A stretch of DNA of 50,249 nt from Oceanispirochaeta sp. GTDB taxonomy: Bacteria; Spirochaetota; Spirochaetia; DSM-2461. The DNA is taken from contig NZ_JAQIBL010000128.1 in NCBI RefSeq assembly GCF_027859075.1, positions 1 to 50,249 on the forward strand, in the 5' to 3' direction. The notes below the pieces were generated by a model. The model saw nothing but the letters and a program-made list of their open reading frames with translations, was not told the origin of the DNA and made no database searches. The translations under genes were made by a program, and so were the position numbers. This document shows positions 1-50,249 of the stretch, in pieces (position 1 is the stretch's first letter; every line of letters begins with the position of its first letter).

Positions 1-7
1 TAACATT

Positions 8-517
8 TCACCACTGATCAAAATAAATAACCCTGTTCACGGGTAATCTGGTTTCTTTATCCACAGGTTTCTCCACCCTACCGATTAATAACATCATCAC
101 GACTTTCATGGAATAGGGAATCGTCAGTAAATTTTTGACGTCATCCTCCCGATAAGTCGTAACCAGGGCGGAACCCAGATTTTCATGTTCAGCCTGAATC
201 ATCATAAAGGAAATGGCAAAACTCAAATCCATAGGATAAGACAGTTCTCCATTAGGCATCCTATAGCCGATATTTGTCGTACAGGCGGCAATAACTACTG
301 GAGCCTCAGAAAAACGTTCATCCCCATAGGCACTATTTTTTAATTTTTCTTTGATCTCCGGATCTTTCAGAACAATAAAACGCCAGGGCTGCCTGTTCTT
401 AGCCGAGGGGGCTATTCTGCCCGCATTGAGTACTCGATCAAGGGAGTCCTCAGGAATGGGAAGGTCCTGGAAAGATCCAGCAGTCACTCTATTCTTTATT
501 TCGGGAATTAATTCCAT
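8..517 (-). CDS. Nitroreductase family protein
   Basis: Probable FMN-dependent oxidoreductase of the nitroreductase fold, cytoplasmic, substrate unknown. At 169 residues it belongs to the short single-domain class. The N-terminal half holds the family signature APSAKNRQPWRFIVL (about residues 37-51), which in known members contacts FMN together with an arginine near the N-terminus (R10 here). The C-terminal part (MKVVMMLLIGRVEKP) matches the usual closing strand of the fold. It is transcribed away from the M28-like gene at 595. No Shine-Dalgarno is visible before the ATG; a TATTAT box ends 6 nt upstream of it, but no good -35 accompanies it. Family assignment is fairly sure; substrate cannot be inferred. 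Confidence 0.85.
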   Translation of the reverse strand: MELIPEIKNRVTAGSFQDLPIPEDSLDRVLNAGRIAPSAKNRQPWRFIVLKDPEIKEKLKNSAYGDERFSEAPVVIAACTTNIGYRMPNGELSYPMDLSFAISFMMIQAEHENLGSALVTTYREDDVKNLLTIPYSMKVVMMLLIGRVEKPVDKETRLPVNRVIYFDQW

Positions 518-558
518 GAAATAATAATAGCATAATTGTTAAAAAAAAATAATCAATA

Positions 559-588
559 TTGACGGCATGCCATGGTTTTTCCTATTCT
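559..588 (+). promoter_or_regulatory. Candidate promoter of the M28-like gene, leaderless geometry
   Basis: TTGACG (559-564), an 18-nt spacer and TATTCT (583-588). Only 6 nt separate the -10 box from the ATG at 595, so the predicted transcription start falls at or next to the A of the start codon. No Shine-Dalgarno is present. Seen by eye only. Confidence 0.4.
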
Positions 589-594
589 TGATTC

Positions 595-2823
595 ATGTCC
601 CGCAGATTAATTCCTTTAGTACTACTCCTCTTTCTTAAAATAGCTCTCTATTCCCAGGAGAATACAATTAAAGACAGTCCCGCTGTTTTCCGTGAAAGCC
701 TGGATTTCATATCAGGGATGGAGTCTAGACAGGAGGGTTCGAAGGATGAAAAAGCTGTTTTTTCCTATATTGAAGATTTTTTAATTTCCAGGAATTTTTC
801 ATATGAATTTCAGGGATTAACAGATATTGAAGATTATCATTCTTTTTCCAGCAATCTGGTCGTGACCATACCAGGCAAAAACCAGGAGCAGCTGATTCTG
901 GCCGTCCCTGTAGACACCCCGGTGAATGCTGATGAAGCAGGGAATGATCTGGCATTAAATGCGGCATTAGCCTTGGCATTTATGAATGAATGGACAGCCT
1001 TGACTCCCCCCATCACACTCATTTTTTTATTTTCAAGTGCGGATAATTTTCAAAGAGGATATGTAGGATCCCCAGCTTTTTTAAAAAATTATTCATATCA
1101 GGCAGATTCATGTCTGGTTTATCTTCTTTTAAAAGAAAAACATGAAATACCTGAAATTTTCGGAAGTACACCAGGCTTAAATGCACCTGCCTGGTTGATG
1201 GAAGGCCTCAGGATTAGTTTAACCGCGGCTGGATTGGAATCCCGAATTGATAGTACAGCTCTTTTAATCAATAGAGCAGGACTGTCCACGCGTTATCTTC
1301 CCATCATTAAATACCTCGACGAAGATATTCCGGCTGCCGCTCTGATCAGCAGCGGCAGCAGAGGTGCTCCAATCGAAAACCAGGCGGTTCTGTATCTGGA
1401 TTTTCTACACAAATTCACAAAGCTTTACGAACACGATTTTCCCGAGAACTGGGAGACAAATTATTTTTACCTGGGACGTGACGGATCAATTGTTTCCTTT
1501 CTTTCAGAAAGGAATTTACTCATTCTCTATGTATTCATGATCAGCTTAGTTCTGATACTTCCCCTGTTTCAACAGCGGAGTATTTATCTGAATTACAGAA
1601 AATTCAGGCATCAATTATGGCTTATACCTGTGATGGTCTATCTTAGTTTCCTTTTTTTTATGATTTCAACCCTCATGCTTGAAGAATTAAGGGCACTTCA
1701 TAGGTATTCGGACCTCTGGAAACAGTATCCCCTCTATTTTTTCATACTAAAATCAATTACAGTTCTGTTTTTATCTTCTTTCTTTCTCAATATGCTGAGA
1801 GGTCTCCCCTTTCCCAGAAACCCGCATTTCTATTCATATTTCGCCTTCATCATATCTTTTATCAATCTTATCATTGTCTCACTCTTTAATATTTCCTTTA
1901 GTCCAATCATGCTGATCAGCCTTATTTTTGTTTTTCTTTTTGTCACATCCCGACAGAAAGTCAGTAAAAGAGTATTTATGATCCTGTCCATACTGCCTCA
2001 GTTATTGGTTCTTCTTTTTTTATTCAGCAGAGATTATATCACGGTGTATGATTTTTCAATTTTTTCAAGAATTAAAGGAAACTGGGTTCTCACCTTCATT
2101 ACTCTTCCGCTGATCTGTATGATTTCCAGTTTAAGCTTTTATCATCACCATTATGATAAAAGCCGTCAGGAAGTGAAAACAGCATTGATGACTCTGGTTC
2201 TGGCTCTCACCACCGTTTTCATGGTGTATTTCTCATTTCAATTGGAGCCTTTCAGTCCCGGATTCAGGCAGAATCTCATCTTGACGGACAAATTTAATCT
2301 AGATTCTCAGCATCGGGAAGTTCTTCTGAGCAGTCCTGGAAATATTGGTTCGGGAAGACTGATTCTGGGATCTACAGTCGTTCCCTTCACTGATATCGGG
2401 AATGAAATGAGGATACAGGGAGAAATTGAAGGGAATCCACTGGAAGTTCAATGGGAAACGGATCTGTTTCTGGACAGAAGGATCATTGATCTCACAATTT
2501 ATTCGGAATTGGAACCCGAAGAGATCCAACTGAATATCAATTCAGATGCGACCATTTTACTCTATGACTGTCCTTACCCCTATGAGATTCAGCCCGACTT
2601 AAAGTCTGTGAAGATTTCTATTGGATTAAATCCACCCATGCCCTTGAAGATTCCTCTTATATTCTCAAGAGATTCTTCACCAAATATTGAATTTCATGTA
2701 ACAAAAAATAAATCCACATACATGGTTGAACTTGATAAGAAACAGATAGACCTGGAAAGACATACTATTGTCTCCAAAACAATTTCTTTCTCGGAGATTC
2801 AATCTCCTTCAGTACAAAATTAG
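595..2823 (+). CDS. Polytopic membrane protein with degenerate M28 peptidase-like domain
   Basis: 742 residues. A signal peptide or anchor (about 5-20, ending LYSQ) is followed by an extracytoplasmic M28 aminopeptidase-like domain (about 30-280), roughly eight membrane segments (about 305-548) and a C-terminal beta-rich extracytoplasmic domain (about 550-742). The order M28 domain, membrane bundle, luminal tail resembles the eukaryotic ERMP1 layout. The zinc ligands appear lost: the first His-x-Asp is VPVD (104-107) and the Glu-Glu pair region reads SSADN (147-151), although GND (116-118) is kept. I infer a non-catalytic or altered enzyme, perhaps a scaffold or binding protein. The 3' end overlaps the convergent acyl-CoA synthetase stop by 4 bases. 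Substrate and role unknown. Confidence 0.7.
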   Translation: MSRRLIPLVLLLFLKIALYSQENTIKDSPAVFRESLDFISGMESRQEGSKDEKAVFSYIEDFLISRNFSYEFQGLTDIEDYHSFSSNLVVTIPGKNQEQLILAVPVDTPVNADEAGNDLALNAALALAFMNEWTALTPPITLIFLFSSADNFQRGYVGSPAFLKNYSYQADSCLVYLLLKEKHEIPEIFGSTPGLNAPAWLMEGLRISLTAAGLESRIDSTALLINRAGLSTRYLPIIKYLDEDIPAAALISSGSRGAPIENQAVLYLDFLHKFTKLYEHDFPENWETNYFYLGRDGSIVSFLSERNLLILYVFMISLVLILPLFQQRSIYLNYRKFRHQLWLIPVMVYLSFLFFMISTLMLEELRALHRYSDLWKQYPLYFFILKSITVLFLSSFFLNMLRGLPFPRNPHFYSYFAFIISFINLIIVSLFNISFSPIMLISLIFVFLFVTSRQKVSKRVFMILSILPQLLVLLFLFSRDYITVYDFSIFSRIKGNWVLTFITLPLICMISSLSFYHHHYDKSRQEVKTALMTLVLALTTVFMVYFSFQLEPFSPGFRQNLILTDKFNLDSQHREVLLSSPGNIGSGRLILGSTVVPFTDIGNEMRIQGEIEGNPLEVQWETDLFLDRRIIDLTIYSELEPEEIQLNINSDATILLYDCPYPYEIQPDLKSVKISIGLNPPMPLKIPLIFSRDSSPNIEFHVTKNKSTYMVELDKKQIDLERHTIVSKTISFSEIQSPSVQN

Positions 2824-4499
2824 TAATTGGAAAGATAGAGACCCCGCTTTATTTTTCTTGTAGCTGTCTTTTCAAAGGCACTCTTCTGTATCTCAAATTT
2901 AGAGATGCGCGAGAAAAGAGGCAGCTTCTGGTTCAATTGATTTATCAAGGCATCCATGTCTTTCAGCAGTTGTTCATTTTGACAATCCCCATCATAGTCC
3001 CTGAAAAAAAGATCCTGATCTGGATATATTAACGCCGAAAGCTGCTGATCATCCAAATAGACAATCGATTCTTCAATCAGAAGAGTCGACGACAACATGA
3101 TTTCAATGACTTCTGGGTATATATTTTCACCGGAACTGCGGACGATCACATTTTTGCTTCGTCCCTTGATATAGAGGAATCCATCCCCATCCAGAATGCC
3201 CCGGTCCCCCGTCTTGAACCAGCCGTCAGGGCAGAATACGGTCGCCGTCTCTTCCTCTTTTCTAAAGTAGCCTTTCATAACCTGGGGTCCCAAGACTTCA
3301 ATATCTCCGATGCCGGATTCATCGCAATGACTGATCCGAATTTTAGTATTTCTCACAGCCTTTCCCACAGAACCGAAACGGGATTCTTTCAAGGAAGAAA
3401 ATGTAAGCAGAGGAGATGTCTCGCTGAGTCCGTATCCCAATAGATAGGGTATGCGGGCCTCTTTCATAAATGTTTCTACCTGCTCGCTGAAATTAGCTCC
3501 GCCGATTATGATACATTTTATACGCCCCCCGAAATAGTTCATAACGGATTTTCCTGCGATCCTGTAAAATCCTTTCCTCAAAAGTGGTGACATTGTAGTG
3601 GCTTTTTTCAATAAGCTCTTTGATTCAATGAGGGGCACAATTTTCTTTTGAAAAATCTTCTCAAAGATCAGAGGAACTCCGCCCAGAATTGTTGGTTTAA
3701 CCTTCTGAAAGACAATTTGGAGGTATTCAGGTGTGGGCTTTCTTTTCAAAAAGCAAATCCGTGGGCCCTTATACATGGTAGAAAGAAAAGCAGATGTGGA
3801 ACCGAATGAGTGTGCCAGAGGAAGCAGTGACAGAAGGATGGCATTTTCGTCAAAACATTCATCAATAAGATCTGTTCCCTCGTACAGATTGGTCACCAGA
3901 TTATTATGAGTTAACATGACGGCTTTGGAAAATCCGGTTGTACCCGAGGTGTAGAGTAGTTCTGCCACATCCGAAGGATCTGTGGGATAGCATCCCTGAT
4001 CATCCGCCTGGAGGGAAAGAGTGTCACTTCGATCGGTGAAAGGATTAATGTGTTGATCTCTCTTAATTTGTTCACCTTGCTTTATGATCGAAAAATCATC
4101 CATTGAAATGAGAGTTCTATTCTTCAGAGCAGGTAGACTCTCTTTGCCGACATAAGGGGGTGCCAAAATCACAGCAGCACAGCCGGAATTCTCAATGATA
4201 TGATCGATATCTAAATCGGGAAATTCTTCCATAACAGGCACAACTACGAAGCCGGCAGACATGACCGCCATAAATGAAATGGCCCAGTTGGGAGAGGCTG
4301 GACCTAGTAAAACAATAGCATCCGCTTTCTTTAAATCCTGCTGAACGAGCTTTCTTCTCAACTCAGCAACCTGCTGCCCATACTCTTTATAGCTAATAGG
4401 TTCATCATCCACAAAGTAAAGGAATGGCCGTTTTTCGTATCTTTTTACCGCTTCCTTATGAAATTCATTTATAGTATTTATTTTTAATAAGAAAGGCAT
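2820..4499 (-). CDS. AMP-dependent acyl-CoA synthetase/ligase
   Basis: 559-residue ANL-superfamily adenylating enzyme, most like long-chain fatty-acid-CoA ligases: fatty acid + ATP + CoA gives acyl-CoA + AMP + PPi. Motifs in order are LLYTSGTTGFSKAVMLTHNN (P-loop/A3), GYGLSETSPL (A5), the GWFKTGDRG aspartate (A7), KGRSKNVIVRSSGENIYP (A8 hinge) and a C-terminal lysine in KTATRKIKRGLY (A10). All core motifs are intact, so it should be active. A GAGGAG ribosome binding site lies 6 nt before the ATG, behind a strong promoter (4526-4554). It stands alone, so its role (membrane lipid recycling or fatty-acid uptake) is inferred from the family only. Confidence 0.87.
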   Translation of the reverse strand: MPFLLKINTINEFHKEAVKRYEKRPFLYFVDDEPISYKEYGQQVAELRRKLVQQDLKKADAIVLLGPASPNWAISFMAVMSAGFVVVPVMEEFPDLDIDHIIENSGCAAVILAPPYVGKESLPALKNRTLISMDDFSIIKQGEQIKRDQHINPFTDRSDTLSLQADDQGCYPTDPSDVAELLYTSGTTGFSKAVMLTHNNLVTNLYEGTDLIDECFDENAILLSLLPLAHSFGSTSAFLSTMYKGPRICFLKRKPTPEYLQIVFQKVKPTILGGVPLIFEKIFQKKIVPLIESKSLLKKATTMSPLLRKGFYRIAGKSVMNYFGGRIKCIIIGGANFSEQVETFMKEARIPYLLGYGLSETSPLLTFSSLKESRFGSVGKAVRNTKIRISHCDESGIGDIEVLGPQVMKGYFRKEEETATVFCPDGWFKTGDRGILDGDGFLYIKGRSKNVIVRSSGENIYPEVIEIMLSSTLLIEESIVYLDDQQLSALIYPDQDLFFRDYDGDCQNEQLLKDMDALINQLNQKLPLFSRISKFEIQKSAFEKTATRKIKRGLYLSNY

Positions 4500-4525
4500 A
4501 ATTTACTCCTCGGGGATCAAAAATA

Positions 4526-4554
4526 ATTATATATATTTTTCTATGATTTATCAA
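4526..4554 (-). promoter_or_regulatory. Promoter of the acyl-CoA synthetase gene
   Basis: On the minus strand: TTGATA (4554-4549), a 17-nt spacer and a perfect TATAAT (4531-4526). About 26 nt further is the ATG, preceded by GAGGAG. This is close to the sigma-70 consensus. Confidence 0.6.
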
Positions 4555-4598
4555 TGTTAATTATTCAGCTTCTTTTTAGTAAATAAGTGTTTTCTACC

Positions 4599-4627
4599 TT
4601 GAAAATCCATATTTAGTGTGATAAATT
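4599..4627 (+). promoter_or_regulatory. Candidate nrdR operon promoter
   Basis: TTGAAA (4599-4604), a 17-nt spacer and TAAATT (4622-4627), in the region between the divergent acyl-CoA synthetase and nrdR genes. The candidate NrdR box at 4604-4619 lies inside the spacer, where a repressor would block RNA polymerase. Confidence 0.45.
4604..4619 (+). promoter_or_regulatory. Candidate NrdR box
   Basis: AATCCATATTTAGTGT matches the known NrdR-box pattern ACACTATATATAGTGT at 12 of 16 positions by hand alignment, with an intact ATTTAGTGT right half. A second right-half-like element, AATAAGTGT, occurs at 4582-4590, three helical turns upstream, but its left half is poor. NrdR boxes normally occur as such spaced pairs. 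Location before nrdR itself suggests autoregulation. Confidence 0.35.
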
Positions 4628-4689
4628 CATTTCCAGGAAAATAAAGCACATCATGTGGCGCCCCACAGATAGGGTCCTGGAGTTGATTC

Positions 4690-5145
4690 ATGAAATGTCC
4701 CCTTTGTGAGAATATGGATGATAAGGTTATTGAGTCACGCCAGAACATCAGCGGTACTTCTATCAGAAGGCGCAGAGAATGCTCTTCCTGCGGCTACCGT
4801 TTTACTTCCTATGAGAAGGTTGAAGAAATACCTCTTATGGTTGTTAAAAAAGACAATACAAGACAGCCTTTTGATATAAAAAAGCTGGAGCGGGGAATTC
4901 AAAGAGCTGTTGAAAAGCGTCCCATATCCCAGATGATGGTGGACAGTATGCTTCATGATATTGAGGATGAGGCAAACCTGAAAGGTAAATCGAGCCATGA
5001 AATCAACTCCATTGAACTGGGAGAGATGGTCATGACTAAGATCTTTAACCTGGATAAGGTTGCCTATGTCCGTTTTGCCTCTGTATACAGGCATTTTGAA
5101 AATGTGGAAGAGTTTGTAAACATTATTGATACCCTGAAAAGCTAA
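4690..5145 (+). CDS. nrdR: Transcriptional repressor NrdR
   Basis: 151-residue NrdR, the ATP/dATP-sensing repressor of ribonucleotide reductase genes. The N-terminal zinc ribbon has two cysteine pairs, CPLC (3-6) and CSSC (31-34), with the conserved RRRREC-type basic stretch between them. An ATP-cone domain follows from about residue 46 (VVKKDNTRQPFDIKKLERGI). Length is normal for the family. A GGAG element sits 7 nt before the ATG. It is the first gene of an operon with nrdD, the redoxin and nrdG, only 27 nt upstream of the nrdD start. It likely represses this operon when dATP is abundant. Confidence 0.96.
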   Translation: MKCPLCENMDDKVIESRQNISGTSIRRRRECSSCGYRFTSYEKVEEIPLMVVKKDNTRQPFDIKKLERGIQRAVEKRPISQMMVDSMLHDIEDEANLKGKSSHEINSIELGEMVMTKIFNLDKVAYVRFASVYRHFENVEEFVNIIDTLKS

Positions 5146-5172
5146 AGAGTTCAAAATACCGTGGAGGGGAGA

Positions 5173-7284
5173 ATGGAGCTAAAGAATGACTGGAGAGTTT
5201 TTCTGGGTGATGATGCAAAGAGTTTATCAGCCGCGGAAACTGTTATAAAGCGTGTTGTTAAACGAGACGGCAGAGTCGTTCCCTATAACAGATCGAGGAT
5301 AAGAGAAGCCATTTCAAAAGCAGTTGAGGCAGTTCATGGAAAAGACGATGAGCTCAGTAACAAGCTCACAAAAAACGTTGAAGCCAATTTAATCGTTCTT
5401 TTGTCTGATAGGCACCCCAATTCGGCTCCCGCCGTTGAAGAAATACAAGATACAGTGGAAAAAGTCCTGATTGAGTATAACGAGGTTGATATTGCAAGGG
5501 CCTACATCCTTTACAGGGCCAGACATGAAGCTATTCGTGATACAAGAAAGCTGATGCTCGATATTAATGAAACCATGGATGGTTATCTTTCACAATCGGA
5601 CTGGAGAGTCAACGAAAATGCCAATGTCAATTTCTCACTGGGAGGATTGATCCTCCATAATTCAGGAACCATAACGGCCAATTACTGGCTTAAAAATATT
5701 TACTCCAAAGATGTCGCCGAAGCACACCGCAGCGGTGCCATGCATATTCATGATCTCTCCATGTTCAGCGGTTACTGTGCCGGTTGGTCAATTCGTCAGC
5801 TTATTACAGAGGGTCTGGGAGGGGTCAGCGAAAAGATCACCTCCTGTCCAGCGGGTCATCTTTCGACCCTGATCTTCCAGATAGTCAATTTTCTGGGCAT
5901 TATGCAGAATGAATGGGCTGGAGCCCAGGCTCTTTCCAGTTTTGATACCTATCTGGCTCCCTTTGTCAAAACTGACAATCTTTCTTTTAAAGAGGTCAAG
6001 CAATGTATTCAGAGTTTCATCTTCGGTGTAAACACACCATCCCGCTGGGGTTCTCAGGCACCCTTCACGAATATAACTCTTGACTGGATCTGTCCCAGTG
6101 ACCTGAAAGAGAAACCAGCCATTGTCGGTGGTGAAGAACAGAATTTTTCTTACGGCGACTGCAAAGAAGAAATGGAAATGATCAATAAGGCATTTATTGA
6201 ATTGATGATACAGGGAGATGCCAATGGACGAGGGTTTGCCTACCCTATTCCCACCTACAATGTCACCAGTGATTTCAACTGGGATAGTGAAAATGCAAAA
6301 CTTCTTTTTGAGATGACCGCACGCTATGGCACGCCCTATTTTCAGAATTTTGTTAATTCAGATCTGAATCCTGAAGACGTCCGATCTATGTGCTGCCGTT
6401 TACAGCTGGATAAAAGAGAGCTGCGCAAGCGAGGGGGAGGTCTTTTCGGTTCGGATGAGTTTACCGGTTCCATTGGTGTTGTAACCATCAATATGGCCCG
6501 GATAGGATATCTGTCATCCAGCCGATCAGGATTCTATGAAAACCTGAACAGAATGTTGGATCTTGCTAAGGAATCACTGGTTGTCAAGCGCAAAGTAATC
6601 AACAGGCTTCTGGATGCAGGGCTTTTTCCCTATACCAAACGCTATCTATCACACTTAAATAATCATTTTTCCACCATCGGACTGGTGGGGATGAATGAGT
6701 GTCTCCAAAACTTTATGGGTCAGGATATCACAGATCCCGATGCTCATGACTTTGCAGCAGAGATTCTCGATCATATGCGACAACGCCTGTCTGACTATCA
6801 GGAAAAATCCGGGGATCTTTTCAATCTGGAAGCTACTCCTGCAGAAAGTACAAGCTATAGGCTGGCCAAGCATGATAAGAAACATTTTCCGAATATTATA
6901 ACTTCAGGAAACAATGAGAATCCCTATTATACGAATTCTACCCAGCTCCCCGTGGATTACACCCAGGATATTTTCGAAGCCCTGGATCTTCAGGATGATC
7001 TTCAGGCCAAGTATACCGGCGGGACTGTCTTTCATGGTTTCCTGGGGGAGGCAATACATGACTGGATGGCATGCCGGGAACTGGTCAAGGCCATCGCTCA
7101 CAATTACCGCTTACCCTATTTTACAATTTCCCCCACTTTTTCAATTTGTAAAATACACGGCTACATCAGAGGAGAACACTTTAATTGTCCTCTCTGCTGT
7201 GAAGAAGAACAGAAAAAAATAAAAAAAGAAATTGAAATACTCGAAAATGAAAAAGCCAGGATAATGGCCGAAGGAGAAATCTGA
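5173..7284 (+). CDS. nrdD: Anaerobic (class III) ribonucleoside-triphosphate reductase NrdD
   Basis: Oxygen-sensitive glycyl-radical enzyme reducing NTPs to dNTPs. The ATG at 5173 is chosen because GGAGG at 5163-5167 is a perfect Shine-Dalgarno for it; the GTG at 5161 overlaps that site. An N-terminal ATP-cone (starting VVKRDGRVVPYNRSRI) is the allosteric domain. The catalytic barrel contains the MCCRLQLD cysteine region. The radical glycine is in CKIHGYIRG, about residue 663, followed by a CPLCC metal-binding cluster. Most NrdDs continue into a TEVYSR..GYYR...NW tail, but here the protein ends in a charged helical segment and that tail appears on the next gene. The stop TGA overlaps the next ATG (TGATG), implying translational coupling. 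Confidence 0.95.
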   Translation: MELKNDWRVFLGDDAKSLSAAETVIKRVVKRDGRVVPYNRSRIREAISKAVEAVHGKDDELSNKLTKNVEANLIVLLSDRHPNSAPAVEEIQDTVEKVLIEYNEVDIARAYILYRARHEAIRDTRKLMLDINETMDGYLSQSDWRVNENANVNFSLGGLILHNSGTITANYWLKNIYSKDVAEAHRSGAMHIHDLSMFSGYCAGWSIRQLITEGLGGVSEKITSCPAGHLSTLIFQIVNFLGIMQNEWAGAQALSSFDTYLAPFVKTDNLSFKEVKQCIQSFIFGVNTPSRWGSQAPFTNITLDWICPSDLKEKPAIVGGEEQNFSYGDCKEEMEMINKAFIELMIQGDANGRGFAYPIPTYNVTSDFNWDSENAKLLFEMTARYGTPYFQNFVNSDLNPEDVRSMCCRLQLDKRELRKRGGGLFGSDEFTGSIGVVTINMARIGYLSSSRSGFYENLNRMLDLAKESLVVKRKVINRLLDAGLFPYTKRYLSHLNNHFSTIGLVGMNECLQNFMGQDITDPDAHDFAAEILDHMRQRLSDYQEKSGDLFNLEATPAESTSYRLAKHDKKHFPNIITSGNNENPYYTNSTQLPVDYTQDIFEALDLQDDLQAKYTGGTVFHGFLGEAIHDWMACRELVKAIAHNYRLPYFTISPTFSICKIHGYIRGEHFNCPLCCEEEQKKIKKEIEILENEKARIMAEGEI

Positions 7285-7793
7285 TGGAGAACAGAATAGA
7301 AGAATTAGAGACTGAAATTTCTTCACTCAAAATGAAGCTGCAACAGGTGGAAGGTACAACCACAGAAGTATACTCCCGTATCGTGGGGTATTACAGATCG
7401 GTAAAAAACTGGAACCTTGGTAAAAAAGAAGAGTACAAAAAGAGAGTCGCCTTTACTAAAATGGATGGAAAACAAGCTGAAACTCTCATACAGGAAGTCT
7501 GTCCTGTAACTGAAAAACTGATGGGTGATTCCAAGGGGATTCTCAGCTACAGCTTTTTTTATAGAAGCAGCTGTCCCCATTGTCCTGCCATGAAAGAAGT
7601 TCTGGATCAGATTTCTATCGTCGGTGAAACATTGAATGTTGATATGGAAAGGGGCCTGGAAGCGGCATCGGAAAATCTGGTTTTTTCAGCTCCCACAGTC
7701 ATTTTCAGATCTGCCGATGGTCATGAAATCTTCAGAACCGGTCATCCCTCGGAGGTTATATCCCTTTTTAACCTGGAATCCGTAACAGCCTGA
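7284..7793 (+). CDS. Thioredoxin/glutaredoxin-like protein with NrdD-type tail segment
   Basis: 169 residues in three parts. Residues 1-24 form a heptad-like charged helix (MENRIEELETEISSLKMKL). Residues 26-58 (TEVYSRIVGYYRSVKNWN, GKKEE) resemble the sequence that usually closes NrdD directly after its cysteine cluster. Residues about 86-165 form a thioredoxin fold with a CPHC redox motif (97-100) and a likely cis-proline in SAPTV. Some class III reductases are reduced by a redoxin rather than formate, so this is probably the electron donor to NrdD. I infer that the helix pairs with the similar helix at the NrdD C-terminus. It overlaps nrdD by one base and lies 4 nt before nrdG. Confidence 0.85.
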   Translation: MENRIEELETEISSLKMKLQQVEGTTTEVYSRIVGYYRSVKNWNLGKKEEYKKRVAFTKMDGKQAETLIQEVCPVTEKLMGDSKGILSYSFFYRSSCPHCPAMKEVLDQISIVGETLNVDMERGLEAASENLVFSAPTVIFRSADGHEIFRTGHPSEVISLFNLESVTA

Positions 7794-7797
7794 TAGA

Positions 7798-8526
7798 ATG
7801 CATCTGCCCTCTTCTGTCGGACTGCAAAAGACATCTCTTGCAGACTATCCTGGAAAAGTAGCCTCCGTCCTTTTCTTTCCTGGATGCAATTTGAGATGTT
7901 CTTATTGTCATAATCCCGATCTGGTACTGGGAAGAACAGAGGGATTCGTCCGCAGGGACGAAGTGATCAATTTTTTAAAAAACAGGGCTTCCCTTCTGGG
8001 AGGGGTAGTAATATCCGGAGGGGAGCCGCTTTTATACAAAGACTTAAAGCTTTTTATGAAGGAAATTCAAACAAGTTGTCATCTTCCAGTCAAGATAGAC
8101 ACAAACGGTCTTTTATCGGATCGTCTGCAGGATCTGATTCAGTCAGATTCTCCTCCTGATTTCATTGCCATGGACATCAAAACATCCCTGTCCTCATATG
8201 ACCGCTTTGCTGTTTTTCAGAAGGATCAATCGAATATTCAGGATTCGATTAAAATGATTATTCAATCGGGCATTCCTTCTCAATTCAGAACAACTGTTCA
8301 TCCGGATTTTATCGATGTTTCAATGATAGATGAAATTTCTGGAATGATTAGAGGCTGTACATCCTATGTATTGAATTCTTTTCAACCAGGGAATTGCCTG
8401 GATACAGCCTATAATGCACACAATCCAACGGACACTATGTTGCTGAGAGAGCTTTATAAGGGGTTTCTAGAACAGGGAATACCCTGTTCCTGTGTATCAC
8501 TTGAGTATGGCAGCAATTCTTTCTAG
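7798..8526 (+). CDS. nrdG: Anaerobic ribonucleotide reductase activating protein NrdG
   Basis: 242-residue radical SAM activase that installs the glycyl radical on NrdD using S-adenosylmethionine and a [4Fe-4S] cluster. The cluster motif CNLRCSYC (C30, C34, C37) is intact, followed by the SAM-binding VISGGEPLL segment. An N-terminal SLADYPGKVASVLFF stretch is typical of the NrdG/PflA-like subgroup acting in redoxin-type class III systems. It is last in the operon nrdR-nrdD-redoxin-nrdG. No strong ribosome binding site is visible, so coupling to the upstream gene is likely. The 3' end overlaps the convergent cheY-like gene by 30 bases, with no terminator between. Confidence 0.93.
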   Translation: MHLPSSVGLQKTSLADYPGKVASVLFFPGCNLRCSYCHNPDLVLGRTEGFVRRDEVINFLKNRASLLGGVVISGGEPLLYKDLKLFMKEIQTSCHLPVKIDTNGLLSDRLQDLIQSDSPPDFIAMDIKTSLSSYDRFAVFQKDQSNIQDSIKMIIQSGIPSQFRTTVHPDFIDVSMIDEISGMIRGCTSYVLNSFQPGNCLDTAYNAHNPTDTMLLRELYKGFLEQGIPCSCVSLEYGSNSF

Positions 8527-8931
8527 AACTTTTTTTCGATCCAGGGGTTTGACAATATAATTTTTGGCCCCGGCAATCAAAGCCTTTTTGACTAAATCCT
8601 GTTTGCCAAGGGCACTGATCATGACAACATTGGCTTTTGGATCAAAAGCAATGATGTGTTCCAGAGCCGACACTCCATCCATTTTGGGCATAGTAATGTC
8701 GAGGGTTACAATGTCAACACCGGGAGACAATTCCTTGTATTTTTCGATGCCTTCCACACCGTCGGCAGCCTGTCCAACGACTTCAAATCCCTCAGATGTA
8801 AGAATTTGACTGATCTGTTTTCTCACAAACATGGAATCGTCAATGACCAGTACTTTATAAGGTACTCCACCGGGGCTAATGCCGTCGGGTTGTTTTTCAT
8901 TGATTGTTGGAAAATCAGCATTCGCTTTCAT
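8497..8931 (-). CDS. CheY-like single-domain response regulator
   Basis: 144 residues: an N-terminal extension of about 25 residues, then one receiver domain with no output domain. All phosphotransfer residues are present: acidic pair D31-D32, phospho-acceptor D78 (LDITMPKMDG), switch serine S106 and lysine K128 (IVKP). Such stand-alone receivers act in chemotaxis (binding FliM) or as phosphate shuttles; this sequence has the CheY style with DDSMFVRKQI. GGGAGG lies 6 nt before the ATG. No che genes are nearby, so its partner kinase is unknown. The gene is convergent with, and overlaps, nrdG. Confidence 0.9.
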   Translation of the reverse strand: MKANADFPTINEKQPDGISPGGVPYKVLVIDDSMFVRKQISQILTSEGFEVVGQAADGVEGIEKYKELSPGVDIVTLDITMPKMDGVSALEHIIAFDPKANVVMISALGKQDLVKKALIAGAKNYIVKPLDRKKVLERIAAILK

Positions 8932-9097
8932 TCGAAGCCTCCCACTAAATGCTTTCAGTAATGATACATTATATATCGGTAGTATAGATCATAAAATTGA
9001 AGGTGAACCATCTCCTTTAAAGGAACTGATTAACTTTTTGAAAAAAACTATGCCAGCACCTTTAATTATTATACTATCAATAATAGGAGAAGCTCCA

Positions 9098-9442
9098 ATG
9101 AAAGATGAAACAATAATTCAGGATAGTCCTGTTGGCCGTCGTCTTGGTAAACTAGGACACAAAGACATCCATTGTCTCCTGTTTAATGGGAAAGAAATAA
9201 AAGTTACCAGCCGCATGACAATCGGGCGAGATAAAAATAATAATTTTGTCATCAATGATGGACTGGTTTCCCGTTTTCATCTGGAAATCCAGCAAATCAG
9301 GGGCAGCTACTTTGTTCAGGACAGAAACAGCAGTAATGGGACCTGGATCAATGGAAAAAGAATTACCCCCGGAAAATATATAAAACTAAAACAGGGGGAT
9401 AAACTTATCCTGGGCAGCAGAATCGAAATGACCATGATCTGA
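9098..9442 (+). CDS. FHA domain protein
   Basis: 114-residue phosphothreonine-binding forkhead-associated protein. The fold signatures are TIGRDKNNNFVINDGLVSRF (GR, then SRFH) and DRNSSNGTWINGKRI, with arginine, serine, histidine and asparagine ligands intact. The start is set by AGGAGA 8 nt before this ATG; longer upstream reading frame has no such site and overlaps cheY. It is probably an adaptor in Ser/Thr kinase or secretion signalling, but no kinase gene is present in the window. The gene is divergent from the CheY-like gene, and 79 nt separate it from hisD, with no terminator. Confidence 0.88.
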   Translation: MKDETIIQDSPVGRRLGKLGHKDIHCLLFNGKEIKVTSRMTIGRDKNNNFVINDGLVSRFHLEIQQIRGSYFVQDRNSSNGTWINGKRITPGKYIKLKQGDKLILGSRIEMTMI

Positions 9443-9521
9443 TTCTTTACATCCTCAGCTCATCAGTATATTTTATCTCATAGTCTCTGAATTTTTAAAA
9501 AGAGAAATATAAGGAAAATTT

Positions 9522-10820
9522 ATGAAAATCAACAGATACAGTTGGAAAGATATGGAGAAACAGGAGAAGGAACTCCTTTTTTCCAGGTCTGAAACAGATA
9601 TTAGAGACGTTCAAGAGAGTGTAATAAAGATCATCGAAGATGTAAAAACCGGAGGAGATGCCGCCCTCCTGTCGTACAATCATAAATTTGACAAAACTTC
9701 TTTGGATATGAAACTAAGGGTCAGCACCAAAGAGTTTGAAGAAGCTGAGGCTCTTCTTTCAGAAAAAGTGAAAGAGGCACTGCGCTATTCGATCGAAAAC
9801 GTCAGACGTTTTCATGAGACTCAAAAGCCTGAATCCATGAAGATGATAGAAATCCAACCTGGTCTTCTGGCTGGAGAAAAAGCCATGCCTATTGACTCGG
9901 TGGGTTTATATGTTCCCAGGGGAAGAGGGTTCTTCCCTTCCATGCTGTATATGCTGGCCATTCCAGCGGTCACAGCCGGTGTCAGAAGAGTCTGTGTCGT
10001 GACTCCACCGGATGAAAATGGAACGGTTGATCCGGCCTGCCTCTATGCTGCCCGTCTCTGCAAGGTCCATGAGGTGTATAAGGTGGGAGGAGCCCAGGCG
10101 ATTGCCGCCCTGGCTTTTGGTACCGAATCTATTGTCAGAGTGGATAAACTCTGCGGCCCGGGAAGTATGTATGTCAGTGCGGCGAAAAGAATACTCTATG
10201 GCCAGGTGGATGTCGGTCTCCCTGCGGGACCATCGGAATCCATCGTCATTGCCGACGGTTTCGCAAATCCCGAGAAAGTAGCCCTGGATTTGATGATAGA
10301 AGCCGAGCATGGCTCTGATTCTGCGGCTCTTTTAATAACCGATGACCCTCTCCTGGCCGATCGCTGTGAGTCAAAAATCAGAGAATTATGCGCTGGTTTG
10401 CCGGAGCCTCGAAAAACTTTTGTTGAGGATGTCATGAAGGGGTACGGTGGCATTATTTTGACTGAATCATTGGAGCAGTCCGCGGAAATTGCCAATCAAT
10501 TGGCTACAGAACACCTTCAAATCCAGACAAGAGAACCCTTTCATGCCCTCTCTTTGATCCGAAATGCCGGAGAGATCCTTCTGGGGGAGAACACACCCTT
10601 TTCCATCGCCAATTACTCTGTGGGCCCGAACGCCGTTCTCCCTACAGGTGGAAATGCCCGGACCTGGTCGGCCGTCTCGGTCAGAGATTTTATCAAATAC
10701 TCTTCGGTAATTTACAGCACCGAATCCGCATTGAAAGAGATGTCTCCCTTTGTTGAATGCCTTTCCGACTATGAAGGGTTTACGACTCATGGGGATGCTC
10801 TTAAAAAAAGAAGGATTTAA
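9522..10820 (+). CDS. hisD: Histidinol dehydrogenase (HisD family)
   Basis: 432-residue zinc- and NAD-dependent dehydrogenase, the length of typical HisD, which oxidises L-histidinol to histidine. Recognisable features are the GLYVPRGRG segment, VGGAQAIAALAFGT, CGPGSMYV, the AGPSE box, EAEHGSDSAALLIT (metal-binding His region), ATEHLQI (catalytic Glu-His) and the C-terminal GFTTH. No other histidine-biosynthesis gene is nearby. Isolated HisD relatives can act on other alcohols (for example sulfopropanediol dehydrogenase), so a different substrate is possible. AAGGAAA precedes the ATG. The stop overlaps the folC start (TAATG), so hisD, folC and the M29 gene form an operon. Confidence 0.9.
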   Translation: MKINRYSWKDMEKQEKELLFSRSETDIRDVQESVIKIIEDVKTGGDAALLSYNHKFDKTSLDMKLRVSTKEFEEAEALLSEKVKEALRYSIENVRRFHETQKPESMKMIEIQPGLLAGEKAMPIDSVGLYVPRGRGFFPSMLYMLAIPAVTAGVRRVCVVTPPDENGTVDPACLYAARLCKVHEVYKVGGAQAIAALAFGTESIVRVDKLCGPGSMYVSAAKRILYGQVDVGLPAGPSESIVIADGFANPEKVALDLMIEAEHGSDSAALLITDDPLLADRCESKIRELCAGLPEPRKTFVEDVMKGYGGIILTESLEQSAEIANQLATEHLQIQTREPFHALSLIRNAGEILLGENTPFSIANYSVGPNAVLPTGGNARTWSAVSVRDFIKYSSVIYSTESALKEMSPFVECLSDYEGFTTHGDALKKRRI

Positions 10821-12130
10821 TGCAGAGAATTTCAGATATTGATGATGCTTTTGCATGGATTGAATCCTTTACCAATCTGGAAAAGAATGTAAAAGACCTT
10901 AAAAAAAAATACCGTCCCGATCGGATGTTCAGCCTCTTGGACCATTTTGGAAATCCTCAAGATGATTTCAAAATCATTCATATTGCCGGATCCAAAGGCA
11001 AGGGCTCCACATCGGTATTATTAGCCTCGGCACTGGCTCAGAAAGGTTTAAAAACCGGCTTGTATACATCTCCTCATGTTAATCATTATAGAGAGAGGAT
11101 TCAGGTCAATAGATCTGTTCTTCCCGATGATTTGTATGTTGATATGATAAACCATATCCGGGAACAACTCGATTTTGAACTACCCGGGTATACAGAACCA
11201 ACGACATTTGAGTTATTGACCCTCCTTGCCTACCTGCTTTTTCAAAAAGAGCACTGTGAGTGGTGTGTCCTTGAAACAGGCCTGGGGGGGCGACTGGATG
11301 CGACAAATACAGTCCATCCTGAGGCGGTTGTCTTGACCCCTATTGAAAAAGAGCATACCCAATGGCTGGGTGAAGAGATCCTGTCCATCGCCCGTGAGAA
11401 GGCGGGAATCATAAAAAAAGAAGTTCCTGTATTTTCCTCCCCACAGAGAGTAGAGGTTGAAGCCCTGTTCAGGGAGATATCACTGGAAAAGAACGCGCCC
11501 TTCCATTATCTCCCGGATTCCATTTCCGGCATTGAATCCTCGGTAAACCTGGATGGTACAGGATTCATCCTGAATAAGAGGGAAGGCCCCGTCCTTCGTG
11601 GTCAATTGTCCATGATTGGTCATATTCAACCTTGGAACGCTGCATTGGCCCTCGAATTGTTAATATTCTTGTTTCCCGATGAGGAGCTTCATACCTGGCT
11701 TAAGGGATTTGAAAAAGCATCATTATTGGCCCATATGGAAGTCTTGTCCACCGAGCCGCTGATTCTGTGTGATGGATCCCATACTCCCCAGTCAGTCCGT
11801 ATGGCTCTGGATACATTTTTGGATTTGTCTGCCCGATTTAAGCATAAGAATCTCCTTTTTGCCTGCCAGGATGACAAGGAAGTCTATGATATTGCATCCC
11901 TCCTCTCAGACAGCTTCAGTTCCATTGTCATAACGACACCCGGGTATTTCAAAAAAAGCCATCCTTCTGCCGTGCATAAGATATTTGCTTCTATGTTTGA
12001 CAATTGTATACTGGAAGAAGATCCCTCCAGGGCATTGAAATTATTACTGGGTGCAGACGACCCTATTCTCATCCTGGGATCCTTTTTTCTGGCTGGAGAA
12101 ATCAAGAAACTTTATCGAGGTATACCATGA
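10820..12130 (+). CDS. folC: Folylpolyglutamate/dihydrofolate synthase
   Basis: 436-residue Mur-ligase-fold enzyme adding glutamate to dihydropteroate and/or to folates, ATP-dependent, cytoplasmic. The P-loop is HIAGSKGKGST (about residues 53-63). Other family marks are YTSPHVNHYRERIQVN, LETGLGGRLDATN and the Mur-ligase His/Asp region DGSHTPQSV near the C-terminal domain. Length is normal. Its start overlaps the hisD stop by one base and its TGA lies within the ATGA that starts the M29 peptidase. The usual accC/accD partner genes are absent. The family is clear; whether it has one or both activities cannot be told. Confidence 0.93.
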   Translation: MQRISDIDDAFAWIESFTNLEKNVKDLKKKYRPDRMFSLLDHFGNPQDDFKIIHIAGSKGKGSTSVLLASALAQKGLKTGLYTSPHVNHYRERIQVNRSVLPDDLYVDMINHIREQLDFELPGYTEPTTFELLTLLAYLLFQKEHCEWCVLETGLGGRLDATNTVHPEAVVLTPIEKEHTQWLGEEILSIAREKAGIIKKEVPVFSSPQRVEVEALFREISLEKNAPFHYLPDSISGIESSVNLDGTGFILNKREGPVLRGQLSMIGHIQPWNAALALELLIFLFPDEELHTWLKGFEKASLLAHMEVLSTEPLILCDGSHTPQSVRMALDTFLDLSARFKHKNLLFACQDDKEVYDIASLLSDSFSSIVITTPGYFKKSHPSAVHKIFASMFDNCILEEDPSRALKLLLGADDPILILGSFFLAGEIKKLYRGIP

Positions 12131-13218
12131 AGGATCCGCGTCTCGAAAAACTGGCCCACTCACTAATTCACTATTCTATCGAACTGAAACCAGGAGAGAA
12201 GGTCCTCATTCATATGAACGGGAACCAGGCTGAGCCTCTTGTGAAAATCCTTGTTGATCATATATATCAAGCAGGAGGCATTCCTTTTTTCAGTCATACC
12301 AACGAACGTCTTCTGAGAGCCCTGCTAATGAATACCTCGGTAGAGCAGCTGGATATTATGGCTGAATCAGACCGCCTCCGCATGAGCAAAATGGATGCCT
12401 ATATTGGAATCGGAAGTGTGGATAATCCATTCGAAAACAGCGATGTCCCCCCCGAGATGATGAAACTTTATATGGAAAAATATGTCAAACCGGTGCATAT
12501 GAAGGAGAGGATCAGAAATACACGATGGGCTGTTCTCCGCTATCCTACCGCCTCTATGGCCCAGGCGGCCGGTTTGAGTCAGGAAGCATTTGAGGATTTT
12601 TATTTTCAGGTCTCCAATCTTGATTATAGCAAAATGTCAAAAGCCATGGATAAGCTGGTGACACTCATGGAAAAAACCGATCGGGTCAGGATCACCGGCC
12701 CCGGAACGGATCTCCGGTTTTCCATCAAGGGAATGAGAGCCATTAAATGTGACGGCAAATTAAATATTCCAGATGGAGAAGTCTTCACGGCACCCCTCAA
12801 AGAGAGCGTTGAAGGTACTCTCGCTTACAACTGCCCAGCCGAATATATGGGTTTAATTTATGAAAATATTAAACTCCGCTTTGAGAAAGGAAAGATTGTC
12901 GAAGCCGAGTCCAATGATACAAAGAGGGTCAATGAGGTCTTCGATACGGACGAGGGAGCCCGGTATATTGGTGAGTTTGCTATCGGTGTTAATCCCTATA
13001 TCCTTCATCCCATGAAAAATACACTCTTTGATGAAAAAATCATGGGAAGCTTTCACTTTACACCCGGAAATGCCTATGATACGGCTGATAATGGGAACAA
13101 ATCTTCGGTGCACTGGGACCTTGTCTGTATTCAGACCGTTGAATACGGTGGAGGACGGATCTATTTTGATGATATTCTGATCAGAGATAAGGGGATTTTT
13201 GTTGTGGATGATCTTTAG
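12127..13218 (+). CDS. M29-family aminopeptidase
   Basis: 363-residue thermophilic-metalloprotease-family (AmpS/aminopeptidase T) enzyme that removes N-terminal residues with a two-metal centre, cytoplasmic. The start ATG at 12127 overlaps the folC TGA (ATGA); an upstream extension into folC is not credible. Family hallmarks are IPDGEVFTAPLKESVEGT, the FEKGKIVEAES strand, the GEFAIGVNPYI box, LFDEKIMGSFHFTPG and NGNKSSVHWDLVC near the C-terminus. These supply the Glu, His and Asp metal ligands, and all appear intact. It is the third gene of the hisD operon. The two unrecognised genes downstream may belong to the same transcript, since no terminator intervenes. Confidence 0.92.
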   Translation: MKDPRLEKLAHSLIHYSIELKPGEKVLIHMNGNQAEPLVKILVDHIYQAGGIPFFSHTNERLLRALLMNTSVEQLDIMAESDRLRMSKMDAYIGIGSVDNPFENSDVPPEMMKLYMEKYVKPVHMKERIRNTRWAVLRYPTASMAQAAGLSQEAFEDFYFQVSNLDYSKMSKAMDKLVTLMEKTDRVRITGPGTDLRFSIKGMRAIKCDGKLNIPDGEVFTAPLKESVEGTLAYNCPAEYMGLIYENIKLRFEKGKIVEAESNDTKRVNEVFDTDEGARYIGEFAIGVNPYILHPMKNTLFDEKIMGSFHFTPGNAYDTADNGNKSSVHWDLVCIQTVEYGGGRIYFDDILIRDKGIFVVDDL

Positions 13219-13249
13219 GACCTCAATCCTGAAAAGCTGATGGATTTCT

Positions 13250-13657
13250 ATGAATGAACTTATTGTATTCAGAAAACACGTGGTCGCCCGGCTCATTAAC
13301 TTTTTATTTTTGATCCCCATTATTCTGGCCTATAGACCTCTTCTGGTTCGATTTAACCGTTCTGAGTTGATCTGGTATTCACTGGGGTTTTTACTCATCC
13401 TGATTATTATCATCATGAGCAACAGACGTCCTTATCTCTTCCTGGAAGAGAAAAAGCTGACTCTGAATCTGCATTACTACCAGAATCCAGAGGTTCATAC
13501 CCTGGAAAGGATCACCCTGATTGAACCTCTGGGAAATCACTCCTGCCGCATCCATTCCCGAGATTTCAGACCAGTGCGGATCACTTTGAGTCCTCTTGAT
13601 TTGAAGAGACTGTTTAAAACTCTTTCAGAAAGGAATATCAAGATTAAAAAAATATGA
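13250..13657 (+). CDS. Unrecognised membrane protein
   Basis: 135 residues, family not recognised. Two adjacent hydrophobic segments (about 13-30 and 42-58) form a hairpin anchor. The rest (from about RPYLFLEEKKLTLN) is a small beta-rich domain resembling a bacterial PH-like module, an inference from the strand pattern only. The start has no clear Shine-Dalgarno. Its TGA is embedded in the ATGA start of the next gene, so the two are translationally coupled and may be expressed with the hisD-folC-M29 operon, 31 nt upstream. Confidence 0.7.
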   Translation: MNELIVFRKHVVARLINFLFLIPIILAYRPLLVRFNRSELIWYSLGFLLILIIIIMSNRRPYLFLEEKKLTLNLHYYQNPEVHTLERITLIEPLGNHSCRIHSRDFRPVRITLSPLDLKRLFKTLSERNIKIKKI

Positions 13658-14613
13658 AACATACAGCCCTGCTCTTCTTTCTTTTTCTTTTTTTATCCTG
13701 CCGAGTTCAAACTATATCAACACCTACTCCAGAAGAACAACGACAGTATAATGACATACCCCGCAGAGGAATTGCCATCTTGTTAGACCAGGAAATTCAA
13801 AACGGCCGGAAAATCCTGATCTCAGGGAACAGCCAGGCACCGGAACAGTTTGAGCTTTTAAGGTATCTCCTTCCTGTGCTTCATGACCAGGACAGTCTCA
13901 ACATCGGCTTCTGGTTTCTGGAAGGGAATAGTGACCAGGAGATATTGTCATATCTGAAAAACGATTCAGCCGCACTCAGTGAGTCGGAATTACTATTTAA
14001 CACGGATCCCCTTCTCTGCGGATTTCAGGAATATGTCGACTTCTTGATTTATATGAGGGATTTCTATAACTCCCTTGATCATCAGGAAACTATGGTTATT
14101 ACAAATTCCGATGAGGCCTCTGTATATTACTCCCTTTTCAGACCTGGTATTAAAAATTCTGATCGGACTCATTTTCTGATTCACAGCCCCATCCTGATGG
14201 AAAATAATAGAGTTGAACTACCCTTTAAAGGCCTACTCTATTTCCAGATGATCCATGAATGGCCCCTTGATCGATTCAGCGCCATAGAAATTAAAGATAC
14301 ACTGTTGGAAAATCGGTATCTGACAAGCAGTGATCAGGACCAGCACAGGACTGCTGGAATGAGGACAGATGTCCTGATCCTCCTCTATTACCCGACTTCC
14401 TATAAGCCCCTTTCCAGAATTGAAGGATTTATAAACGAAGAGAATATTTCAGAAGCCCTGAAGTCCTTTCCCGGACAGATCATTAGAAAAAAAGTCAAAC
14501 CGGCCTCTTATCTTGTCAATAAGAAAGTAGAAAGGTTCCATAGGGCATTGAATAGAAAAATGAAAAATGAATATGAACAGATTCTGCAGATGGAACCTGT
14601 TCTGCAGGAATAG
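13654..14613 (+). CDS. Unrecognised lipoprotein
   Basis: 319 residues, not recognised. It has a clean lipoprotein signal: MKHTALLFFL, a hydrophobic core, and lipobox LFLSC with Cys16 as the lipidation site. The mature protein is soluble. Several strands and turn patterns (GIAILLDQEIQNGRKILISG; MVITNSDEASVYYSLF; DVLILLYYPTSYKPL) suggest an alpha/beta fold, but no catalytic motif stands out. It overlaps the membrane-hairpin gene by 4 bases (ATGA). I would place it on the periplasmic face of the inner membrane or on the outer membrane. Function unknown. Confidence 0.7.
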   Translation: MKHTALLFFLFLFLSCRVQTISTPTPEEQRQYNDIPRRGIAILLDQEIQNGRKILISGNSQAPEQFELLRYLLPVLHDQDSLNIGFWFLEGNSDQEILSYLKNDSAALSESELLFNTDPLLCGFQEYVDFLIYMRDFYNSLDHQETMVITNSDEASVYYSLFRPGIKNSDRTHFLIHSPILMENNRVELPFKGLLYFQMIHEWPLDRFSAIEIKDTLLENRYLTSSDQDQHRTAGMRTDVLILLYYPTSYKPLSRIEGFINEENISEALKSFPGQIIRKKVKPASYLVNKKVERFHRALNRKMKNEYEQILQMEPVLQE

Positions 14614-14648
14614 ATCATTTTTTTAATATTTATTATACTAGGATCATT

Positions 14649-15875
14649 ATGATACAAATCAACGAAAATTATACCAAATTACAGGCTTCCTACTTGTTTG
14701 TAGAGATTGCCAGAAAAGTAGCGGAATTCCAGAAAAATCATCCGGAAAAAGATATCATCAAAATGGGAATAGGCGATGTAACCAAGCCTCTTCCAGAAGC
14801 CTGTCTGAAGGCTTTTCACGATGGTGTTGATGAATTAGCTTCAGAAGCCAGCTTTAAGGGCTACGGTCCCGAGAAGGGATATGAGTTTTTGAGACAGGCT
14901 ATTGCCGAAAATGATTTCCAGAGTCGTGGTGTCTCTATTACTGCCAATGATATTTTTGTCAGCGATGGAGCCAAATGTGATACAGGGAATTTCCAGGAAT
15001 TGTTTTCCACATCCGCCTCCATTGCCATACCGGATCCAGTTTATCCGGTATATGTGGATACAAATGTCATGGCAGGACGCTCCGGAAAAGCTATGGGCGC
15101 CCGTTATGAAGGATTCAATTATCTTGAAGGATCCGAAGAGAATGGTTTTGTCCCGGGTCCTAAGGGAGTTAAAGCTGATTTGATCTATCTCTGCTATCCA
15201 AACAATCCGACAGGGGCCGTTGCCTCAAGAGCACAGCTTCAGGAATGGGTGGATTATGCCATTGCCAACAAGGCGCTCATTCTCTTTGATGCTGCATATG
15301 AGGCTTTTATCAGAGACCCTGAAATTCCCCACAGTATTTTTGAGATACCCGGGGCGGAGAAAGTGGCTGTTGAGTTTAGAAGCTTTTCCAAAACTGCCGG
15401 ATTTACCGGAACCAGGTGTGCTTATACGGTTGTTCCATCTGCCTGCATCGTCTGGGATTCCGAAGGAAATGAATATTCACTTCAGAATCTTTGGAACAGG
15501 AGACACTCTACCAAATTTAATGGAGTATCCTATCCAGTACAGAAAGCAGCGGCGGCGATCTATTCTGAAGAAGGAAAGATTCAGGTTCGTGGTCTTATTG
15601 ATTATTATCTGAATAATGCTTCCATTATCCTTAAAAAAATGAAAGAAGCCGGTTATTCCTGCACAGGAGGAGTCAATTCTCCCTATATTTGGGTGAATAC
15701 CGGAAAAGACAGTTGGGAGACTTTTGATATGATCCTCAACAAGGCCGCCGTCGTATTAACTCCGGGTAGTGGTTTTGGACAATGCGGTGAAGGTTATATT
15801 CGCATCAGTGCCTTTAACAGTCTGGAGAATGTGATGCAGGCCATGGACAGGATTACACAGGCACTTAAGAATTAA
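14649..15875 (+). CDS. dapL: LL-diaminopimelate aminotransferase
   Basis: 408-residue fold-type I PLP enzyme converting tetrahydrodipicolinate directly to LL-diaminopimelate, bypassing the succinylase and acetylase routes. It begins with the DapL-typical IKMGIGDVTKPLPEAC segment, followed by GYGPEKGYEFLRQAI, YPNNPTGA and the PLP-lysine motif SFSKTAGFTGTRC. Its length matches DapL (about 410). An AGGA element precedes the ATG, with a TATACT box just upstream as a possible -10. With the aspartate kinase at 47150 it serves lysine and peptidoglycan precursor synthesis. A long hairpin follows the gene (15884-15932). Confidence 0.94.
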   Translation: MIQINENYTKLQASYLFVEIARKVAEFQKNHPEKDIIKMGIGDVTKPLPEACLKAFHDGVDELASEASFKGYGPEKGYEFLRQAIAENDFQSRGVSITANDIFVSDGAKCDTGNFQELFSTSASIAIPDPVYPVYVDTNVMAGRSGKAMGARYEGFNYLEGSEENGFVPGPKGVKADLIYLCYPNNPTGAVASRAQLQEWVDYAIANKALILFDAAYEAFIRDPEIPHSIFEIPGAEKVAVEFRSFSKTAGFTGTRCAYTVVPSACIVWDSEGNEYSLQNLWNRRHSTKFNGVSYPVQKAAAAIYSEEGKIQVRGLIDYYLNNASIILKKMKEAGYSCTGGVNSPYIWVNTGKDSWETFDMILNKAAVVLTPGSGFGQCGEGYIRISAFNSLENVMQAMDRITQALKN

Positions 15876-15883
15876 AAAATTGA

Positions 15884-15932
15884 ATTCTGAAAAGGGGGAA
15901 GATCATTTCGGGAGATCTTTTCCTTTTTCAGA
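15884..15932 (+). terminator. Long hairpin after dapL, probable terminator
   Basis: The arms TTCTGAAAAGGGGGAAGATC and GATCTTTTCCTTTTTCAGAA pair almost fully around a short ATTTCGGGA loop. The right arm contains U-rich runs but no clean terminal U-tract, so efficiency is uncertain. It sits 8 nt after the dapL stop. Confidence 0.5.
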
Positions 15933-16029
15933 AAAATGAATCCCATAATTTTTGTCGATTCCTGGTCAATTTCTGATGATTATCTACCGAAAATAATAAT
16001 ATACAAAAAAGAACATTGGACAGATATGA

Positions 16030-17025
16030 ATGACTGTTGAAAATGAATCGGGAACAGAGAGTATTAAAGACAAGAGCAGACAAATATATTTCTCTCTCGT
16101 TACTTTATTCATTCTTTCTTCTATATTCCTGTTATACACACTCCTCTCACAGCAATTCAAACCTTATTTTCAGATTTCCCAGACCCTCTGTACTCTATGG
16201 CTGGGAACGATAATATTAAATCTTGATAGAAAGAAAGTGCTCGGTGACAAGGATATCATACGAGCCTGTCTGCCCTTAAATATAGTCTGTCCACTCCTCT
16301 TATTCTCTCTCAATACCTATCAGAACCTGATAGTTTACAATATAGTACTGGCTTTTTTTGCAGTTTATTTCCTTTTTTCATTTCCTATATCTCACAAAAC
16401 CAATCTGATTTTTTATATTATTTTTACCATTGAGTACATTGTTGTCTCAATTTTTCATGGGATTTTCAGCCCTATAGAATTCATAAACTCCGGGGCTATC
16501 CTGTTAAATCTTCTCCTTTTGTCTCTGGGTGTGTCCCTGAGGCAAAGTAATCTGTACCGGGATGACCTGAATCACTGCCGTAGAAATTTAAACCAGCTTA
16601 AAAATTCTCAAGGTTCATCAGAGGAGGGAGATCCTATTCTGGGAATCTTCAGCAGGTCTGGGGGGATGAAAGTCCTGAAGCAGACTATGAAATGGGCCGA
16701 GCGTTATGAGATCCCCCTGACAGTCTGCTATATGGAATTAAACGGAAGCCGTGATGAGCATATAAATTCAATTACACGAGGCATTTTCAAGAGGATTAGA
16801 GAAACGGATACTCTTTTTCGTCTTGGTAAAGCCGAAATGCTGCTGATCCTGCCGGACTGTGAGAAAAACAATGCCCTGGATGTGATTAAACATATCAAAG
16901 AAACCCTGTCTACGACACCCTCGTATAAATTGCTTCACTACGGTCTAGCTGATTTTCAGTCTGAAATAATTCGCTCACCAAATGAGTTTATCATCATAGC
17001 CAACAAGGCCAGTGAAACAGCCTGA
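16030..17025 (+). CDS. Membrane protein with degenerate GGDEF domain
   Basis: 331 residues. Five or six membrane segments lie between about 21 and 170 (21-40, 48-64, 79-95, 101-119, 127-144, 154-170), then a short helical linker and a C-terminal domain (about 200-331) with the overall GGDEF pattern, including RETDTLFRLGKAEMLLILPD. Where active diguanylate cyclases have GGDEF, this has GKAEM (266-270), so catalysis is most unlikely. The expected divalent-metal aspartate near position 237 is also replaced (MELNGS). I infer a sensor that binds nucleotide or signals through protein contact. A canonical PilZ protein lies 3.5 kb downstream, but no active cyclase is in the window. Confidence 0.7.
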   Translation: MTVENESGTESIKDKSRQIYFSLVTLFILSSIFLLYTLLSQQFKPYFQISQTLCTLWLGTIILNLDRKKVLGDKDIIRACLPLNIVCPLLLFSLNTYQNLIVYNIVLAFFAVYFLFSFPISHKTNLIFYIIFTIEYIVVSIFHGIFSPIEFINSGAILLNLLLLSLGVSLRQSNLYRDDLNHCRRNLNQLKNSQGSSEEGDPILGIFSRSGGMKVLKQTMKWAERYEIPLTVCYMELNGSRDEHINSITRGIFKRIRETDTLFRLGKAEMLLILPDCEKNNALDVIKHIKETLSTTPSYKLLHYGLADFQSEIIRSPNEFIIIANKASETA

Positions 17026-17078
17026 TCTTCTGGATTAGATTTTCATAAAATATCTGCTTTTTTTTTTGTTAAAAGTGA

Positions 17079-18521
17079 ATGATAATTAATTCCATGATAT
17101 ATAAAAGTGATTTTTCCAGTACAAAAATAATCGGTACAATCGGACCAGCCTGTGCTGATCCGGATGTTCTTAAAAAAATGATTGAAGCCGGAATGAATGT
17201 CGCCAGGGTAAACTGCTCCCATGGAGAACCCGGGGAACTCCTGAAAATTATTCAATATGTCAATAAAACCTCTGCTGAAATGGGCATTCATCTTCCCATT
17301 CTGGCGGATTTGAGTGGTCCCAAGATCAGATTGGGTAAACTTGAGCATGAAGTCCCTGTTAAAGAAGGGGATGAAATTATATTATGCAGCGATCCTGAAA
17401 ATAAATCTCCCGGCAAATTCACAGCTGGGTATCCCGGTTTAGCCGATGATATCCGCCGGGGACACAAGATTCTCATCGATGATGGTTTGATACAGATGGA
17501 AGTCATCGAGGTGTCGGCTCCCGATATTAAATGCAGAGTGATGAATGATGGAATTCTCAAATCCCGGAAAGGGATAAATCTGCCGGGGGTTCCCATCAGT
17601 CTTTCTGCTCTCACCGAAAAGGACAGGAGAGATGTAGAGTTTTTAGCAACTGCCGAAGTTGACTACATTGCCCTCTCTTTTGTTCGTCGAAAAGAGGATA
17701 TTCGGGAATTGAGAGCCCTCCTGAAATCAAAGGGCTGTCATCTTCCTATCATTGCAAAGGTTGAAAAACCTGAAGCTCTGGATGATCTGCAGGGTATCGT
17801 GGAAGAAGCAGATATTATTATGGTGGCCAGAGGAGATCTGGGGGTCGAGATTCCGACTGAAGACGTACCTGTTATTCAAAAACAAATAATTTCTTTATGC
17901 AATAGTGAAAACAAACCCGTTATTACTGCCACTCAGATGCTGGATTCCATGATCAGCAACCCCCGCCCCACTCGAGCAGAAGCCAGTGATGTTGCTAATG
18001 CTGTCTTTGATGGTACCGATGCTGTCATGTTGAGCGGAGAGACTTCTGTGGGATTGTATCCTCTGGAAACAGTTAAGATTATGAAAAAAATTGTAAAAAC
18101 CGCAGAAAAAAACCTTTCAAGCGAACGGCTGGTAAGCCTCAGACGTAGAGAAAAATTGAAAACTCACGAAGCTTCTATATGTAATGCCGCCTGTATCATG
18201 GCTGAACAGGCAGCTGCTAAATTTATCATAGCCATTACCCGTTCAGGCAGGACTGCCCTGCTTCTCAGTCAATACAGAACCTCAGTCCCCATACTGGCCT
18301 TCACAGAGAGTGAAAAGACAATTCGCTACCTGAGTATCGTCTGGGGTGTTCGGGGCGAAAAAATCGAGAATGTGAGTGATACAGACAGTACTTTGAAACA
18401 GGCTCTGAGACTGGCAAAGGATCGAGGCTATGTGGCCGCGGGTGATACTGTGATTTATGCCACTGGTATACCCCTTTTGGAAAGCAACGCTACAAATATG
18501 ATTAAAATAGAAAAGGTTTAG
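17079..18521 (+). CDS. pyk: Pyruvate kinase
   Basis: 480-residue glycolytic enzyme: phosphoenolpyruvate + ADP gives pyruvate + ATP. Motifs: TKIIGTIGPA at the start of the barrel, the ARVNCSHG substrate-binding region, LADLSGPKIR, the IAKVEKPEALD catalytic-lysine segment, MVARGDLGVEIP, and the TATQMLDSMI plus PTRAEASDVANAVFDGTDAVMLSGET signature. The C-terminal domain (about 355-480) is complete. Two in-frame ATGs, 17079 and 17094, are possible; neither has a strong ribosome site. It may counteract pyruvate phosphate dikinase (38569-41232) encoded in the same window, so the two enzymes would need opposite regulation. A small membrane-protein gene follows at once. Confidence 0.96.
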   Translation: MIINSMIYKSDFSSTKIIGTIGPACADPDVLKKMIEAGMNVARVNCSHGEPGELLKIIQYVNKTSAEMGIHLPILADLSGPKIRLGKLEHEVPVKEGDEIILCSDPENKSPGKFTAGYPGLADDIRRGHKILIDDGLIQMEVIEVSAPDIKCRVMNDGILKSRKGINLPGVPISLSALTEKDRRDVEFLATAEVDYIALSFVRRKEDIRELRALLKSKGCHLPIIAKVEKPEALDDLQGIVEEADIIMVARGDLGVEIPTEDVPVIQKQIISLCNSENKPVITATQMLDSMISNPRPTRAEASDVANAVFDGTDAVMLSGETSVGLYPLETVKIMKKIVKTAEKNLSSERLVSLRRREKLKTHEASICNAACIMAEQAAAKFIIAITRSGRTALLLSQYRTSVPILAFTESEKTIRYLSIVWGVRGEKIENVSDTDSTLKQALRLAKDRGYVAAGDTVIYATGIPLLESNATNMIKIEKV

Positions 18522-18530
18522 AAGAAATTA

Positions 18531-18944
18531 TTGAATACTGCAATGTTAAAAAAGCAACTGAGAGTCTGGTTTATTCTTGATTTGGTGGCCGATTTCCTTA
18601 CCGCACTTCCCCTTATGATCATTCCCGTTGCCTTTTTAAAGCTTCTGGGATGGTCTGTCGTTGATCCTGTTGCATCCAGGATATGCGCCGCCGCTTTATT
18701 CGGAATCGGTATTGAATCTTTTTTAGGTAGAAATTCAGATATTAAAACATTCATTGCTATGCTGAATCTTAAGATAATATGGTCAATGACAGCGATTGTC
18801 GGATTTATTATAAATCTGATGAATCATACTCATGGAAATCCTCCCGCTCTCTGGGCCTTTCTGATTATTTTTATACTCTTCCATGCTCTCTGGCTCTATT
18901 ACAGAATCAAGCTCCATTCTGTACAAGATGAAATAACTCAATAG
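18531..18944 (+). CDS. Small four-helix membrane protein
   Basis: 137 residues, not recognised. Four hydrophobic segments (about 12-36, 47-63, 72-94 and 106-124) with a positively charged N-terminus (LKKQLR) suggest an integral inner-membrane protein. The start is either TTG at 18531, with GAAGAA directly upstream, or ATG at 18543. It begins 10 nt after pyruvate kinase and is probably cotranscribed with it. The 3' end converges on the MFS transporter gene, with no terminator visible between them. Confidence 0.65.
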   Translation: MNTAMLKKQLRVWFILDLVADFLTALPLMIIPVAFLKLLGWSVVDPVASRICAAALFGIGIESFLGRNSDIKTFIAMLNLKIIWSMTAIVGFIINLMNHTHGNPPALWAFLIIFILFHALWLYYRIKLHSVQDEITQ

Positions 18945-18998
18945 TGCAGTCTTTTTCTGAGCTTGATTCCCGTCTGCTCATTCATCCCATGATTCGGA

Positions 18999-20201
18999 TC
19001 ATCCTTTACTGTATCTGCGGAAAACAGTAAAAATGTAAATTCCATAGAGTGCTGTTGCTGTAACAGCAATGACTTTGAAGGATAATATGAGGGAGTACTT
19101 ATCTCCCAGCCAACCCATTAAAGGGAAAAGCAATATCATAAGAAGACTGAACACCATGGATTGGTAAGAAAGGATGGTGGCCCGGAACTCTCCGGGTATC
19201 AATTTATTAATATAATCGCTGACCGTGACAATCAGAACTCCTTCAAGAGATCCGGTCAATATAAAAAACAAGGCTTTCCAGGAAGAAAGAGCCACACCCC
19301 AAAGAGAGAAAAGAAGAAGGACAGGCAGAAACAGCAGGAGACGGAATTCTCCGATCTTTTTGTCCAGTCCGGGCGCCGCCAATCCTGATAAACCGGCAAT
19401 GATACACTGGGCCGCAAATACAATCCCCATATACCACTCACTGAACCCCTCGGATTTCCACCAGGTCTGAAGATAAAAATACTGACAGGTGGAGAAGACA
19501 AAGATTCCTTCAGTAAATACAATCAGATAAGCAATCCTGACTTCTTTTCTTATGACCAGAATGCTGTCTTTGCTCTGTTTGATCAGAGAATTAATTATTT
19601 TCAGAACAATCGAGCCACTTTGACTGTTCTCCTGTCTGTTAATAGGAGGCTCAACCATAAAGAAGGCATTGATGAGAGAAAAAATGGCGAGAGTGATAGT
19701 CGCTGTGAACACAATATTGTAATCTTTGGTGGCAAAATAGCCCCCGGATAAGAAGGCGATGATGGATGAAAGTTGAAAAATCAACTCCTTCCTGGACCTG
19801 ATTCCCATAAAATTATTTTCTTTTTCAAGAGTAACAAGAGAATCATACACCAGAGCCTCTCCTGCTCCCGATTCGAGATTATAACTGATGGCAGTGAGAA
19901 TAAATCCTGCGGCCTGAAAAACAAACTGATCGGAAAACCAGAGAAAGAATTGACTGGCAATAAAGAAGCCTCGTCCCATGACACGGCTGTTTTTCCGTCC
20001 CCAGAGGTCTGCCACGGCCCCTGTGGGGACTTCCATCAGAAAGGAGGTTATATGAAAGATTCCTTCCAAAAGGCCCAGCTCCAGCAAAGAAAAACCCTTC
20101 AGGCTCAGATATATCATCCAGAGAGCATGGAGTAGATTGAGGTTGGATAAAAATGTAAATGAATAATCAAGACCGATATTCCGGGATAAGCTGGTTTTCA
20201 T
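18999..20201 (-). CDS. MFS transporter
   Basis: 400-residue major facilitator with about twelve membrane segments. The loop 2-3 motif A is recognisable as GAVADLWGRKNSRV. The start at 20201 (MKTSLSRN) is chosen because GGAG lies 6-7 nt upstream; an in-frame ATG 33 nt earlier has no such site. It resembles drug/proton antiporter-like carriers with few charged residues in the membrane. No linked regulator or enzyme indicates the substrate. The gene is downstream of and convergent with the small membrane-protein gene, and downstream of the tRNA gene on the same strand. Confidence 0.87.
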   Translation of the reverse strand: MKTSLSRNIGLDYSFTFLSNLNLLHALWMIYLSLKGFSLLELGLLEGIFHITSFLMEVPTGAVADLWGRKNSRVMGRGFFIASQFFLWFSDQFVFQAAGFILTAISYNLESGAGEALVYDSLVTLEKENNFMGIRSRKELIFQLSSIIAFLSGGYFATKDYNIVFTATITLAIFSLINAFFMVEPPINRQENSQSGSIVLKIINSLIKQSKDSILVIRKEVRIAYLIVFTEGIFVFSTCQYFYLQTWWKSEGFSEWYMGIVFAAQCIIAGLSGLAAPGLDKKIGEFRLLLFLPVLLLFSLWGVALSSWKALFFILTGSLEGVLIVTVSDYINKLIPGEFRATILSYQSMVFSLLMILLFPLMGWLGDKYSLILSFKVIAVTATALYGIYIFTVFRRYSKG

Positions 20202-20353
20202 AAAAAACTCCACATAAATAAGAAATAAAGCCATTCTCTATATCAGGAATGAGAACTTTGAAATCTGATTCTGTGGTTGTTCAAGCAGTTTCAGCTTATT
20301 TTAAACCATATTTGAATCGTATTTTTTTATCCTCTTTCAAAAGGATAAAATAG

Positions 20354-20425
20354 AGCCAAAAGTGAGATTCGAACTCACGACCTACGCTTTACGAGAGCGT
20401 TGCTCTACCCCTGAGCTATTTTGGC
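20354..20425 (-). tRNA. tRNA-Thr (anticodon CGT)
   Basis: A complete 72-nt cloverleaf on the minus strand. Acceptor stem GCCAAAA/TTTTGGC; D-arm GCTC with loop AGGGGTA and GAGC; anticodon arm ACGCT, loop CTCGTAA, AGCGT, giving anticodon CGT (reads ACG, threonine); variable loop AGGTC; T-arm GTGAG, TTCGAAT, CTCAC. The G1-C72 and C2-G71 pairs and the G35, U36 anticodon positions match known threonine identity. The discriminator is T. CCA is not encoded. Confidence 0.95.
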
Positions 20426-20437
20426 ATGATCGTAGTT

Positions 20438-20465
20438 ATTATACATAGAGACCCCAGAATATCAA
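20438..20465 (-). promoter_or_regulatory. Promoter of tRNA-Thr
   Basis: Minus strand: TTGATA (20465-20460), a 16-nt spacer and a perfect TATAAT (20443-20438). The tRNA 5' end is 12 nt downstream of the -10, so the leader is only a few bases. Confidence 0.6.
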
Positions 20466-20507
20466 GTTCAATTCTGAAAATTCAAAGACAAAAATAATGA
20501 TCAAAAA

Positions 20508-20536
20508 TTGACAGTTTCCTCATTTAATTCGATAAT
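20508..20536 (+). promoter_or_regulatory. Promoter of the PilZ gene
   Basis: A perfect TTGACA (20508-20513), a 17-nt spacer and GATAAT (20531-20536). The ATG at 20557 is preceded by AGGGGA. It is divergent from the tRNA promoter. Confidence 0.65.
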
Positions 20537-20556
20537 GTTTTTATAGGGGAAATAAG

Positions 20557-20925
20557 ATGGATTCCAGCAACAGTAGAAAGTTTTACCGCGCCGATTTCAA
20601 GACACATGGGTATATACATTTAAGTGACGACGAACAGATTCCTTTCGAATTGATCAACATATCCCTCAAAGGCATACTCCTCAACATGAGCGACAGCTCT
20701 TTGCAGAAGGGTGAAGCCTATGATCTGAGGATTAAGCTGATGTCAACTGAGATTGAGATCAAAACAATTTCTGTTCTTGTTCACGAAGATGGTATTAAGA
20801 AAGGTTTTTTCTTCAGGGAAATCGATCTGGACAGTATGATTCATCTAAGAAGACTTCTTGAATTGAATGTACCCAATGAAGGTGAGATCGAAAAAGAACT
20901 TTCTTTTCTTAAAGATTATTCCTGA
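20557..20925 (+). CDS. PilZ domain protein (c-di-GMP receptor)
   Basis: 122-residue single-domain PilZ protein. Both binding motifs are intact: RKFYR (7-11, the RxxxR loop) and NISLKG (34-39, the D/NxSxxG strand), so it is predicted to bind cyclic di-GMP. A short C-terminal helix (about 97-122) follows the barrel. In spirochaetes PilZ proteins affect motility and virulence-like behaviour; that role here is inference. The gene has its own strong promoter and AGGGGA ribosome site. Its 3' end meets the convergent Crp-type gene with 10 nt between stops. Confidence 0.88.
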   Translation: MDSSNSRKFYRADFKTHGYIHLSDDEQIPFELINISLKGILLNMSDSSLQKGEAYDLRIKLMSTEIEIKTISVLVHEDGIKKGFFFREIDLDSMIHLRRLLELNVPNEGEIEKELSFLKDYS

Positions 20926-20932
20926 CAATGGA

Positions 20933-20960
20933 TAATCAGGACTCTTTCTTATCCTGATTA
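20933..20960. repeat. Inverted repeat between pilZ and Crp-type gene
   Basis: TAATCAGGA (20933-20941) and TCCTGATTA (20952-20960) form 9-bp arms around a 10-nt pyrimidine-rich spacer. It spans the stop of the Crp-type gene and lies between convergent genes. It could act as a weak terminator, but no U-tract follows. Confidence 0.3.
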
Positions 20961-21598
20961 CTCCTGCGGGATGATACAAATCTCTTGAAGTCATTAATAT
21001 TTTTGACGATGATTCGTCCCTCATAAACTTCTACACGTCTTTGAGCGACAAAATGATCCAGAATTTTTCTACAATCCTCGGGAGACATGCCTGCCCAGTG
21101 AGCAATATCATCAATAGAGGAATGAAAGGTTCTCACTCCCTGGTTCTCTTCATCGGCTGGAATCTCCTCACCTTCAGAGAGCATAAGAAAAACATCCGCC
21201 ACGCGGGCATGAACATCTTCCAATGTCAAAATCTGGAACCGTCTCTTCTGATCATAGATTCTTTTTGCGAAAAGTTTCAAAAGTTTCAGCGCAATCTGGG
21301 GGTTTCCCAACATGAGTATCTGAAAATTCTCTCTGTTGAACTCAAGTAGCTTAGTTTCTTCTGTGGCAATAATGGTTGCACTTCTGGGTGCTTCTTCCAA
21401 CAGTGCCATTTCACCAAAAAATTCCCCGGGCTGAAGTATATCAATAGTTTTTTCGATGGCTCCGAAGATTTTGACAATCTTAACTTTTCCCGATTGAATC
21501 AGATAAAATGAATCACCCGGTTCATACTCACAAAATATGACGGCTCCGGCTTTAAATGTAACAGCAAATCGATTGAATACGGATAGATCTAAAGCCAT
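20936..21598 (-). CDS. Crp/Fnr-family transcription regulator
   Basis: 220 residues: an N-terminal cyclic-nucleotide-binding beta-barrel (about 8-115) and a C-terminal winged helix (about 150-205, SSIDDIAHWAGMSPEDCRKI). The phosphate-binding cassette reads FGEMALLEEAPRSA (61-74), with the glutamate and arginine that contact cAMP in CRP both present, so nucleotide binding is plausible. No cysteine cluster of FNR type is seen. It is cotranscribed with the upstream cNMP-TPR gene, whose TGA overlaps this ATG by one base (TGATG). Targets are unknown. Confidence 0.83.
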   Translation of the reverse strand: MALDLSVFNRFAVTFKAGAVIFCEYEPGDSFYLIQSGKVKIVKIFGAIEKTIDILQPGEFFGEMALLEEAPRSATIIATEETKLLEFNRENFQILMLGNPQIALKLLKLFAKRIYDQKRRFQILTLEDVHARVADVFLMLSEGEEIPADEENQGVRTFHSSIDDIAHWAGMSPEDCRKILDHFVAQRRVEVYEGRIIVKNINDFKRFVSSRRSNQDKKES

Positions 21599-22548
21599 CA
21601 GGAGCCCCCTAACTGTTCAAGAAGCAGTACTGCATCACGCTGTTCGGGACAGCCTTCATCCAGCAGCGAGGAGGATTTATTCAAAAAACTCTTAGCTTTT
21701 TCTTTGTCATCCAGCATGAGATATGATTTTCCAATATAATAAAGTGCTTCACCCATGCGGGAATGGGCAGGATTTCTTTTTAGAATATCCGTAAAATGTT
21801 TGATAGTTTCATTTCCTTTTTTCAGCCTGAACACACAGATACCAGCTTCAAAATCTGTCAGGATCTTTTGATCTGGATTTGACTTAGAAAGAATAATGAA
21901 GGCTTTTAAAGCTTCAACATAATTCCCCTTGTCTCTTAAGGCGAGGGCTTTTTCCATCGTATATTCAACTCGCGGAGCTGCGACAGGGGCAGAAGGGCCT
22001 GATTCGATAGAGTCCTTCCTGCTTTCTGCATATTCAATTTTCCGTCTGACTTCATCGACATAGCGCCCGGCGGGATAATAAATCAGATATCTGTTGAATG
22101 CATCGGCGGCTTGTAAATGCTTTTTATTATTAAAATAATACTCCCCTACCGAATACAGGCCTTTTTCGGCATCCACCTGCTCATCAACTGACATGAGGCT
22201 GCGAACCTGTTTATGTATCCTTCTGAGCTGGTTTGAAAATACTTTAAGCATTTTCATTATGATGCGGCTGTTGCTGGATAAGAGTTGTTCAAAATCATCT
22301 ACTGTAAACTGAATGACCGTGGAGTTAACCATGACCACAGCCGTTTCATCATGGGGATATTTGCCAAAGGCAGCCTTGACTCCGAAAAATTCCCCGGTCT
22401 GGACATAGTCATGCATTTCCTGACCGGTTTGAATATCAAGATAATTCAGAGAGACCTGCCCTTTCTGCAGGATATATACGGATTCACCCTTATCACCCTT
22501 GAAGTAGACAATTGAGTTTGCTTTAAAAGATATGGCTTTTGGGGGCAT
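21598..22548 (-). CDS. Cyclic-nucleotide-domain and TPR-repeat protein
   Basis: 316 residues. The N-terminal cNMP-type barrel (about 5-110) has the fold pattern (NSIVYFKGDKGESVYILQKG; GEFFG) but lacks the nucleotide-contacting residues: after GEFFG comes VKAAFGKYPHDETA instead of E...R-S/T-A. The C-terminal half (about 130-310) is made of TPR-like helices (YYFNNKKHLQAADAFNRYL; YYIGKSYLMLDDKEKAKSFL). A proline/alanine-rich linker lies about 185-200. No DNA-binding helix is present. It probably works as a protein-interaction partner of the Crp-type regulator encoded next, with which it overlaps by one base. GGAGCC precedes the ATG. Confidence 0.8.
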   Translation of the reverse strand: MPPKAISFKANSIVYFKGDKGESVYILQKGQVSLNYLDIQTGQEMHDYVQTGEFFGVKAAFGKYPHDETAVVMVNSTVIQFTVDDFEQLLSSNSRIIMKMLKVFSNQLRRIHKQVRSLMSVDEQVDAEKGLYSVGEYYFNNKKHLQAADAFNRYLIYYPAGRYVDEVRRKIEYAESRKDSIESGPSAPVAAPRVEYTMEKALALRDKGNYVEALKAFIILSKSNPDQKILTDFEAGICVFRLKKGNETIKHFTDILKRNPAHSRMGEALYYIGKSYLMLDDKEKAKSFLNKSSSLLDEGCPEQRDAVLLLEQLGGS

Positions 22549-22575
22549 TCCGGCTCCTGGCTCAAACTATTTTAG

Positions 22576-22605
22576 ATATTAATTCTTAGGACTCCATAGT
22601 GTCAA
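22576..22605 (-). promoter_or_regulatory. Promoter of the cNMP-domain operon
   Basis: Minus strand: TTGACA (22605-22600), an 18-nt spacer and TAATAT (22581-22576). It lies about 28 nt before the start of the cNMP-TPR gene. Confidence 0.5.
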
Positions 22606-22674
22606 TCATTATTATAGGCAATAATGAAAGGACTCACAATAATAAATTAGGGTGAAAAGGTTTATTCTCATCTC

Positions 22675-22703
22675 TTGCATTTAGGGATTAAACTTTTTAT
22701 TCT
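22675..22703 (+). promoter_or_regulatory. Candidate promoter of the PHP gene, leaderless geometry
   Basis: TTGCAT (22675-22680), a 17-nt spacer and TATTCT (22698-22703). Exactly 6 nt (GTTTTT) separate the -10 from the ATG at 22710 and there is no Shine-Dalgarno. The same arrangement occurs before 595, 34719 and others. Confidence 0.5.
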
Positions 22704-22709
22704 GTTTTT

Positions 22710-23537
22710 ATGGTAGATCTTCATACTCATTCAACAGCATCTGACGGAACTTGTACACCATCGGAACTTCTCAGACAGGCATCAGAACTGGGCTTGACAG
22801 CCCTTGCTCTCACCGATCATGACACCCTGGACGGCCTGGAAGAGGCTCAGAAAGCCGCAGAGGCTCTGGGTATCCAGTTTATTCCCGGAATTGAACTGGA
22901 AATAAAACATCATCCCGGAGAGTTGCATCTTTTAGGACTTGCCATAACAGAATGGAAAGATTCAACACTTTCTGATTTTCTGGTTGAAGTAAGAAGTCAC
23001 AGAAATAATAGGAATAGTAAAATGCTGGACCTTTTTCGGGATGAAGGCATTCATATCAGTGAAGAGGACTTGAAGAGTGCAGCAGGCGGGAGAATTATTG
23101 CCCGTCCGCATTTTGCAAAAATTCTTGTAGAAAGAAAGCTTGCCAAAAATATCAAGCAGGCTTTTGACCGTTTCCTTGGAGCAGGTCAAAAATTTTACCT
23201 TCCCAAAAAAGTCATGGTAATGGAACAGGCCATCGGTCTCATCCATGATGCCGGTGGTTATGCTGTTATTGCTCATCCTCTCTCTCTTTACCTGTCCTGG
23301 GGAAAACTTCCTGTCAGATTCAAGGAATGGAAAGAAATGGGACTGGATGGAGTGGAAGCCTGGCATTCGGGAGCTACGGAAAATCAGGCCACCCGTTTTG
23401 AAACGGTAGCCCGGGAATGCGGACTCTTTGTTACAGGTGGAAGCGATTATCACGGCGCCAACAGAAAAGACCGCTCTCTGGGAATGGGTGGAGGAAATAA
23501 ACCGGTTCCGGATGAATTATTGGCAGCATTTAAATGA
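22710..23537 (+). CDS. PHP-domain phosphoesterase (RNase AM/YciV type)
   Basis: 275-residue PHP metallophosphoesterase, cytoplasmic. Metal-binding motifs in order: DLHTHSTASDG (H5, H7, D12), LTDHDTLDG (D36, H37, D38), the GIELEIKHH glutamate, RPHFAK, IAHPLS and the C-terminal GSDYHGAN. All are intact. The family includes E. coli RNase AM/Rnm (YciV), a 5'-3' exonuclease maturing 5S rRNA, and related nucleotidases; the exact substrate here is not certain. Its TGA overlaps the next ATG (ATGA), so it leads an operon with the M23 peptidase and the PEGA-like protein. The start is probably leaderless. Confidence 0.88.
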   Translation: MVDLHTHSTASDGTCTPSELLRQASELGLTALALTDHDTLDGLEEAQKAAEALGIQFIPGIELEIKHHPGELHLLGLAITEWKDSTLSDFLVEVRSHRNNRNSKMLDLFRDEGIHISEEDLKSAAGGRIIARPHFAKILVERKLAKNIKQAFDRFLGAGQKFYLPKKVMVMEQAIGLIHDAGGYAVIAHPLSLYLSWGKLPVRFKEWKEMGLDGVEAWHSGATENQATRFETVARECGLFVTGGSDYHGANRKDRSLGMGGGNKPVPDELLAAFK

Positions 23538-24427
23538 AGCACTTTTTAAACCTGCTCCTTATCATGGTGTCGTTTTCCCTATATGCCCAATATCCTCTTA
23601 TTCATGAAACCTCCAGTTATAAGGACAAATTATTTAAACAACAGCAGAAAGAGACGGAGTCATGGTATTTTAATGAGGCTCGAGGGACTCCCCCACCGCC
23701 TTTGTCCATTTACAGATATAAACCCAGGGATGGAGATACCCTCATCATGCTTTCAGCAGCCTTCAACCTGCCTGTCGATACGGTAGCAACGATCAACGGT
23801 TTTGAGAATAATGCAGATTTTTCAATAGAAAATGAAATTCTTATTCCATCAGCACCTGGACTGTATCTTTATACGGAATCCCAGTCATCCTGGATGCTCT
23901 CTCTCAGAGAGGCTCTCGAGGATAAACAAAGTTTAACCATTATTCTGAATATTAAAAATGAGAAACATGAGGTTCAGTATTACCAGGGGCTGGCATTACC
24001 CTCCAGGCATAAAGCCAGGTTTGTGTTGCCTCTTTTTCTTTCTCCTCTGAATAAACGCATCATTACTTCGCCTTACGGCTACAGAAATCACCCTGTGACA
24101 GGAGAATGGGGACTGCATCGGGGGACTGATTACAGGGCTTCCCTGGACAGTCCCATCTTTTCCTGCGCCGACGGGACTGTTATATCTACAGGAGAATTTG
24201 AAGATTATGGAAAATTTATTATAATAAAACACAAGAACGGTTATACTAGCTTATATGGTCATTTGAACAAAATTCTGGTCATAAAAAACCAGAGGGTACT
24301 CGAAGGATTTCAAATAGCAGAATCTGGAAATACCGGAGTATCCACCGGTCCTCATCTGCACTTTGAAATCCGGAAAAATATTAAAACAGTTGATCCTGAG
24401 AATCTTCTTCTCAATGATAGGGAATGA
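23534..24427 (+). CDS. LysM-M23 peptidoglycan endopeptidase
   Basis: 297 residues. A signal peptide (about 1-18, ending LYAQ) is followed by a LysM peptidoglycan-binding domain (about 62-108: KPRDGDTLIMLSAAFNLP) and a C-terminal M23 metallopeptidase (about 170-290). Zinc and catalytic residues are complete: HRGTDY (His, Asp), YGHL and HLHFEI. It should therefore be an active murein endopeptidase rather than an EnvC/NlpD-type activator. It overlaps the PHP gene and the next gene by 4 bases each (ATGA). Two genes on is PBP1A, so the block joins wall cutting and synthesis. Confidence 0.92.
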   Translation: MKHFLNLLLIMVSFSLYAQYPLIHETSSYKDKLFKQQQKETESWYFNEARGTPPPPLSIYRYKPRDGDTLIMLSAAFNLPVDTVATINGFENNADFSIENEILIPSAPGLYLYTESQSSWMLSLREALEDKQSLTIILNIKNEKHEVQYYQGLALPSRHKARFVLPLFLSPLNKRIITSPYGYRNHPVTGEWGLHRGTDYRASLDSPIFSCADGTVISTGEFEDYGKFIIIKHKNGYTSLYGHLNKILVIKNQRVLEGFQIAESGNTGVSTGPHLHFEIRKNIKTVDPENLLLNDRE

Positions 24428-25404
24428 GTGCTATGAAAAAAATATTACTTCTGTTTATGTATACAACATTAACATTCTCATTGACTGCCGAAAATATTCG
24501 GGGTCCTGTATCTGGAACTTTATCCCTCGGTGGAAATACCCGTATCAACACACGAATAGAAAATCTCTGCGGTATAGACCTGAAAAATATTTCCCCCCTC
24601 ATCCAGGGCCTGAAGCTGACTGTTTTGGCGGACGATGAGATGGTTATATACCGGAACAGCTTTGCCTTGTATCTCTATAAAAATCTGGAAGGGGACTTTT
24701 CCGAGGAGAAAAGCAGCTACAATGGGACACAGGCGTTTATGCATTTTCTTACTTTTTCGGATTCCCTGAATGTGCTGATCCCTTTGGACAAGAACCATAC
24801 CCTGTCACCAGACAGATTGTCCTATCTCCTCTCCGACACAGACAGCAGGGAGAACTTCCCCATGGTTCTCACGATTCTTCCTATCACAAAAGGAATACCA
24901 GACTCTGTCTATAATAAAGATATAACCATTGAGATGACTCCGGTTTTCTTCAATAAAGGTTCTTTAGATCTCCATGTATTAAACGACAGGGGTGAAGAAC
25001 TCCAGGATGGAATAAGGATCAGCATTGACAATAAAAGCTATGACTGGCCCGGAGGTCCCTACATTCTGGGAGCAGGTCTTCATAATCTTGATATCAGAAC
25101 AGACGAGGGAAACGAAGATTCCCTCTCCTTCACTCTCAAGGCAGGACAAACCCTCAGCCTTGATCATGTCCTCCAATATCAGCTTCCCCTGCTGACCATT
25201 GAGACCATTGCTGGTTTATCCGTTTATCTGGATGAACGTCTTCTGACACCCCCGGAATTGGATGAATCAATTGAAATTCAGCCTGGAAGCCACAGTATCC
25301 GCTTTGAACTTGGGAATTTCAGAATCAGCCGTGACTTTAATGCAGAAATGGAGCAGAAAATGACCATAACAATGGTTCCTGAGATTCTTATGGATTTCCG
25401 CTGA
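24424..25404 (+). CDS. Exported PEGA-like beta-rich protein
   Basis: 326 residues, not firmly recognised. A signal peptide (MKKILLLFMYTTLTFSLTAE) starts at the second in-frame ATG, 24433; the first, 24424, overlaps the M23 stop. The mature protein is beta-rich without catalytic motifs. The last about 65 residues (LTIETIAGLSVYLDERLL; IQPGSHSIRFELG) look like a PEGA-type surface domain. It lies between an M23 peptidase and PBP1A, so I infer an envelope or cell-wall-associated role. PEGA repeats occur widely in spirochaetal surface proteins. A promoter-like sequence for PBP1A begins 29 nt after its stop. Confidence 0.7.
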   Translation: MSAMKKILLLFMYTTLTFSLTAENIRGPVSGTLSLGGNTRINTRIENLCGIDLKNISPLIQGLKLTVLADDEMVIYRNSFALYLYKNLEGDFSEEKSSYNGTQAFMHFLTFSDSLNVLIPLDKNHTLSPDRLSYLLSDTDSRENFPMVLTILPITKGIPDSVYNKDITIEMTPVFFNKGSLDLHVLNDRGEELQDGIRISIDNKSYDWPGGPYILGAGLHNLDIRTDEGNEDSLSFTLKAGQTLSLDHVLQYQLPLLTIETIAGLSVYLDERLLTPPELDESIEIQPGSHSIRFELGNFRISRDFNAEMEQKMTITMVPEILMDFR

Positions 25405-25433
25405 AAACAGGTCTCTCAAAATATCCTGTCATC

Positions 25434-25462
25434 TTGACAAAGTATTGAGTGGCACGTACTTT
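25434..25462 (+). promoter_or_regulatory. Candidate PBP1A promoter, leaderless geometry
   Basis: A perfect TTGACA (25434-25439), a 17-nt spacer and TACTTT (25457-25462). The ATG at 25470 begins 7 nt after the -10. The box overlaps a possible GTG start at 25449, which argues that the coding sequence begins at 25470 instead. Confidence 0.45.
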
Positions 25463-25469
25463 TAAGTCT

Positions 25470-28004
25470 ATGATTTTTTCGGGTAACAGAAAACTAATTC
25501 TGATAATACTATTGTCCCTCCTGGTTCTTATCACCGCTGGTGTCGGGATCAGTGCGGGCCTCGTGGTGGCTACAAATTTCAACATCATGAATATGGAGAA
25601 TTTCGGTGAGGATAATCCTGCATTACCTTCCCAGATTCTGGATATAAACGGAAACCTGATCACCGAATTCTTTTCGGATGAGAAACGTGAAATCGTCTCC
25701 ATAAAAGACCTTCCAGAAAGCCTCATCTATGCTCTTATTACAAGAGAAGACGGGGATTTCTTCAAACATAACGGCTTTTCTCTTTATGGAACACTCAGAG
25801 CTGGTTTCAAGATCATTACCGGGCAGTATTTTTCAGGTGGCAGTACTCTGACACAACAGCTGGCTGGTCACCTTTATGCAGACAGAAGTGATATCTCGGT
25901 AACACGGAAGCTTAAAGAGCTCTGGTGGTCTTTTCAGCTGGAAAGACAGCTGACAAAATATGAGATCATGGAACTCTACATCAACAAGATGCCCTTCGGT
26001 CATAATACTTATGGTGTGGAAGCAGCCTCCAAATTTTATTTTGATCATTCAGCCGAAGAAAATACTGTGGCTGAATCGGTCATGCTGGTTATACAGCTTG
26101 TCCGGCCGGGACTGTACTCGCCCATTCGTTTTCCTGAAAAGGCAAAAATAGTCCAGACCGAAATTGTCAATCAGATGGTAAACAGAGGCTATTTAAGCCC
26201 AGAAGATGCCCAATTAACATTAATTGATTACTGGACAAACAAATATGACTGGTCCAGAGACAATAAAACGACTGCATTCTTTGCCCGTGAAGATAAGGCT
26301 CCCTGGTTCAGTGAATATATCCGTTCTCAGCTGGATGAAATGCTCTTAGGCAAGCAGGATATCTACAGAGACGGGTACATCGTTCATACGACACTGAATC
26401 TTGACTTTCAGCAGAAGGCGGATGAACTGACCATCAAGGGGCTGGCACGCTGGAATAAGTCTTACCAGGAAAGCACCGGTAACAGAATGGATATTGTGGA
26501 TGATGTATACGTTCCCATCATAGATCTCCTGTCCCTGACCATGAATATTGAAGATATCCGGATAGCCGGCTCACAGGACAAAAAACGAGCGAAAGAGGAT
26601 TTTAAAAACAGTGTAAATCCCACCATGGATATGCTCTCGATGATGTTCGGAATGGAAGAACTCAAATCTCTGAGTCAGTTCATATATGGTGACAACAGAA
26701 TGAAAAACCAGCAGTCAACGGTACAAACTGCTATGATTACCCTGGATAACGAGACCGGCTACATTCTGGCCATGGTCGGAGGGAGTGAGTTTAACCGATC
26801 CAATCAGTTTAACCGCGCTGTTGACGGTGAGCTGATGCCGGGATCATCCTTCAAGCCCCTCTACTATTCTGCTGCCATCTCATCCAGGAAATTTACACCT
26901 GCCACCCGTATCTATGACGGCCCCAAAGTCTTCTGGAATCCTGACGGATCATCCTACACCCCCATGAACTATAAAGGTGAATGGATAGGAAATGTTCTTC
27001 TGAGGGATGCCCTTGCCAATTCGATGAATGTTCCGGCCATCACAGTACTTGACGGGATTGGTTTTGAATCGGCCATCAGCCGGGCGGCACGTTTGTTGGG
27101 ATATACAGACCCACAGGAGATTGGAAGACGCTTCCCCAGGGTCTATCCACTGGGATTGGGCGTTATTACAGTCAGTCCTCTGCGCATGGCAAAGGCCTAT
27201 GCCACATTCCCGAATCAGGGGAGAGGCGTAGAACCTCTTGCCATCCGTTATGTGGAAGACAGAAATGGAAATATCATTCTCAATCCTGAACGGGATCTTA
27301 GAAATCAGCAGAAAAAAGAAGACCTCCAGATCATGTCAGCGGAAGAAGCCTATATAATGGTAGACCTACTCCATACAACCACAATGAGTGGAACATTGAG
27401 CCACCTGCCCCGTTATGTAGAAGGTTTTGACAGAATGCCCATGGGTGGCAAGACAGGAACCACTCAAAACTGGGCGGATGCATGGACGGCAGGATTTTCT
27501 CCTTATTACACGACGGTCATGTGGGCGGGTTTTGATCAGGGAGGAAGCACCCTGGGAGTTAATCAGACAGGTGCAACAGCAACCGGTTGGATCTGGGGTG
27601 AATACATGTCCTATATAAACAGCAGAGTGCCTGTCAAAGGGTTCACGAAACCCAGTTCCGGTCTGGTTGAAATGGATGTCTGTGATCTCTCAGGTATGGT
27701 TCCTACAGACCTTTGTCCCCGTACCCGGCATGAAATATTTTTGGCAGGTACCCAGCCCACAACATACTGTCCTATCCATGCCTTTGAAAAGACAAGGGAT
27801 GAGGCTCTGACGCAAAAATATCTGAATGATGTTTCATCTGCCCTTATTTCTGCTCCTGGAGTAGAACTCCTGCAGGACCCATACTCAGACAAGAACACAT
27901 CCGGTTTTGAAGAGATTGATGACAATATGATTGATTTTCTTCTGAATGATCCCTTTTCAGATCATCAGAATTCTGGAACCGAAAATACCTATCTTCTGGA
28001 CTGA
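25470..28004 (+). CDS. Penicillin-binding protein 1A (GT51 + transpeptidase)
   Basis: Bifunctional class A PBP that polymerises glycan strands and cross-links peptides in the periplasm, about 844 residues from this start (851 if GTG 25449 is used). An N-terminal membrane anchor is followed by the GT51 domain with catalytic REDGDFFKHNG and GGSTLTQQL. The transpeptidase domain has GSSFKP (SxxK, around residue 465), SMN and GGKTGT (around 667). Between the two domains is an insertion of roughly 70 residues, from about VDDVYVPIIDL to KNQQSTV. It has a cysteine-containing tail (CPRTR, TYCPIH). All catalytic motifs are intact. A bidirectional terminator follows at 28031. Confidence 0.95.
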   Translation: MIFSGNRKLILIILLSLLVLITAGVGISAGLVVATNFNIMNMENFGEDNPALPSQILDINGNLITEFFSDEKREIVSIKDLPESLIYALITREDGDFFKHNGFSLYGTLRAGFKIITGQYFSGGSTLTQQLAGHLYADRSDISVTRKLKELWWSFQLERQLTKYEIMELYINKMPFGHNTYGVEAASKFYFDHSAEENTVAESVMLVIQLVRPGLYSPIRFPEKAKIVQTEIVNQMVNRGYLSPEDAQLTLIDYWTNKYDWSRDNKTTAFFAREDKAPWFSEYIRSQLDEMLLGKQDIYRDGYIVHTTLNLDFQQKADELTIKGLARWNKSYQESTGNRMDIVDDVYVPIIDLLSLTMNIEDIRIAGSQDKKRAKEDFKNSVNPTMDMLSMMFGMEELKSLSQFIYGDNRMKNQQSTVQTAMITLDNETGYILAMVGGSEFNRSNQFNRAVDGELMPGSSFKPLYYSAAISSRKFTPATRIYDGPKVFWNPDGSSYTPMNYKGEWIGNVLLRDALANSMNVPAITVLDGIGFESAISRAARLLGYTDPQEIGRRFPRVYPLGLGVITVSPLRMAKAYATFPNQGRGVEPLAIRYVEDRNGNIILNPERDLRNQQKKEDLQIMSAEEAYIMVDLLHTTTMSGTLSHLPRYVEGFDRMPMGGKTGTTQNWADAWTAGFSPYYTTVMWAGFDQGGSTLGVNQTGATATGWIWGEYMSYINSRVPVKGFTKPSSGLVEMDVCDLSGMVPTDLCPRTRHEIFLAGTQPTTYCPIHAFEKTRDEALTQKYLNDVSSALISAPGVELLQDPYSDKNTSGFEEIDDNMIDFLLNDPFSDHQNSGTENTYLLD

Positions 28005-28030
28005 CTTTATTGATAGTTTCAAAGAAGCCA

Positions 28031-28083
28031 AAAAATGCTGACCCCCTTGCTACTGAAGGACAAGGATGGATCAGCATTTTTTT
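28031..28083. terminator. Bidirectional terminator between PBP1A and pyrBI
   Basis: AAAAATGCTGA (28031-28041) pairs with TCAGCATTTTT (28071-28081), and the interior contains a second hairpin, CCTTG with CAAGG. The A-run and U-run on the two sides make it usable from either strand. It lies between convergent stops. Confidence 0.75.
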
Positions 28084-28105
28084 AAGAACTTTGACTGATT
28101 GAAAA

Positions 28106-29683
28106 TCAAATATCCCAGATGTCCTCAAAAGAATGACTCTTCTCACAGTATTTACAGACAAATCTTGAATCCTTTGACCTTAGAAAATATGTATTTACAT
28201 GCTGATGTTTCTCGGGATGGGAGATGCAGTTTTCATTTTTACAGGAAATCTCTTCAAAATTATATATCTGAGGGGGCATATGGAGTCTGAACTTTTCCAG
28301 TACTGATTCATCTTTGATGATATTCAAGGTACATTCCGGAGCAATCGCAGCCAGTTTCTTGATTTCGGTGTCACTGAGTTCCAGGATATCCGGAAGAGAA
28401 ATAATACCCTTGTAGACAGTTCTATCATTTGAATGAAAAACTCCATGAGAACTTCTGCAGTTTAATTTTAGGATTCTTCTGATTTTATCAATCTGATTCC
28501 AAATGGTTTCCAGGTCCTCACCGGAGCCGATATGATCAATGACGATGCCTGAATTGACGGGTTTAATTCCCACTTTGTAGTGGTCTTCCACATGAGATTT
28601 CCTGGTAAGGGGAACCTTTTCTATGAAGTTCTTCTCTTTCTTATGACTCTCCAGTCCCAGACCGTCAAAGTCAGATCCGACCTTTCCTCCCACCATGGCA
28701 ATCTCGATGGTTCGTGTAAAAAAACCATTAACACTCTGTTCATCCCACCCGTTATAGCTTGTATGGTCTAAAAAATCAGGAATAACAGGATAGACTTTAT
28801 GACGCGGCAGGGGATGGTAGAATTTGGAGTTTGCCGGGATTTTATCCAAAAATTCTTTTCTAAAAGTCACTGCGGTTCTCAACTGAGGCTCTTTTTCTTT
28901 AACCTTGTCTCCCATCCTTTCAAGCTGCAGCCTGGTAAAATACCAGATATCCGCCACATCATCCTGATTGAGATAGTCTTCTATTGTTTCAAATATTCTA
29001 AGATCAAATCCGTTATCAATCATGCGGCGTTCATAGTAATCCGGCATGGCCAGTTCTGGAGGTGCAACAAGATCGACCCGGACCTTCTTGAATATCTTCA
29101 GTCCGTCGACCTTGGAGTGAGCAGTACGCCCATGGTACAGATCTCCCGTCAAGACAATGTGAATTTCATCATTGTCCCAGTCTTTTTTTTCAAGAAAGGT
29201 GAACTCATCCAGGAACTCTTGAGTAGGATGTTCATGCTTTCCATCTCCGCCATTTAGAAATGCCGCCTTGTCATAGGACATTTTATGGGCATATTCTCCC
29301 AGTTCTTCCTCCAGAAAATGGCAGACCCCTTCTTCTCCGGTGCGCATAATAAACAGAGATCGTTTGCTGTAACCAAAGAGCATTTTTATGGTATCGGAAA
29401 AGCTTTCCTGTTTTGTACAAGAGGATGTCCCGGGGTCAAAAACATTTAACTTGATATCATGAAACTGGACGGCATTTCTGAATGATTCTTTAGTTCGGGT
29501 GCTGTTCTCCATAAAAATCAGATAAGCCGACATGTCGGGGTCAGAGATTCTGAACTCAGACACATCTTCATTGCTCAGATACTTCTTCTTTAGCTGGGCT
29601 GTCTTTCTATATAAGTACAGCTGTTCGTCCCTAGATAGGTCATTGACCACTGCGATGGTTCTGCCTGCAAAGACACTCTTCAT
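28106..29683 (-). CDS. pyrB: Aspartate carbamoyltransferase, PyrB-PyrI fusion
   Basis: 525 residues joining catalytic and regulatory chains of ATCase, first step of pyrimidine synthesis (carbamoyl phosphate + aspartate). The catalytic half (about 1-345) has the carbamoyl-phosphate loop STRTK (61-65), GDGKHEHPTQ and the HPLPRH segment. The PyrI-like half (about 385-525) ends in a zinc site of four cysteines (C481, C486, C510, C513), as in E. coli PyrI where it docks to the catalytic chain. E. coli uses two separate genes; here they are one chain, so allosteric control by CTP/ATP is retained but stoichiometry is fixed at 1:1. It follows P83/100 with 17 nt between, and no other pyr gene is nearby. 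Confidence 0.94.
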   Translation of the reverse strand: MKSVFAGRTIAVVNDLSRDEQLYLYRKTAQLKKKYLSNEDVSEFRISDPDMSAYLIFMENSTRTKESFRNAVQFHDIKLNVFDPGTSSCTKQESFSDTIKMLFGYSKRSLFIMRTGEEGVCHFLEEELGEYAHKMSYDKAAFLNGGDGKHEHPTQEFLDEFTFLEKKDWDNDEIHIVLTGDLYHGRTAHSKVDGLKIFKKVRVDLVAPPELAMPDYYERRMIDNGFDLRIFETIEDYLNQDDVADIWYFTRLQLERMGDKVKEKEPQLRTAVTFRKEFLDKIPANSKFYHPLPRHKVYPVIPDFLDHTSYNGWDEQSVNGFFTRTIEIAMVGGKVGSDFDGLGLESHKKEKNFIEKVPLTRKSHVEDHYKVGIKPVNSGIVIDHIGSGEDLETIWNQIDKIRRILKLNCRSSHGVFHSNDRTVYKGIISLPDILELSDTEIKKLAAIAPECTLNIIKDESVLEKFRLHMPPQIYNFEEISCKNENCISHPEKHQHVNTYFLRSKDSRFVCKYCEKSHSFEDIWDI

Positions 29684-29700
29684 ATGCTTTCCATACCTCG

Positions 29701-31230
29701 TTATTCTGTAATTTCTATTTCTTTCAGACTGGATACAGAGAGCGCCTTGACTCCTCCGGATACGCTTTGAACAAGGACGCGGTCTTCAATAAAAACCAGA
29801 CCCGTATCGGGATGAACATTCAGGGAGCTGAGCTGCAATAATTTCAGTGACTGGGAATACATACCCACAGACCAGTTCTGACCATTGCGGCTAATCATAA
29901 ATAGATTATTCCCCTGTGTCCATATAGAACTTCCCGGATAAATCTCGGTCTCCCCTTCTTTTAGAATTTCCAGGGTGCCATGATCAAGGAGCAGGGCTTT
30001 AACCCGAGTTCTATCGTCATTTTTTCCGGCGATGACAATGATTCCCTCACTGCTGTCTTTATAGTTCGTTCCCCGGATGCTGTTCAATTCTGATTGCTTC
30101 AGAGGCACTCCGTCCTTTGTGACCTTCCAGAGACTTCCAAAACTCGCTGGATCTCCCGATTTATCAACCAGAATGAACCAGAAGCCTTCCGGTTCGGGGA
30201 TGGCTTCACTAGACAAGACGGTCCCCGTTGCCCTGGTCTCTTCCTTGAGCAGAAGGTTCTCATCACTGGCGATCTCTTCCCGCATTTCGACAACTTCCTG
30301 CTGCTCCTTCTTTATCTCTTTTTCCTGTTCCTGAACAGTCTTCTTCTCTTCTTCAACGGCCTTCTTCTTTTCTTCCAGTTGTTCTACTTCCTGTTGAAGA
30401 ACTTTTTCTTGAATGGATTCAGGTTCTGCTTTTTTCAATTCCTCTTTTTTTGTTTCAAACTCTAGAGTGACTTCCTTTTCTTTTTCGACAACAGCCTTCT
30501 TTTCCTCATCCAGGACTTCCTGCCTCTTGTCGAGATCCTCTTCCCTGATCTCGACCATTTCCCGACGGCTGTCCAAGGCCTTGTCATCTTCCTTCTGCAT
30601 CTCTTCAATCACTTCAGGAGTCGAGATTAAGGAAGTATCAAGAGAGCTTTGCAGGGTTGCATCTCCAGATTTAAGTGGGATTATGATTCTGGATTTTCCG
30701 GCCCATACAGAATAATGTGTGGAAAGTCCGGCATTCCCGGCATTAATATTTAGGAGGACACCAGGTTTATATCGGCTTGAAAAATGTTCCAGATTTTTAT
30801 AATACACAGCATTGTAATAGGTCACAAACTCGGCAAGAACGTCGGCATTACTCAGGGAATAATCAAAAGTATTTTGTAAATAAGCCGAAAGTATGAAACG
30901 GAGATTCCTGATATGGTCCACCCCCGCATCCGGCAGTATCACCAGGATATCTGCATCCAGACCCTCGGGGATCTCCGGCTGGTAAGAGCGGATGATCCTG
31001 GATTTATTACTCCAGCTGACTTCATTTCCATCTGATGTTGCCAGGAAAGATCCAATCCCGCGTATCTCTTCCCGAGTGCTGAACTCCGTGACGGGTCCGA
31101 CATAATTTTCAAAAATGATTTCACCACTTTTATTCCCTATGCTTCGGAGCTCTTCTTCAGAAACTGTTTGAGCATAGGCAACAGTCATGGAAATTAGAAT
31201 GAAATTTATAAAAAGGGCAGTTTTTTTCAA
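29701..31230 (-). CDS. P83/100-family spirochaete protein
   Basis: 509 residues, related to Borrelia P83/100 and the Treponema TP0486-type antigen. The signal peptide ends AYAQ at residue 21. An N-terminal domain (about 22-205) includes the family opening EEELRSIGNKSGEIIFENYV and a solvent-exposed alpha/beta region. A long Lys/Glu-rich coiled coil (about 215-325) follows, and a C-terminal beta-rich domain (about 345-505) resembles propeller blades. The start codon is TTG, chosen because GGAGG lies 6 nt upstream. The role is unknown. It is encoded after the beta-propeller-like gene and before pyrBI; this order suggests one transcript. Confidence 0.88.
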   Translation of the reverse strand: MKKTALFINFILISMTVAYAQTVSEEELRSIGNKSGEIIFENYVGPVTEFSTREEIRGIGSFLATSDGNEVSWSNKSRIIRSYQPEIPEGLDADILVILPDAGVDHIRNLRFILSAYLQNTFDYSLSNADVLAEFVTYYNAVYYKNLEHFSSRYKPGVLLNINAGNAGLSTHYSVWAGKSRIIIPLKSGDATLQSSLDTSLISTPEVIEEMQKEDDKALDSRREMVEIREEDLDKRQEVLDEEKKAVVEKEKEVTLEFETKKEELKKAEPESIQEKVLQQEVEQLEEKKKAVEEEKKTVQEQEKEIKKEQQEVVEMREEIASDENLLLKEETRATGTVLSSEAIPEPEGFWFILVDKSGDPASFGSLWKVTKDGVPLKQSELNSIRGTNYKDSSEGIIVIAGKNDDRTRVKALLLDHGTLEILKEGETEIYPGSSIWTQGNNLFMISRNGQNWSVGMYSQSLKLLQLSSLNVHPDTGLVFIEDRVLVQSVSGGVKALSVSSLKEIEITE

Positions 31231-31250
31231 GGAAAGCCTCCAAAAACAGA

Positions 31251-31268
31251 TATATCCTTAGGGATATA
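31251..31268. repeat. Perfect palindrome in the P83/100 leader
   Basis: TATATCC-TTAG-GGATATA, 7-bp arms and a 4-nt centre, between a TATAAT -10 (minus strand, 31280-31275) and the ribosome site of P83/100. It would begin just after the predicted transcription start. It could be an operator or an mRNA hairpin. Confidence 0.4.
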
Positions 31269-31312
31269 AGTTCTATTATAGAAATAATTCTTTGAAAATT
31301 CAGCTTGTTTTT

Positions 31313-32740
31313 TTAAAATGACTTCAACTCTGTCCGAATCAGCATCATAAGGGAACCATTTGGATTCTTTTGCTGTAATTCTGTGTAGAAGTTCATCATT
31401 TTCAGAATGGCCCGTCCCCCGTTGTACCGGGCTAATAGAGAGGCATTCCTGACAGCGCCCAGAAGTACATTTGAATCACGGGGAAACCGGTCTGCTGATT
31501 TTTGAAGGCAAACCATGCTCCTGCCGTCAACATCCAGACCTATCCGTCCTAATCCATCCATAATGAGTGCTATATTCTGGGGGGATTGTTCCTGTTCTGA
31601 TAAAAATAGAAGGGTTTCTCTGCTTTTCAGATTACCCCAGCGGCAGAGGATATTATAAATTCTATACCGGCTGTACTCATCCAGACTCTCCCTGTAAACA
31701 TCGGAACTGACTACATAACTGTCTGATAATATTTCCTGAAAGACGAGATCATAGTCTGATTCCATCCGGATGAGTTCCTGAAAACTTTTCACAGATTCAT
31801 ATGTTTTAAGAATTTGAGAGAGAAACTGGGAATCAATCTGCAGCAGCGGCAATAAGGGGCTGCCTGATTTCTCCTTGAATCGGGACAGCCTCTGAGATTG
31901 ACCCGGCAGTATATTGATGCTTCTGGATCTTCCGGGATTTGATCCTGACTGATAATAGGGATGATAGGCGTCTTCACCGGCTTCCATGGCTTCCATAAAC
32001 CAGTCCTTTCTGCCCGAAATGATCTTATTTTCATAACTGACCAGGATATGATCTTCAGGATATAGTGTTCCCGGAGGCAGAACTGTTTCCGCAGGACTCA
32101 GTTCAAGAGTATCCATATCAACCAGGTTCCAGGAACCATCGGGTTTTTGCCAGTAAAGATAGGGATCCAGAAACAGAAGATGAAGGGGCGCTTCTTTTAT
32201 TTGACCTGCCAACTCTCCATCCGTGTAATACACGGTGGTAGAATCGTGACCTATTACTAAAATTCTATCATAGAGGGCATAGAGATTCACGGCAGAGATG
32301 TCAACGGTTTTCTTCCAGACGAAACGTCCTGTTCTATCAAGACACATAAGAGTACGAGAATCACTCATCAGATAAATTGTGCCATAGGAATCGACAGCAG
32401 GAGGAAGGACTGGTGCGCTCTCGAGGGGAAAACGCCAGAGTTCCCTCCCCCCCGGGCTCACCGATATGAGTTCATTTTCACTTGATAAGATCAGGATACT
32501 GCTATCGGGAGACACGATGGTAAAGTCTTTTAACTTTCTTCCAGGCCTGAAACGCCAGTATTCTTTACCGGAAACACTGTCCAGGCAATGAAGAGCCCTG
32601 TCATCGGCAGTACTGTAGATCCTACCGTCCCGTCCCTGTGCCGGAGGAGTTGTTAGTACACCGGCTATGGCTGTTTCCCAGGCGACTCCTTCTGATAGAT
32701 ATGAAAAAAAAATAAAGATCAGAAAGAATAAATACCTCAG
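31313..32740 (-). CDS. Exported beta-propeller-like protein with helical C-terminus
   Basis: About 475 residues. An in-frame sequence upstream of the obvious GTG at 32515 encodes a signal peptide (RYLFFLIFIFFSYLSEGVA) and the first propeller strands (DGRIYSTADDRALHCLDS), so the gene begins near 32740. The only good candidate codon there is CTG, overlapping the methyltransferase TGA as CTGA, with AGAAAAGA upstream. The N-terminal half has PQQ/WD-like blades (GRELWRFPLE; GTIYLMSDSRTLMCLDRTGR). The C-terminal half is helical with repeated patterns, perhaps HEAT-like. P83/100 follows 82 nt later. Exact role unknown. Confidence 0.72.
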   Translation of the reverse strand: MRYLFFLIFIFFSYLSEGVAWETAIAGVLTTPPAQGRDGRIYSTADDRALHCLDSVSGKEYWRFRPGRKLKDFTIVSPDSSILILSSENELISVSPGGRELWRFPLESAPVLPPAVDSYGTIYLMSDSRTLMCLDRTGRFVWKKTVDISAVNLYALYDRILVIGHDSTTVYYTDGELAGQIKEAPLHLLFLDPYLYWQKPDGSWNLVDMDTLELSPAETVLPPGTLYPEDHILVSYENKIISGRKDWFMEAMEAGEDAYHPYYQSGSNPGRSRSINILPGQSQRLSRFKEKSGSPLLPLLQIDSQFLSQILKTYESVKSFQELIRMESDYDLVFQEILSDSYVVSSDVYRESLDEYSRYRIYNILCRWGNLKSRETLLFLSEQEQSPQNIALIMDGLGRIGLDVDGRSMVCLQKSADRFPRDSNVLLGAVRNASLLARYNGGRAILKMMNFYTELQQKNPNGSLMMLIRTELKSF

Positions 32741-33891
32741 TCTTTTCTAAACCGTAGGACAGTTTCCATATGATTAGTCTGAGGATAAAAATCAAACCCC
32801 CGGGCAGCCTCAATTTTGTATCCTCCGGCAAGAAGGTCCTTTGTATCCCTGGCTTGAGTCACAGGATCACAGGAGACATAGACCAGCTGAGGAACATTCA
32901 TCTTAAGAATAAATGATCGCACACTGGGTGACAGTCCCGTCCTGGGAGGATCAACAACGATTAAATCAGCAGATTTTCCTGATTTTTTATTCAGCCAATC
33001 CTCCAGGGACATTCCATAATAGTCATATTGATATCCTGCCATATTCTGTTTGTAGAAGGATTCAGTTTTCGGGTTGAGTTCAATCGCTGTTATAGAGGAA
33101 AAGTGGTCTCTCATAAATACCGAAAAAAGGCCGACACCGCTATACAGATCCATTCCGTGGTTTCCCGAATATCCACCGAGACTGAAATCAAGGAGTTCCG
33201 GTAACAGGGATAGATTACTCTGAAAAAACAGATCCGTTCTAAAATGGACGGGAATACCCTTTATATGAACTTTGATATTTTCCAGAATGGAATCCCTGTA
33301 GAATTGATCACCCACACCGAAAAAGGTCTCTCGATCTTGATTTATTCCTTCTTCCCGGGAGAGAAAAACATTAAGAGACTCTGTCAGAACCGGACAATGA
33401 TTTACGGGAATGACTCTATCAGAAGAACGAGTCTTAAAACCGCAGCCCCTTTCAGCTTTATGAAATTGAACTCTGTTTCGAAATCCTTTGGGTTTTGAGG
33501 GAACAAAATGAAAATCATTGGATAAATCGACAGCTGCCAACCTTTTGAAATGCTCCCGCACAAAAGATTCTTTTAAGCTCAACTGACGGTCATAGGACAG
33601 ATGCTGCAAATTACAACCACCGCAACGGTCATAGAAGGAACAAAATGGGATGACTCTGTCCTTTGAGGGTTGGAGAATTTGAAGAACTTGCCCACGGGAG
33701 AATTTTTTCCCCTCACTCACCATCTTGAAATTTATGATCTCATTCTCAAGCACAGAAGGGATAAAGACAACTTTGCCATCCATTCGAACGAGTCCATCCC
33801 CACCGGGCACTATTTTTTCGACACAGACTTTATGGTATTCTTTTAGATTAGCTGAAATTGAATCTGAATAGTGACTTTTCATTTTATCCAT
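32737..33891 (-). CDS. RNA (uracil-5-)-methyltransferase, RlmD/TrmA family
   Basis: 384-residue SAM-dependent enzyme that makes 5-methyluridine in rRNA or tRNA. An N-terminal TRAM-like RNA-binding domain (about 18-75) precedes the iron-sulphur cysteines C84, C90, C93 (FCSFYDRCGGCNLQH) and a fourth in VNHCPVL, about 169. The methyltransferase part has DLYSGVGLFS (SAM), VVDPPRTGLS and LVYVSCDP with the catalytic cysteine. The cluster marks an RlmD-type enzyme, but the target uridine is not determined. A TATAAT ends 8 nt before the ATG, with no Shine-Dalgarno. It leads the block ending with pyrBI. Confidence 0.9.
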   Translation of the reverse strand: MDKMKSHYSDSISANLKEYHKVCVEKIVPGGDGLVRMDGKVVFIPSVLENEIINFKMVSEGKKFSRGQVLQILQPSKDRVIPFCSFYDRCGGCNLQHLSYDRQLSLKESFVREHFKRLAAVDLSNDFHFVPSKPKGFRNRVQFHKAERGCGFKTRSSDRVIPVNHCPVLTESLNVFLSREEGINQDRETFFGVGDQFYRDSILENIKVHIKGIPVHFRTDLFFQSNLSLLPELLDFSLGGYSGNHGMDLYSGVGLFSVFMRDHFSSITAIELNPKTESFYKQNMAGYQYDYYGMSLEDWLNKKSGKSADLIVVDPPRTGLSPSVRSFILKMNVPQLVYVSCDPVTQARDTKDLLAGGYKIEAARGFDFYPQTNHMETVLRFRKD

Positions 33892-33899
33892 ATTGTAAT

Positions 33900-33907
33900 A
33901 TTATAAT
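33900..33907. promoter_or_regulatory. Overlapping divergent -10 boxes of the methyltransferase gene and rex
   Basis: ATTATAAT at 33900-33907 gives TATAAT on both strands (minus 33905-33900, plus 33902-33907). The minus-strand box has TGGATA 18 nt upstream; the plus-strand box lacks a good -35. Polymerases could not occupy both at once. Confidence 0.35.
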
Positions 33908-33940
33908 TTTGGTCCTGATATTTTATCCACGGAATAATAA

Positions 33941-34606
33941 ATGAGCAAAATTAACGAGAATTATAAACAGAAAGTAGCGAGTATCCCGACAATAAGAAGG
34001 CTACCATCCTATCTGAATCTTGTAAAGCGAGCCTCTCATGAGGGTTTCGAGATCATCTCGGCAACAAAAATTGCCAAAGAGCTGGATCTTGAACCCATTC
34101 AGGTCCGTAAGGATTTGGCAGTAACGGGCATCATCGGCAAACCAAGGATCGGATATATTGTGGATGAATTATCCCAGGCGATTCAGTCTTTTCTGAATTG
34201 GGATAAAAATCACAAAGCCATCATCGTCGGATCCGGAAACCTTGGCTCCGCTTTGATGAAATATGGAGAATTAAAAATCCATGGCCTCACGATTGTTGGT
34301 ATTGCTGATGCCAGTCCTGAAAAAATCGGCAGTGAAAAGAACGGTATCATCATTTCAGATGTTCAAAAGCTTGACGCATTGGTAAATCTGACCGGTGCTA
34401 CCATGATTATTCTGACTGTTCCTCCGTCTGAAGCCCAGAATGTAGCCGAGATTATCGATGAGACAACCATTAAGGCCATCTGGAATTTTACCAATGTCAA
34501 ACTGAGAGTCTCTGAAAGAATTCTTGTTTTGATGGAAGATTTATCCTCGGGATTTGCGGTTTTATCTTTTCACCTTCATTTTTATAAGGAAAATGAATCC
34601 GAATGA
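33941..34606 (+). CDS. rex: Redox-sensing transcriptional repressor Rex
   Basis: 221-residue Rex, which represses fermentation and NADH-handling genes until NADH binds. The N-terminal winged helix (about 15-75) includes the conserved QVRKDLA recognition region. The Rossmann domain has IIVGSGNLGSAL (GSGNLGS 97-103), and the C-terminus has the LSFHLHFY dimer-swapped helix region. Length is typical. GGA lies before the ATG and the -10 overlaps that of the divergent methyltransferase gene. No canonical Rex box was found by eye in the window, so targets lie elsewhere or have diverged sites. Confidence 0.95.
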   Translation: MSKINENYKQKVASIPTIRRLPSYLNLVKRASHEGFEIISATKIAKELDLEPIQVRKDLAVTGIIGKPRIGYIVDELSQAIQSFLNWDKNHKAIIVGSGNLGSALMKYGELKIHGLTIVGIADASPEKIGSEKNGIIISDVQKLDALVNLTGATMIILTVPPSEAQNVAEIIDETTIKAIWNFTNVKLRVSERILVLMEDLSSGFAVLSFHLHFYKENESE

Positions 34607-34683
34607 ATCAATCTTTCTAAAATGATTGAAAGAGTATGAGTTATTGTCTCAGAATATAAAATAGGATTTAACTCATATTTAAT

Positions 34684-34712
34684 TTGCATTCTCCTCTTCC
34701 ACTGATTATTTT
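34684..34712 (+). promoter_or_regulatory. Candidate promoter of the ABC transporter, leaderless geometry
   Basis: TTGCAT (34684-34689), a 17-nt spacer and TATTTT (34707-34712). Tandem ATGs follow at 34716 and 34719; the second starts 6 nt after the -10. No Shine-Dalgarno is present. Confidence 0.45.
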
Positions 34713-34715
34713 TGA

Positions 34716-35597
34716 ATGATGAATGATATTCTAAAAGTAGTTAATCTTAAAAAAAGCTATGCTTCTGTTGAGGCTGTCAAAGGAATTGATCTTTCAATCC
34801 GCCAGGGCAGTTGTTTTGGTCTATTAGGACCCAATGGGGCCGGAAAAACGACCAGCATAGAGATAATGGAAGGGATCATCCCTCCTGACAGTGGTGAAAT
34901 ACTATTCCGGGGAAAACCAATTGACAAGCATTTCAAACAAAAGGTGGGGATACAGTTTCAAAGTACATCCCTTCCTGAGTTTATAACCGTCAAGGAAACA
35001 CTGGAACTTTTTAGAAGTTTTTATCCTGCTCCCCGGGAAATGGATGATTTGATTGAGATCTGTTCACTCCAGGATATTCTGGACAGAGACAACAGAAAAC
35101 TATCCGGAGGCCAGCGACAGCGGATGCTCCTGGCCCTGGCCATCATTCCCCGACCGGAAATAGTCTTTTTAGATGAACCCACAACTGGTCTGGATCCTCA
35201 AGCCCGGCGGAACTTCTGGGATTTAATCGAAAATATCAAAAAAGAAAATGCAACAGTCCTGCTGACGACTCACTACATGGATGAAGCTCAAAGGCTATGC
35301 GATACAATCGCCATCATGGACAAAGGGATCATACTGGAATGTGCACCACCCGAAGAGTTATTGGATAAACACTTTGAAGGAGTTCTTGTCAGAGTCCCCC
35401 ACCACGGAAAAATCTCTGGAACTTTACCGGAAGGCGGTATTATAGTCGGGGATAATCTTGAAATTCAGACGATTGTACTGGACGAAACACTCAAAGATCT
35501 TCAGAAATGCTCCTGGAACCTTATGGGACTGTCTATACACAAACCTAATCTGGAAGACCTGTTTATTAAACTGACAGGTTCGTCCCTACGCAGCTGA
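34716..35597 (+). CDS. ABC-2 type transporter, ATP-binding subunit
   Basis: 293-residue ATPase of a drug/lipid/polysaccharide-type ABC exporter. Walker A is GPNGAGKTT (38-46), the Q-loop QFQSTSLPE about 80-89, the signature LSGGQ 129-133, Walker B IVFLDEP 149-155 and the H-loop TTHY. A C-terminal extension of about 80 residues is typical of the DrrA/CcmA-type group. Two in-frame ATGs (34716, 34719) start it, probably on a leaderless transcript. The permease follows 11 nt after the stop. Substrate unknown. Confidence 0.92.
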   Translation: MMNDILKVVNLKKSYASVEAVKGIDLSIRQGSCFGLLGPNGAGKTTSIEIMEGIIPPDSGEILFRGKPIDKHFKQKVGIQFQSTSLPEFITVKETLELFRSFYPAPREMDDLIEICSLQDILDRDNRKLSGGQRQRMLLALAIIPRPEIVFLDEPTTGLDPQARRNFWDLIENIKKENATVLLTTHYMDEAQRLCDTIAIMDKGIILECAPPEELLDKHFEGVLVRVPHHGKISGTLPEGGIIVGDNLEIQTIVLDETLKDLQKCSWNLMGLSIHKPNLEDLFIKLTGSSLRS

Positions 35598-35608
35598 AGG
35601 AGCCGATA

Positions 35609-36634
35609 ATGAAACAATTCAGAGCCATGGTTAAGGCCAGAACAATGGAATTTGTCAGAGATAAAGGGACATTTTACTGGAATATTCTTTTTCCTCTGGT
35701 CCTTGTCTTTGGTTTTTCCTTTGCCTTTTCATCAGGAAACAATACTCTCTTCAAGATCGGTTTGATCGGTCCTGTTCCTACAGAACAGGAATTTAACTTT
35801 TTAGGCATCAGTCAGATTGAATTTATAGAATATGACATGGATCATTCTGAACAGGAAGATCTGATCAAAAAAGTAAGGCATCATCAACTGGATATGATAA
35901 TAGACTTTGAACAGAATGCTTATTATATAAATAAAGAGGGAGAAAATGCAGAGGTTCTCCAACTCTTAGCGTCCTTGAACCCGGAGTCAGGTCTCAGTCT
36001 GAATAATTTTAAGCGGGAAGAACTGACAGGCAAGGCGATTCGCTATGTGGATTGGCTGGTTCCCGGAGTCATTGGAATGAATATGCTTTTCAGCTGCCTC
36101 TTCGGAGTGGGATTCGTCATTGTCCGCTATAGAAAAAATGGCGTTTTAAAAAGACTAAAGGCTACTCCTGTCACTTCTCTTAATTTTATTTTGGCCCAGA
36201 TGGCATCCCGCTTTTTGATTGTTCTAACGACATCGGTCGTTGTTTTTGCAGGGACCAATATTTTTCTCCGCTTTATGATGTTAGGATCCTACTTGAATCT
36301 GATTCTGATAACAGCCCTTGCCATCTTCTGTATGATCGCCCTGGGACTTGTATTTGCAGCAAGAATCAAGAGTGAAGAACTGGCAAGCGGACTGATGAAC
36401 CTTGTAACATTTCCCATGATAATCTTATCTGGAGTCTTTTTCTCCCTGGAAGGATCACCTGAGATCCTTCAAAAGATTTCCAAGCTCCTCCCGTTGACTC
36501 ATTTTATTGATGGGGCTCGAAAAATCATGCTGGAGGGAGCTGGAATTGTCGTCATTGCACCTCAATTGCTGATTCTCACAGGAATGACACTGCTCTTCCT
36601 GGCCATTGCCGCCTTGACTTTTAAATGGGATTGA
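35609..36634 (+). CDS. ABC-2 type transporter, permease subunit
   Basis: 341-residue ABC-2 permease. It has an N-terminal membrane segment (about 22-43), a long extracytoplasmic loop (about 45-150) and five segments from about 152 to 338, six in all. The ABC-2 style marks are NGVLKRLKATPVTSLNFILAQ and the MNLVTFPMIILSGVFF stretch. GGAG lies before the ATG at the usual distance. It pairs with the upstream ATPase as a homodimeric permease for an exporter of unknown substrate (drugs or lipids likely from the family). The terminator at 36651 closes the operon. Confidence 0.9.
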   Translation: MKQFRAMVKARTMEFVRDKGTFYWNILFPLVLVFGFSFAFSSGNNTLFKIGLIGPVPTEQEFNFLGISQIEFIEYDMDHSEQEDLIKKVRHHQLDMIIDFEQNAYYINKEGENAEVLQLLASLNPESGLSLNNFKREELTGKAIRYVDWLVPGVIGMNMLFSCLFGVGFVIVRYRKNGVLKRLKATPVTSLNFILAQMASRFLIVLTTSVVVFAGTNIFLRFMMLGSYLNLILITALAIFCMIALGLVFAARIKSEELASGLMNLVTFPMIILSGVFFSLEGSPEILQKISKLLPLTHFIDGARKIMLEGAGIVVIAPQLLILTGMTLLFLAIAALTFKWD

Positions 36635-36650
36635 AGGCTTTGTTAGAATA

Positions 36651-36679
36651 AAAAAGGTCCCTTACGGGACCTTTTTTTA
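36651..36679. terminator. Bidirectional terminator after the ABC-2 permease gene
   Basis: GGTCCC (36656-36661) and GGGACC (36666-36671) around the loop TTAC, with an A-run before and a U-run after that extend the stem. It lies between the convergent permease and ABC-F genes. Confidence 0.85.
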
Positions 36680-36695
36680 TTGGGAAATCAAGTGC

Positions 36696-38333
36696 TTAGA
36701 TTGTCATCCTTTCATGCTTACCACCATACATCCGATCTCTCATTGCCCTGACATCATCACTGTCAAGGTAATCTTCAAAAGTCATTTTACGGTCAATGAC
36801 TCCACCGGGAGTAAACTCGATAATTCTGTTGGCTACCGTATTGATAAACTGATGGTCATGGCTGCTGAATATAACAATGCCATTGAATTTAATCAGTCCG
36901 TCATTGAGGGATGTAATGGATTCAAGGTCCAGGTGAGCCGTGGGATCATCCAGGACAATGACATTGGATTTACTGAGCATCATTCTTGAAAGCATACAGC
37001 GGACTTTTTCACCTCCCGAAAGAACCTTCACTTTTTTAAGTGATTCATCACCGGAAAAAAGCATCCTTCCCAGAAATCCTCTGACATAAGAATCATCCTG
37101 TTCCTCCGAATACTTACGGAGCCATTCAGTCATATTTTCATCAGTATCAAAAAAACCGGTATTATCTTTAGGGAAATATGATTGAGAAGTGGTGACACCC
37201 CAATTAAAATCACCTGTATCAGGTTTCAGATTGCCCATTATAATTTCCATAAAGGCTGATTTCGCCTGGTTATTAGGGCCGACAAAACCGATTTTGTCTC
37301 CATTATCAACGGTGAGATCCCAATTCTTGAAAAGTGTCTCGCCATCAACGGTCTTACTGATATTTTTTAATTCCAGAATGATTGTACCCGGCTCCCGGTC
37401 TGGTTCAAAACCGACATAAGGGAAACGCCTTGAAGTTTTAGGCAGTTCGTTTATTTCCAGTTTATCCAGTTCTTTTTTACGGGAAGTGGCTTGTTTGGAT
37501 TTTGAGGCATTCGCTGAAAACCTCTGGATAAATGCTTTCAGTTCATCCGCTTTGGCTTCCTGTTTTTTAGCCTGATCCTTACGCTGATTTGCAGATAACT
37601 GACTAGCCTGCTGCCAGAACATATAGTTTCCGGCATAGATCTGAATCTGGTTATAATCAATGTCGGCGATATGAGTACAGACCTTATTGAGGAAGTGCCT
37701 GTCATGGGAAACCACAATGACCGTATTCTTGAAACCATAGAGAAAGTTTTCCAGCCAGCGGATGGATTCTATATCCAGGTGGTTGGTTGGCTCATCCAAG
37801 AGGAGAATATCAGGATTTCCGAAGATTGCCTGGGCTAAGAGGATTCGGACCTTGAGTGTATCATCCACATCCTTCATCAGTTTTGAATGCATCTCTTCTG
37901 TTACACCCAGACCAGCCAAAAGAGTGGCCGCCTCACTTTCGGCTTCCCATCCATTCAGATCAGCAAAATCACCTTCCAGTATGGAGGCTCTCATACCATC
38001 GGCATCGGAGAAATCTTCTTTCAAATATATATTATCTTTTTCCACCATCACCTCATGCAGCTTCTTGTGTCCCATGATGACTGTGTTTAAGACTGAATGT
38101 TCATTGAATGCGTAATGATCCTGTGCAAGAACAGCAAGTCGTTCTCCCGGAGGAATAATCACATCTCCTGAATCCTGATCTATTTCACCAGACAGAATTT
38201 TTAGAAATGTTGATTTTCCGGAACCATTGGCACCGATAAGACCATAGCAGTTTCCGGGAGTGAATTTTATATTCACTTCCTTGAACAGAAATCTCTTACC
38301 GAAAGAGAGAGTTATATTACTTGCCGTTATCAA
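36696..38333 (-). CDS. ABC-F ATPase, YbiT-like
   Basis: 545-residue ribosome-associated ABC-F protein with two ATPase cassettes and no membrane segments. Cassette 1 has GANGSGKST (34-42) and DILLLDEPTNHLD, but like YbiT lacks a clear LSGGQ. The P-site tRNA interaction linker (charged helices) covers about 240-300. Cassette 2 has GPNNQAKS instead of the standard Walker A GxxxxGKS, keeping the lysine, plus KVLSGGEKVR and VIVLDDPTAHLD. The family rescues or tunes stalled ribosomes. The start is TTG at 38333, supported by AGGAG 6 nt upstream and the promoter at 38382-38410. Confidence 0.9.
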   Translation of the reverse strand: MITASNITLSFGKRFLFKEVNIKFTPGNCYGLIGANGSGKSTFLKILSGEIDQDSGDVIIPPGERLAVLAQDHYAFNEHSVLNTVIMGHKKLHEVMVEKDNIYLKEDFSDADGMRASILEGDFADLNGWEAESEAATLLAGLGVTEEMHSKLMKDVDDTLKVRILLAQAIFGNPDILLLDEPTNHLDIESIRWLENFLYGFKNTVIVVSHDRHFLNKVCTHIADIDYNQIQIYAGNYMFWQQASQLSANQRKDQAKKQEAKADELKAFIQRFSANASKSKQATSRKKELDKLEINELPKTSRRFPYVGFEPDREPGTIILELKNISKTVDGETLFKNWDLTVDNGDKIGFVGPNNQAKSAFMEIIMGNLKPDTGDFNWGVTTSQSYFPKDNTGFFDTDENMTEWLRKYSEEQDDSYVRGFLGRMLFSGDESLKKVKVLSGGEKVRCMLSRMMLSKSNVIVLDDPTAHLDLESITSLNDGLIKFNGIVIFSSHDHQFINTVANRIIEFTPGGVIDRKMTFEDYLDSDDVRAMRDRMYGGKHERMTI

Positions 38334-38381
38334 AAGAATCTCCTGTAATTTTTTTAGATTTTTTAAAGTTTTTCGCCTTGA

Positions 38382-38410
38382 AACTTAGAGGTAAAGTTAT
38401 TTAAAGTCAA
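38382..38410 (-). promoter_or_regulatory. Promoter of the ABC-F gene
   Basis: Minus strand: TTGACT (38410-38405), a 17-nt spacer and TAAGTT (38387-38382). The leader to the TTG start is about 42 nt, with a T-rich stretch before the ribosome site. Confidence 0.5.
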
Positions 38411-38479
38411 TAGTTAAAGGATATACAGAAGAATCATTTTCAGGATAGACAATCTCCCGGGATTCACATATTCCTGATT

Positions 38480-38514
38480 AATAAAATAGGGTCTTCTGTA
38501 ACACAGAAGACCCC
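38480..38514 (-). terminator. Intrinsic terminator of ppdK
   Basis: Minus strand: GGGTCTTCTG, a five-base loop and CAGAAGACCC, followed by TATTTTATT. A perfect 10-bp stem with a T-rich tail, about 55 nt downstream of the ppdK stop. Confidence 0.85.
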
Positions 38515-38568
38515 AAACACAAATATGCTTTAAAGGAATAAAATTAACAATTTCATTTCCCTTAAAAA

Positions 38569-41232
38569 TCAGTTTCTAATGACAGCCTGAGCGGCAGCCA
38601 GTCTTGCAATGGGTACTCTGTAGGGAGAACAGGATACGACATTGAGTCCGGTTCTATAACAGAAATCGATGGAATCCGGATCACCGCCGTGTTCACCACA
38701 GATACTGGTTTTCAGATCGGCCTTAGTTGATCGTCCTCTCTGAACCCCCAGTTCCACCAGAAGTCCAACACCGTGCTGATCAAGGGTCTGGAATGGATCG
38801 GCTTTGAGAATCTTTTTGTTAATATACTCAGGGACGAATGTCCCTACATCATCTCTTGAATACCCGAAGGTCATCTGAGTCAGGTCGTTGGTTCCAAAGG
38901 AGAAGTAATCTGCATATTTGGCGATATCTTCCGCTGTCAGAGCCGCTCTTGGTATTTCAATCATGGTTCCAATCTGGTATTCCACGGTCGTACCTGTCTC
39001 TTTAAACACGAAGTTTAGAACTTTCTCGGCATTTTCTCGCAGAGGAACAAATTCCTTATATGTTCCGATAAGAGGAATCATTATTTCTGGAAGAACTTTT
39101 ATCCCTTCTTTCTGAACCTTGACGGCTGCTCGGGCAATAGCCTCGACCTGCATGTCGTAAATCTCCGGATAAGTAATTCCAAGACGGCAGCCTCTATGCC
39201 CCAGCATAGGATTCTGTTCTTCCAGAGAGTTCAATCTGATCTGTAGATCTTCTTTGCTGATTCCAATGATGTCTGCCAGCTCGGCTATGTCTCTTTTTGA
39301 ACGGGGTACAAACTCATGCAATGGAGGGTCGAGGAGTCTGATATTGACAGGAAGACCGTCCATGGACCTGAAGATTCCTTCAAAGTCAGCAATCTGGAGG
39401 GGCATGATCTTTTTCAGAGACTCGATTCGCTTCTCTTTACTGTCGGCAACAATCATGATTCTGAAGGATTTAAGCTTTTCTTCATCAAAGAACATATGCT
39501 CTGTACGGCATAGGCCGATTCCTTCGGCACCGAATTCCCGCCCCTTCAGCGCATCCGCAGGTAAATCCGCATTTGTTCTGATGCCGAAACCGTCTGCTAC
39601 ACCCTTTCTCCTGGCTGATTTTCTGACTTCATCTGTCCAGAGCAGAAACTCATTGAGATTTCTGGATAGTTCGGGCTGAATAAGATCAATAACTCCTTCA
39701 TATACGAGTCCATCCGTACCATCAAGAGAGCACCAGTTACCCTCTTTGAAAATCTTTGTCCCGACAGTCATGGTTTTTGTTTCTTCATTGATGATGAGTT
39801 CTTTACAACCGGCTACACAGGGTGTTCCCATTCCACGGGCGACGACGGCAGCATGAGAGGTCATCCCCCCGGTGGATGTCAGGATTCCCTGAGCTACATT
39901 CATACCACCAATATCTTCGGGAGATGTCTCTTTTCTGACAAGAATAACCTGCTCCCCTTTCAGGAACCAAGCTTCTGCTTCTTCCGCAGTAAAAACAATC
40001 TTACCACAGGCAGCACCGGGTGAAGCATTGAGTCCTTTGGCTATAGGCTTAATTTCTTTCATAGCTTTCGGATCAATCATAGGGTGCAAGAGCTGGTCCA
40101 GCTGTGACGATGTTACCCTCATGATCGCTTCCTTTTTGTCGATCATCTTTTCTTTGACCAGATCTACTGCAATCTGAACTGCGGCTTGACCGGTTCTTTT
40201 ACCATTTCTGGTCTGAAGTATATACAGTTTCCCATCCTGGATTGTAAATTCCATATCCTGCATATCTTTATAATGATTTTCAAGTTTATCCTTGATTTCA
40301 ACAAGCTCTGCATAGACGGCAGGGCTACCACTTTGAAGAGTGCTGAGTTTTTCCGGAGTTCTGATCCCGGCAACAACATCTTCGCCCTGGGCATTCATAA
40401 GGTATTCACCGTAAAAATAATTTTCACCGGAAGATGGATCCCTTGAAAAACAGACTCCCGTTCCGGAAGTATCTCCAAAGTTACCAAATACCATAGACTG
40501 GACATTCACAGCCGTTCCCTTGAGACCTTCTATCTTGTTGATGGCCCGGTATTTATCGGCCCGCTCATTTTTCCAGGAACCGAAAACAGCATCAATAGCG
40601 GCCCAGAGTTGAACCTTGGGGTCCTGGGGAAATGGTTCCTTCACAGCATCCTTATAGACAGAAAGATAACGGGACACCACTTTTTTCAGGTCAGCTGCAT
40701 CGAGTTCATTATCGTTTTCAACGCCTTTATCTCTTTTAATTGAATCGAGAGCACCTTCGAAGGCATGATGGGGAACTCCTTTTACGACGTCCCCGAACAT
40801 CTGAATAAATCGTCTGTACGCATCCCAGGCAAATCTTTCATTCCCTGATCGGGCGGCCAGGCCTTCTACTGCTTTTTCAGTCAATCCAAGATTCAGGACC
40901 GTATCCATCATACCCGGCATGGAAATAGCGGCACCGGAACGAACGGAGACAAGAAGCGGATTATCATGATCACCCAGTTTCATACCCATCTGGGCTTCCA
41001 GTTTCTTGAGGTGTTGTTCCACTTCTTTAACTATGTAATCGGGATAGGCTTTATTGTTTTCATAATAGAGTTCACATGCATCGGTTGAGATAGTGAAACC
41101 AGGAGGGACGGGAATTCCTAGATTTGTCATTTCTGCCAGGTTGGCACCCTTTCCCCCCAGGGTATCTTTCATTTCCGATTTTCCTTCTGCGGATCCTCCA
41201 CCAAAAAAGTAAACAAATTTTTCTTGACTCAT
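38569..41232 (-). CDS. ppdK: Pyruvate phosphate dikinase
   Basis: 887 residues. Interconverts pyruvate + ATP + Pi with phosphoenolpyruvate + AMP + PPi, letting the cell use PPi in glycolysis or make PEP. The start at 41232 (MSQEKFVYFFGG) has GAGGGA at the right distance, unlike the ATG 36 nt upstream. Domains: nucleotide-binding (about 1-340, VSVRSGAAISMPGMMDTVLN), phosphohistidine (GGMTSHAAVVARGMGTPCVAG, His catalytic) and C-terminal PEP/pyruvate barrel (FGTNDLTQMTFGYSRDD; CGEHGGDP with the catalytic cysteine). Length is normal. Its terminator is at 38480. Pyruvate kinase is also in this window. Confidence 0.97.
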   Translation of the reverse strand: MSQEKFVYFFGGGSAEGKSEMKDTLGGKGANLAEMTNLGIPVPPGFTISTDACELYYENNKAYPDYIVKEVEQHLKKLEAQMGMKLGDHDNPLLVSVRSGAAISMPGMMDTVLNLGLTEKAVEGLAARSGNERFAWDAYRRFIQMFGDVVKGVPHHAFEGALDSIKRDKGVENDNELDAADLKKVVSRYLSVYKDAVKEPFPQDPKVQLWAAIDAVFGSWKNERADKYRAINKIEGLKGTAVNVQSMVFGNFGDTSGTGVCFSRDPSSGENYFYGEYLMNAQGEDVVAGIRTPEKLSTLQSGSPAVYAELVEIKDKLENHYKDMQDMEFTIQDGKLYILQTRNGKRTGQAAVQIAVDLVKEKMIDKKEAIMRVTSSQLDQLLHPMIDPKAMKEIKPIAKGLNASPGAACGKIVFTAEEAEAWFLKGEQVILVRKETSPEDIGGMNVAQGILTSTGGMTSHAAVVARGMGTPCVAGCKELIINEETKTMTVGTKIFKEGNWCSLDGTDGLVYEGVIDLIQPELSRNLNEFLLWTDEVRKSARRKGVADGFGIRTNADLPADALKGREFGAEGIGLCRTEHMFFDEEKLKSFRIMIVADSKEKRIESLKKIMPLQIADFEGIFRSMDGLPVNIRLLDPPLHEFVPRSKRDIAELADIIGISKEDLQIRLNSLEEQNPMLGHRGCRLGITYPEIYDMQVEAIARAAVKVQKEGIKVLPEIMIPLIGTYKEFVPLRENAEKVLNFVFKETGTTVEYQIGTMIEIPRAALTAEDIAKYADYFSFGTNDLTQMTFGYSRDDVGTFVPEYINKKILKADPFQTLDQHGVGLLVELGVQRGRSTKADLKTSICGEHGGDPDSIDFCYRTGLNVVSCSPYRVPIARLAAAQAVIRN

Positions 41233-41292
41233 ACTGTCCCTCTTAACGACTAAATTTTCAATTAACACGGATAATCCATATTAACTTACCAA

Positions 41293-41321
41293 ATGTTAAT
41301 TCCGGTCTGAAAAACTGTCAA
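41293..41321 (-). promoter_or_regulatory. Promoter of ppdK
   Basis: Minus strand: perfect TTGACA (41321-41316), a 17-nt spacer and TAACAT (41298-41293). The leader to the ATG at 41232 is about 50 nt. Confidence 0.55.
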
Positions 41322-41344
41322 GGAAATATGAGAGGTGAATTCCA

Positions 41345-41372
41345 AATAAGCTATACAGACGTATAGCTTATT
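41345..41372. repeat. Perfect 12-bp-arm palindrome upstream of ppdK
   Basis: AATAAGCTATAC (41345-41356), AGAC, GTATAGCTTATT (41361-41372). It lies 24-51 bases upstream of the ppdK -35 and 73 bases after the sigma-factor stop. GTATAG and CTATAC recur at 41404-41409 and 41428-41433. It may be an operator or a weak terminator for the sigma-factor gene; the tail after it on the minus strand (TGGAATT) is not U-rich. Confidence 0.6.
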
Positions 41373-41444
41373 CTACTCGATCGAAAACATAACACTAATC
41401 AGGCGTATAGCTGTCACTAGGAGGAGACTATACAATTGTTAAGG

Positions 41445-42290
41445 TCAGGCAACGTAAGCTTTCAGAAACTGAATTCTGGAGGGATGCTGTAGTCTGGTAA
41501 TGGCTTTTTTCTCGATCTGTCTGATTCTTTCTTTAGTCAAACCGTAGTGATCTCCAATTTCTTTGAGAGAAAGAGGCTTTATACCATTCAAACCAAATCT
41601 TTTTTCTAGTATTTCTGATTCTTTAGGAGTCAGAGTAGAAAGAACACTGTTGATATCTTCAGACAATAATATATCCATGACCAGATTATCCGGAGTTTTG
41701 TATTGATCATCTTCAATAAAATCACCTAAGACACTGTCTTCACTGTGGGTCGGTGATTCAAGAGAGACAAGGTCTCTCGAAATGTTCATCAATTTTTTGA
41801 CATCATCCACATGGATCCCTACATTATTTGAAATTTCTTCTGCATCGGGATCTTCTCCATTTATCTTGGTCAATTCCTTACGGACTTTTTCAATCTGGAC
41901 CAGCTCGTTGGCCCGATTCAAGGGGAGTCTGATCATTCTGGATTTTTCATACACAGCTTTAAGAATAGATTGTCTGATCCACCATACAGCATAGGATATG
42001 AAATGATATCCTTTTTCTGGATCATACTTTTCGATAGCATTGATTAAACCAATATTACCTTCGCTGATAAGATCATCCAGAGGGAGTCCCTGATTCTGAT
42101 ATTTCTTGGAAACATTAACAACAAAACGCAGATTGGACCGCACGAGTCTGTCTTTGGCAATCTGATCACCTTTAACAGCTTTTCTTGCAATATCATCTTC
42201 TTCTTCCCTGGTTAAAAGAGGAATTTTATTTATTTCTTTCAGGTATATTGAAAGAATATTTTCATCATCGTTGTATTTTGTATAGGCCAT
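41445..42290 (-). CDS. RNA polymerase sigma-70 family factor (group 2, RpoD/RpoS-like)
   Basis: 281 residues. It has region 1.2 (IYLKEINKIPLLTREEEDDI, about 15-35), region 2 (NLRFVVNVSKKYQ; LDDLISEGNIGLINAIEKYDP; FISYAVWWIRQSI), region 3 and region 4.2 (LKEIGDHYGLTKERIRQIEKKA). Region 1.1 is missing, and the length of about 280 fits group 2 alternative factors rather than the housekeeping RpoD. Spirochaetes carry such a factor beside groES, as here, and Borrelia RpoS is of this class. AGGAGG is 6 nt before the ATG. A sigma-54-like element sits just upstream (42314-42329). Target promoters are not predicted. Confidence 0.92.
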   Translation of the reverse strand: MAYTKYNDDENILSIYLKEINKIPLLTREEEDDIARKAVKGDQIAKDRLVRSNLRFVVNVSKKYQNQGLPLDDLISEGNIGLINAIEKYDPEKGYHFISYAVWWIRQSILKAVYEKSRMIRLPLNRANELVQIEKVRKELTKINGEDPDAEEISNNVGIHVDDVKKLMNISRDLVSLESPTHSEDSVLGDFIEDDQYKTPDNLVMDILLSEDINSVLSTLTPKESEILEKRFGLNGIKPLSLKEIGDHYGLTKERIRQIEKKAITRLQHPSRIQFLKAYVA

Positions 42291-42313
42291 TGAGGTCCTC
42301 CTGCCTATATAAG

Positions 42314-42329
42314 TACAAATACCGTGCCA
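42314..42329 (-). promoter_or_regulatory. Candidate sigma-54 (-24/-12) promoter of the sigma-factor gene
   Basis: Minus strand TGGCAC-GGTAT-TTGTA. It matches the known TGGCAC-N5-TTGCA pattern except T for C in the -12 GC, and the G after TGGCAC also agrees with the usual TGGCACG. The predicted start lies near 42303, about 13 nt before the ATG and directly ahead of AGGAGG. A poor sigma-70 alternative (TATATA with a weak -35) cannot be excluded. Confidence 0.4.
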
Positions 42330-42479
42330 AAATTCAGGACTATCCCACTATTAAATATAATTGATTACTATAAAAGAAATTATTAATATTAAATCTTATT
42401 TTTAATGACTGATAGAAATTTAAAATGAAGAACCTTGAGTCAGCCTGACCCAGACATGGTTTAAAAGCCTTTTTATGTG

Positions 42480-42935
42480 TCAGAATGAACCATTTAATAG
42501 ATCTTTGAGGGTATTGATGCCTCCACAGCACTCTCTATAGGGTCTACCACTACCACAGAAACAGTCATCATCAGACCGCAATTTTCTTTTTTTTGTAAAA
42601 TCGATGCATATGAGTGACTCCTCGTCGGCAACAAAATAAGGAAAAACAAGAGTTTGATGATAAAAAGTATTTATTTTATCATCTGTATCCATATGACCCA
42701 CTTGGGGGGATTCACTTATATTCTTCCAATACTCCCCTATAATCTGAAGGATGACATCTTTTTCTGCTTCTGAGCAAAAACGCTTCTGAGTTTTTCGTTT
42801 GAGGTATCGCTCTACCTGAATGGCGATAAAAGCCTGATGGTCATCTTCCCGGCTGTTCTTCTGGCGGGGCATTCCATAGGGATTCATTTCGTAAAGAGAT
42901 TGTTCATCTTTATTATTTTTTTGCCGGGCAACCAT
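42480..42935 (-). CDS. SEC-C motif protein
   Basis: 151 residues. The C-terminus has a SEC-C zinc-binding motif CFCGSGRPYRECCGG, with C125, C127, C136 and C137 as ligands, as seen at the end of SecA and in many small proteins of unknown function. The N-terminal part (about 25-115) is helical and not recognised. The start has no Shine-Dalgarno, but TTGCTT-17-TATTTT ends 6 nt before the ATG. It is divergent from groES and upstream of the sigma-factor gene on the same strand, from which it is separated by 189 nt. Function unknown. Confidence 0.82.
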   Translation of the reverse strand: MVARQKNNKDEQSLYEMNPYGMPRQKNSREDDHQAFIAIQVERYLKRKTQKRFCSEAEKDVILQIIGEYWKNISESPQVGHMDTDDKINTFYHQTLVFPYFVADEESLICIDFTKKRKLRSDDDCFCGSGRPYRECCGGINTLKDLLNGSF

Positions 42936-42941
42936 GTTTTG

Positions 42942-42970
42942 AAAATAATAATTTAATTAAAAGGAAGCAA
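42942..42970 (-). promoter_or_regulatory. Candidate promoter of the SEC-C gene, leaderless geometry
   Basis: Minus strand: TTGCTT (42970-42965), a 17-nt spacer and TATTTT (42947-42942). Then CAAAAC (6 nt) and the ATG. The -35 is weak, but the spacing matches the other leaderless candidates. Confidence 0.4.
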
Positions 42971-43016
42971 ATAAAATAAGAAAATTCGACAGTCCTGTTT
43001 TCATAGTCCTTTTTTC

Positions 43017-43045
43017 TTGACCCCCCTATCCAGAATCCGTATATT
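43017..43045 (+). promoter_or_regulatory. Promoter of groES
   Basis: TTGACC (43017-43022), a 17-nt spacer and TATATT (43040-43045), about 40 nt before the ATG. No CIRCE inverted repeat is seen between promoter and start. Confidence 0.6.
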
Positions 43046-43085
43046 ATCAGATGAATAACTTTTAAATTAATTGAGAGGATCTATC

Positions 43086-43352
43086 ATGACAATTAAACCC
43101 TTAGGAGATCGTGTACTGCTGAAAGTAGTTGAAGCAGAAACCAAAACTGCCTCTGGTCTGTATATTCCTGAAACTGCTCAGGAAAAGACTCAGACTGCAA
43201 CCGTTGTGGCCATTGGTGACGATAAGGAGCTGATCACTGTGAAAGCAGGTGACAAGGTAATGTATGACAAGTACGCAGGAACAATAATCAGCATTAATGA
43301 TGTGGATCACCTCATCATTAAAATGCAGGATATCATTGCAATTGTAGAATAA
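43086..43352 (+). CDS. groES: Co-chaperonin GroES
   Basis: 88-residue Cpn10, the heptameric lid of GroEL. It begins [20 protein letters not shown], the family N-terminus, and carries the mobile-loop region ([19 protein letters not shown]) and the C-terminal strand [22 protein letters not shown] at 43073-43079 fixes this ATG rather than the upstream in-frame TTG at 43071. groEL does not follow; a terminator comes 20 nt after the stop. Such separation of groES and groEL is known in Treponema. It is divergent from the SEC-C gene. Confidence 0.95.
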
Positions 43353-43371
43353 TTCTTCTTATGCAAAAACA

Positions 43372-43404
43372 GAAAAAGCTGCTCGTAATGAGCAGCTTTT
43401 TTCA
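43372..43404. terminator. Terminator between groES and the DHOD-like gene
   Basis: AAAAAGCTGCTC and GAGCAGCTTTTTT around GTAAT; an 8-bp GC-rich stem extended by A/U pairs. It can stop transcription from both convergent genes. Confidence 0.85.
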
Positions 43405-43424
43405 TTTTAAGGAATTGAAGACGA

Positions 43425-44408
43425 CTACTTCAGGCCTTTGAGAGCCTTCACATACTGTAGTCTCTGATAGTATTTTCGTTCTTCATCATCATCCATGCTG
43501 AGCAGACTGAAAAAATCTGAAATTTTAACAAACTCTTTTCGATCCATCCATTCTTCGGTTTGCTGAATCATTTCTGTTAGAAATGATATACCATGTTTAT
43601 ATAAGACTGAGCAGATCTGAACGGTATTGGCTCCTGCCAGTATAAGCTTAATGGCCGATTCAGCTGTATGTATCCCGGTTGTCGCTGAAAAATCACAATC
43701 GATCAGATCTGAAAGAATACCAGTCCAGCGCAAAACAACTCCGTATTCATCCTCTGATGAAAGAGGGTTTCCATTCTTGAACTCAATCTTTTCAATATCT
43801 ATATCAGGCCTGTAAAAACGGTTGAATAATACAATAGCCGAAGCGCCGGCCCGTCTGATTTTATTCGTAATTTCAGGAAGAGATGAGAAGGAGGAACCGA
43901 TTTTAACGGAAACAGGAATATTGACTGCCTTCACTGCCTTTTTGACGATGCTGATGATCTGTTTTTCCACATCCTCGGTGCTGTTTTTTACCGATACGGG
44001 AACAAGAGCAATGTTCAATTCCAGACCATGAGCACCCATTTTCTCAATCCGCTGTGCATAATCGAGCCACCATTCATCAGAATAACAATTCAAGCTGGCG
44101 ATCACTGGTATATTTACAGCCTTGACGGACTGTTCTACTAATTCCAGATAGGCATCAGGATGCTGTAGCATTCCCAGATGGGTAATATATTCCATGGCTT
44201 CGGGGTGAGTGGCATAGGTATCCAGCGAACCATCCTTTTGGGCGGCATTGGCAATATCTTCTTCAAAGAGGGATTTTAAAATAACTGCTCCAGCACCGGC
44301 TTGTTCTGCTTTGATCACCTTTTCTACAGAATCTGTGAGTCCGGAACTGGAAACGATGAAGGGATTCTTCAATTCCAGCCCCATATAAGTTGTACGTAAA
44401 TCAGCCAT
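43425..44408 (-). CDS. Dihydroorotate dehydrogenase-like flavoprotein
   Basis: 327-residue TIM-barrel FMN protein of the DHOD superfamily. It opens with LRTTYMGLELKNPFIVSSSG, as in PyrD class 1, then GAGAVILKSLFEEDI, ASLNCYSDEWW (the position of the catalytic base) and PVSVKIGSSFS. The C-terminal phosphate-binding segment ATTGIHTAESAIKLILAGA is intact. The close relatives are usually annotated only as 'DHOD-like', so orotate formation is not assured; dihydropyrimidine or thymine-type substrates are possible. AAGGAG lies 6 nt before the ATG. It lies 38 nt after the DinG-like gene on the same strand and may be cotranscribed. Confidence 0.85.
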   Translation of the reverse strand: MADLRTTYMGLELKNPFIVSSSGLTDSVEKVIKAEQAGAGAVILKSLFEEDIANAAQKDGSLDTYATHPEAMEYITHLGMLQHPDAYLELVEQSVKAVNIPVIASLNCYSDEWWLDYAQRIEKMGAHGLELNIALVPVSVKNSTEDVEKQIISIVKKAVKAVNIPVSVKIGSSFSSLPEITNKIRRAGASAIVLFNRFYRPDIDIEKIEFKNGNPLSSEDEYGVVLRWTGILSDLIDCDFSATTGIHTAESAIKLILAGANTVQICSVLYKHGISFLTEMIQQTEEWMDRKEFVKISDFFSLLSMDDDEERKYYQRLQYVKALKGLK

Positions 44409-44446
44409 TCGCTACTCCTTCTAATAAAACTATAAAACATTTTCTG

Positions 44447-46888
44447 TTATACATATATGAAATTCTCCAAATCCTCAAGGACTGAAGCAAATCTCTTTTT
44501 TGAAACAATGGTTTCCGGAAGAGATCTTAAGAATACAATTCCGTAATTTTTTGATACGATCCGTGAATCCATGACAATAACCGCGCCACGATCTGTGGTT
44601 CTTCTCATCAATCTTCCAAAACCCTGTCTGAACTTCATTACAGCCTCTGGGAGAGAGAGTTCGCGAAAGGCATTCCCTCCCCTTTTCACCACAGCCTCCA
44701 GCCGCGCCTGATAGACCGGATCCGTGGGAACCCTGAAGGGAAGACGGCAGATGATGACCATTCTCAATGACTCGCCGGGCGTATCCACACCTTCCCAGAA
44801 AGAATCCGTTGCAAAGAGAACACTCCCCGTATCTTCTCCAAACCTTTTAAGCAGTCGGGCTCTGTCTTCAAATCCCTGACGGAGGAGATTTATCTCTGGC
44901 AGTGACCATTCATCCAGCAGGATTTCATAACAATATTTAAGAAGTTCATAGGAAGTAAACAGAACAAGTGCACGCCCTTCGTTGCATTCCAGTAACTGTT
45001 TGATGGAAGTAACCAGTGCCTTCCTGTATTCTCCTGATGAAGGATCCGGCATATCCTCGGGCAGTCCCAGCAAAACATTTTCCTTGTAGGGGAAAGGGGA
45101 CTCAAACTGCCTGGTAACAAGTCTCTCCTGAAGTTGATCCTGCAATCCCATTCTTCTCTGCCAGTATATAAAACTTTTGTCCATCGTCAAAGTAGCAGAT
45201 GTAAATACGATGGTACTGTAAGAGTCATAGATACCGGTTTTCATCCATCCTGAGATATCAAGGGGTGTAATGATGAAGCGGACATAGGAGTTCCCGTCCC
45301 GAATTTTTTTTTCAAGCCAGAATACAACCTCCTCTTCTTCTGCATCAAACTGGCTGAATTTATTCAGAAATGTTGAATATTGATTCAGACGGTTAATGAT
45401 CATTTTAAATTCGAGAACTACAGTGTTTTCCAGATCTTCTTCCGGGAGAAGATCATACCATCGGTTTAATGCCTGAATAAGTTCTGCCAGTTTTTCCCTT
45501 GTCTGCAGTAAGGGTTCTCTTATTTTCCTGACATAATCAGGATGACTGTTATCCTGAAGACGGACTGAAGATTCCTCAGGGAAAAAATCGAAGGCCAGGG
45601 CATCCAGAATTTCCGCCTGGGATCTCAAATTTCTGATCATCTCCGAATACAGAATGCCAGCAGGGGGAGGGATCAGTTTCTCCATGCGAACTAATATCCC
45701 CAGGGAGCGTCCCTTTTTCTGCAAATACAAACGTTTGAGGTATTTGAGAAGCTGAAGTCTGTTATATTCGCTCGAAAAATAACTTGTGGCACTTTTTTCA
45801 ATATTATGGGCTTCATCAAATATCACCTTATGGAAGGACGGCAGTATAGCAGCTCCTTCAAATCCCATGCCACTGATCCGCAGCGAAAGATCGGCGAAGA
45901 AAAGATGGTGATTCACCACCAGAACACCAGCTGCAGCAGCTTCTCTTCTGGACTTCATGACGAAACACTGCTCAAAATGTCTGCACCTGGCTCCAAAACA
46001 GGCATCAGGGTCGCTGCAGACCTTTGACCAGACTTCTTCGGGGGGGACAAAAGGGAGTTCCGTGACAGAACCATCTCTTGAATTTTCACCCCACTCTTTA
46101 ATCTGGAGCAGAAAATCATCCTTTTCACGGAACAGAGAATTCTCATCCAGTGCATCCTGAAGGCGACTCTTACACAGGTAATTCCTTCTGCCTTTCACCA
46201 GAACTGCTTTTACATCGGTTCCGCAGAGTTTTTGGGCTAAAGGCAGGTCTTTTTCCATAATCTGCTGCTGCAGGTTGATGGTTGCCGTCGAGATAACGAC
46301 CCGCTGCTCATTAATATAGGCCCATTTTAAAGCAGGAATAAGATATGAAAAAGATTTTCCAACACCAGTACCCGCTTCGGCAACTATAATTTTTTCTTCG
46401 TTGAAGCCCTTACTGATGGTATTCAGCAGATGGATCTGACAGGGTCGTTCCTCATAATAGGGATCAATATCATAAAGCGGTCCTCCTGGAGAAAGAAGGG
46501 AATCCAGCTCTGAAACATCCAGAAGAACTTCCGGGGTATACAATACCGGTTCCACAACCACATAAACAGCATCCACTGTATTATTGACAATAAAGAAACC
46601 TATTCCCTGATTCCCCAGCATGGAAGCCTGAGCTAGATCGGCATCACTGGGTCTGAGTATTCCCGACGGATGGTTATGAATAATCACATCCCCTTTTTCC
46701 ATTTGACCAGCTATGGCAGGAACAGCCGATTCATGTCCTCTGGCAACAACCGTGACATGGGAGACGATTTTATCCTCATCAATTTTTGCTACCCATAGGA
46801 CTTCAGATCCTTGACTCTCATCAATATCAGACAGCATTATTAAACGGATATTCTCAATAAATCGGCCGGTTAAATCGGTCTGCTTCAT
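44447..46888 (-). CDS. RadC/JAB domain-DinG helicase fusion
   Basis: 813 residues. The N-terminal about 120 residues form a RadC/JAB-type metalloprotease-fold domain: HNHPSG (71-76), then S81 and D84, with E53 upstream, the complete JAMM zinc set. The rest is a DinG/XPD-type helicase: Walker A AGTGVGKS (172-179), a cysteine cluster (VCSDPDACFGARCRHFEQC) for an iron-sulphur centre, DEAH box (FDEAHNIEKSA) and motif VI FRQGFGRLMRR. DinG unwinds R-loops and G-quadruplex-like DNA; RadC domains are of unclear function, often with DNA repair or mobile elements. The fusion suggests joint action on repair intermediates. GGAG is 8 nt before the ATG. Confidence 0.9.
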   Translation of the reverse strand: MKQTDLTGRFIENIRLIMLSDIDESQGSEVLWVAKIDEDKIVSHVTVVARGHESAVPAIAGQMEKGDVIIHNHPSGILRPSDADLAQASMLGNQGIGFFIVNNTVDAVYVVVEPVLYTPEVLLDVSELDSLLSPGGPLYDIDPYYEERPCQIHLLNTISKGFNEEKIIVAEAGTGVGKSFSYLIPALKWAYINEQRVVISTATINLQQQIMEKDLPLAQKLCGTDVKAVLVKGRRNYLCKSRLQDALDENSLFREKDDFLLQIKEWGENSRDGSVTELPFVPPEEVWSKVCSDPDACFGARCRHFEQCFVMKSRREAAAAGVLVVNHHLFFADLSLRISGMGFEGAAILPSFHKVIFDEAHNIEKSATSYFSSEYNRLQLLKYLKRLYLQKKGRSLGILVRMEKLIPPPAGILYSEMIRNLRSQAEILDALAFDFFPEESSVRLQDNSHPDYVRKIREPLLQTREKLAELIQALNRWYDLLPEEDLENTVVLEFKMIINRLNQYSTFLNKFSQFDAEEEEVVFWLEKKIRDGNSYVRFIITPLDISGWMKTGIYDSYSTIVFTSATLTMDKSFIYWQRRMGLQDQLQERLVTRQFESPFPYKENVLLGLPEDMPDPSSGEYRKALVTSIKQLLECNEGRALVLFTSYELLKYCYEILLDEWSLPEINLLRQGFEDRARLLKRFGEDTGSVLFATDSFWEGVDTPGESLRMVIICRLPFRVPTDPVYQARLEAVVKRGGNAFRELSLPEAVMKFRQGFGRLMRRTTDRGAVIVMDSRIVSKNYGIVFLRSLPETIVSKKRFASVLEDLENFIYV

Positions 46889-47065
46889 ATGTTTTGCTCC
46901 GGTAATGTGAAAAAGTACCTGGTTCCCTGAGTTTAAACCAGAATCAGTTTAAAAAAAATTATGTGTTGAGTCTCTCTGCTTTTCCGACCTATTCATGAAT
47001 ACTAAGTATAGCAGATGAAACTGGCCGATGGCAGGCCTATTACAGAATCAAACTGATCTGATTTG

Positions 47066-47094
47066 TTGACAAAACGGCCCTAAATGTATATTTT
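47066..47094 (+). promoter_or_regulatory. Promoter of the aspartate kinase gene
   Basis: A perfect TTGACA (47066-47071), a 17-nt spacer and TATTTT (47089-47094). It overlaps an upstream in-frame ATG at 47084, which therefore is not the start. The leader is about 50 nt. Confidence 0.6.
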
Positions 47095-47149
47095 TCAACT
47101 AAAATTAAAGATTTATACAGATATTAGAAATGATAAAAAGGAAGACATT

Positions 47150-48487
47150 ATGATTGTTATGAAATTCGGAGGCACTTCTGTTCAGGATAATATTTGGATA
47201 GATAAGGCTCTCAATATAGCCGAGGCTCAACTTGATAAAGCACCGGTTCTTGTTTCCTCAGCCATGGGAAAAACAACAGATTGCATCCTGGAACTTATTA
47301 ATCTTGCAGAATCTGGAAAAATGGCAGATTCGGTTCCTCCCTTTGAAGAGTTAAAGAGTATTCATCTTCTCACGGCCTACTCCTTTCTAAGCGGTGAGAA
47401 TTTAAAAAACTGTGAAACTAAATTGAATACTCTGTTTAATGATTTTATTTCCTTTCTCAAGGGTCTGTCTTTACTCAGAGAATGCTCCAGCCGAAGTCAG
47501 GATGCCCTTCTGTCCTTCGGGGAAAGGCTCTCAACAACTATCATCAACCACCGAGCTCTGGAAAGAAATATGGTAGCCAGATTTCTGGATGCACGGGAGT
47601 TTATGCTTACCGATGAAAACTTCGGTGCAGCATCCCCATTAATGGATATAATAGACGACAGGATAAGAGAAAGAGTCATTCCTGAAGCCGGAGTCCTTTT
47701 AGTGACTCAGGGTTTTATAGGGTCCACCCAGGGGGGGGTCACCACGACACTGGGCCGGGGAGGCAGCGACTATTCAGCAGCCATCATCGCGTCGGCACTC
47801 TCAGCGGATGAAATTCAGATATGGACAGACGTTAACGGTATCATGAGTTCTGATCCCCGCACGGTTAAAGGAGTTAAGACCATCCAATCCATAAGCTATA
47901 GAGAAGCCGGGGAGCTGGCCTATTTTGGTGCCAAAGTGGTCCACCCGGCAACCATTCAACCGGCGGTTGGGAACAAGATTCCTGTTCTGGTAAAAAATAC
48001 TGGAAACCCCGAACACCCCGGGACAAGAATAGAGCATATTCTTACAGGTACAGGACTGAAGGCCATTGCCGCAAAAAAAGAAATCACTCTGATTAATATC
48101 AGCTCTTCCAAGATGCTCAATGCCTATGGATTTCTCAGCAGAATCTTCGCCATTTTTGAGAAATACAAGACTCCTGTTGATTTAATATCTACCTCAGAAG
48201 TGTCAGTTTCCATAACCATTGAAAATACCCAGGATTTGGAATCAATCATCAAAGAGATCAGCCTTATAGCGAGTATATCCGTGGAGCATGATAAGAGTAT
48301 TATTTGTATGGTGGGACAGGATCTTTGGAAAGACTCCCGTTTTATATCCAGGGTATTTGCAATTTTGGAAGAGACTCCCGTGAGAATGATCTCCCTGGGG
48401 TCCTCAGATATCAATTTATCCGTTGTTGTTCCCCAGGAAAAAGCGGATTCTGCCATACAAAAACTGCATGATTCTTTCCTGAGCTGA
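47150..48487 (+). CDS. Aspartate kinase
   Basis: 445-residue aspartokinase: aspartate + ATP gives aspartyl phosphate, the entry to lysine, threonine, methionine and diaminopimelate. The N-terminal MIVMKFGGTSV (KFGGTS 5-10), VTTTLGRGGSDYSAA and AEIQIWTDVNGIMSSDPR-like segment are the kinase signatures. C-terminal ACT domains (about 300-445, LINISSSKMLNAYGFLSRIF; SLGSSDINLSVVV) indicate feedback inhibition, probably by lysine or threonine. The start at 47150 is preceded by AAGGAA; an in-frame ATG 66 nt upstream lies in the promoter. Works upstream of DapL. Confidence 0.95.
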   Translation: MIVMKFGGTSVQDNIWIDKALNIAEAQLDKAPVLVSSAMGKTTDCILELINLAESGKMADSVPPFEELKSIHLLTAYSFLSGENLKNCETKLNTLFNDFISFLKGLSLLRECSSRSQDALLSFGERLSTTIINHRALERNMVARFLDAREFMLTDENFGAASPLMDIIDDRIRERVIPEAGVLLVTQGFIGSTQGGVTTTLGRGGSDYSAAIIASALSADEIQIWTDVNGIMSSDPRTVKGVKTIQSISYREAGELAYFGAKVVHPATIQPAVGNKIPVLVKNTGNPEHPGTRIEHILTGTGLKAIAAKKEITLINISSSKMLNAYGFLSRIFAIFEKYKTPVDLISTSEVSVSITIENTQDLESIIKEISLIASISVEHDKSIICMVGQDLWKDSRFISRVFAILEETPVRMISLGSSDINLSVVVPQEKADSAIQKLHDSFLS

Positions 48488-48500
48488 TAAATTCAATAAA

Positions 48501-48543
48501 AAAAGGCTGCTCTCCTCACAACAGGGGGCAGCCATTTTATTTA
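48501..48543. terminator. Bidirectional terminator after the aspartate kinase gene
   Basis: GGCTGC (48505-48510) and GCAGCC (48528-48533), with CTCC/GGGG in the inner part, an A-run before and a U-rich tail after. It lies between convergent genes. Confidence 0.8.
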
Positions 48544-48558
48544 TTGTCAGAGTTGTAT

Positions 48559-49737
48559 TTACAAATTCTTAAGATACTTTTTCATGATTTTAGCACAATT
48601 GTTTTTCTGCATTTTAACAATTGTCATTTCCCGGCGTGCATTTTCTTCTGAATCTGATGCATGAGCCGTATTGACCATCACATCATGACCGAATTCTCTT
48701 CTAATCGTTCCACCGGGAGCCTTTGTCGGATCTGTCGGTCCCAGGACATCCCTGATTTTAATGACCGCATTCACTCCTTCATAGATAAGAACCATGCATT
48801 TGACTTTACCAGGTTGTTCCAGTTCATCCTGGGGGCACTTATCCGGTCTGGTGCCGGACATGAACTCAATTATTTTATAAAACTGATCCGTAGCATATTC
48901 AACACCAAAACTGTCCTGAAGAGTTTTATCCAGAGAAATGGATAGGGGCAGGTTAAACTCTTTTTCAAGCACGACTTTGGCTCTTGCTCCGATCATGGGT
49001 CCCAGCTTTGAAATAAGGGCATCTTTAACGGGCCCGTAGAATTCAAGGGCTTCGGAAACACTCATCTGATATTTTTTGCATGCGATCAGCCGGAGACCAG
49101 TTCTGCTGAACATATCGATGATGGTGCCAGGTCGGGAACTGGCATACTTCCAGTTATCTGGTTTGATAATAACCAGAGTCCGTTCCACCGCCTGATTATC
49201 AGGATATACCATATTTTCTACAATATTGGGCTCATTCTCTATAAAAGGCGCGAATATTTTCATATTTTCAATGGCCGTCCGCTGACTGCGGGGGGTCATC
49301 ACGGCAGGTTCAAAATAGATGATTTTACCCTCTTGATCCTTTTCCAGATCCGCATAGGTATCTCTAATTGTTTCACCCGTTATGGATTCAATACTCCTGT
49401 TTTCAGGATAGAGTGCTCCCGCAATATCAGAGAGTTTTTTGCAGGCATCGTCTCCCTGAAAAAGAAGCATCATGACTCTATGGCGGCGACCGTTTGTGGG
49501 AGTAAATGTCTTGAGGACAAAATCACTCAGCAATCTTGCACTGGCTGAACTTGTGGCAACTGATTGCTTATATAAGGATGCGGCATAGGCATCAGCCAGT
49601 TCCTGAGAGGGAGCAAATATCTGAGTACCAACCAATTCCAGATCAATTCTTGATAGGAGTCTTGAAAGAACACCCCCTGTTCTGGACTTTGCAATAGTAT
49701 AAGGTGTGATTAAAATATAGGACAGTTCTTGGGACAT
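48559..49737 (-). CDS. Tandem nucleoside-diphosphate kinase-like protein
   Basis: 392 residues with two NDK-like domains. The second (about 187-392) is complete: RTLVIIKPDNWKY, the nucleotide-binding GPTDPTKAPGGTIRREFG and the active-site histidine in NTAHASDS (H359). A loop longer than in standard NDK (about 285-315) precedes the GKVKCMVLIYEG strand. The first (about 1-180) has matching elements (SYILITPYTIAKSRTGGVLSRLLSRI; GETIRDTYADL) but the histidine position reads YFEPAVMTPRS, so it is probably inactive and regulatory. Single NDKs are about 150 residues. Role: NTP balance, with the first domain perhaps mediating assembly. Confidence 0.85.
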   Translation of the reverse strand: MSQELSYILITPYTIAKSRTGGVLSRLLSRIDLELVGTQIFAPSQELADAYAASLYKQSVATSSASARLLSDFVLKTFTPTNGRRHRVMMLLFQGDDACKKLSDIAGALYPENRSIESITGETIRDTYADLEKDQEGKIIYFEPAVMTPRSQRTAIENMKIFAPFIENEPNIVENMVYPDNQAVERTLVIIKPDNWKYASSRPGTIIDMFSRTGLRLIACKKYQMSVSEALEFYGPVKDALISKLGPMIGARAKVVLEKEFNLPLSISLDKTLQDSFGVEYATDQFYKIIEFMSGTRPDKCPQDELEQPGKVKCMVLIYEGVNAVIKIRDVLGPTDPTKAPGGTIRREFGHDVMVNTAHASDSEENARREMTIVKMQKNNCAKIMKKYLKNL

Positions 49738-49806
49738 TTGTTCTTTCTTTACCTTTAAATAATATAATAATGCCTAATGTAACAGCGTTATGCTCTGAGG
49801 TCAACA

Positions 49807-49835
49807 TTGATTTATGAATCAAACTTATTTATATT
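49807..49835 (+). promoter_or_regulatory. Candidate promoter of the DsbD-like gene, leaderless geometry, with palindrome
   Basis: TTGATT (49807-49812), a 17-nt spacer and TATATT (49830-49835), then 7 nt to the ATG at 49843, no Shine-Dalgarno. The -35 lies within the palindrome TTGATT-TATG-AATCAA (49807-49822), a possible operator. Confidence 0.4.
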
Positions 49836-49842
49836 CCTATAT

Positions 49843-50249
49843 ATGAATAAGAAATTGTATTTATTTTTAATATTTCTGATCTGCGGTCTTGCTCCATTAT
49901 TTTCCCAGATCAGTCTTCCCGGACAAAGCGGACCACCCGACCCGGAACTGATTATGACCTTGGACAAGGAGACTTATAGACCTGGAGAAAAAGCCGTTAT
50001 ATCGGTGGAGTTTCTCTTTCCGGAAGATTATCATCAGACTTTTGATCCGGTGAATTTTCGCCTGGAAGGGCTGGTTTCAAATTCAATACTCTTCGGCTCC
50101 ACCCTCTATTCTGAAGGAGTATTGGATGAAGCTGAGATTGTCCAATACTATGGAAACGCAGTACTACGGCTGGAAATGATGATTTCTGAAACAGCTCCCG
50201 CCGGTCAATTGACAGGAGCTGTCAACGCACATTTTCAATTGTGTGATGA
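49843..50249 (+). CDS. N-terminal part of an exported DsbD-like protein (cut by the window end)
   Basis: 135 residues are visible, open to the right-hand edge. A signal peptide (MNKKLYLFLIFLICGL, ending LFSQ) precedes a beta-rich domain. The last visible residues HFQLCD match the place where DsbD alpha domains have the first redox cysteine (a 'yq.Cd..C.pP' pattern). I infer a periplasmic thiol-disulfide exchanger or its N-terminal domain, with a membrane and thioredoxin part likely beyond the edge. Divergent from the NDK gene; leaderless promoter geometry. The assignment rests on few residues. Confidence 0.55.
   Translation, partial: MNKKLYLFLIFLICGLAPLFSQISLPGQSGPPDPELIMTLDKETYRPGEKAVISVEFLFPEDYHQTFDPVNFRLEGLVSNSILFGSTLYSEGVLDEAEIVQYYGNAVLRLEMMISETAPAGQLTGAVNAHFQLCD

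Follow-up and report, generated by a model that had tools for sequence, protein, structure and literature searches.

The closest described relative of the locus reported here is the Rrp2-RpoN-RpoS pathway of Borrelia burgdorferi, in which a sigma-54 promoter likewise stands before a group-2 sigma gene (PMC1976401; PMC11109971). The Borrelia rpoS promoter was reported to be enhancer-independent, and binding of Rrp2 was not seen within 238 bp (PMC1976401). The sigma-54-to-sigma-S cascade has been studied as a feature of the Lyme disease Borrelia, and a wide-ranging comparative survey of sigma-54 cites Borrelia for the control of sigma-S (PMC3162934). In T. denticola, heat induces the sigma gene TDE0937 2.8-fold, oxygen 21.8-fold and osmotic downshift 14.0-fold (PMC2965109); the main text of that paper makes no claim of a sigma-54 promoter for the gene, and the words 'promoter', 'cascade' and 'rpoN' are absent from it. 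Hpk2 of the same organism has been described as a PAS oxygen sensor, and its Rrp2 as a predicted, unstudied sigma-54 activator (PMC12070737). In the open-access literature that we searched (titles and abstract openings, most subscription papers lying outside it), neither TDE0937 nor the rpoS of any other spirochaete was reported to have a sigma-54 promoter or enhancer.

Here we analysed a stretch of Oceanispirochaeta sp. DNA of 50,249 nucleotides, called the window below, which carries a group-2 sigma gene next to groES (Table 1). The protein contains the Pfam regions 1.2, 2, 3 and 4 and lacks region 1.1, meeting the criterion for group 2. Against the RpoS model TIGR02394 it scored 272 bits, below the model cut-off of 378.7. 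Its nearest named relatives, in the top rows of the search, were Spirochaetes assemblies at 62-69% identity. The ATG lies at 42290-42288 of the minus strand, and the control region upstream of it is bounded by the end of the SEC-C-like gene. The neighbourhood with groES recurs at the orthologous sigma genes of genomes G054 and G049, and in T. denticola groES is TDE0934 and the sigma gene TDE0937. Orthology with TDE0937 was further supported by the published primers, both of which match the G049 gene, with groES near, at 19 of 20 bases. The window's genome holds other sigma factors as well. A third one (L390, on contig C203; 322 aa) is 37% identical to the window protein; its relatives in G014 and G060, with only 6-7 of 10 positions matched, lack a sigma-54 promoter in their vicinity.

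Table 1. Features of the sigma gene, its control region and its neighbours, in window coordinates.
Feature	Position	Strand	Basis
Group-2 sigma-70 family factor, 281 aa, orthologue of T. denticola TDE0937	41445..42290	minus	domain, tree and orthologue comparisons
Shine-Dalgarno AGGAGG, 6 nt before the ATG	42297..42302	minus	sequence reading
Predicted transcription start	42303	minus	inferred from -24/-12 geometry, 12 bases after position -12; not mapped
Sigma-54 (-24/-12) promoter TTGGCACGGTATTTGTA	42314..42330	minus	sequence reading and conservation
Promoter-proximal enhancer dyad TGGGTCAGGCTGACTCA	42436..42452	minus	weight matrix and genus alignment
Distal enhancer dyad TGGTTCATTCTGACACA	42476..42492	minus	exactly 40 bp upstream of the proximal dyad
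Upstream gene, 151 aa, C-terminal Cys-rich motif, SEC-C-like by eye	42480..42935	minus	weak NCBIfam match only
groES, divergent neighbour	43086..43352	plus	GroES named from sequence

Between the sigma gene and its upstream neighbour, the minus strand reads TGGCACGGTATTTGTA at 42329-42314, within the stretch TTTTGGCACGGTATTTGTACTTATATAGGCAGGAGGACCTCAATG. A preliminary description, made from the sequence alone, had claimed a sigma-54-like element directly before a group-2 sigma gene; this held, and our reading agrees with it in location, spacing, the GT deviation and a start near 42303. We compared the element with the well-known -24/-12 promoter consensus, asking for GG near -24 (in TGGCAY), GC near -12, the fixed spacing of the two doublets, rpoN and activators in the genome, and upstream activator sites. 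The first of these is met by TTGGCAC at 42330-42324, with GG at 42328-42327. The second is not, as the doublet at 42316-42315 is GT where the consensus has GC. The 10 bases from GG to GT are the spacing of -24/-12 promoters. The last two requirements, rpoN together with activators and activator sites in the form of two dyads 40 bp apart, are met. We regard the orthologous site as a member of the sigma-54 promoters and the window copy as a one-base variant of it, RpoN-dependent transcription being inferred. A scan for sigma-70 promoters listed none at this site on the minus strand, and a sigma-70 promoter there was rejected on this ground.

Taken alone, the window gives weak evidence: the degenerate consensus with up to two mismatches had 9 matches in the whole window versus 17 expected, not above chance. 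For the stricter pattern TTGGCAYN5TTGC with at most one mismatch, about 0.001 matches are expected per 165 nt on one strand (window's genome, reversed-pattern control). The promoter is well beyond chance because it is conserved among orthologues. At E 1e-75 the sigma gene was found in 323 of 388 genomes of the class, representing 116 of 126 genera; the genomes without it include at least 13 of the Borrelia-like family f20 and one T. pallidum-like genome of 1.1 Mb. From a sample of 149 genomes, which is biased toward better protein matches, 147 upstream regions were taken; L129 and L139 were dropped with too little upstream DNA, the second gene copies L154, L228, L229 and L234 were excluded from the counts, and the named GenBank loci L002-L020, used at other points of the analysis, are not among the 147. 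Allowing one mismatch in its 10 positions, TGGCAY-N5-TTGC occurred within 165 nt upstream in 143 of the 147; the opposite strand gave a match in 1 of 147, and dinucleotide shuffles predict 1.5. Forty of the 42 families covered had at least one match, and in 39 all regions matched. The promoter was missing in four regions (G045, G059, G064 and G123).

The second G of the GG doublet was invariant in all 145 elements with at least 8 matching positions. Across the 143 elements, the second base of the -12 doublet was C in 138, T in 4 and A in 1; the identical 10-base doublet spacing follows from the construction of the search pattern. The T is confined to the window's own genome (G000), G002, G003 and G004, and their congener G005 has C, so GT for GC is a change within the window's genus. 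A genome-wide shift to TTGT promoters was unsupported by eye, TTGT being no commoner than TTGA among the part of the one-mismatch matches inspected. As separate observations, two divergent sigma copies about 4 kb apart (L143 and L154, G059:C64) differ in that only one keeps a sigma-54 promoter, and in the T. denticola-like G049 the element upstream of 4198 (L226) has TAGCAT in place of TGGCAT at -24, one GG letter off, with the GC at -12 intact. The promoter copy of this relative of the best-studied species looks weak.

The upstream regions contain a second conserved element. In a motif-free search for gapped words in the 143 regions, TGGG-N6-TGAC ranked first (39 regions versus 0.7 expected); it is half of the dyad TGKGTCA-N3-TGACMCA. 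We scored this dyad with a weight matrix, leaving the tested family out of its own model, in 142 regions of at least 200 nt (one of the 143 with a promoter was too short). A dyad of at least 9 bits was present in 132 of the 142 and not found in the other 10; shuffled or reversed DNA gave 2-3 per 142. Two or more sites above 7 bits occurred in 105 regions. Pairs spaced 40/41 bp occurred in 101 of 142 regions, spread over 31 of 39 families, and no control had any among its 142. When the model omitted the tested site alone, the count was 101 for a spacing of 40 bp and 12 for 41 bp.

In the window, the proximal dyad begins 123 bases before the initial T of TGGCAC, and the distal one overlaps the final codons of the SEC-C-like gene. 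Aligned within the genus, both dyads, the -24/-12 element and the ribosome site stand as islands amid diverged DNA. The single perfect TGNGTCANNNTGACNCA site of the window's genome lies in the sigma gene control region, and the second window dyad is among six further places with one mismatch. Across 61 genomes, the perfect consensus TGKGTCANNNTGACMCA has 6 occurrences and its reversed-pattern control none; 3 of the 6 stand at the sigma gene (G002, G015 and G034). The perfect dyads away from the sigma gene (G035:C314:928, G060:C79:30027 and G039:C11:54232) are candidate further targets of the same activator. We considered a terminator or other hairpin and rejected it because the letters of the arms (TGKGTCA), not merely their pairing, are conserved and the pairs keep the 40/41 bp spacing. 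Overall, the conserved element before this stress-type sigma gene is very likely a genuine sigma-54 promoter with an enhancer; the sequence evidence is strong, and there are no biochemical or transcript data.

The gene for RpoN is present in the window's genome, in all 39 of the searched genomes with completeness of 90% or more and contamination of 5% or less, and in 57 of the 61 overall. The window's genome also has ten strong sigma-54 activator genes and three weak matches. Two of these activators, L084 (G000:C23) and L082 (G000:C94), appeared GAF-domain-like by eye, one lying directly after a ribosomal protein S1-like gene and the other beside an ammonium-transporter-like gene. Contig C171 carries the order cvpA-holB-kinase-activator. 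G054, the Borrelia-like G044 (kinase and activator being hk2-rrp2) and the T. pallidum-like G094 share it; the kinase reading frame of G094 seemed short. These gene names were assigned by reading the proteins, and G044 (917-kb chromosome) and G094 are called Borrelia-like and T. pallidum-like by their size and gene order. The putative recognition helix is IGRKTLH in both the window's genus and Borrelia and IGRKTLY in the T. pallidum-like homologue; IGRKTLH/Y is nearly identical in 19/21 homologues, those where the search string matched, Borrelia included.

A match to the Rrp2 group at E 1e-154 or better was found in 53 of 61 genomes, and 3 more have partial copies. No clear Rrp2 orthologue was found in 5 of the 61 (G001, G009, G013, G017 and G024), four of which hold the sigma gene. 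Conversely, Rrp2 occurs without a sigma orthologue at E 1e-75 in G007, G039 and G044. In G033, G058 and G054, 4-7 kb separate the activator gene from the sigma gene. G031, G036 and G056 each have a single activator gene at E 1e-30, which belongs to the Rrp2 group, and all have the promoter, with dyad scores of 23.1, 20.3 and, weaker, 14.8 bits. By this elimination the activator of the window promoter is likely the Rrp2 orthologue, binding data being absent. A separate observation concerns the T. pallidum-like genome of 1.1 Mb: it has retained the operon with the Rrp2-type activator (L409, G094:C1:557000-566000) and has no target sigma gene at E 1e-75; its activator must therefore have other work or be a relic. 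The rrp2 homologue of the window's genome itself (L230, G000:C171) has an in-frame TGA and TAA close together at about 3005-3016, near Walker B. The stops arise by substitution, with no gap relative to three relatives, and the copies of G002, G004 and G005 have none. They may reflect a real loss, leaving the cascade broken in this strain, or a fault of the assembly.

In the tree, the window sigma family forms a clade of the class (98/98), and Borrelia RpoS joins another gene of the window's own genome (100/99; long branches). This gene (L410, G000:C19:4128-4967) lies beside flgJ and tsaD in the order flgF-flgG-flgJ-sigma-tsaD, and the order in G044 is flgF/flgG, one gene, flgI, flgJ, rpoS, one gene, tsaD (names from sequences in both cases). 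The possibility that the window gene is the orthologue of Borrelia RpoS was rejected by the tree, weak alone given the long branches, together with this gene order, which places rpoS on C19. The window protein is 36% identical to Borrelia RpoS.

The C19 gene has a sigma-54 promoter of its own, TGGCATGAAAATTGC, just before its start (near 4085-4100), and an upstream dyad, TGTATGATAAATGATACA, unlike that of the window. Nine further genes of the C19 type, selected on length and alignment range without sight of their upstream DNA, all have a sigma-54 promoter (at least 9 of 10 positions) and, by eye, an upstream flgJ-like gene. The rpoS genes of G044 and three more genomes of the Borrelia family have such a promoter too, making 10/10 non-Borrelia and 4/4 Borrelia-family flgJ-linked loci. 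TGTAT-N8-ATACA lies about 112 bp upstream in 8/10 of the non-Borrelia loci (six exact, two partial). In the four Borrelia-family regions this dyad was not above shuffles in any, and all four gave 8 points of 12 for TGTATA-N6-TATACA. The Rrp2-type dyad reached at most 6.9 bits in all 14 flgJ-linked rpoS regions.

These results bear on the remaining claims of the preliminary description. Of the checks it had proposed, both rpoN and enhancer-binding activators were found in the genome, and the element is kept across the class; both outcomes are in its favour. Its suggestion of an RpoN-RpoS style cascade outside Borrelia is supported, but the window sigma is not the orthologue of Borrelia RpoS, that being the C19 gene. 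The GT deviation that it noted is real, with the correction that it is peculiar to the window's genus. Its claim that, if the element is functional, the sigma-54 cascade is older and broader in spirochaetes than assumed is supported by the promoter in 40/42 families. What it missed is the enhancer: unlike the reportedly enhancer-independent Borrelia rpoS promoter, the window promoter has a two-site enhancer.

The promoter, the paired dyads, rpoN, an Rrp2 homologue and class-wide conservation are all established from sequence alone. We propose, as the likely reading, that the sigma-54 control region in the window is complete, that it serves a group-2 sigma factor of the general-stress type, and that the Rrp2 orthologue acts on it via the dyads; no transcript or binding data are available. 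An Rrp2-orthologous response-regulator enhancer-binding protein, made from the cvpA-holB-hk2-rrp2 operon, would bind the two TGKGTCA-N3-TGACMCA dyads, 40 bp or about four DNA turns apart and 120-165 bp upstream of -24. The bound activator would then loop to RNA polymerase-sigma54 held at TTGGCAC-N5-TTGT and open the promoter complex by ATP hydrolysis. The sigma factor so produced would reprogramme polymerase for stress genes. That Rrp2 and not another activator binds the dyads, and that the promoter and DNA looping function in the textbook sigma-54 manner, is inferred only, and the stress regulon is inferred by analogy with the induction of TDE0937 in T. denticola.

Three other explanations deserve consideration. 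The first accepts the promoter and the enhancer as real and has an activator other than the Rrp2 orthologue bind the dyads. In its favour, the window's genome has about ten strong activator genes, including the two GAF-domain-like ones, and the dyad spacing GTCA-N3-TGAC resembles that of the NorR site. Against it, G031, G036 and G056 have only the Rrp2-type activator and yet keep promoter and dyad, and the rpoS-type promoters carry a different dyad, so the TGKGTCA dyads are not a general sigma-54 feature. We consider it unlikely. Also improbable is that the element has decayed in the window's genus and that transcription of the sigma gene now starts at a sigma-70 promoter. The restriction of GT to G000, G002, G003 and G004, the stops in the genome's own rrp2 and the TATA-like letters that come after the -12 element speak for decay. 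On the other side, GG, spacing, dyads and ribosome site are kept in all five gene-bearing members of the genus, with the rest diverged; rrp2 is free of stops in G002, G004 and G005; and the sigma-70 scan is silent on the minus strand at the site. A chance resemblance without any sigma-54 promoter could appeal to the motif being no commoner in the window than expected, and is all but excluded by 143/147 against 1.5 expected and by paired enhancers at fixed spacing in 101/142.

Beyond the proposed Rrp2-driven control region, we lean, without much confidence, toward a bolder reading, in which the ancestor of the class ran two parallel sigma-54-to-sigma cascades with different enhancers. In one, Rrp2 and the TGKGTCA dyads would have served the TDE0937-type stress sigma; in the other, another activator and TGTAT-N8-ATACA would have served the flgJ-linked RpoS. 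Borrelia would later have lost the first sigma and both enhancers, with Rrp2 now driving rpoS without an enhancer. If so, Rrp2, for whose DNA-binding domain no site at rpoS is known, would originally have bound the TGKGTCA dyad. In any case the dyads offer a concrete candidate binding site for Rrp2, and the origin of the enhancer-independent Borrelia system becomes testable.

Compared with the known systems, the window arrangement shares with the Borrelia pathway an Rrp2 orthologue, here only the likely activator, the same cvpA-holB-hk2-rrp2 order and a nearly identical DNA-binding helix. It differs in its target sigma, which belongs to another family and does not meet the criterion of being an RpoS orthologue, and in its conserved two-dyad enhancer, neither dyad standing out at Borrelia rpoS; enhancer-independent activation, a further mark of the Borrelia cascade, does not apply to promoters of the window type. 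The flgJ-rpoS-tsaD locus is alike in having a group-2 sigma gene with a sigma-54 promoter and differs in sigma family, neighbours and dyad. Hpk2/Rrp2 of T. denticola is probably the same kinase-activator pair as in the window system, and we predict that TDE0937 is under Hpk2-Rrp2-RpoN control, which would join the oxygen induction of the sigma gene to an oxygen-sensor kinase. We conclude that the window system is a variant of the RpoN-to-sigma cascade, differently built and not the Borrelia cascade itself. Most of the families examined in the class keep this sigma-54 switch before a stress sigma gene, together with a pair of enhancer sites that Borrelia rpoS does not have.
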